Positions 1 through 33,234 of a DNA stretch of 33,234 bases are shown here, in pieces. This DNA is from an uncultured Rubritalea sp. GTDB lineage: Bacteria > Verrucomicrobiota > Verrucomicrobiia > Verrucomicrobiales > Akkermansiaceae. How positions within the stretch are numbered: the first letter of the stretch is position 1; every line of letters begins with the position of its first letter. The position numbers and the translations under genes were made by a program. Where the stretch lies: assembly GCA_937132085.1 (NCBI GenBank), contig CAKZNV010000204.1:1-33234 (forward strand). Direction: 5' to 3'. The notes below the pieces were generated by a model, which saw only the letters and a program-made list of their open reading frames with translations, was not told the DNA's origin and did no database searches.

Positions 1-133
1 AGAACACCCCCAACATCACAAATCATCCGCAAACTAGCAAGTCATCATCGCAGATAGTTTTGAGAATATTTACTAAAACCACAGAAAGCCATGTTTCTTC
101 GCTACCCCCAATCACATAAACAACCAACCTGTA

Positions 134-382
134 TCATTTACCTCGACGGCTATTTTCATTAATAGCAATGAGACTATTGCTCAATAGTCCATGTTTCTTG
201 CGTAATTCTGCTCTTGCGTCTGCCGAACTATAAGTCTCCATTTCTCCTGCCTGAACAGCATCATAGACTTTCTTAGCTCGTAGATCATGCAGCCTTTCAC
301 GCACCTCTCGAAGCACTGCCTCTTGATCCTCTTGAGGTAGCGTTGTAAGCTCTTCTGAAATTCGTTCTGCAATAGCTGTCAT
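134..382 (-). CDS. Small antitoxin-like hypothetical protein
   Basis: An 82-residue, highly charged, mostly helical protein. The first half (residues 1-35) is rich in Glu/Arg and reads like a coiled or dimerising helix; a second part around residues 42-66 carries the pattern GEMETYSSADARAELRKKHG. Size, charge and this layout resemble antitoxins of type II toxin-antitoxin modules, but I do not recognise a named family. It starts 143 bp downstream of the ATPase-nuclease gene on the same strand. A toxin would be expected immediately downstream, in bases 1-133; that stretch shows no convincing reading frame, so either the toxin is lost, it lies outside the window, or the protein is not an antitoxin. 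No Shine-Dalgarno sequence precedes the ATG. Confidence 0.5.
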   Translation of the reverse strand: MTAIAERISEELTTLPQEDQEAVLREVRERLHDLRAKKVYDAVQAGEMETYSSADARAELRKKHGLLSNSLIAINENSRRGK

Positions 383-412
383 CGAACTTAATATAGTCTG
401 TAAGTAACTCTA

Positions 413-502
413 TTACAAATAAACGTATGACCCACGCATTGAACCAATTAGAACAAACTGTGGATCAGGGGTTAGCTCTCTGAACTCTTGGTAGAGACCG
501 TT
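413..502 (-). pseudogene. Possible remnant of a decayed coding region
   Basis: Between the ATPase-nuclease gene and the small antitoxin-like ORF, one minus-strand frame bounded by stops reads about 29 residues of protein-like composition (it contains YQEFRELTPDPQ and then FVLIGSMRG) and has no plausible start of its own. It may be the C-terminal scrap of a gene lost by deletion. The fragment is short and could be chance. Confidence 0.2.
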
Positions 503-525
503 TCAACAAATAGTGATTTCTGTTT

Positions 526-2559
526 CTAGGTTTCTACATCATTATCTAAGCTGTTGATCAGTATCCTTAACTTATTAGTGCGACCTTCTTTCTCTAGGTA
601 TTCGCTGTAATTTTCTTGCGCACGATTTAGCAAATTTTGATAAGTTCTAACACGTATTCCTTGGACCTTGAGCATGGCTTCTTCGTTATACTTATTAGCT
701 TCAACATCCCATCCTCTTGGCAATTTACCTAATAAAACTACTGTTTCAGGTAAGTCTACAGAATATCCTTCTTTTTCTCCAAATACTGACATTTTAGCAG
801 CCCTGTGAGCTTTGATATATTTATCACACTGTTTAAAAATTTCATGAAAATCTACAGTTCTTTCAAACCTTTTGAGTTCTATAATCACATCTTTTCCATC
901 AATAGATTTGTATGCGATATCGATTCTTCCATTTTCAACATCAGCAGGATCTACATCTTTCTCCCATGCTGTTCTAATAGATTTCTCTACAGTAACATCA
1001 CCCTTTTCAACTGCACGTTCCCAGGAGGTGTTCAGTAACCAAAGATTTTCCGCGACAAGTGCTTGAAGTTCTTTCTCTAACGCATTCCTGTCTATTAGTT
1101 CTTTTAACTTTTCAATCACCCGGATTCTTCCAGCAGCTATTTCCCCATACATAGTAGCCTCTAGTCGATTTATATCACAAAAAGCCTCTGTGATTTTTTG
1201 AATTTCATCGTCGCTAACTTCGTCGATATCTTCAAGCCTTTGCTGATGATCTAAGTATTCAAAAGCGATGATAGTATGTTTAATAATGGTTTTTTGCTCA
1301 TCTTGTGAACTGCCGTCTTTGACTACTTTTTTGAGAATATTCTTAGCATACTTCTTGGATTTATCACTCAATGTTTCCATCCATTCTTCAACAGCTGGTA
1401 GACTTAGCAGGGTCTTTTCAACCTTCGCCTTACGAAGCTTGGCTATGGATGTTATAACCTTTTTAACCTCAGTTGAAAGTCGTTTACACAGTTTAAAGTA
1501 TCTGTCGTCGCCCTCTTTAAGCCCTTGTCGACTAGATAGGGCAATGTCTTCTTCATTTGTATCATCAATAAAATCAGCTGAAAGCTCTCCCATAATATAT
1601 TGTCGATAAACTCTGTCGTCGCCAATTTGAGGTAGTAAGTCTTCATGAGCCAATTTCCCTCGCACTAAAAGGATAAGTTTATTGAGGCTATGACTATCCT
1701 CATCTGTAATTTGTCCCGTATGAGCTACCGCACCTAACCAACCCGTTACCGTATGTTGTTCACCATTATGCTCAATAACCAATGGATCTTTTTGATAGCT
1801 ACAAATTGTGATTGGCTCACGACTTAAATCATCTCCTAGATTTTTACAGTATTTTTCATATTTCTTTTTACCTGCCTCTCCATACCACCATATTTCTTGT
1901 AGCTTATGAAAATATTTACGGTCCTCTGCAGTCACGGGTTTACCACCTATCGATACAGAAAAATTTTGGTCAGATTCAATAACTGAAAATCGCCTAGCAA
2001 TTCTTGTCCTTAAATAGTTTGAAACTCTACTAATATTAACTTTAAGGTCAGAGAGAATAATCCTTGTGCCTCCATTCTTTAAACCTACAACTTTACTCTT
2101 TTCAATAGTTTCAGGAAGATAATCTAACTCTAGCTCTGCCTTGTCTTTGATCTCATTGAACTTAAGACGAACACCACCTCTAAACTCTTCTAAACCTTCA
2201 TTACATACTACAGATTGAACCTCAGCTGTATTGGCAATTGAAAACATTGACAATTTACCGATTCCTTTACGCCCCATATATCTGCGTTGGAACTTTGGGC
2301 TCTTGTCTTTATCTGCTCCTCGCTTTCTGTAACCAACATTAAGAAACTTATCTTGAAGGTCTGACGCATTCATACCGCATCCATCGTCTTCAATGGTAAT
2401 TACACCTTTATCTAACTCAAAATTGATATTAACATTTTGAGCATCTGCATCCCAAGAGTTTGCTACAAGCTCTGAAAGCATAGCAGGTGTATTGCTATAC
2501 AAATTGACTCCGAGCTCGTCTAGGACAGTTAATTGGATCTTAAGTTTATAGGAGTTCAT
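526..2559 (-). CDS. GHKL (MutL/MORC-like) ATPase with C-terminal PD-(D/E)xK-like nuclease domain
   Basis: 677 residues. The N-terminal ~170 residues form a GHKL ATPase: N-box ELVANSWDADA (E29, N33, D36), G1 motif DDGCGM (57-62), G2 motif GRKGIGKLS (95-103) and a GGT motif (162-164). A helical middle follows. Near the C-terminus, RID (D547) and IELK (E561, K563) have the spacing of a PD-(D/E)xK nuclease core, preceded by a helix with ENLWLLNTSWE as in Shedu/DUF4263-type nucleases. Its ATG lies inside the stop of the upstream cytosine methyltransferase (ATGA overlap), so the two are translationally coupled. MutL/MORC-family ATPases beside methyltransferases are a described class of restriction-related genes. 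I infer the restriction or effector half of a modification-dependent defence module. The ATPase call is firm; the nuclease call rests on motif spacing only. Confidence 0.85.
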   Translation of the reverse strand: MNSYKLKIQLTVLDELGVNLYSNTPAMLSELVANSWDADAQNVNINFELDKGVITIEDDGCGMNASDLQDKFLNVGYRKRGADKDKSPKFQRRYMGRKGIGKLSMFSIANTAEVQSVVCNEGLEEFRGGVRLKFNEIKDKAELELDYLPETIEKSKVVGLKNGGTRIILSDLKVNISRVSNYLRTRIARRFSVIESDQNFSVSIGGKPVTAEDRKYFHKLQEIWWYGEAGKKKYEKYCKNLGDDLSREPITICSYQKDPLVIEHNGEQHTVTGWLGAVAHTGQITDEDSHSLNKLILLVRGKLAHEDLLPQIGDDRVYRQYIMGELSADFIDDTNEEDIALSSRQGLKEGDDRYFKLCKRLSTEVKKVITSIAKLRKAKVEKTLLSLPAVEEWMETLSDKSKKYAKNILKKVVKDGSSQDEQKTIIKHTIIAFEYLDHQQRLEDIDEVSDDEIQKITEAFCDINRLEATMYGEIAAGRIRVIEKLKELIDRNALEKELQALVAENLWLLNTSWERAVEKGDVTVEKSIRTAWEKDVDPADVENGRIDIAYKSIDGKDVIIELKRFERTVDFHEIFKQCDKYIKAHRAAKMSVFGEKEGYSVDLPETVVLLGKLPRGWDVEANKYNEEAMLKVQGIRVRTYQNLLNRAQENYSEYLEKEGRTNKLRILINSLDNDVET

Positions 2560-3617
2560 AACTTTTTATCTGATTGAAGTTCTTTTAAATGAGAATTGAT
2601 ACTTTTTGCTATGAGTTCCCCCAAAACGACAGGAACGGCGTTGCCAATGAGTCTGCCTAAAGTTTTCTTAACAACGGGTTGACCAGGAGATACAAACTTA
2701 TAGTTTTTGGGAAAACTCTGCAACATAGCTCCTTCTCTCAAGCTAATTGCTCTATCTTGTTCGGGGTGTCCGAACCTACCATTTCCAAATCCGAAAAATT
2801 GTGTTGTCATGGTTGGAGCGGGTTTGCCCCATTCCATCCTACCGTATACTCCTGGGTATGTTTTTCCGCTAGCTTTGCGATGACATTTAGCAACTAATTC
2901 AATATCCCAATCTCTCCACGTTCCTCCTGGTTTAGAAGCTCTTATACGCCTTATGTTTAATTCATTTAGAGCTGAAGATTGGTGTAGAGGATCCGTTTGG
3001 CTGGCTTCACCAGAGGCAATCGCTGGTAATTTGCCAATTACATCTCTTACTGTTTTCTTTTTTCGTTTAAATTTAGCTGAAGAAATCACTTCAATCTCTC
3101 CTAATTTTGAGGCCAATAAAACTAGACGTTTTCTCTGTTGGGCTAGACCATATTCAGAGCAGTCGATAATCTTCTTTGACACATAGTAACCTTGTTGTTC
3201 TAGATTTTCGATGAACTTAAGAAATACATCTTGATCTTCAAGACCGGGCACGTTTTCCATGGTCACCAATTGTGGTTTAATTTCTTCTACTAGTCTACCA
3301 AACTCAAGAAGTAGCCACCACCTAGCATCGTCATTTGTAGCTTTTTGATTGTAAGATGAAAATGTCTGACAAGGAGCGCAGCCTGCAAGTAGTTTAATAG
3401 AATCACCATCATAATAGTCAGCTATGTCTTCGGCTGAAACATCTGTGACTGATTTTAGTAGGAATTCACCAGAATTGTTTTCGGCAAAAGGGTATTCACA
3501 AGCTGGGTCAACATCAACTCCTAGTCTCACCTCTATACCACCTTTTTCTAGACCTTTTGTAAGGCCACCAGCCCCACAAAATAGATCAATCGCTTGGACT
3601 GTGCTTAAGTTCATCAT
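2556..3617 (-). CDS. DNA (cytosine-5)-methyltransferase
   Basis: 353 residues with the ordered motifs of a C5 methyltransferase: motif I IDLFCGAGGLTKGLE (SAM binding) near the N-terminus, motif IV APCQTFSSYN with the catalytic Cys, motif VI MENVPGL, motif VIII QQRKRLVLLAS, a variable target-recognition region, and motif X GNAVPVVLGELIA at the C-terminus. It methylates cytosine C5 in a sequence I cannot predict. The gene begins with two consecutive ATGs; an AAGGA just upstream is better spaced for the second (3614), and this is one of the few Shine-Dalgarno-like sequences in the window, which fits a foreign origin. It is the first gene of a two-gene operon with the GHKL ATPase-nuclease; no separate restriction endonuclease is visible, so the partner is the likely effector. 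Confidence 0.95.
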   Translation of the reverse strand: MMNLSTVQAIDLFCGAGGLTKGLEKGGIEVRLGVDVDPACEYPFAENNSGEFLLKSVTDVSAEDIADYYDGDSIKLLAGCAPCQTFSSYNQKATNDDARWWLLLEFGRLVEEIKPQLVTMENVPGLEDQDVFLKFIENLEQQGYYVSKKIIDCSEYGLAQQRKRLVLLASKLGEIEVISSAKFKRKKKTVRDVIGKLPAIASGEASQTDPLHQSSALNELNIRRIRASKPGGTWRDWDIELVAKCHRKASGKTYPGVYGRMEWGKPAPTMTTQFFGFGNGRFGHPEQDRAISLREGAMLQSFPKNYKFVSPGQPVVKKTLGRLIGNAVPVVLGELIAKSINSHLKELQSDKKL

Positions 3618-3695
3618 TTCCTTGGTTTGACTAGTAGCAATTAATTGTGATCAGAGCCAGAATGTTTAATTTCTTTTTTGGGGGAATAGCTGTCT

Positions 3696-3701
3696 ATTAT
3701 A
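3696..3701 (-). promoter_or_regulatory. Candidate -10 box for the methyltransferase operon
   Basis: A perfect TATAAT on the minus strand about 80 bp upstream of the methyltransferase start. No good -35 hexamer at 17 bp, so the assignment is tentative. Confidence 0.3.
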
Positions 3702-3745
3702 AGTTTATAGCCATAGACACACCTATTGCTAGACTCTGAGCGAGA

Positions 3746-3771
3746 TTTGACTTATTAAGTGCATAGTCAAA
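3746..3771. promoter_or_regulatory. Inverted repeat upstream of the methyltransferase operon
   Basis: TTTGACT and AGTCAAA are perfect 7-bp arms separated by 12 bp (arms at 3746-3752 and 3765-3771), lying between the tRNA-Thr terminator and the candidate methyltransferase promoter. Such sites can bind a regulator or the methyltransferase itself, but no controller gene is present here. Confidence 0.25.
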
Positions 3772-3804
3772 AAACAAGGCTTACAACGATAAGTTGTAAG
3801 CCTT
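3770..3804 (-). terminator. Rho-independent terminator of tRNA-Thr
   Basis: A perfect 12-bp stem (AAGGCTTACAAC with GTTGTAAGCCTT, 5-nt loop) followed on the minus strand by TGTTTTTTG. It lies 10 bp past the tRNA 3' end, so it ends the tRNA-Thr transcript. Confidence 0.85.
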
Positions 3805-3814
3805 TGAATAGAAA

Positions 3815-3889
<75 letters not shown>

Positions 3890-4019
3890 GTTCATTCTTT
3901 TGCTTCCTGATCTCTCACGAAGCGGCGACAATGTGCATGAAAATCACTCAGAAGGCAAGATCTTTTTAATAAAAAAATTCACTTTTCTAATTCACCTATT
4001 TAAGGTCAACTAAACCACA

Positions 4020-4793
4020 ATGAATTCCACTAGCAGATACTATCTCGAACCACACCTCTGGAGCACTGATAATCTGTCACTTACAGGAGACGAGGCGCAT
4101 CATTGCACTCGTGTTCTGCGCTCTAAACTCGGCGATCATGTGGAGGTTTTTGATGGAAATGGACGTAGTGTTGTTGGTGAAATCATTACTTTGGAGAAAG
4201 ATAATGTCGTCATTTCTCCACTTTCGGACATCAAAACCTCGATTCAAGCCCACAAAATCCACCTTCATCAAGCGATCCCTAAAGGCGGCAACATGGAACT
4301 CATCGTCCAGAAAGCAGTGGAGCTCGGTATTTCAGAGATTCAGCCACTCATCACTACCAATACCGTCGCCCGTGCTGAACAACTGAAGAAGAAGCAAGCT
4401 AAGTGGCAACGCATCGCTCTAGAAGCATGTAAGCAATGTGGTCTAAATTTTTTACCAAACATATTACCTACCTTGAGCTATGCCGAGTGGCTAGAACAGC
4501 AGTCTATCAATTCAGCTAATTCCGCTAATACCGATCACTCTCTAAAAGTAGTCGCAGCTCTGCATCCTGAGAGCATACCCTTTCACAATGCATTTACCTC
4601 TGCCTCTACCGCTCAGAACGCCCATCTACTCGTAGGACCAGAAGGAGACTTCTCTGATGAAGAATACAGCCAAGCAATAGCTGCCAACTTTCAGCCAGTT
4701 TCTCTAGGCGACATCATTCTACGAGTCGAAACCGCAACCATTTTCTGTATTAGCATTATCAAACACGAACTCGAAAAAATTAAGACCAACTAA
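4020..4793 (+). CDS. rsmE: 16S rRNA (uracil-1498-N3)-methyltransferase
   Basis: 257 residues, typical for RsmE, which methylates N3 of U1498 in 16S rRNA within assembled 30S subunits using SAM. The N-terminal PUA-like part carries EAHHCTRVLR (25-34). The C-terminal SPOUT knot shows KGGNMELIVQKAVELG (88-103), the SAM-binding LVGPEGDFS (204-212) and the family signature SLGDIILRVETAT (228-240). It is the first gene of a compact plus-strand operon; manA starts 5 bp after its stop. The start ATG fits the family's N-terminus and has no Shine-Dalgarno sequence before it. Confidence 0.96.
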   Translation: MNSTSRYYLEPHLWSTDNLSLTGDEAHHCTRVLRSKLGDHVEVFDGNGRSVVGEIITLEKDNVVISPLSDIKTSIQAHKIHLHQAIPKGGNMELIVQKAVELGISEIQPLITTNTVARAEQLKKKQAKWQRIALEACKQCGLNFLPNILPTLSYAEWLEQQSINSANSANTDHSLKVVAALHPESIPFHNAFTSASTAQNAHLLVGPEGDFSDEEYSQAIAANFQPVSLGDIILRVETATIFCISIIKHELEKIKTN

Positions 4794-4798
4794 CTATC

Positions 4799-5746
4799 AT
4801 GATTTTACCAATACAATTTAAACCGCTCTACCAGGAAAGAGTCTGGGGCGGACGCGAACTCGAAAACGTTTATTCTAGAGCTCTACCTGACAAAACTAGT
4901 CCATTCGGTGAATCATGGGAAATCACGGATCGTGAGGAAGCTCAGTCCGTCGTGACCTCTGGTAATTATCAGTCGTCTACGCTCCATGAACTCTGGACCA
5001 ACCACAGAGAGGAAATTTTCGGCGACAACCTAGCTGGTGACAGATTCCCTATCCTCGTGAAAATCCTCGATGCTAGAGACGATCTCTCTATCCAAGTCCA
5101 TCCACCTACTCACCTAGCAGAATCTCTCAATGGTGAACCTAAAACAGAGATGTGGTATATCGCAGGCTGCGAAAAAGATGCGAATCTCTACGTGGGCTTA
5201 AAAAACGGAGCGACTAAAGAAAGCTTCGAAGCTTCACTACAAGACGGCACTGTAGAGCAGCAAGTCCACGCTATCCAACCTGAAGTAGGTGACAGTATAT
5301 TCATCGCATCTGGCAGACTCCACGCTATTGGAGCTGGATTCCTCATCTATGAAATTCAGCAGAACTCTGACACCACTTACCGTGTGTTCGACTGGAACCG
5401 CCAAGGACTAGATGGCAAGCCGCGTCAGCTCCACATCGAAGAAAGCATGCAGTGTATCGACTTCGATGACTTTGAGCCAACTATGGATACCCCTAGCGGC
5501 CCTAACAATAACTGCATCTCCGACTGCGAACACTTCTACATGGAAAAGCTCTCTCTAACAGAAGGTGCTAGTCTAGGAAATCCACAGCCTAACAGATTCT
5601 CTATCATAACCGTAGTAAGCGGCTCACTGACAGATGATGCAGGAGTCGTCTACAATGCTGGAGAATTCCTAATATTACCTAGAAACGCCAACCCTATGAC
5701 AGTTTCAGAAACCGCAATCATTTTACAAACCGTCATTCCTGACTAA
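4799..5746 (+). CDS. manA: Mannose-6-phosphate isomerase, class I (short form)
   Basis: 315 residues, the length of the short cupin-type phosphomannose isomerases of Bacillus type. It interconverts fructose-6-phosphate and mannose-6-phosphate, feeding GDP-mannose and envelope polysaccharides. Zinc ligands are visible: Q99 and H101 in SIQVHP, E117 in KTEMW and H175 in GRLHAIGAG. The family signature QQNSDTTYRVFDWNR lies at 187-201, and N-terminal VWGG with GESWEI at 16-42. It sits 5 bp after rsmE and 9 bp before ribD, so it is probably cotranscribed; the grouping is not functionally obvious. Confidence 0.94.
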   Translation: MILPIQFKPLYQERVWGGRELENVYSRALPDKTSPFGESWEITDREEAQSVVTSGNYQSSTLHELWTNHREEIFGDNLAGDRFPILVKILDARDDLSIQVHPPTHLAESLNGEPKTEMWYIAGCEKDANLYVGLKNGATKESFEASLQDGTVEQQVHAIQPEVGDSIFIASGRLHAIGAGFLIYEIQQNSDTTYRVFDWNRQGLDGKPRQLHIEESMQCIDFDDFEPTMDTPSGPNNNCISDCEHFYMEKLSLTEGASLGNPQPNRFSIITVVSGSLTDDAGVVYNAGEFLILPRNANPMTVSETAIILQTVIPD

Positions 5747-5755
5747 GATAGCAAT

Positions 5756-6790
5756 GTGACTGACAACGACTACATGCAGCTAGCCATCGCTGAGGCAAAA
5801 AAAGGACTAGGACTCACTAGCCCTAACCCAGCGGTCGGGTCAGTCATCGTAAAAAATGGTGAAATCCTAGGCAAAGGCTGGCACCGTAAAGCTGGCCTCC
5901 CGCATGCCGAGCGTGAAGCTATAGCGGACGCTCTGACTAGACATGAAAAGTCTACACTCAGAGGCGCCACCATCTACGTCACCCTAGAGCCATGCTCTAC
6001 CACGGGGAAAACTCCTGCCTGCGTCGATGGCATCATAGAAGCAGGCATCGCTAAAGTCATCTACGGCGCCACTGATCCGAACCCCGCTCACGTAGGTGGA
6101 GCGGACGCCATGCTGAAAAAGCATCAGATCAAAGTCGTCAGCGGAGTCGAGCGTGTAGCCTGCGAATCGCTTATCCAAGCATTCGCCAAACGCATCACCA
6201 CTGGACTTCCATGGGTCATCGCTAAAACAGCAGTGAGCCTAGATGGACGCATCACCAGACCCAGCGGCGAAGGCCAATGGCTCACTGGCCCTGAAGCTAG
6301 AGCAGAGGTTCACAAGATAAGAGCATCCGTAGACGCCATCATCACAGGTGGAAAAACCGTGCGCAAAGACAACCCCAGCCTCACTATACGAGGTGAAGCA
6401 CACAGTGCAGAGAAAAGCCAACCATGGAGAGTCATCCTTACTCAGAGCGGGAAATCTAGTTTACCACAAGACGCCAACGTTTTCACCGATGAACATGCCG
6501 AGCGCACCATCATCCACGAAGACAAAACACTCACTCAGACTCTCAAAGCACTAGCCGAGCTAGGATGCAACTCAGTCATGCTCGAATGTGGCGGAATCCT
6601 CATGCAGCAATTTCTGAAACAACAACTCATCGATGAGCTAGCCCTATTCATCGCCCCCATCTTCACCGGTGGCCCAGACCACGGATTTGGCATTGGTGAG
6701 CACCTAGATCACAGCCAATTTCTCACCAACAACTCTCACCAGCAACTAGGCAACGACATCCTCATCCGCGGAATTCTCAAAAAATCATAA
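5756..6790 (+). CDS. ribD: Bifunctional diaminohydroxyphosphoribosylaminopyrimidine deaminase / reductase
   Basis: 344 residues, two domains, catalysing the second and third steps of riboflavin synthesis. The N-terminal zinc deaminase shows SPNPAVGSVIV (22-32), H50-A51-E52 and C80/C89 in EPCSTTGKTPAC, where the usual His after the first Cys is Thr (not a zinc ligand). The C-terminal reductase starts near residue 152 with WVIAKTAVSLDGRIT and contains the IRASVDAIITGGKTV motif. The start is GTG, 9 bp after the manA stop; an overlapping ATG is out of frame, and the family needs residues before the internal Met. No other rib genes are nearby. Confidence 0.95.
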   Translation: MTDNDYMQLAIAEAKKGLGLTSPNPAVGSVIVKNGEILGKGWHRKAGLPHAEREAIADALTRHEKSTLRGATIYVTLEPCSTTGKTPACVDGIIEAGIAKVIYGATDPNPAHVGGADAMLKKHQIKVVSGVERVACESLIQAFAKRITTGLPWVIAKTAVSLDGRITRPSGEGQWLTGPEARAEVHKIRASVDAIITGGKTVRKDNPSLTIRGEAHSAEKSQPWRVILTQSGKSSLPQDANVFTDEHAERTIIHEDKTLTQTLKALAELGCNSVMLECGGILMQQFLKQQLIDELALFIAPIFTGGPDHGFGIGEHLDHSQFLTNNSHQQLGNDILIRGILKKS

Positions 6791-6802
6791 ACTTCGATCA
6801 CT

Positions 6803-7195
6803 ATGAGCATCAAAGACATCGCATTCATCGGCTACCCAGTCACCGACATAGCCCGAGCAAGAGCATTCTATGGCGACATTTTAGGATTAAATTCTGGAGA
6901 CATCGATCATGAGCTGGAGAGCATGCCGGGGAAATACTGGATCGAGTATGAAATTGGCAGCGGCACACTGGCTATTTCTAATACTTGGGAGCCATCTGGC
7001 CAGAGCGGCCCCACTATTGCACTAGAAGTAGATGATTTTGACACCACTATGGCTCGGCTAAAAGACGCTGGAGTAAGTATTGAAGCGGATCGCATCGAGA
7101 CCCCAGTCTGTTGTTTCGCCCTCATCTCAGATCCTGATGGGAACTCCATAATGATCCATAAACGCCACTGTGATCAGCACTCCGACAGCCATTAA
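6803..7195 (+). CDS. VOC (glyoxalase/bleomycin-resistance) family protein
   Basis: 130 residues with two beta-alpha-beta-beta-beta repeats of the vicinal oxygen chelate fold. The N-terminal half has IAFIGYPVTDIARARAFYGD; the C-terminal half has ALEVDDFDTTMARLKDAG and ends with LISDPDGNSIMIH, the usual closing motif. Members bind a metal or small ligand and include glyoxalase I, dioxygenases and resistance proteins; the substrate cannot be read from sequence. It begins 12 bp after ribD and is the last gene of the rsmE-manA-ribD operon. Confidence 0.85.
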   Translation: MSIKDIAFIGYPVTDIARARAFYGDILGLNSGDIDHELESMPGKYWIEYEIGSGTLAISNTWEPSGQSGPTIALEVDDFDTTMARLKDAGVSIEADRIETPVCCFALISDPDGNSIMIHKRHCDQHSDSH

Positions 7196-7311
7196 AACGG
7201 CGACCTCAGCCCCCGATCATAAAAAAAACCTCATAAAAAGGCATTTTTTAGTTGCACAAAGTGGGGACTTTAAGTAATTCTCCGCCCGCACCAACTGGTG
7301 CAAACAGATAC

Positions 7312-7385
7312 AGGCCTATAGTGTAATGGTAACACCCCGGATTTTGATTCCGTTATTCTAGGTTCGAGTCCTAGTAGGCCTGCCA
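7312..7385 (+). tRNA. tRNA-Gln (anticodon TTG)
   Basis: 74-nt cloverleaf: acceptor AGGCCTA with TAGGCCT, D-arm GTGT/ACAC, anticodon loop TTTTGAT giving TTG, T-arm CTAGG/CCTAG with TTCGAGT, discriminator G and encoded CCA. The outermost pair of the anticodon stem is mismatched. It is a single gene between the ribD operon and the chitinase gene. Confidence 0.93.
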
Positions 7386-7458
7386 TCTGCCCCCTCTTTT
7401 CTTTTCGTTCTTTATACGAACTCCCCTTTGTCTCTACTTTAGACTCCGACTCAATTTT

Positions 7459-7486
7459 TCAGCTTCTTGCGATGCTGAGGTTTTTC
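7459..7486 (+). terminator. Weak terminator-like hairpin after tRNA-Gln
   Basis: TCAGC (7459-7463) can pair with GCTGA (7474-7478), followed by GGTTTTT. The stem is only 5 bp, so this is a tentative call for the end of the tRNA-Gln transcript. Confidence 0.3.
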
Positions 7487-7558
7487 ATTTCATGATTATA
7501 CCCTGTGAACACTGATAAATAAGCACTCCAACTGATCACCGCATTTTTATGCAGATTT

Positions 7559-7587
7559 ATTATCCATAATTGAAATTACGGATTAAT
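7559..7587. promoter_or_regulatory. Imperfect inverted repeat upstream of the chitinase gene
   Basis: The 292-bp gap between tRNA-Gln and the chitinase holds an AT-rich imperfect palindrome: ATTATCCATAATT (7559-7571) against AATTACGGATTAAT (7574-7587), differing by one inserted base and one substitution. It lies about 90 bp before the start codon and could be an operator. No clear promoter hexamers were identified. Confidence 0.25.
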
Positions 7588-7677
7588 AAATAATTGATAT
7601 GTCATACATAAAACAGTAATCAAACTATGTTCAGTGAGTTATTTTACAGCATTTAACTCAGATGAGCCTCTATTATC

Positions 7678-10600
7678 ATGAAAACAACCAACATACTAAA
7701 AACGTTATCAATTCTGTTGATGACATCAATAGGCTGCATGGCTCACGGAACTGTGAGCGATCCAGTTAGTCGGGTTCGGACGATCTACCTAGATGGGCCA
7801 GCCTCACCCAGCACACCATCAGCAGTGGCGGCAGTCGCAAAAGCAGGTCCGCTTCCATACTACACATGGAATCAGATCTCACAGAACATCCCTAACTACG
7901 CAGACCCAGCTTTCAACACGAGCTACGCAACCGTCATCCCAGATGGTAAGCTAGCTAGTGGTAATAATACCGGCCAAGGAGCTCTCGACTTCTCTGGTCT
8001 CGACCTAGTTAGCAATGACTGGGATTGGCCTACGACTCCGATGACGGCAGGTGTGAAGTCGATCACTTGGCTGGCTACAGCCCCGCATGACCCTTCATTC
8101 TTCAAGGTCTGGATCACTAAGGCTAACTATGATCCTAAGAGCCCTCTCGCATGGGGAGATTTAGAATTTCTCGGTAAATTTGACCCAGCAGACTACACTA
8201 AGAACGGACTAAACTACAACATGAATGTTAATATCCCTCAGCGTAGCGGTAAGCATGTTCTCTACGTAGCTTGGCAACGTGTAGACCCAGTGGGTGAAGT
8301 GTTTTTCTCAGTATCTGACCTTCAGTTCGCAGGAACTAATACTGGCGGATCTGGTGGTTCTGGCGACGGCGGTGAAACTGGTGGAGGAGGCAATAGTGCT
8401 GATCCTGTAGCTAGTATCGCAAACGTATCTGCAGCGGAAAACCAAGGTTCAGTCATGCTCAATGTGACTCTTGATAAGCCTGTGCCTGCTGGCGAAACAG
8501 CTTCTGTCAACTATCAGACTACAGATGGCTCAGCCACTGCACCGAATGATTTCACAGCAGCTAACGGAACACTCACCTTTGCGGCTGGTGAATCTAGTAA
8601 AACGATCACGCTAGCAATCAACGATGACCAGACCCATGAGATGGCAGAGTCATTCTACGTCAGCCTAACAGCTGCAACTAACCTCACTCTTGCGACTGCA
8701 TCAGCTACAGTAAACATCGTCGATAACGACACCGTAATTACTACTCCAGGCACTCGCACCAAGCTACCTGTCACTACTAAGATCGTGGCTGGATACTGGC
8801 ATAACTGGCAAAACGCTTCAGCACCAGCGATCAGACTCGGTAACGTATCACACAAGTATAACGTGGTTTACATTTCATTCGCAGAGCCAACATCTGCCGA
8901 TGACGGAACGATGGCATTTAGCCCATCACCTGATGTCCCAGGTGCAGCTCAGTTTAAAGCTGACGTCCAAGCTCTCCAAGCAAGAGGCACCAAGGTGCTC
9001 ATCTCACTCGGCGGAGCAAACGGTCATGTGACTCTTGGCAACGCAGCTAAGAAAACAAACTTCGTCAATTCAATGATTCAAATCATCGACGAATATGGCT
9101 TCGACGGTTTCGATATCGACATTGAAGGCGGAGCATCACTTTCTATCGACGCTGGTGACAATGACTACAAGAACCCTACGACTACACGTATTGTGAACTT
9201 CATCGATGCGACTCGTCAGATCTGTAATCACTTCGGTAATGGCTTCATGCTCACTACTGCTCCAGAGACAGCTTATGTTCAAGGCGCAGCATCAGTTTAC
9301 GGCGGATCATGGGGTGGATACATCCCTATCATTCACGCACTTCGTGACAAGCTCGACTACGTTCACGTCCAATACTACAACAGTGGAACAATCTATGGAG
9401 CTGACGGTGGAATCTATGCGCAAGGTAGCGTTGATTTCCTCGTAGCACTCTCAGAGTCACTACTAAAAGGCTTCACAATGGCCAATGGACAAGAGTTCAT
9501 CCCACTCAGAGAAGATCAAGTAGCCTTCGGTTTACCATCGACTCCATCATCAGCACCAGCTGGTGGTTACATTCCTATGAATGACGTCGTTTCTGCTATC
9601 AAATACATCACCACTGGTGACAAAGCAGGATCAGGCTATACAGGCAACTACACACTTCTGAAAGCTTCTGGTGGCTACACTGGATTCCGCGGAACTATGG
9701 CTTGGTCTATCAACTGGGACGCATCTACTGACGGAGGCACTAGCCCTCAAGAATACGTCAATACCATCAGCACTCACTACGGTGCTGCTACAGGTGGTGG
9801 GGATGACGGTCACGGTGGCAATGACACTACCATGATGATGATCGCTCCAGTCTCAACACTAGAAGGCAATGTAGGTCAAACCACACTTACCTTCAATGTA
9901 ACACTAGCTCAGGCTAACACACATGTGACTACAGCAGACTACCTCACAGTAAATGGCACAGCCCAAAGCGGTAGCGACTACGCTCCAGCGACAGGCACAC
10001 TAACATTTGCCCCAGGTGAGACAATGAAGCAGATCGCGGTCACCGTGTATGGCGATACTGATGTAGAGCCAGATGAGGCATTCACACTAGTGCTGGATAA
10101 TGTTTCTAGCAACGCTCACGCACACGTAAGCTTCGCAGCCGGAACGATCCAGAACGATGATGCTGACCCAGGTCTACCTACTGTTAGCGCTACTGGAGCT
10201 TCAGTAATAGAAGGTGATGCAGCTACTAAAACAGCACGCGTCACTCTATCACTCGACGTCCCATTCAACGATGACGTAACTATCGACTACACTACCAGAG
10301 ATGACTCTGCGCAGGCTAACTCAGATTACGTCACAAAGACTGGCACAGTGACATTTATCGCAGGTGAAACTGAGAAGTTTATCGATGTGACTATCTATGG
10401 CGACACTGCTGTAGAAGTAGATGAATCATTCACAGTAGACTTCAGTAATGTTCAGAATGCTACATTCTCAGGTAACAATGCTACGATCCAGATCCTCAAC
10501 GACGACACAGCTGTAGGCGGTGGCGGAGGTGACGGAGATGCGAATGTTTCCATCAGCTTCAAATCACCTAACAGCGCTTGGACCAATGGCTTCGGCGGTG

Positions 10601-11565
10601 CTGACATCGTGATCACTAACAACGGCCCAGCTCTCACGAACTGGACGCTTGAGTTTGACGCGGCATGGGGCAGAGGCGGATTCTGGAACGCAGGATCTTG
10701 GACTGTAAATGGCAACCACCACACCATCACAAACCCAGCTTGGGGAACCCTAGGTAGCGGACAATCTATCACTGTAGGATTCACTGGATCTGGCAGCTGG
10801 ACCCACCCTACCAACATTAAATTCAACGGAGCAGCCCTAGATGGCGGTGACGGTGGAGGAAATGACGACGGTAACGGCGGCGGAGACGATGAAGTAGTCA
10901 CACCAAACATCACAGTAGCAGGAGCGACTGTAGTAGAAGGTGACAACGGCACTAAAACAGTCACAGCGACTGTCAGCCTCAGTGAAGCAACAACGCAACA
11001 AGTAGCGGTGAACTACTCCACCAGAGATGGCGGAGCACTAGCAGGTAGTGATTATCAGGCAGCAGCAGGAACTCTTTCCTTCGCAGCTGGTGAGACTACT
11101 AAATCAGTCACACTCACCATCAATGGCGATGAAGACGTAGAAGCAGATGAGAGTTTCGACCTCATCCTCTCAGCAGCAGTCAACGGCGTCATCACTACTG
11201 GAGAAGCAGCAGTCACCATCACCAATGATGACACTGAGCCAGACGGCGGCGGAGATGCTAACCCTAATGTCACCATTACATTCAAGGCGCCTACAAGCTC
11301 TTGGAGCGGAGCATTCGGCGGTGCAGATATCGTCATCAAAAACAACGGCCCAGCGATCGAGAACTGGACACTGAAGTTTGATGCAGCTTGGAACAAAACT
11401 GGATTCTGGAATGCAGGATCTTGGACAGTGAACGGTGGAAAACACACCATCACACAGCCAACATGGGGCGGCTACAAGCTCGGTGCAGGTGAGACCATCA
11501 CCATCGGATTCACAGGATCTGGCACATGGGCAATGCCTACCAACGCAGTCCTCACCTCTGAGTAA
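7678..11565 (+). CDS. Secreted multi-modular LPMO (AA10) - GH18 chitinase with Calx-beta and CBM2 modules
   Basis: 1295 residues, exported. A signal peptide (1-22) precedes H23, which becomes the N-terminal residue of an AA10 lytic polysaccharide monooxygenase (23-217): copper-brace H23 and H137 (in TAPHDPSFFKVWIT) and axial F209. A Gly/Ser linker leads to a Calx-beta module (about 241-352), then a GH18 chitinase (367-700) with SLGG (443-446), catalytic DGFDIDIE (476-483, acid E483), QYYN (565-568) and MAWSINWD (674-681). Two Calx-beta modules follow (about 720-828 and 833-943), then a CBM2-like module (955-1050), a fourth Calx-beta (1075-1186) and a second CBM2-like module (1196-1293). The protein should cut crystalline chitin oxidatively and hydrolytically on one chain. 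It has no C-terminal sorting signal, is monocistronic and ends before a terminator. Confidence 0.93.
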   Translation: MKTTNILKTLSILLMTSIGCMAHGTVSDPVSRVRTIYLDGPASPSTPSAVAAVAKAGPLPYYTWNQISQNIPNYADPAFNTSYATVIPDGKLASGNNTGQGALDFSGLDLVSNDWDWPTTPMTAGVKSITWLATAPHDPSFFKVWITKANYDPKSPLAWGDLEFLGKFDPADYTKNGLNYNMNVNIPQRSGKHVLYVAWQRVDPVGEVFFSVSDLQFAGTNTGGSGGSGDGGETGGGGNSADPVASIANVSAAENQGSVMLNVTLDKPVPAGETASVNYQTTDGSATAPNDFTAANGTLTFAAGESSKTITLAINDDQTHEMAESFYVSLTAATNLTLATASATVNIVDNDTVITTPGTRTKLPVTTKIVAGYWHNWQNASAPAIRLGNVSHKYNVVYISFAEPTSADDGTMAFSPSPDVPGAAQFKADVQALQARGTKVLISLGGANGHVTLGNAAKKTNFVNSMIQIIDEYGFDGFDIDIEGGASLSIDAGDNDYKNPTTTRIVNFIDATRQICNHFGNGFMLTTAPETAYVQGAASVYGGSWGGYIPIIHALRDKLDYVHVQYYNSGTIYGADGGIYAQGSVDFLVALSESLLKGFTMANGQEFIPLREDQVAFGLPSTPSSAPAGGYIPMNDVVSAIKYITTGDKAGSGYTGNYTLLKASGGYTGFRGTMAWSINWDASTDGGTSPQEYVNTISTHYGAATGGGDDGHGGNDTTMMMIAPVSTLEGNVGQTTLTFNVTLAQANTHVTTADYLTVNGTAQSGSDYAPATGTLTFAPGETMKQIAVTVYGDTDVEPDEAFTLVLDNVSSNAHAHVSFAAGTIQNDDADPGLPTVSATGASVIEGDAATKTARVTLSLDVPFNDDVTIDYTTRDDSAQANSDYVTKTGTVTFIAGETEKFIDVTIYGDTAVEVDESFTVDFSNVQNATFSGNNATIQILNDDTAVGGGGGDGDANVSISFKSPNSAWTNGFGGADIVITNNGPALTNWTLEFDAAWGRGGFWNAGSWTVNGNHHTITNPAWGTLGSGQSITVGFTGSGSWTHPTNIKFNGAALDGGDGGGNDDGNGGGDDEVVTPNITVAGATVVEGDNGTKTVTATVSLSEATTQQVAVNYSTRDGGALAGSDYQAAAGTLSFAAGETTKSVTLTINGDEDVEADESFDLILSAAVNGVITTGEAAVTITNDDTEPDGGGDANPNVTITFKAPTSSWSGAFGGADIVIKNNGPAIENWTLKFDAAWNKTGFWNAGSWTVNGGKHTITQPTWGGYKLGAGETITIGFTGSGTWAMPTNAVLTSE

Positions 11566-11597
11566 TCAGAGAGAACTAGACTAAACAATAATCTCAA

Positions 11598-11635
11598 CAA
11601 GGCTTGAAGGGCATACGCTCTTCAGGCCTTTTTTG
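11598..11635 (+). terminator. Rho-independent terminator of the chitinase gene
   Basis: AAGGCTTGAAG (11599-11609) pairs with CTTCAGGCCTT (11620-11630) with one bulge, followed by TTTTTTG. It lies 33 bp past the stop codon. Confidence 0.85.
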
Positions 11636-11756
11636 TATCGTCAAACCGAGTGAAAAATATAATTTAAATCTAATGCCGATCTAAGCGAGAATAATTCAAA
11701 GCAAAAATTTACTAAGACTCATATTAAACTTCACCCCTTCCAGAAAAAACTCTCTT

Positions 11757-12140
11757 ATGAAACCAAAACGCCTCAAACTACTCATTGCTATTCTCATTAC
11801 GATTGGATGCGTAATAGGTGTATATGGATTTCTTAGCGATGAACTAACAGGACTCTGGCCTGCTGCCGTGCTGACCTGCGTCTTCACCTCTCACCTCTTG
11901 AACATCCCACACAACTCAGGTCGCTACTGGTCCTGCATTATAGCGATTGGTTTATTCACCTACGCAATCTACAAACTCTCAGCCCATCTCGGTTGGTTTG
12001 GCATCCAAGCGCCTGAAGCGCTCTCATTGGCAGTCGGATTAGGTATCCCAATTTTCACCTTCCTAAGCGGATTTCTAGTCGTGAAACTCACCTTCGATGC
12101 AACCGTCTGCAAATTCTTTGATCAGAGCGAAACAGATTAA
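11757..12140 (+). CDS. Small hypothetical membrane protein
   Basis: 127 residues. I do not recognise the family. Four hydrophobic segments are visible: LLIAILITIGCVIGVYGF near the N-terminus, a second around LWPAAVLTCVFTSHLL, a third around YWSCIIAIGLFTYAIY, and a fourth around LGIPIFTFLSGFLVVKL, with a positively charged N-terminus (KPKRLK) that should stay in the cytoplasm. It is followed 15 bp later by a second small membrane protein, suggesting a two-gene unit. No catalytic motif is visible. Confidence 0.7.
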   Translation: MKPKRLKLLIAILITIGCVIGVYGFLSDELTGLWPAAVLTCVFTSHLLNIPHNSGRYWSCIIAIGLFTYAIYKLSAHLGWFGIQAPEALSLAVGLGIPIFTFLSGFLVVKLTFDATVCKFFDQSETD

Positions 12141-12155
12141 CTAGCACCCTAACCC

Positions 12156-12581
12156 ATGAGCAATCTTAAACCATCACTGAGCATCCTAGCAAAGATAATC
12201 TCGCATATAATGCTATTTGCCTACACTGCCTACTTTATCAATAAGGACACCCCAAATACTGGTTTTTCATCGATTGAACTCTGCATACCACCATTCATCT
12301 TAACTCTCCTCTCAGCTACGCTGTATTTCCCAATGAAAACTAGCGATAGGGACCAGAATGCGATCAAGAGTTTGAGCTTATCCACTATCATATTATGCTG
12401 TGCTACCCTTTTTCTCGTCTTCACAGTGTATCGGAGCGGAGCTATCATGCAATACGATGACTGGATTGGCAAAGGAATGCCACCCAGACCAACAGATGCA
12501 AACTTACTGCCAATGCTCACCCTCTTTTGTGGCATCAGCCTTTCCGCCCTACCATCAAGACTTTCCAAAAAATTCATATAA
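12156..12581 (+). CDS. Small hypothetical membrane protein
   Basis: 141 residues, unrecognised. Hydrophobic segments occur at about residues 12-28 (AKIISHIMLFAYTAYF), 41-58 (ELCIPPFILTLLSATLYF), 74-90 (LSTIILCCATLFLVF) and near the C-terminus (LLPMLTLFCGISLSAL), giving about four membrane passes. Between the third and fourth is a short polar loop with DDWIGKGMPPRPTD. It follows the preceding membrane-protein gene by 15 bp in the same direction, so the two are probably cotranscribed. Confidence 0.65.
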   Translation: MSNLKPSLSILAKIISHIMLFAYTAYFINKDTPNTGFSSIELCIPPFILTLLSATLYFPMKTSDRDQNAIKSLSLSTIILCCATLFLVFTVYRSGAIMQYDDWIGKGMPPRPTDANLLPMLTLFCGISLSALPSRLSKKFI

Positions 12582-12774
12582 CCCGTGAATTAAAAGCATC
12601 AAGCCAAGCCTGCTTCATCGTCCAACATTCGTGATTATTCGTGTAAATTTGTGGTAAACACCCCGCAACCGCGGGGCAACAAGCCCAGCTAAAACCAACC
12701 ACCTCCCTCAACCCTCAAGAATCTTTGCATTTCTGCATTTCTCTCTTGCACCTAGCGCCACAAGAGATGACTCT
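12582..12774. repeat. Repeat-rich spacer upstream of prfA
   Basis: The spacer is built of low-complexity, repeat-like pieces rather than ordinary promoter sequence: ATTCGTG occurs twice and a variant ATTTGTGG once within 12627-12654; a perfect GC-rich hairpin CCCCGC-AACC-GCGGGG lies at 12661-12676; and GCATTTCT is tandemly repeated at 12727-12742. The hairpin has no T-run, so it is not a standard terminator. It resembles dispersed intergenic repeats of other genomes, but copy number cannot be judged from one window. Confidence 0.4.
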
Positions 12775-12780
12775 TTGCCC

Positions 12781-13857
12781 ATGGACTATGCATCGTTAAT
12801 TGAGAAGCGAAGAGATCGTTTTAAAGAAGTAGAAGTAGAGATATCTGACCCGGATTTATTTTCGGATCAGAAGCGTGCTACTGAGACGATGCGTGAACAC
12901 GGCAGACTAAAAAACCTCATTGAAATGTGGGAAGAACTAGAAACCTGTCGCCAAAATTTAACAGAAAACAAAGAACTCCTGAAGGAAGATGATGAAGAGA
13001 TCGTGGAAATGGCTAGGGAAGAAATTCCTGAGCTAGAATCACGTATCGAGCAACTAGCACAAGATGTGCAGTATGCGCTACTCCCTAGAGACCCATCAGA
13101 AGACCGAGACGCACTTGTCGAGCTCCGTGCTGGTGCAGGTGGTGATGAGGCTAGCCTGTTCGTAGGCCAAGTGCTGAACATGTATGAACGCTACGTTGCG
13201 TCTCGTGGATGGAAGCTAGAGTATCTTGAGAGCAGCCCTTCAGATGTTGGTGGTTTTAAGGAAGTTGTCATCAAGGTCACGGGTGAAGAAGTGTTCCGTT
13301 TCATGAAATATGAATCTGGTGTGCACCGTGTGCAGCGAGTCCCAGCTACTGAAACTCAAGGCAGAATCCATACCTCTACGATTACTGTGGCAGTTCTTCC
13401 GGAAGCAGAAGAAGTAGATATTGAACTCAAAAAAGAAGATTTACACATCCAGGCAACCCGTTCAGGCGGATCTGGTGGTCAGCACGTTAACACGACTGAC
13501 TCCTGCGTCCAGATCACTCACCTTCCTACTGGCCTTCAGGTAAAGTGCCAAGACGGACGAAGCCAGACACAGAACCGTGAGCTAGGTCTCCAAATCATGC
13601 GAGCTAAGCTCTACGACGCTAAAGTCCGTGAAGAAAGTGAGAAATACTCAGCCCAGCGTAAGTCACTCATCGGCTCAGGCGATCGCTCAGAAAAGATCCG
13701 CACTTACAATTACCCACAATCTCGTGTCACAGATCACCGCATCAACTACACCTCTCACAATATCGAGGGAATACTAGGCGGCGCTCTGAATGAGCTAACA
13801 GACAATCTGCAAAAAGCAGAAATGGAGCAGCGCCTCGAAGCAGCTGGCTTGGAGTAA
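12781..13857 (+). CDS. prfA: Peptide chain release factor 1
   Basis: 358 residues from the ATG at 12781; a TTG two codons upstream is also possible, but [10 protein letters not shown] matches the usual RF1 beginning. The protein ends translation at UAA and UAG. Domain 2 carries the stop-codon tripeptide PAT (188-190, in [17 protein letters not shown]), which marks RF1 rather than RF2 (SPF). The peptidyl-tRNA hydrolysis motif GGQ is at 232-234, in [14 protein letters not shown]. The Gln of GGQ is the substrate of PrmC, encoded 18 bp downstream. Confidence 0.97.
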
Positions 13858-13875
13858 TCTCCCTAGATTTCTGAC

Positions 13876-14721
13876 ATGAAAACCATTCTAGAAACCCTCG
13901 ACGGAGGAACTCAGTGGCTTGAGAAAAAAGGCATTGAGGACGCTAGAAGGAACATGCAGCTCATGATGAGCCATCAGCTAGATTGCTCAAAAATCCAGCT
14001 CTACACTAGATTCGACCAAGGTCTCGCCGAAGAGGATCTGGCACCAATGCGTGAAATGCTCAAGCTACGTGGCGAAGGCGTCCCTCTTCAGCATTTGCTA
14101 GGCACTGTAGAATTTTTCCGTAGGGAATTTAAGACTGACGGCAGAGCGCTTATCCCCCGCCCTGAGACAGAAGAACTTATCGAACACTGTCTCGAACTTA
14201 TCCCGAAAGAAGGCGAGCTCCGCATACTCGATATGGGTTGCGGATCTGGCATCATCGGCCTCACTCTAGCTGCTGAACTAGGAGACAGAGTAGTAGTCAC
14301 CTGCGCAGACACCTCTAGAGAAGCCCTCAGCCTAACGGAGGAAAACATTACTCTGTTAGAGTTAGAAAACGTCACTATTTTAGAAACCAACCTCTTCTCT
14401 AACATTGAAGGGAAATATGATCTCATCGTAGCGAATTTACCTTATGTTCCAGAGCTCGACAGACCGACTCTAGCACCAGAACTAGCACATGATCCTGACC
14501 TAGCGCTCTTCGGAGGAAAAGATGGGCTGGACATCATCAAGGAATTCATTCAAAAATCTACTGCACATTTAAAAAACAACGCAACAGTAGCTCTAGAAAT
14601 CGGCATCCATCAGTCATCTGAAGTAGAATCACTGCTCACCGCAGCAGGCTTCCAGCAAGTCACTACCAAGATCGACATCAATGGCATCGCTAGATTCCCT
14701 ATCGCAACTTACACTCCCTAA
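13876..14721 (+). CDS. prmC: Release factor glutamine methyltransferase
   Basis: 281 residues. PrmC/HemK methylates the Gln of the GGQ motif in release factors. The N-terminal helical domain (1-75) precedes a Rossmann methyltransferase domain with IPRPETEELIE (93-103) and the SAM motif DMGCGSGIIGLTLA (119-132). The substrate-binding motif, normally NPPY, here reads NLPY (187-190). The C-terminal LALEIG-type strand is present. It follows prfA by 18 bp, the classical arrangement of enzyme with substrate gene, and murA starts 16 bp downstream. Confidence 0.95.
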   Translation: MKTILETLDGGTQWLEKKGIEDARRNMQLMMSHQLDCSKIQLYTRFDQGLAEEDLAPMREMLKLRGEGVPLQHLLGTVEFFRREFKTDGRALIPRPETEELIEHCLELIPKEGELRILDMGCGSGIIGLTLAAELGDRVVVTCADTSREALSLTEENITLLELENVTILETNLFSNIEGKYDLIVANLPYVPELDRPTLAPELAHDPDLALFGGKDGLDIIKEFIQKSTAHLKNNATVALEIGIHQSSEVESLLTAAGFQQVTTKIDINGIARFPIATYTP

Positions 14722-14737
14722 CCAAAAAACACACATT

Positions 14738-16018
14738 ATGGATAAACTCATCGTTCACGGCGGCACTACTCTCAAAGGCTCTATCAATATTTCAGGAGCT
14801 AAAAATGCCTCTCTCCCCATCCTAGCAGCAGCACTACTCACAGCAGATGATGTCATCATCCGTAGAGTGCCAGACGTATCTGACACTAACTACATGATCC
14901 AGATCCTCTCCGCACTCGGTGCAGAAGTAGAGCGCTCCAGCGGAACAGTCCGCATCAACTGCGCTAACATCGGCCACGATGCGCCGTATGAACTAGTGCG
15001 TAAAATGCGTGCATCTATCTGTGTGATGGGGCCACTCCTTTCTCGTCTTGGCAAAGCAAAAGTATCACTCCCTGGTGGATGCGTGATTGGCGATCGTCCA
15101 GTAGACCTCCACCTCAAAGGCCTCCGTGCGCTCGGCGCTGACATCGACATGGAAGGCGGAAATATGGACATGACAGCACCAGAAGGCGGCCTTGTAGGTG
15201 ACCATATAGACCTCCGTGGCAAACACGGACCTACAGTTCTAGGAACAGACAACATCATGATGGCAGCTGTTCTTGCGAACGGAACTACTATCATTGAATC
15301 CGCAGCCTGTGAGCCAGAAGTCGTAGACCTCGCTAACTTCCTCAATGGCATGGGAGCAAAGATTGAAGGTGCAGGCACTCGACGCATCACCATTCAAGGA
15401 GTAGATAAACTTTCAGGTGTAGAGCACACCATCATCCCTGACCGCATTGAGGCAGGCACCTTCATGGTCGCTGGCGCTATGGCAGGATGTAAAGAAAACG
15501 GCATCACCCTCAACCGTGTATTGCAAGAGCACCTAGAACCAGTCACGGAAAAACTCATTGAAGCTGGCCACTCTGTTAAATTTAACGAAACAGGAAATTC
15601 CGTCACAGTCACTCCTGGTAAAACTCCAAAAGGATGTAAGATCATCACAGCTCCACACCCTAACTTCCCTACCGACATGCAGGCTCAGTTTGCCTCACTC
15701 TTCGCAGTGACTCCAGGCATCTCTGTCATCGAAGACACTATCTTCCCGCAGCGATTCATGCACTGTGCTGAAATGTCACGCATGGGAGCAGATATCAAAG
15801 TAGATAGCGGCACCGCTGTCATTACAGGCGTAGAGCAACTTTCAGCAGCACCAGTCATGGCTTCTGACCTCAGAGCTTCAGCAGCGCTCGTCCTCTCAGC
15901 ACTCACAGCGAAAGGCAGCACACACATCCACCGCCTCTACCACATCGACCGTGGCTACGAGAACATCGATGAAAAACTCCTCGCACTCGGCGCTAGCGTT
16001 GAGCGTGTTAAGGAGTAA
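14738..16018 (+). CDS. murA: UDP-N-acetylglucosamine 1-carboxyvinyltransferase
   Basis: 426 residues from the ATG at 14738; a longer frame extends 19 residues upstream into prmC, but [31 protein letters not shown] matches the canonical MurA start. It transfers enolpyruvate from PEP to UDP-GlcNAc, the first committed step of peptidoglycan synthesis in the cytoplasm. The catalytic Cys is C115 in [19 protein letters not shown], so the enzyme is of the fosfomycin-sensitive Cys type. KN (22-23) and the RAS stretch at 91 are in place. It is the last gene of prfA-prmC-murA, closed by a terminator. Confidence 0.97.
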
Positions 16019-16088
16019 GGAAATTTAACATTTAGTGATTTAGCATGGGGTCATTTAGCATGGCTCCTTTGCTTTTTTCCTAACATAT

Positions 16089-16133
16089 CAACCGAGGATA
16101 CGTAGCTTTACTACGCACTCCTCGGTTTTTTTG
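16089..16133 (+). terminator. Rho-independent terminator after murA
   Basis: AACCGAGGA (16090-16098) pairs with TCCTCGGTT (16119-16127); inside it CGTAG (16101-16105) pairs with CTACG (16111-16115). A run of seven T follows. It closes the prfA-prmC-murA unit and separates it from the flavoprotein gene. Confidence 0.85.
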
Positions 16134-16185
16134 TTTCCGTAGAGATTTTTATAGGCATCAGGTCATTAGCAGCTAGTGTCTCACA

Positions 16186-17598
16186 ATGATTAATGAACAA
16201 TATGATGCTGTAGTAATAGGTGGTGGAAGCGCAGGCTATGCCGCTACAAGAACTCTAACAGCAGGTGGAATGAAGGTTGCTGTTATCGATGGCGCTGAAG
16301 AACTTGGTGGTCTTTGTATTCTCCGCGGCTGCATGCCTAGTAAGACATTGATCGAATCTGCAAAACGCTTTTCTGCAATTCAAGAAGCGGGAGAATTCGG
16401 CATCAATGTCGAGGGATCTAGTATCGACATCAAAAAAGTATTCGCTAGAAAACGTTTCCTTATTGATGACTTCAAAGGCTACCGCCAAGACCAATTAGAG
16501 AACGGCAAGTTCACCCTGATCCGTGGTTATGCTAAGTTTACTAGCTCTCACGAAATGGAAGTGAAGACTGAGGAAGAAACTAAGCTTATCAAGGCTAAGT
16601 ATTTTGTAATCGCCACTGGTTCATCTATCTTTGTTCCAGAGATCGACGGCCTAAAAGAAACAGGATTTATCACTAGTGATGATGTGCTAGAAGACGAGAT
16701 TCTCCCCGAGTCCGTAACAGTTCTAGGTGGAGGAGCTATCGCTCTGGAAATGGCGTATTACTACGCAGCTAGTGGTTCTAAAGTCACCGTCATTCAGCGC
16801 AGTCAGCAGATCCTATCCACGATGGATGCAGACATTGCAAATGAGCTACAACTAGCGCTAGAAGCACTAGGCATCACTTTCTACTGTGGCACTAAAATCA
16901 CCTCGACTTCTAAAACCAATGGAGGCCTCAAAGCCCTACATTTCACTCACGATGGTGAAAGCAAAACTGTAGAATCTCACGAAATACTCTGCGCCCTAGG
17001 ACGTAGAGCCAACTCTCACCAGATAGACTGTGACGCCGCTGGAGTAGAGCTAAACCGAGACAAAATTATAGTAAACAGCAAGATGCAAACAAGCCAAGAG
17101 CACATCTTCGCCGCTGGTGACATCTGCAGCCCACTAGACGTAGTGCACATCGCTATCGACCATGGAGAGATCGCCGCTGATAATGCGCTCGCGATCGAAA
17201 AAGGTGAAACATCTAGGCTCCGTGAAGTAGATTACACAGCAAAGCTACTAGGTATTTTCACTGAACCTCAAGTCGCAACAGTTGGCCTAACAGAAGTGGA
17301 AGCTAAGGAGAGAAACCTGAGTTTCAAAGTAGAGAGCTATCCATTTAACGATCACGGCAAATCGATGGTGCACGGCACTGAACACGGCTTTGTAAAAATC
17401 ATCGCTGAAGTAGGCACTAAAAAGATCCTCGGAGCAGCAGTCGTAGGCCCAGAAGGCGTAGAGCTCATTCACGAACTAGTAGTAGCTATTTCACTAGGTG
17501 CTACAGTAGATCAGCTAGCTAAGATCCCGCACTATCACCCGACACTGAGTGAAATCTGGACATACCCAGCAGAGGATCTAGCCGATGAGCTAGCTTAG
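16186..17598 (+). CDS. Dihydrolipoamide dehydrogenase-like NAD(P)/FAD disulfide oxidoreductase
   Basis: 470 residues of the class I pyridine nucleotide-disulfide oxidoreductase family. The FAD Rossmann motif is VIGGGSAGYAA (10-20); the redox-active pair is C44 and C49 in GGLCILRGCMPSK; a second Rossmann motif VTVLGGGAIALEMA binds NAD(P)H; the C-terminal dimer interface has HYHPTLSE with H451 and E456. These are all present, so a working disulfide reductase is expected. The CxxxxC context (ILRG instead of NVGC) is closer to mercuric-reductase/soluble-transhydrogenase-like relatives than to E3 of pyruvate dehydrogenase, and no 2-oxoacid dehydrogenase genes are near, so the substrate is open. 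It is transcribed alone. Confidence 0.85.
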   Translation: MINEQYDAVVIGGGSAGYAATRTLTAGGMKVAVIDGAEELGGLCILRGCMPSKTLIESAKRFSAIQEAGEFGINVEGSSIDIKKVFARKRFLIDDFKGYRQDQLENGKFTLIRGYAKFTSSHEMEVKTEEETKLIKAKYFVIATGSSIFVPEIDGLKETGFITSDDVLEDEILPESVTVLGGGAIALEMAYYYAASGSKVTVIQRSQQILSTMDADIANELQLALEALGITFYCGTKITSTSKTNGGLKALHFTHDGESKTVESHEILCALGRRANSHQIDCDAAGVELNRDKIIVNSKMQTSQEHIFAAGDICSPLDVVHIAIDHGEIAADNALAIEKGETSRLREVDYTAKLLGIFTEPQVATVGLTEVEAKERNLSFKVESYPFNDHGKSMVHGTEHGFVKIIAEVGTKKILGAAVVGPEGVELIHELVVAISLGATVDQLAKIPHYHPTLSEIWTYPAEDLADELA

Positions 17599-17613
17599 CA
17601 TAAAGATAGAACC

Positions 17614-18117
17614 CTACTTATAGCGGCCTTCTTTTTTACGTCTGCGGTAATTACGCTTCAGTATGGCATGGCTCACTCTAGCTCTACCAAATAAAATCCC
17701 AGAGCTAGAGAGGACAATAAAGCCCACAACACCGAATACGAGCCCCACAAAATCAAAGGAAATAATGAATGAGGCGACATACATAAGGCATGACAAATAG
17801 CCGACGGTCTGCCCCCATGCAGGCCTCAACCACATGGCAAACACTGACACTAAACACATCCCTAATACCGTATAATAAACGTAAGTCTGAAAAGGATCTT
17901 GAGCGGCAAAGCTATCACGATAATAATATTTGAACCCAACCAACAAGGCAGCATAGAACATAGACAATGCCCCTAGAGCTCGCACACTTAGGGATTTGCG
18001 ATACAAACTTCTCAGCTCTGTTGAGCGCATTTTCTTGAGAGGACTAAATTTCCCAGGATCGTGCGATTCAGTCATTTGCACCGCTGTTTCTGGCGCTGTG
18101 TATGGAGATTCGTTCAT
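17614..18117 (-). CDS. Hypothetical membrane protein
   Basis: 167 residues, unrecognised. A polar N-terminus of about 45 residues precedes four hydrophobic segments (around residues 47-62, 80-96, 103-120 and 122-141), and the C-terminus is strongly basic (KRNYRRRKKEGRYK), which favours a cytoplasmic tail. It lies 14 bp after the stop of the transglutaminase-like gene and is the last gene of the minus-strand group. Confidence 0.7.
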   Translation of the reverse strand: MNESPYTAPETAVQMTESHDPGKFSPLKKMRSTELRSLYRKSLSVRALGALSMFYAALLVGFKYYYRDSFAAQDPFQTYVYYTVLGMCLVSVFAMWLRPAWGQTVGYLSCLMYVASFIISFDFVGLVFGVVGFIVLSSSGILFGRARVSHAILKRNYRRRKKEGRYK

Positions 18118-18131
18118 CGGTTCAGTAATTC

Positions 18132-19328
18132 TTATTTCGCCTTTTTCTCTAACTGAACTCTCAGAAACTCTGCCTTATTATCAGTCTTCACTTCTTTAAA
18201 TTGCCATTTTTTAGTGCCTGGTAACATATAGGCGATTTGGTAAATCTGGCCTTTTTTAACCTCAAAGTTAAGAAACTGGTTCATGTCTTTTGTTTTATCA
18301 GGAGTGATCCCTTTAAACATCTCTACATCCCCTTGCACTACGGTAACTGGTATTGACGTCCTCTTCCCATCCACTGTGTAGTCTATTCTGAGCTGACAGA
18401 CATTAGCTCCTGGCTTTTTTCCAGCGTTACCAAGCTTGATATAACGTTCACTCACATTGACCCCAGGCACCGACTTATCTTTCATGTTCCAGACCATCGG
18501 GAAATGAATCTCAGTAGGCTTCCATGATGAAGCATACACACTATGAACAAAGCTTTTAGGATTCGCTTTCGCGGCATCAGCTAATAACCAACCGTGATCG
18601 AGCCCCTTAGCGTCAAGATAATACTCTGTGAAGTGCCACTGCTGGTCACTTGGTGTCCAGACTTCTACCCAGTTATGATTTCCCCGCTTAGTCGTCCACG
18701 CTGGGATTCCCGCTACCCTTGATGGAATTCCTACTGCTCTAAATGCATCGTTCAAAAGAATCGAGAGACCTGTGCAGCTAGCCATCTTTATTTCCATTGA
18801 CTCGTAAGGACTCTGGTGTGGCTTGTTGCGTTTAGTATTATATTCTACTCCGACTTCATCCTTGATCGCCTTGTTGACAGCCAAGATAGCCTCCTCCATC
18901 GTCTTAGCGTCTTTAACATGCTTGCTGAAACGATCATAGAAATCTTGTCTCCAGTCATCACGAGTTTCATTCAACGCCGCATACGGTAAAATGTCGTTGT
19001 AGAAGATTTCTTTCGGCACTTCTTTAGCCCACGGAAATGTTTCACGAGCTTTATAAGCAAGAGCTACGTTTGCTAACAAAAATTTAGCCCTCAGAGTCTT
19101 CAGATCCTGAGGAGGCATGTAAGCGATCAAGAACTGCATCGCTTCCTTATGTTCAGCGGGAGCGTTTGCTATCGCTTTCTTAAGCACATCTTTGTTGTCG
19201 CCCGCATTTTCTAGCGCCTTTTCAGACAGGGCTGAATAGTCTGATTGTTTTGGAGCATCCTTGACCTCCTGAGCACTGAGTAGCGCACTTAGGAAAAGCA
19301 TGCTGATGATTGTTGTTAGAAATTTCAT
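18132..19328 (-). CDS. Secreted transglutaminase-like protein
   Basis: 398 residues from the ATG at 19328; an upstream extension of 13 residues would overlap kdsD and hide the signal peptide, so the shorter start is preferred. The N-terminus MKFLTTIISMLFLSALLSAQ is a signal peptide. The central part is a transglutaminase core: catalytic C185 in MASCTGLSILLNDAFRAVG and H218 in GNHNWVEVW, with a third acid likely at E235 or D239. Prokaryotic relatives act as peptidases or crosslinkers in the periplasm. The last 120 residues look like a beta-sandwich. It follows kdsD by 16 bp. Confidence 0.85.
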   Translation of the reverse strand: MKFLTTIISMLFLSALLSAQEVKDAPKQSDYSALSEKALENAGDNKDVLKKAIANAPAEHKEAMQFLIAYMPPQDLKTLRAKFLLANVALAYKARETFPWAKEVPKEIFYNDILPYAALNETRDDWRQDFYDRFSKHVKDAKTMEEAILAVNKAIKDEVGVEYNTKRNKPHQSPYESMEIKMASCTGLSILLNDAFRAVGIPSRVAGIPAWTTKRGNHNWVEVWTPSDQQWHFTEYYLDAKGLDHGWLLADAAKANPKSFVHSVYASSWKPTEIHFPMVWNMKDKSVPGVNVSERYIKLGNAGKKPGANVCQLRIDYTVDGKRTSIPVTVVQGDVEMFKGITPDKTKDMNQFLNFEVKKGQIYQIAYMLPGTKKWQFKEVKTDNKAEFLRVQLEKKAK

Positions 19329-19344
19329 AATGATATATTTTTTG

Positions 19345-20322
19345 TTAGATAAGTTTAAGTCTAGCAAAATCCTGTGTGTCTACTAGCCCCACTGGTTTTC
19401 CCCCTTGGATAACTACGACGTCATCGATACGATGCTTGCCAATTTTGTTGATCGCTTCTGCTGCTAGCGACGAAGCTTCTATCGAAATAGGATCCACGGT
19501 CATGAAGTTAGAGACGGCTTCTCCTCTTACAATTTTGTTTTCATGAAAAGCTCTGGCGAAGTCACCGTGGGTGAAGATACCTGCCAAGCTACCGTCTGCT
19601 TTAGTTAGCACACAAGCTCCTGCTCGCTTTTCACTCATCGCAGCTACAGCTTCATCCACTGTCGAGTCTTCAGAAATAGCTGCCAACATGTCTCCACTAC
19701 GCATGATGTCTGCCACTGTGGTAAGTAACGCTCTACCTAACGCTCCTCCCGGGTGATAGCGGGCAAAGTCATCTTCTGTAAAACCTCTCTTATCTAAGAG
19801 AACCATCGCTAAAGCATCTCCCATGACAAGCGCCGCAGTAGAAGATGAAGTAGGAGCTAAGTTCAGAGGACAAGCTTCTCGCTCCACTGGAGTGAGCAAG
19901 GTCACATCTGAATAATTCGCTAAGCTTGAATCTGACCTACCAGTAATAGAAATCATTTTAATATCAAAACGCTTCAAGAATGGAATCAGCTCAATGAGTT
20001 CTCCAGTTTCACCGGAATAAGAAAGCGCAATGACCACATCTCCATCAGAAATGATACCAAGATCACCATGTAGAGCATTTTGAGAATTCAGCACGACTGC
20101 TGTAGCTCCTGTAGAATTCAGAGTAGCAGCGATTTTATAACTAATATTACCAGATTTACCAATACCGACGATGATGATCTTGTTTCGTCGTTCCACAGCT
20201 TCAGCCATGATGTTTACAGCGTTTACGAATGATTCATCCATGTGGTCACTGAGAGCATGCAGCGCCTGCATCTCTATTTCTATGACCCTTTTGCCTCTAT
20301 TGATAATATCCAGATGATCCAC
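19345..20322 (-). CDS. kdsD: Arabinose-5-phosphate isomerase (KpsF/GutQ family)
   Basis: 325 residues, start codon GTG. The enzyme converts ribulose-5-phosphate to arabinose-5-phosphate, the first step to Kdo of lipopolysaccharide, which implies an LPS-bearing outer membrane. A SIS domain (about 45-180) shows VGIGKSG (52-58), LHGDLG and SYSGETGE (101-108), followed by HPGGALGR (190-197). Two CBS domains follow (about 205-260 and 268-325). It is in the middle of a minus-strand group, 75 bp downstream of the rhodanese-like gene and 16 bp ahead of the transglutaminase-like gene. Confidence 0.95.
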   Translation of the reverse strand: MDHLDIINRGKRVIEIEMQALHALSDHMDESFVNAVNIMAEAVERRNKIIIVGIGKSGNISYKIAATLNSTGATAVVLNSQNALHGDLGIISDGDVVIALSYSGETGELIELIPFLKRFDIKMISITGRSDSSLANYSDVTLLTPVEREACPLNLAPTSSSTAALVMGDALAMVLLDKRGFTEDDFARYHPGGALGRALLTTVADIMRSGDMLAAISEDSTVDEAVAAMSEKRAGACVLTKADGSLAGIFTHGDFARAFHENKIVRGEAVSNFMTVDPISIEASSLAAEAINKIGKHRIDDVVVIQGGKPVGLVDTQDFARLKLI

Positions 20323-20396
20323 TAGTAGATGATGCTATATTGAGATATATTTTCAAGCGATAAACTCAAATGCTGAGAATTCTGCTAAGCTTATCT

Positions 20397-20951
20397 CTAA
20401 CTCATCTCCATTCTGTATCTAGCTACAGATTTATCTACCTTTTGACTCCAAGCATCTATCCCTCCAGCGATCCCCTTGGTGTTGATCATCTTATGACCGA
20501 TAAACCATGCGCAGGTATCTAGCACGGATTTGCCACTATGGTCATAAAGTAAGATTATTGCCTCAGGATCTACTGTTCCAAAAACATTTTGCTGATATTC
20601 TTGGGTCATTAGCTCGGAACCAGCAATTTTCACAGCGTCATGCTCTTCACGTGTCCTAGTATCAATGAGTAGAACCTTCTCACCAGATTGGATGAGTTTA
20701 TTAGCCTCCTCAGGAGAAATTAGCATTTCTTGGTCCACCGCATGGCTTTTCAAAACATAGTCTATAGCCTCCTCGATATCTATTTCATTTCTTTTGCAGA
20801 CACTACGCAAGGTCTCTCCAGGCTCATACGCACAGGAGCTACAACCACCGATATGATATTTAGCAAATAACGCTCTTCTTGCGCCAGCATAGGTCTCATT
20901 AACCTGCTCCATTGGCATATCGGGATGTATTTCTGACTGGTTTTGCTCCAT
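20397..20951 (-). CDS. Rhodanese-like protein lacking the catalytic cysteine
   Basis: 184 residues in two parts. Residues 15-70 form a small helical module with GGCSSCAYEPGETLRSVC (C37, C40, C52), of the kind found before rhodanese or Fe-S related domains (DUF1858/ScdA-N-like; the assignment is by eye). Residues 75-180 are a rhodanese domain with LLIDTRTREEHDAVKIAGS and GGIDAW. The loop that normally carries the sulfur-accepting Cys (YCxxG) reads LYDHSGKS, with Asp at 137, so sulfurtransferase activity is unlikely unless another Cys serves; the protein may act in binding or regulation. It heads the minus-strand group and is divergent from pssA, 76 bp apart. Confidence 0.8.
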   Translation of the reverse strand: MEQNQSEIHPDMPMEQVNETYAGARRALFAKYHIGGCSSCAYEPGETLRSVCKRNEIDIEEAIDYVLKSHAVDQEMLISPEEANKLIQSGEKVLLIDTRTREEHDAVKIAGSELMTQEYQQNVFGTVDPEAIILLYDHSGKSVLDTCAWFIGHKMINTKGIAGGIDAWSQKVDKSVARYRMEMS

Positions 20952-21027
20952 AGATGGTGAAAATACACCCTAATTTGGTAATTTTCCACTGTTTCTTTCG
21001 CTAATTTCATGTAGTTCCTTACTAACC

Positions 21028-21927
21028 ATGAGCGACGAATCATCAGATAGTAATTCTCCAGTAGAAGAACAAGCAGTGCACACCGTCACTGTAAAGAGCC
21101 TTGAGCCAAAAATCTATTTACTGCCAAACCTAATGACAGCAGGTAACTTGCTGTGTGGATTTCTAGCTGTCCTCTCGATTTTCCAAGGCATGCACTACGA
21201 GAAACAGCTAGAGCTAAATGTAGACGGCGTTAATCAGACGATGATCTATGACTTCTACCAAATGGCTATTTTGTATATTTTTGGTTCATGTTTATTTGAT
21301 CTACTAGACGGAAGACTCGCTAGAATTGGTGGCAAAGAATCTCCGTTTGGACGTGAGTTTGACTCTATCGCTGATGTCATCTCCTTCGGGATGGCTCCTG
21401 CGCTACTTGTTTCTAAAGCAGTTCTATTCAACCTACCTAAAGAAATCAGCTGGCTTGGCTGGGCTGTTGCGTTCTCATACTTACTCTGCGGAGCCATGCG
21501 TCTAGCTAGATTCAACTGCCTCGCAGTGATGCCTGAGGCTAGCAATTCCAACAAAGATTTCCTCGGTATCCCAATACCGATGGCCGCTGGATTCATCGCT
21601 TCCCTCACCTTTTTGCTTACTAATTTCTATGAACTAGGAACAGATCTTGGCGCATGGAACTATGTTCTTGTAGGAGCGATGCTCGGACTATCCATCCTCA
21701 TGATTAGTAATGTAAGATACCCTAGCTTTAAGAAAATAGACTTCACCACTAAGGGGTCACTATGGGGCATCCTGGTTGGAGCTTTAGTCATTGGCCTCAT
21801 ATTTAACCCCATCACCAGAAACTACACTCCTTCAGTTCTTTTCACCTGTTACCTACTCTACGGATTAATCAGACCATTCCTCTCTAAAGCTACGCGTAGA
21901 ACGCTCAGAGAGAAAATCGACGGATAG
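21028..21927 (+). CDS. pssA: CDP-diacylglycerol-serine O-phosphatidyltransferase
   Basis: 299 residues, integral membrane. The CDP-alcohol phosphatidyltransferase signature is complete: D91xxDG95xxAR99, then G108, D112 and D116 in FDLLDGRLAR...FGREFDSIAD. The product phosphatidylserine is the precursor of phosphatidylethanolamine. The N-terminus has LLPNLMTAGNLLCGFLAV, as in the PssA type. About eight hydrophobic segments follow. An N-terminal polar extension of about 25 residues (acidic, Ser-rich) precedes the first membrane segment. The gene is divergent from the rhodanese-like gene and appears monocistronic. Confidence 0.93.
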   Translation: MSDESSDSNSPVEEQAVHTVTVKSLEPKIYLLPNLMTAGNLLCGFLAVLSIFQGMHYEKQLELNVDGVNQTMIYDFYQMAILYIFGSCLFDLLDGRLARIGGKESPFGREFDSIADVISFGMAPALLVSKAVLFNLPKEISWLGWAVAFSYLLCGAMRLARFNCLAVMPEASNSNKDFLGIPIPMAAGFIASLTFLLTNFYELGTDLGAWNYVLVGAMLGLSILMISNVRYPSFKKIDFTTKGSLWGILVGALVIGLIFNPITRNYTPSVLFTCYLLYGLIRPFLSKATRRTLREKIDG

Positions 21928-22025
21928 AAAAACATCGATCTAATTTAAAAGCATGCCGCCAGATGGTCATCAAATCTAGTTATTTAAAAGAAATGACTTT
22001 TCAACATTCTGAATTACAATAGTCT

Positions 22026-22628
22026 ATGTTTATGCCTATTAGGACTCCCTTCATCGCAGTTTTTCTCCTTATCATCACCTCGATCAGTTCAATTGCGGGG
22101 AAATACACCACAGTCATTATTGACCCTGGGCATGGAGGAAAAGATAAAGGCGCTGTCTGGTATGGAGTAAGGGAATCAGACCTTAACCTCAAAGTAGCAA
22201 AAAAGGTGGAAGCAATGCTCAAGGCAAAGAAAATCCCCTGCCGCATGACCCGAAGGAGTGACGTATATGTCTCACTCTCAGGTAGAGCTGCTATCGCTAA
22301 TCGCTATAAAGACGCCATCTTTGTTAGTATTCATTTTAATGCCCATCGTAATACCAGCGTAAAAGGTGTTGAGACATTCTACGCCAGCGCTAAAGGGAAA
22401 CGCATTGCCACTAACATTCAGAATAAAGTGGTCAGCAAAGTGAAAACAAGAAATCGCTATATCAAACTAGGAATGGCCTACGCCGTCCTAAACAAAACAA
22501 AATGTCCTGCCGTTTTAATAGAATGCGGATTTATCAGTAATTCAGTCGAAAGACGCCGCTGTGCCACTTCATGGTATCAGACATTAGCCGCTAGAGGCAT
22601 CGTTGAAGGCATTATCCTTTCACGATAA
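22026..22628 (+). CDS. N-acetylmuramoyl-L-alanine amidase (Amidase_3), secreted
   Basis: 200 residues. A signal peptide ending near residue 25 (AVFLLIITSISSIAG) leads directly into the catalytic domain. Zinc ligands H36 (DPGHGG), E50 (RESDLNL) and H103 (SIHFNAH) and the catalytic E166 (LIECGFISN) are all visible. It cleaves the amide between MurNAc and the stem peptide in the periplasm, in cell separation or remodelling. Unlike AmiA/B/C it has neither an AMIN domain nor a regulatory helix insertion, so it is a minimal form. It is followed by a 247-bp gap with a large hairpin. Confidence 0.92.
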   Translation: MFMPIRTPFIAVFLLIITSISSIAGKYTTVIIDPGHGGKDKGAVWYGVRESDLNLKVAKKVEAMLKAKKIPCRMTRRSDVYVSLSGRAAIANRYKDAIFVSIHFNAHRNTSVKGVETFYASAKGKRIATNIQNKVVSKVKTRNRYIKLGMAYAVLNKTKCPAVLIECGFISNSVERRRCATSWYQTLAARGIVEGIILSR

Positions 22629-22782
22629 TTCCATTCTCACAGAGCAAGAGAGTAACCACTCTTAGCAAATTCTCTAGATGTGATTAATAACAGATCTACT
22701 AGAAACTAAGCTTGATTGAATAAAAGTGGTCTGTGCCGTGAATTATACTTGATTAAAAAGTTTCAATAATAGAGAATTTTTC

Positions 22783-22859
22783 TGCGGTCTATGGTTTTTG
22801 ACTTCATGCTTTTGGGAGGGGGCTTGAAGTTCTGTTTTACCATAGGCCGCACTTTTTTG
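22783..22859 (+). terminator. Large two-tier hairpin with T-run (terminator, possibly a small RNA 3' end)
   Basis: TGCGGTCTATGG (22783-22794) pairs over 12 positions, one G-T, with CCATAGGCCGCA (22840-22851). Inside, GACTTCATGC pairs with GCTTGAAGTTC with one bulge and one mismatch, around a G-rich loop. TTTTTT follows at once. It lies 155 bp past the amidase stop, is oriented to end a plus-strand transcript, and could end the amidase mRNA or a short transcript of its own. Confidence 0.6.
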
Positions 22860-22875
22860 CTTTTATCGTGCGCCC

Positions 22876-23367
22876 TTAAAATAACTCCTGATCCCCCTCT
22901 TGTTCTGCTAGATACCCTTCATCAGCTGTGAGCCCTTTAGACTGCGCAGCCTCAGTAGCGAGAATATCACAACGTTCATTATGTTCGTGTCCAGCATGTC
23001 CCTTGACCCAGATCCACTCCACGTCATGACTTTCATTTAGAGCATCGACCCTCTTCCATAGATCCGCATTTTTAACCCTTTCCCTATTTTTCTTCACCCA
23101 GCCATTATTTTTCCAGCCTGCAAGCCATCCTTCATTCAGAGCATTGATGACATATTTAGAATCTGAAGTCACAATGACTGCACATTTCTTCGTCAGAGTC
23201 TCCAGACCTACTATCGCAGCCATTAGCTCCATACGGTTATTAGTAGTCAGCTCAAATCCGCCACTCATTTCTCGTTCATGCTCACCATAAACAAGAATGG
23301 TTCCATAGCCACCTGGGCCTGGATTACCTCTAGATGACCCATCAGTGTAGATATGCACTTTCTTCAT
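22876..23367 (-). CDS. rnhA: Ribonuclease HI
   Basis: 163 residues. The four catalytic carboxylates are present with the usual spacing: D9 (YTDGSSRGNPGPGGYG), E47 (NNRMELMAAI), D69 (TSDSKYV) and D134 (NERCDILA), with H124 in the KGHAGH flap. The basic protrusion around WLAGWKNNGWVKKN matches the E. coli-type handle. It degrades the RNA strand of RNA-DNA hybrids. A C-terminal extension of about 20 acidic residues follows the last helix. The gene is transcribed against its neighbours, its stop facing the large hairpin at 22783. Confidence 0.96.
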   Translation of the reverse strand: MKKVHIYTDGSSRGNPGPGGYGTILVYGEHEREMSGGFELTTNNRMELMAAIVGLETLTKKCAVIVTSDSKYVINALNEGWLAGWKNNGWVKKNRERVKNADLWKRVDALNESHDVEWIWVKGHAGHEHNERCDILATEAAQSKGLTADEGYLAEQEGDQELF

Positions 23368-23442
23368 AGCTCATTTCATAGTAAACATCTCCACGCAACA
23401 CACGAACAAAGCTCAATAACTAACTAATCTCTTCTCTAACAG

Positions 23443-24117
23443 ATGCGCATCGACATTCTCACCCTCTTCCCAGAAATAGCTCTAGCACCACTAAACGAAA
23501 GCATCATCAAGCGTGCTCAAGCTGCTGGCATCGTAGAACTCCATGCCCACAACATCCGTGACTGGACTACAGATAAGCATCGTAAAACTGATGATTATCT
23601 CTGTGGTGGCGGTCAAGGAATGCTGATGAAACCTGAGCCTATTTTCGAAGCAATCGAGGAACTGAAAAATGAAAACACCAAAGTATTTCTCATGACTCCA
23701 CAGGGAAAACCGTTTAAACAAAAGCTAGCGAGAGAATACTCAAAACTAGAACACATCATCATACTCTGCGGTCACTACGAAGGTGTGGATCACAGAGTCA
23801 TCGAAGAACTCGTGGATGAAGAGCTTTCCCTTGGCGACTACGTTCTCACCAATGGAGCCATCGCAGCAGCAGTGATTTCTGACTCTATCATCAGGCTACT
23901 ACCTGGAGCACTGGGCGACGAACGCTCCCACCAAGAAGAGTCTTTCTCTGACCCAAAAATGCTAGAAGCGCCAGCCTACACTAAACCAAAGGACTTCCGT
24001 GGGCTCATCGTTCCTGAAATTTTATTCAGTGGTAATCACGCTAAAATCGAAGCTTGGAAATCAGAACAAGCACTCCGACGCACCCAGCAAAACCGTCCAG
24101 ACCTACTTGAGGACTAA
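23443..24117 (+). CDS. trmD: tRNA (guanine-37-N1)-methyltransferase
   Basis: 224 residues, SPOUT-class. TrmD methylates N1 of G37 in tRNAs reading CNN codons and suppresses +1 frameshifting. The protein starts with MRIDILTLFPE, contains DDYLCGGGQGM (where many enzymes have DDYPYGGGAGM), LMTPQGKPFKQ, the knot LCGHYEGVDHRV and SLGDYVLTNGAIAA, then QEESF before the C-terminal helical part. All family landmarks are present. It stands alone instead of within the usual rpsP-rimM-trmD-rplS operon. It ends convergent to the PEP-CTERM gene, with a shared hairpin between. Confidence 0.95.
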   Translation: MRIDILTLFPEIALAPLNESIIKRAQAAGIVELHAHNIRDWTTDKHRKTDDYLCGGGQGMLMKPEPIFEAIEELKNENTKVFLMTPQGKPFKQKLAREYSKLEHIIILCGHYEGVDHRVIEELVDEELSLGDYVLTNGAIAAAVISDSIIRLLPGALGDERSHQEESFSDPKMLEAPAYTKPKDFRGLIVPEILFSGNHAKIEAWKSEQALRRTQQNRPDLLED

Positions 24118-24118
24118 A

Positions 24119-24157
24119 GCAAAAATGGCTCTCAATCCAGTGGATCAAGAGCCATTC
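24119..24157 (-). terminator. Terminator between convergent trmD and PEP-CTERM genes
   Basis: AATGGCTCT (24124-24132) pairs with AGAGCCATT (24148-24156), with a smaller inner AATCC/GGAT pairing. On the minus strand the stem is followed by TTTTTGC, so it best serves the PEP-CTERM gene; on the plus strand it may still slow transcription from trmD. Confidence 0.65.
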
Positions 24158-24181
24158 AAATTTAAGTTAATCTGAGAATAA

Positions 24182-24901
24182 TTACTTACGCCTTCTGAGC
24201 ATTAGAGTAAGGCCACCAAGTCCGAGAAGAGCTGTTGAAGAGGGCTCAGGAACTGTAGTGAGATCGACTGAGATGCTATCGATACCATTAGTAGTGGTTG
24301 CTTGATGGTATCCGGCTAAACTTACACCATCGAAAGTGAAGGCTCCCGCCTGGCTATAAGTCGTTAGTGTCTCATTCGAGTCAGCTAGCACGATACTTGT
24401 ATTGGTTCCATCAAAAGTAAATGTCGCCGTAATAGCTTCTGAAGAACTACTTGAAGCAAAATCTGTAGTGTAGTCTGTCGAAGCAGTTTCGATGCTTGAT
24501 TTCAGCCCCACTCCTTCGTTAATCGCTTTACCTATGAAGTATTGGTTTGCTCCACCATTGACTAGATACATACCAATCCCGCGACCACCTTGTGTCTCAT
24601 TACGAATCAGCGTGAAACCTACGACTAAAGTATCATTTACCCCAACAGTGATCGATGATGATAAAGTTCTAGCCTGCGCAGTTCTTGTGCCAGATCCCCC
24701 ACCTTGATAGAGAGCTGTGTTACTACTGACGACAAAACGACGTGTAGCATTTGGTGATGCACCCCAAGCAGATCCCCAGCCTGTGCCGCCATTAAGAGTC
24801 TCGACATCTTGGTTAGCGTAGTCAAAGTTTTCGTTTGCTATTACTACAGCATGTAATTGTGAAGCAGCGAGTAACGATATTATTAAGCTTGTTTTTTTCA
24901 T
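24182..24901 (-). CDS. PEP-CTERM domain protein, secreted
   Basis: 239 residues from the ATG at 24901 (an ATG nine codons upstream exists but spoils the signal peptide). A signal peptide (KKTSLIISLLAASQLHA) precedes a beta-rich body of Ser/Thr/Gly-rich, lectin-like composition with no recognisable catalytic motif. The C-terminus is a PEP-CTERM sorting signal: VPEPSS, then a hydrophobic ALLGLGGLTLML, then RRRK. Such proteins are exported and processed by an exosortase, linked to extracellular polysaccharide or surface. Exosortase is not in this window. The gene is divergent from the XylR-type regulator, with an inverted repeat between them. Confidence 0.9.
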   Translation of the reverse strand: MKKTSLIISLLAASQLHAVVIANENFDYANQDVETLNGGTGWGSAWGASPNATRRFVVSSNTALYQGGGSGTRTAQARTLSSSITVGVNDTLVVGFTLIRNETQGGRGIGMYLVNGGANQYFIGKAINEGVGLKSSIETASTDYTTDFASSSSSEAITATFTFDGTNTSIVLADSNETLTTYSQAGAFTFDGVSLAGYHQATTTNGIDSISVDLTTVPEPSSTALLGLGGLTLMLRRRK

Positions 24902-24955
24902 AGTTTTTAATGTGTTATTTACGAACATCAGAATAACTATTTTCTACAATTAGTC

Positions 24956-24995
24956 TTTGCAATATAGCGTATAGTTTTTTAATATATTGCGCAAA
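24956..24995. promoter_or_regulatory. Inverted repeat (candidate operator) between PEP-CTERM gene and regulator
   Basis: TTTGCAATATA (24956-24966) faces TATATTGCGCAAA (24983-24995); the arms are complementary apart from a two-base insertion. The right arm ends 2 bp before the regulator ATG, so a bound protein would block its own gene. The 96-bp divergent interval is the natural place for control of both genes. Confidence 0.45.
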
Positions 24996-24997
24996 TA

Positions 24998-26113
24998 ATG
25001 GTTAATAAACGTAAAACTATAGGACTCCTTTCTAACTTTTTTAGTAAGAGAATCTTAGATGGCGCCCATGATTACGCTAGACAGAACGATATAAACATAG
25101 ATGCCAGATGGTCTGTTAGAGGAGAGTGGGTTCCCTTGAAGCCAGGCTGGGATGGCCTAGTTTACATGGTGGTCGATGATCCCCGACTCTTAAAAAAAGT
25201 GAATAGCCTAAAGATCCCTAAAGTTTCTTTACGAACTCACCTTGAGGAAAGCTGGAAAGTTATTCCAAACTACGAGAACTCTGGGCGCCTAGCAGCAGAG
25301 GAACTAATCAGCTCGGGGGTTAAATCAATACTCACTATAGAAGTATCTAAACGAGAGATCGATCAAAACTTCGCTAAGGGAGTCCAGCAAGAATGCCTAC
25401 AGCAGGGTGTAGCCTATGAACGCCTAGAAACTCGTATTCCTGAGATGCAGGACTTACAGGAATACATGCTAGAGGAATTCAAGAAACGCGAATTCCCAAT
25501 AGGATTTTGCCAACCGCACGCAGCAATTGCTTACAGCATACAAAACGAGCTGCTCAAATCAGGAATCCGTATTCCAGAAGATGTCAGTATGGTCGTCATC
25601 GACAAAGATGTGCAACTCACTCCAGACCTAGCACAAGTCCCCATTACCACCGTCGACACCAATGAATGGTTACAAGGATTCATCGCAGCGGAAATGGCTC
25701 ACAGTCTGATCGAAGGTAAGGTTCTGGCTACCAAGGAAATCAGAATCCCGCCTAAAGGCATACAGCAACGAGAGAGCACAGGACATCAACAGCTTCACGA
25801 TCACATTGCCGCTAAAACCCTGAGCTATATTCGCAAGCACTTCCTCGAACCTATCAGCGTATATGATGTTGTAAAACATGTAGGTTCATCACGAAGATTA
25901 GTAGAGATGAAATTCCGAGAGATCCTCAACTGCGGAATTCACGAGGAACTCACTAGGCTCAGGATCGGAGAAGCAAAACACTTCATTAAGAAAAAGGAGC
26001 TGAGCATTACTAAAGTAGCTGAAACCTGTGGGTTCTCTTCTGTGCATTACTTTTCAACCGCCTTCAAAAGAGAAGTAGGCCTCTCACCAAAGCAGTTTCA
26101 AACAAAGCAATAG
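24998..26113 (+). CDS. XylR-type transcriptional regulator (sugar-binding-like domain + AraC HTH)
   Basis: 371 residues. Residues 1-250 form a LacI/periplasmic-binding-like ligand domain (KTIGLLSNFFSKRILDGAHDYA at the start, then a central GRLAAEELISSGVKSILTI and the PEDVSMVVIDKD element). Residues 262-368 form an AraC-type helix-turn-helix pair: ISVYDVVKHVGSSRRLVEMKF and ITKVAETCGFSSVHYFSTAFKREVGLSPKQF. This is the order of XylR of E. coli and of the many regulators of this type in Verrucomicrobiota and Planctomycetota, where they often bind sugars. The ligand is unknown. It is divergent from a PEP-CTERM gene, which is its most likely target. Confidence 0.92.
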   Translation: MVNKRKTIGLLSNFFSKRILDGAHDYARQNDINIDARWSVRGEWVPLKPGWDGLVYMVVDDPRLLKKVNSLKIPKVSLRTHLEESWKVIPNYENSGRLAAEELISSGVKSILTIEVSKREIDQNFAKGVQQECLQQGVAYERLETRIPEMQDLQEYMLEEFKKREFPIGFCQPHAAIAYSIQNELLKSGIRIPEDVSMVVIDKDVQLTPDLAQVPITTVDTNEWLQGFIAAEMAHSLIEGKVLATKEIRIPPKGIQQRESTGHQQLHDHIAAKTLSYIRKHFLEPISVYDVVKHVGSSRRLVEMKFREILNCGIHEELTRLRIGEAKHFIKKKELSITKVAETCGFSSVHYFSTAFKREVGLSPKQFQTKQ

Positions 26114-26141
26114 ATGATGGACTCTAATACTAGACCATAAA

Positions 26142-27563
26142 TTACGTCCAATTAGATTTATAACTATTGCGCAGTAGCTCAAGACACTCAGAGTCTTCAC
26201 AGATCTTATCCCCGTCGCCATCCACACCGTAGACAGCTACTGGCTCAAATCTACCAGACTGCATAGCTTGGTCTATTAAAGCTTCCGCTGACAAGCACAT
26301 CCTTCCAGCATGCTCTTCTAATTTAAAATCTAGCCCAGCAACAGAGTGAAAACTTCTGTAGACCAATTCGGTGCAAGCTAGTCTATCTGCCTTAGTAAAA
26401 TCGAAAAGAAAATCATAACGTTTCCCTACATGCGTATTTGCTTTATGAAGAACCTGGAGCAACTCAGAGGCTCCTAAATCGGGTCTCAACACCAAGAAAC
26501 TATCAACAGCTAAAGTATCCTCAAGCTCCCTATAGCGCACTCCATCTTTTTTAGATTCCACCACAGAGCAAGGTTCAGGAATCCTGCTAAATTCATCTAA
26601 CTGAGCTCCGTCTAGTAGCCCAGCCTGCTTAATCAACGACTCTCTCTGCTCAGCATTGCCTATAAAAAAGGCAGCATGTGGCCAGAATCCCGGTAAGAAT
26701 AAATTACTCAATGCATCATCATGCCTCGTCACAAGTATATCACCTGGAATTAACTTCCTTTTGATTTTAGACAACACTGCTGGACTAACTCGTTTCACCT
26801 TCTTTTCAGAAATTGACCCTTTAATACCATTTTTAAACGGCTGTCTCATCTCAGCTATCGCACTTCCTGAGAATCTAAATAAATGAAACATCGCTTTGCG
26901 ATAACCAGATTGATGACTACGTATGAAATTATATAGTCGGTATTTTAAGCTACGCTGAATAAAGACTGATTTCTTTTTCTGAATGAACGGTCGTTCAGCC
27001 TCTAACATGTCGATCAACTCTGACTCCCTTTGACCCAGATCTTTTAGAGCTAAAATGTCATGATGGTTTGTCTCATAAAATCTCGTTGCCTCGTAGAAAC
27101 GCCACATTCGAATAGGCGAAGACAAACTCTTGTATACTTGGCTAAGCCCATTTCTAGAAAGCCCATACCTCACCTCTTCCTCATCGAGCTTCTTCCAGAT
27201 CACTGGCATACTCCTAGCTACCTCTATAAGATAGGAAGCTGAACGCACCAACATACAGGCTGCTGTGTATCCTATCGTAAATGCTTTAATGTCTCCTCCC
27301 CAGCTAGTCTTCTTAGCTAAAAACGGCTGAAGCTCTTCTATCGACTCTAACAGAACTGAACGTATCCTTAAATAGTTTGCGAATACTTCACGTAAACGCT
27401 CATCCTCATCTGGTAGATAATATTTCCTTTCATCAGCACGTTTTGCATCTAACAGAATCCCAGCCAAACTAGTTTCCGTAGGTAATGCTTGAGCAGATGA
27501 CATCACCTGATCAAGCACGATATCTATTCTGTTTTCAAATTGATCTGACTGAGATTCGTTCAC
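26142..27563 (-). CDS. YiiX/YebB-like (permuted NlpC/P60) cysteine hydrolase with helical N-terminal region
   Basis: 473 residues, start codon GTG. The C-terminal ~215 residues form a permuted papain-like (NlpC/P60 superfamily, YiiX/YebB-like) domain: the sequence KLIPGDILVTRHDD begins the fold, H296 sits in FWPHAAFFIGNA, and C397 in RLACTELVYRSF, with a KRYDFLFDF element before the Cys. The order His-then-Cys is the circularly permuted order. The N-terminal ~260 residues are helical and charged (for example residues 45-85 and 120-220) and I recognise no domain there; there is no signal peptide. Relatives act as amidases, peptidases or acyltransferases. The gene is monocistronic. Confidence 0.8.
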   Translation of the reverse strand: MNESQSDQFENRIDIVLDQVMSSAQALPTETSLAGILLDAKRADERKYYLPDEDERLREVFANYLRIRSVLLESIEELQPFLAKKTSWGGDIKAFTIGYTAACMLVRSASYLIEVARSMPVIWKKLDEEEVRYGLSRNGLSQVYKSLSSPIRMWRFYEATRFYETNHHDILALKDLGQRESELIDMLEAERPFIQKKKSVFIQRSLKYRLYNFIRSHQSGYRKAMFHLFRFSGSAIAEMRQPFKNGIKGSISEKKVKRVSPAVLSKIKRKLIPGDILVTRHDDALSNLFLPGFWPHAAFFIGNAEQRESLIKQAGLLDGAQLDEFSRIPEPCSVVESKKDGVRYRELEDTLAVDSFLVLRPDLGASELLQVLHKANTHVGKRYDFLFDFTKADRLACTELVYRSFHSVAGLDFKLEEHAGRMCLSAEALIDQAMQSGRFEPVAVYGVDGDGDKICEDSECLELLRNSYKSNWT

Positions 27564-27793
27564 TGAATAAGATAATATGTTAGAGACCTTGAGATGTCAA
27601 TTTCACAGAAAAGCTATAAAATTAGGCGATTCAGAGCATCTAACAGATTCACTTATTATACCTAAAGCATAAAAAGCCACCCTTTACGCAGAAAACGCTC
27701 ATCACGCAAGCAAAAAAGCTATATACACGTAGGGAAAGATTTATTATATTTTATCTTTACAAAGAGTCTAAGATTGGCGAAAAGTATAGCGCA

Positions 27794-28069
27794 ATGAATA
27801 AAGCAGAACTTGTAGAATCAGTCCAGAAGGCTCTTGGAAAAGAGACAACGAAGCGAGCAGCAGAAGACGCAGTTAAAGCAGTCCTCGAGTCTATCGCAAA
27901 AGGTGTTAAAAAAGACAAGAAAGTCCAGCTCATCGGGTTTGGAACTTTTGAAGTTAAGAAGCGTGCAGCTCGTATGGGCCGCAACCCTAAAACAGGTGAG
28001 TCAATGAAGATTAAAGCTTCTAAGACTTGCGGTTTCAAGGCTTCTTCAGTTCTTAAGAAGTCACTTTAA
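27794..28069 (+). CDS. HU-family DNA-binding protein
   Basis: 91 residues. The whole chain is a bacterial histone-like HU/IHF fold: MNKAELVESVQKALG, helix-turn-helix dimer core, GFGTFEVKKRAARMGRNPKTGE (the beta-arm signature with the Asn-Pro intercalation site) and a basic C-terminus. It bends and compacts DNA and helps replication, repair and transcription. Monocistronic, with a strong terminator just after it. HU and IHF subunits are not safely told apart by eye; I give no symbol. Confidence 0.93.
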   Translation: MNKAELVESVQKALGKETTKRAAEDAVKAVLESIAKGVKKDKKVQLIGFGTFEVKKRAARMGRNPKTGESMKIKASKTCGFKASSVLKKSL

Positions 28070-28090
28070 TATCTTCTCAGATATAATCTC

Positions 28091-28123
28091 AAACCTCACA
28101 TGTTTACATGTGAGGTTTTTTTG
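28091..28123 (+). terminator. Rho-independent terminator of the HU gene
   Basis: AAACCTCACATGT (28091-28103) pairs with ACATGTGAGGTTT (28106-28118), then TTTTTTT. It begins 21 bp past the stop codon. Confidence 0.9.
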
Positions 28124-28170
28124 TGCCCTAGATTAATATAATCTAACGGATGCTTTCTAAAAAATTGAAA

Positions 28171-28350
28171 CAAAAAAACCGCTACGCCGTCCATAGAACT
28201 GTGAGCCACTAATCCGAAAGCTCAAAAGGTGGGGACCTCCTTCGACCCTCTGTCTTCCTGAAAAGGCATGACATTAAATCTCCGGTTCAATCCCCTTAAC
28301 GTATTCATCGGTCTGGGCACGTTCTATATGTGGACTAACGTAGCAGTCAC
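28171..28350 (-). ncRNA. ssrS: Putative 6S RNA-like structured RNA
   Basis: The 315 bp between the HU terminator and the thioesterase hold no gene but fold, on the minus strand, into one long interrupted hairpin of about 180 nt. The closing stem pairs CTGCTACG with CGTAGCGG (28346-28339 with 28186-28179), GTCC with GGAC, ATAGAAC with GTTCTAT, then GTG/CAC and CCA/TGG. A large asymmetric internal bubble follows (about 28209-28225 and 28298-28313), then an apical arm with GGGGA/TCCCC and a GTC-CCT-TTTC-AGG-GAC cap. Seven T follow the closing stem. Upstream, TTGCCA and TATTGT at 17-bp spacing could be the promoter. Length, closing stem, central bubble and apical arm match 6S RNA, which binds RNA polymerase. 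The identification is by fold alone. Confidence 0.55.
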
Positions 28351-28438
28351 GATGACAATATAATCAGAACACCTTCTTGGCAAATACTTTTAGAAATTAG
28401 TTTACTAAATATTAGCCAAACAATGTAGCCACAATACT

Positions 28439-28789
28439 TTAACGCTCGACCTGGACGTTGTTTCCATCTTCATTGATATTCACAAAAGTCACTTTGGTAT
28501 CAAATAAAACATTCGGTCTATCCTGATGACCATCTAACACCTCAACGTGATAAGTGACCGAGGTATTGCCTACTTTATAGAGCTTACAGCGAATCACAAT
28601 AATCGCTCCAATTTTCACACCATGATGGAACTCTACTTTATCCATCCCAATTGTTACGAATCGGCATTTTGGAAATTCCAGAGTCGCCGCGATAAAGCTA
28701 GCCTCATCCACCCAACTCAGAAGCCTCCCCCCAAATAAAGATCCATATTGATTTAAATCTTCTGTAATAACTAATCTATGCGTTTCCAT
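28439..28789 (-). CDS. Acyl-CoA thioesterase (hotdog fold, YciA-like)
   Basis: 116 residues from the ATG at 28789 (METHRLV), 7 bp past the stop of the upstream KH-R3H gene; a longer frame would overlap that gene. A single hotdog domain is seen: the helix signature NQYGSLFGGRLLSWVDEAS (after the first strand) is typical of acyl-CoA thioesterases of the YciA/BACH type, where the Asp on the hotdog helix is catalytic. Then MDKVEFHHGVKIGAIIVIRCKL forms the strands. It would hydrolyse acyl-CoA; chain length cannot be read. It is cotranscribed with the RNA-binding protein gene. Confidence 0.85.
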   Translation of the reverse strand: METHRLVITEDLNQYGSLFGGRLLSWVDEASFIAATLEFPKCRFVTIGMDKVEFHHGVKIGAIIVIRCKLYKVGNTSVTYHVEVLDGHQDRPNVLFDTKVTFVNINEDGNNVQVER

Positions 28790-28796
28790 TCTAAAT

Positions 28797-29243
28797 TTAA
28801 TTCGGTTGAATCTCGATACGTTTATACCTAGCAATAGTCTTAGGAGACTGTGTTTTAACACCCTCTTCTGCTAGAGCATTATGAACAATTCTTCGGTAAT
28901 AAGCATTCAGCGGTCTAGTGCGAACCGACTTACCAGACTCCTTAACTCTCTGAGCTAGCTCACGAGCTTTCTCTACTAACTTGCTTTCATGCTCCTCCCT
29001 ATAGCGATCACAATCTACCTTCACTCTAGGAGCCTCAGGGTAATGCTTTTGCAATACTCTATTTACTAAATATTGAATATCTTCTAGACGATCCCCATTT
29101 CTACCAATGATACATTTACTCTCAGTAGTCTCAATATGCAGGCAGACAGAGTCGGGCTTCACCTCTTTAGAAACACCCACCACAAAACCTAACTGCCCTA
29201 ACATAGTTATCAGTATTTTTTCAGCAGCATCATCCCAATTCAT
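28797..29243 (-). CDS. KH-R3H RNA-binding protein (KhpB/Jag family)
   Basis: 148 residues. A KH domain (1-70) has the GxxG loop GRNG at 47-50 in IIGRNGDRLEDIQYLVN; an R3H domain (about 85-145) has the R117-x3-H121 motif in RRIVH. This is the KhpB/Jag (SpoIIIJ-associated) architecture without the N-terminal Jag-N domain, which is absent in many Gram-negative or short versions. It binds RNA and is linked to control of cell division genes in Firmicutes. Usually it sits after yidC; here it stands with the thioesterase gene instead and is divergent from glgA. Confidence 0.88.
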   Translation of the reverse strand: MNWDDAAEKILITMLGQLGFVVGVSKEVKPDSVCLHIETTESKCIIGRNGDRLEDIQYLVNRVLQKHYPEAPRVKVDCDRYREEHESKLVEKARELAQRVKESGKSVRTRPLNAYYRRIVHNALAEEGVKTQSPKTIARYKRIEIQPN

Positions 29244-29429
29244 GCTTGTAAGAGTAAAAGAAAATATTAATTGCGCAACTAGGAATTCCTCATATCACTG
29301 ATGATTAATAACAATTGAGCGACGACTGTTAGATTATCTCCTACTTAATTGATCATTCTAGGATTATTACGCAGCTACTTGTTGTCAAGTGAACCATTCT
29401 TTGATACTCATTATTCCTAAAAGTTATTT

Positions 29430-29435
29430 TATAAT
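29430..29435 (+). promoter_or_regulatory. Candidate -10 box of glgA
   Basis: A perfect TATAAT 12 bp before the glgA start. No convincing -35 hexamer is seen. If used, the mRNA would have almost no leader. Confidence 0.35.
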
Positions 29436-29447
29436 CATGCTTTACCT

Positions 29448-30977
29448 ATGAAATCAAAAAACACACCAAAAAAAACCACCCTTGTGAAAAAACCAACAAT
29501 ACTCATCGTCACCCCAGAAATCACCTACTTGCCAGCAGGCATGGGAAACTTAGCCCAACGAACTAACGCTAAAGCTGGAGGCATGGCTGATGTATCATCA
29601 TCACTAATCAATGCCCTCTATCAGCAAGGAGCTGATGTCCATGTGGCTATTCCTCATTACAAAAAGATGTTTAATAGCTACGAGAAAAACATTCTAGAGC
29701 AAGAGCATGATAAAATGTCTGAAGTCCTTGGTGAGCAAAGAATTCACCTAGCCGAAGATCGCATCTTTTACCACCGTGAAGAAGTCTATGATTCCTCTGA
29801 AAACCACCTCGCAGCACTAGCATTCCAACGTGAAGTCATTAACAACATCATCCCTAAAGTGCAGCCGGACCTTATCCACTGTAACGACTGGATGACTGGA
29901 CTCATTCCTCCTGTTGCTAAAAAACTAGGAATCAAGAGCCTTATCACTGTGCATAACATCCATACTGAGAAACTCACTATGGCGCACATCGAAGATAAAG
30001 GAATCGATGCCGCTGACTACTGGCAGCAATACTACTTCACAGATACTCCTTATAATTACGAACAAGCTCGCGAAAGCAGACATGTTGACATGATGGCGAC
30101 AGGGATTTTCGCTGCAGACCACGTTAATGCTGTTAGTAAGACCTTCCTCTACGAAGTTGTAGAAGGTAAGCACACATTCGTTCCTGATTCAATCCGCCAA
30201 GAACTAGCGAACAAGCTCTACTCTGGTCACGCATCAGGTATTCTTAATGCACCCGATGAGTCATTCAATCCAGAGAAAGACATTCACCTGGAGCATCACT
30301 ACTCCGCTACTACTCACGTAAAGGGCAAGGCTGCCAACAAGAAGAAATTCCAAGAAATAGCAGGTCTAACAGTAGATCCTAAAGCACCTCTCTTCTACTG
30401 GCCATCCCGCCTAGACCCTATGCAGAAAGGCTGCCAACTATTTGCTGACATCCTATATAAACTTGTTGAAGACTACGCTGATATAGGCCTCCAAATTGGC
30501 ATCGTCGCTAGTGGAGAGTTTGAACCACACTTTAAAGAAATCGTAGAACTTCACGGAATCCAAGATAGAGTTGCCGTCATCCCTTTCAAAGAAAGTTTAT
30601 CGAGACTAGCATACGCAGGATCTGACTTCATCATCATGCCATCAAGATTTGAGCCATGTGGACTACCTCAAATGGCAGCTCCAATGTATGGAACCCTACC
30701 TGTAGTTCATAATACAGGTGGTATCACTGACACTGTCGATCACCTTCACTATGATGGGAACCTCGGCAATGGCTTCAGATTTGATCACTACTCCAATGAC
30801 GGGCTCCGATGGGCCATCGATGAAGCTGTAAAATTCTACCGTTGGGCGGATAAGGACAAATCAAGAGTCATCCAGCGCATCATGAAAGAATCTAAATCTA
30901 GATTCAATCACACCACGACTGCGACTTCTTACATTGAACTTTATGAGAAGATGTTAGATAAATCGGTAGTTTCATAA
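29448..30977 (+). CDS. glgA: Glycogen/starch synthase-like glycosyltransferase (GT5)
   Basis: 509 residues. The N-terminal GT5 motif is KAGGMADV (42-49), corresponding to KTGGLADV of E. coli GlgA, with a longer loop before it (PEITYLPAGMGNLAQRTN) than in GlgA of E. coli. HCNDWMTG and VHNIH in the N-terminal half and FEPCGLPQM with TGGITDTV near the C-terminus form the donor-binding site. It transfers glucose from ADP-glucose (or UDP-glucose) to a growing glucan. A basic N-terminal tail of about 15 residues precedes the first strand. No other glg genes are in the window, so the substrate specificity remains uncertain. A small lipoprotein gene follows 13 bp after. Confidence 0.88.
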   Translation: MKSKNTPKKTTLVKKPTILIVTPEITYLPAGMGNLAQRTNAKAGGMADVSSSLINALYQQGADVHVAIPHYKKMFNSYEKNILEQEHDKMSEVLGEQRIHLAEDRIFYHREEVYDSSENHLAALAFQREVINNIIPKVQPDLIHCNDWMTGLIPPVAKKLGIKSLITVHNIHTEKLTMAHIEDKGIDAADYWQQYYFTDTPYNYEQARESRHVDMMATGIFAADHVNAVSKTFLYEVVEGKHTFVPDSIRQELANKLYSGHASGILNAPDESFNPEKDIHLEHHYSATTHVKGKAANKKKFQEIAGLTVDPKAPLFYWPSRLDPMQKGCQLFADILYKLVEDYADIGLQIGIVASGEFEPHFKEIVELHGIQDRVAVIPFKESLSRLAYAGSDFIIMPSRFEPCGLPQMAAPMYGTLPVVHNTGGITDTVDHLHYDGNLGNGFRFDHYSNDGLRWAIDEAVKFYRWADKDKSRVIQRIMKESKSRFNHTTTATSYIELYEKMLDKSVVS

Positions 30978-30989
30978 TGCTAATATTCT

Positions 30990-31148
30990 ATGAGAAATAG
31001 GCTGCTTAAGCTCTGTGTTTTCACCATTCTAGCCACTAGTTTAGCTTCGCTCTTTTCTTGTTCTAAAACCGAGCCTTCATCAGAAGAACTCGTGACACCA
31101 GAGCAGAAAGAGATCCTTAAGGAAATGGGCGAATCATACAAGAAATAG
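30990..31148 (+). CDS. Small predicted lipoprotein
   Basis: 52 residues, 12 bp after the glgA stop. A charged start (MRNRLLK), then a hydrophobic stretch (LCVFTILATSLASLF) ends with the lipobox LFSC, so Cys at residue 24 would be lipidated and the remainder (about 28 residues, acidic then helical: EELVTPEQKEILKEMGE) exposed in the periplasm. I do not recognise the family. The position right after glgA suggests cotranscription. Confidence 0.6.
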   Translation: MRNRLLKLCVFTILATSLASLFSCSKTEPSSEELVTPEQKEILKEMGESYKK

Positions 31149-31192
31149 CAGTTGTCGCAGATGCTGAACTATACTAATCTATTCAGCACTTC

Positions 31193-31978
31193 ATGAAACT
31201 CACCTTTCTAGGCACCAGCACGTCCGTAGGCGTTCCAGTTATTGGCTGCGAATGCGCTATCTGCACCTCTGATGATCCACGCTTACACCGCATGAGATCA
31301 TCAGTGCATGTCCTCACCGACACGCACTCATTGTTGGTAGATTCTGGTCCAGACTTACGCCAGCAGGCATTTCGTCACAAGCTTACGAAGGTAGACGCGG
31401 TGCTCTACACTCATCAGCATCTGGATCACACAGCTGGCTTCGATGAACTCCGAGCCTTCTGTTGGCATCGTGAAGAGCCATTACCCCTCTACTCATCTCC
31501 CGCTTGTCTAGAAGAGCTTGCTCGCGTCTATAACTGGGCATTCTCACCTAACAATACCTACCGAGGGTATATCCGCCCAGACCCTAGACCAGTCACAGCT
31601 CCGTTCCAGATAGGCGAGCTCACCGTTACTCCCCTGCCGGTGATTCATGGAGCGGTAGAAACTATAGGTTACCGATTCGATGAAGGAAACTTCTCCATCG
31701 CCTACATCCCAGATGTAAAAACAATCAAACCTGAAACCTACAAGTTGTTAGAAAATTTAGATCACCTCATTATCGACTCTCTCCGCGAAGCTCAGCACCC
31801 TACTCACATGAGCGTGTCTGAAGCATGTCAAGCAGCTGAAATCATCGACGCCAAGCAGACTTGGCTCACTCACATCGCTCATGAAATTGATATCTATAAA
31901 GTAGCCGCAGAGCTCCCTAACAATATTCAATTTGCCTACGACACACTCACTCTCTCAAATAGCCTTTATTCTCTATAA
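31193..31978 (+). CDS. MBL-fold metallo-hydrolase (PhnP-like)
   Basis: 261 residues. The metallo-beta-lactamase motif is THQHLDH (73-79), followed by the His and Asp residues in VIHGAVET and IPDV (third and fourth metal-site elements) and ITHIAHEID. The N-terminus has an extra Cys set GCECAIC (C19, C21, C24) followed by DPRLHRMRSS, the arrangement seen in PhnP (phosphoribosyl cyclic phosphodiesterase) and close relatives, where the Cys bind a structural zinc. It likely hydrolyses a phosphodiester or a related ester; no phosphonate genes are near. The gene ends 6 bp before the TIGR03790-like gene. Confidence 0.88.
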   Translation: MKLTFLGTSTSVGVPVIGCECAICTSDDPRLHRMRSSVHVLTDTHSLLVDSGPDLRQQAFRHKLTKVDAVLYTHQHLDHTAGFDELRAFCWHREEPLPLYSSPACLEELARVYNWAFSPNNTYRGYIRPDPRPVTAPFQIGELTVTPLPVIHGAVETIGYRFDEGNFSIAYIPDVKTIKPETYKLLENLDHLIIDSLREAQHPTHMSVSEACQAAEIIDAKQTWLTHIAHEIDIYKVAAELPNNIQFAYDTLTLSNSLYSL

Positions 31979-31984
31979 GTCATT

Positions 31985-33234
31985 ATGAAAACCAACCATA
32001 TCATTCTCCTCATCATCACGTTCTGCACTGCTTTCAGTGGGAGTGTGCTGGCATCCAAGCCTGGTATTCCACCAGAAGCTGTCGCCATACTCTATAACAC
32101 TAACGTCCCCGACTCTAAGGTGCTCGCCGAGTATTATGCTGCGCAACGTAACATTCCGAAAGCTAACCTCATCGGCTTAGCTCTCTCCGAGAAACCTAAA
32201 ATTTCCCGACAAGAGTATCAGACAACGCTAGAAAAACCATTACGTGAACTATTCACTAAAAGGAACTGGTGGACTCTCCAGAAAAATGAAGAAGGTCTCA
32301 CTATCGCCAGCAGAAACTCTATCCAAGTTCTCGTCACCACCTTTGGCGTTCCATACGGCATCAATCCTCTTCCAAAACCAAAAGCAGACCCAAATAAGCC
32401 TGCTCCTAAGCCACAAAAAAACAACCCTCTGACTGGAATCAATAGCGCCTCAGTAGATAGCGAACTCAGTGTTCTTGGAATTCAAGGGATTCCAATTCAT
32501 CAACCTCTAGGTAACAAATACTTCAAGAAAGACACTTCATTCAGCCAGACTCAAAATCCCTTTCTTATGCTAGTCGGCCGCATCGATGCCAACAACCTGG
32601 CTCAATGTAAACGTATGATCGATGATGCCATCGAAGTAGAAAAAAATGGACTTTGGGGTATGTGTTACCTTGATTTAGCCCGAAAAGGTGGAGGTTATAC
32701 GATGGGTGACACTTGGATCACTGACATCGAAAAGAAAAACTGGCAACTAGGAATCCCCACTACCATTGATAAGAATAAAGACACCTATCTCACCAACTAT
32801 CCAATGAGAGATGCAGCCATTTACTTTGGCTGGTATATCACGAACAGAAATGGCCCACTGCTCAACCCTAACTTTAAATTCAAAAAAGGAGCTGTTGCTG
32901 TCCACCTTCATTCCTTTAGCGCTAGTAATCTGCGTAATCCGACAACTCGCTGGGTAGGCCCTATCATTAATGCCGGCGCAGCAGCGACTGTTGGTAACGT
33001 CTATGAACCCTACTTAGGAGGCACACACCACTTCAACATCCTCCATGACCGACTCACTCAGGGCTACACACTTATCGAATCTGCCTATATGGCTATTCCT
33101 ATCCTTTCTTGGCAGAATGTCGTCATCGGTGACCCTCTCTACCAACCATTTAAACAGCTGGAAAAGAAAAGCTCACCAGTCAAAGAAGATCGTTTCTACC
33201 TAGCTGTCAAAACGGGGTTCGATGCTTGGAACGA
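31985..33234 (+). CDS. TIGR03790-like protein, truncated by the window end
   Basis: The frame begins 6 bp after the MBL gene and stays open for 416 residues to the window end. A signal peptide (HIILLIITFCTAFSGSVLA) is followed by PPEAVAILYNTNVPDSKVLAEYYA and RNIPKANLIGL, then TTFGVPYGINPL, and later GVPYG-linked strands, with MLVGRIDANN, GAAATVGNVYEPYLGGTHHFN and VVIGDPLYQPF. This set is typical of TIGR03790, a family of secreted or surface proteins of unknown function frequent in Verrucomicrobiota and Planctomycetota, with a peptidase-like (caspase/gingipain-related) core. The function is unknown; the C-terminus lies beyond the window. Confidence 0.85.
   Translation, partial: MKTNHIILLIITFCTAFSGSVLASKPGIPPEAVAILYNTNVPDSKVLAEYYAAQRNIPKANLIGLALSEKPKISRQEYQTTLEKPLRELFTKRNWWTLQKNEEGLTIASRNSIQVLVTTFGVPYGINPLPKPKADPNKPAPKPQKNNPLTGINSASVDSELSVLGIQGIPIHQPLGNKYFKKDTSFSQTQNPFLMLVGRIDANNLAQCKRMIDDAIEVEKNGLWGMCYLDLARKGGGYTMGDTWITDIEKKNWQLGIPTTIDKNKDTYLTNYPMRDAAIYFGWYITNRNGPLLNPNFKFKKGAVAVHLHSFSASNLRNPTTRWVGPIINAGAAATVGNVYEPYLGGTHHFNILHDRLTQGYTLIESAYMAIPILSWQNVVIGDPLYQPFKQLEKKSSPVKEDRFYLAVKTGFDAWN

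Follow-up and report, generated by a model that had tools for sequence, protein, structure and literature searches.

Can one secreted protein combine an oxidative and a hydrolytic attack on chitin, and from what would such a protein have been assembled? These questions are raised by a gene in a stretch of 33,234 nucleotides (referred to here as the window; contig CAKZNV010000204.1, assembly GCA_937132085.1) of an uncultured Rubritalea sp. of the Akkermansiaceae. In our reading, to which we assign a probability of about 80%, its sequence encodes a secreted, bicatalytic chitin degrader in which an oxidative site is tethered to a non-processive hydrolytic one, and which would have been derived by downstream-module replacement in a family of AA10-Calx proteins.

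A single frame encodes both catalytic domains

The open reading frame at positions 7678-11565 (+ strand) starts with ATG and comprises 1,295 codons with zero internal stops. The domain order of its product is signal peptide, AA10, Calx, GH18, Calx, Calx, CBM2, Calx, and CBM2, and the individual features are the following.

7678..11565, + strand: gene of the AA10-Calx-GH18-Calx-Calx-CBM2-Calx-CBM2 protein, 1295 aa (single open frame; Pfam)
7678..7743, + strand: predicted signal peptide, aa 1-22 (MKTTNILKTLSILLMTSIGCMA, preceding HGTV; cleavage would give an N-terminal His23)
7744..8328, + strand: AA10 LPMO catalytic domain, aa 23-217, with H23, H137, F209 and the N65/T134 pair (Pfam LPMO_10, aa 23-215, 1.6e-37, 130.4 bits against a cut-off of 23; 7zjb alignment; residue table)
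8407..8733, + strand: Calx-beta 1, aa 244-352 (Pfam; NCX/CALX CBD matches)
8776..9747, + strand: GH18 catalytic domain, assigned to subfamily B, aa 367-690, with the predicted catalytic E483 at 9124-9126 (phmmer 8e-88; model TM 0.90 to ChiNCTU2)
9850..10179, + strand: Calx-beta 2, aa 725-834 (Pfam; HMM built in this work)
10201..10512, + strand: Calx-beta 3, aa 842-945 (Pfam; HMM built in this work)
10540..10848, + strand: CBM2, first copy, aa 955-1057 (Pfam CBM_2; match to the ChiC CBM2, 2rtt)
10924..11235, + strand: Calx-beta 4, aa 1083-1186 (Pfam; structure matches)
11260..11562, + strand: CBM2, second copy, aa 1195-1295 (second Pfam stretch; pairwise alignment; 6bt9 match)
11599..11630, + strand: terminator-like hairpin, 14-bp stem and T-run, 3' of the stop codon (consensus scan)

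LPMO_10, GH18, Calx-beta, and CBM_2 were all placed by Pfam, and all matches exceed the curated cut-offs. The single frame and the Pfam assignments agree with the preliminary description, made from the sequence by eye, which had proposed one polypeptide with an AA10, a GH18, four Calx-beta, and two CBM2 modules. Gly/Asp-rich linkers are found on both sides of the Calx domains, a feature that bears on the suggestion of the preliminary description that oxidative and hydrolytic sites could be kept at a constant distance. AA10 and GH18 are located within one predicted secreted chain, which places the protein with bicatalytic enzymes of the Jd1381 type. The terminator-like hairpin lies directly past the stop codon, and the gene is therefore probably the last in its transcript; the hairpin itself is a candidate terminator, since a consensus scan is no proof of function.

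The genome is a metagenome-assembled genome (MAG) of 4.46 Mb in 254 contigs with 2.6% estimated contamination, and the gene is absent from sister genomes of the genus, both of which would fit an assembly chimera or a contaminant contig. However, (i) the frame is uninterrupted; (ii) the repeat modules are too different for an assembly collapse to be likely, the Calx modules being 34-45% identical among themselves and the two CBM2 copies sharing 65% protein and 76% DNA identity; (iii) the RibD encoded upstream is nearest to those of same-genus genomes (54-71% identity over full-length matches); and (iv) the AA10 head nests among Akkermansiaceae, as shown below. Misassembly or contamination was thus rejected as highly improbable, based on module divergence, RibD kinship, and the AA10 tree. 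An insertion at the upstream tRNA-Gln was also considered and set aside: of the gene order around ribD, seven same-genus stretches conserve no more than manA-ribD, and an empty site can therefore not be defined. The genome contains one AA10, which is this protein, and two GH18s, the other being a 316-aa single-domain protein. There were nine matches to GH20, and a search for GH19 gave no match in the genome, with a control that was equally silent.

The AA10 domain resembles chitin-oxidizing LPMOs

The copper ligands and the axial Phe of ScLPMO10D align with H23, H137, and F209, which are invariant among the relatives covering these positions, so that the copper brace noted previously at these residues is upheld. 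H23 is the first residue past the predicted signal peptide, and the mature AA10s of solved relatives begin at the equivalent His. Among the solved AA10s, the best matches include ScLPMO10D (7zjb), CbpD (8c5n), CjLPMO10A (5fjq), and AsLPMO10B (7okr), the last of which is chitin-active. Chitin is also oxidized by the first three, and a polar pair of ScLPMO10D, Asn76/Thr131, has been linked to this activity (PMC10067821). N65 and T134 occupy the places of these two residues. In a structure model of aa 23-700, the AA10 part was of low confidence because the mixed alignment was noisy. Judging from the aligned residues, the AA10 is expected to cut crystalline chitin oxidatively in a copper-dependent manner.

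The GH18 domain is of a type reported as non-processive

The GH18 domain was recognized by Pfam (1e-17) and, far more strongly, by comparison with solved structures: the Bacillus chitinase 5kz6 matched aa 367-685 with 8e-88 (phmmer), and Bacillus cereus ChiNCTU2 matched the domain with 1.6e-87. The motif DGFDIDIE ends at E483, which aligns with the Glu of the ChiNCTU2 motif DGIDIDLE, in accordance with the catalytic acid proposed earlier. In the model of aa 23-700, the GH18 superposes on ChiNCTU2 with a TM score of 0.90, and aa 367-685 align to this enzyme with short gaps only; the chitinase insertion domain (CID) is thus absent, which rules out subfamily A, the processive type. By sequence and model, the domain is a ChiNCTU2-like GH18 of subfamily B. 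Members of this subfamily, including ChiNCTU2, have no insertion domain and a shallow cleft; they are reported to be non-processive endo-enzymes, with the exception of ChiNCTU2, an exo-acting enzyme that by itself leaves crystalline chitin unattacked (PMC6831621). Because this best-matched chitinase is exo-acting, endo action of the present GH18 is uncertain. The processive chitin degradation envisaged in the preliminary description is not supported, because the GH18 belongs to subfamily B and lacks the CID; that account retains its architecture and its view that fusions of this kind are known but rare.

Calx-beta and CBM2 modules

The four Calx-beta stretches were identified by Pfam with an overall E value of 3.2e-69 (230.9 bits), and fold searches with the structure models gave matches to NCX/CALX CBD1. 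In Calx-beta 1, the acidic residues E254, D291, D316, D317, E321, D349, and D351 are invariant across the aligned relatives, and the Calx-beta modules may bind calcium; a role as spacers is proposed below. They are usual in the protein family itself, since Akkermansiaceae relatives contain three per AA10-GH18 protein. The two CBM_2 stretches (9.9e-10, 39.1 bits against a cut-off of 24) have as their nearest CBM2s the chitinase modules in 2rtt and 6bt9, and their tryptophans are shared with the modules of two relatives (L107 and L080). Modules of the CBM2 family can have either cellulose or chitin as their ligand. A structure model covering the CBM2-Calx-CBM2 tail was of moderate confidence (pLDDT 65), and a fold search with it returned mostly Calx-beta matches.

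Most sampled verrucomicrobial AA10s are fused to a hydrolase

Among 84,980 species genomes scanned, this type of AA10 occurred at 65 loci, almost all of them in Verrucomicrobiota, Planctomycetota, or Gammaproteobacteria. An AA10 was present in 19 of 387 genomes of the order and in 8 of 388 sampled Verrucomicrobiota genomes. Six of the eight AA10s in the latter sample share their chain with a hydrolase, and one of the two others runs into a contig end. AA10-hydrolase fusion is thus common among AA10s of Verrucomicrobiota. Architectures of relatives, read by HMMs built in this work with a Pfam check on 14 proteins, were as follows: (i) AA10-Calx-CBM2like-Calx-Calx-GH18, with a GH18 of subfamily A that matches ChiW, ChiA1, and chitotriosidase, in Akkermansiaceae and related genomes, among them that of the cultured strain Persicirhabdus sediminis KCTC 22039; (ii) AA10-CBM2-GH18 and AA10-CBM2-CBM2-Calx-GH9 in Chthoniobacterales-type genomes; (iii) AA10-CBM2-Ig-GH5 in a subdivision-6 MAG; and (iv) AA10, GH9, and GH18 in a single chain in two proteins, L107 (1,800 aa) and L200 (1,623 aa).

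The residues N65/T134 were found in 11 of 12 fusions with GH18 only, in none of 7 with GH9 only, and in neither of the 2 with GH9 and GH18. A strict rule by which this pair follows GH18 is weakened by the exception, L197, which has a GH18 partner and H/P at these positions. The rows are related by descent and represent, per side, roughly two or three groups of independent origin, and the association of N65/T134 with a GH18 partner is for this reason suggestive rather than a proven rule.

These data bear on the substrate. The Pfam family labels read "cellulose-degrading" for the LPMO and "cellulose binding" for CBM2, and the existence of AA10 relatives fused to GH9 and GH5 would agree with action on cellulose or on mixed substrates, with a cellulose-active LPMO and a CBM2 pair that anchors the protein to cellulose. 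We nevertheless consider this quite unlikely, since the LPMO is joined to a GH18 whose chitinase motif is intact, N65/T134 are as in the chitin-only ScLPMO10D whereas the GH9-fused relatives differ there, and the CBM2 copies are nearest to those of chitinases. Chitin is thus retained as the predicted substrate.

A proposed exchange of the modules downstream of a shared head

In a tree of 65 AA10 rows, the protein falls in a clade of 13 rows with Akkermansiaceae AA10-Calx proteins (support 99/99); the tree supports this clade but no particular sister of its AA10 head within it. Seven members of the clade have a GH18 of subfamily A downstream, in one case split over two frames. Across the clade, the relatives carry either this type or no hydrolase, and subfamily B is found in this protein only. 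Searches with its GH18 domain in the 386 other genomes of the order gave weak matches (best E value, 4e-6), so that close subfamily-B kin are absent from the sampled order. Relatives occur elsewhere in the phylum with 40-47% identity, and a Persicobacter (Bacteroidota) protein shares 53%. The simplest reading is that the subfamily-B GH18 entered from outside the order.

Since the AA10-Calx head is common to these proteins and all downstream parts differ, we infer that the downstream modules were replaced. The ancestor would have been a member of the Akkermansiaceae AA10-Calx family, which mostly bears a C-terminal subfamily-A GH18; after Calx-beta 1, the ancestral modules would have been swapped for the subfamily-B GH18 and the Calx/CBM2 tail, with duplication of the CBM2.

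Proposed function and significance

In the proposed mechanism, the N-terminal AA10 would introduce oxidative breaks, probably at C1, on the crystalline chitin surface and so open chain ends, and the tethered GH18 would hydrolyze the loosened chains non-processively to oligomers. The C-terminal CBM2 pair would hold the protein on chitin, and the four Calx-beta modules would serve as spacers, probably stabilized or stiffened by calcium. The products would then be finished by cellular hexosaminidases of the GH20 family. According to the account in PMC10154629, the whole chain of Jd1381 outperforms mixtures of its separate parts, which makes intramolecular synergy plausible here by analogy. In engineering work, the benefit from LPMOs is reported to be greater for chitinases of lower processivity (PMC12961735), which hints at why an LPMO might be paired with such a chitinase.

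Alternatively, the LPMO and the chitinase may act independently, in which case their fusion would merely have resulted from the shuffling of domains among secreted proteins rich in repeats. The relatives contain plentiful Calx-beta and CBM2 repeats, which could favor recombination, and the downstream part seems to have been exchanged. Against this, AA10s of the phylum are fused recurrently, and to several hydrolases, their residues tend to follow the partner, and synergy within one molecule is described for Jd1381 in PMC10154629; we judge independent action to be unlikely and maintain the reading of cooperating tethered sites. A broader view, on which our judgment is evenly balanced, is that the verrucomicrobial AA10 head serves as a constant module, with hydrolases being added to it and exchanged (GH18 of subfamily A or B, GH9, GH5, or GH9 with GH18), with substrate residues following the partner. 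Tethered oxidation and hydrolysis would then be the normal use of AA10 in this phylum, and this protein would represent a natural swap from a processive-type to a non-processive chitinase beside a tethered LPMO.

AA10-GH18 fusions, known from Jonesia, had been described as rare, and the earlier statement to this effect is consistent with the literature: an AA10 survey contained two genes with a GH domain (PMC4144037), and a single LPMO-hydrolase fusion had been characterized by 2023 (PMC10154629). Yet such fusions make up three-quarters of the AA10s in our phylum sample. This wider radiation, in which the phylum built AA10 fusions repeatedly and with different hydrolases, is the more interesting part of the data, although it may already have been described in subscription journals, our literature search having covered open-licence papers. 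In that literature, we found no paper pairing Calx-beta with a chitinase and an LPMO, and no plasmid record combined AA10 with GH18B over 80% of the query. Within this searchable scope, both the order of modules and the type of GH18 are new, and the bicatalytic AA10-GH18 kind is already known; the protein is thus a new variant. The family offers natural counterparts for comparison, since its related LPMO heads are joined to chitinases of either subfamily A (processive type) or subfamily B (non-processive type), and would allow the proposal of PMC12961735 to be tried on natural enzymes, the Persicirhabdus sediminis relative being from a culturable strain. The three-catalyst chains AA10-GH9-GH18 would be of interest for biomass conversion.

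Comparison with known systems

The closest counterparts by family are the proteins of P. sediminis KCTC 22039 and other Akkermansiaceae/Verrucomicrobiales (L064, L065, L066, L072, L073, and L074). They share the AA10-Calx head (46-56% identity, best segment) and likewise join it to a GH18 in one polypeptide (open frames of 1,150-1,178 aa). However, their GH18 is of subfamily A and C-terminal, whereas here it is of subfamily B and mid-chain, and they have one CBM2-like module between Calx domains and lack the C-terminal CBM2 pair.

The nearest solved AA10, ScLPMO10D of Streptomyces coelicolor (7zjb), has in common with this AA10 the copper ligands, the N/T polar pair, and the active-site Glu and Arg. 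It is weak on alpha-chitin. ScLPMO10D is anchored to the cell wall and has no hydrolase in its chain, whereas the present AA10 is tethered to a GH18; in the verrucomicrobial clade, the second copper His lies in an HDPS motif, unlike in ScLPMO10D. For the hydrolytic part, ChiNCTU2 (PDB 3n11-3n18) and 5kz6 share the GH18 fold with 44% identity in the structural alignment and the same DxDxE motif, but ChiNCTU2 has a single domain and lacks an LPMO, CBMs, and Calx-beta.

The known bicatalytic enzyme is Jd1381 (JdLPMO10A) of the actinobacterium Jonesia denitrificans (Mekasha et al. 2020), with the architecture AA10-CBM5-GH18, compared here by its description in PMC10154629. As described there, it is likewise a single secreted chain that begins with an AA10, also contains a GH18, and is directed at chitin; that description gives it a CBM5 and no Calx-beta, whereas the Rubritalea protein has Calx-beta modules, CBM2 at the C terminus, and a subfamily-B GH18 in the middle of the chain.

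Other genes in the window

Besides the gene for the AA10-GH18 fusion protein, the window carries the following.

526-3617, minus strand: restriction-modification pair, a BbrUII/HgiDII-type restriction enzyme and a cytosine-5 methyltransferase
11757-12581, plus strand: a pair of short ORFs encoding hydrophobic products of 127 and 141 aa, flanked by the fusion gene on one side and prfA on the other

The restriction-modification pair is adjoined by a tRNA-Thr gene (3815-3889). For the two hydrophobic ORFs, a Pfam search returned no family over the cutoff.

Related multidomain proteins

The relatives retrieved combine catalytic domains in several ways; coordinates are those of the individual loci.

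L178, 1518-6272, plus strand: Persicobacter sp. JZB09, 1,584-aa open frame with two GH18 domains
L106, 5932-9464: AA10-Calx-CBM2-Calx-GH18 coding region in two frames
L075, 5920-8225, plus strand: Verrucomicrobia subdivision 6, AA10-CBM2-Ig-like-GH5 protein that reaches the contig end
L079, L085, L087, L092, L047, L196, and L198: AA10-GH9 fusions, frequently also with CBM2 and Calx-beta
L107, 5773-11175, plus strand: JAUIHT010000001.1, 1,800-aa protein with AA10, 3 CBM2, 2 Calx-beta, GH9, and GH18
L200, 446-5314, plus strand: genome G684, domain order AA10, 3 CBM2, GH18, GH9

The Persicobacter protein pairs a subfamily A with a subfamily B GH18, and the latter is the nearest relative of the window GH18 among those found. 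The two-frame split of L106 is a frameshift or a sequencing error. In the AA10s of all seven GH9 fusions listed, the residue pair tied to chitin activity in ScLPMO10D (N65/T134 in the window AA10) is replaced by other residues; this pair is also absent from the AA10 of L107, a single polypeptide with three catalytic domains (AA10, GH9, and GH18). L200 likewise encodes a three-catalyst chain, but its hydrolase order is reversed, with GH18 preceding GH9.

At the second copper histidine, AA10s of the verrucomicrobial clade share the motif HDPS[FY]F (window 8086-8103), which is a marker of this clade's AA10 type and is 1 to 2 residues longer there than in ScLPMO10D, the closest solved AA10.
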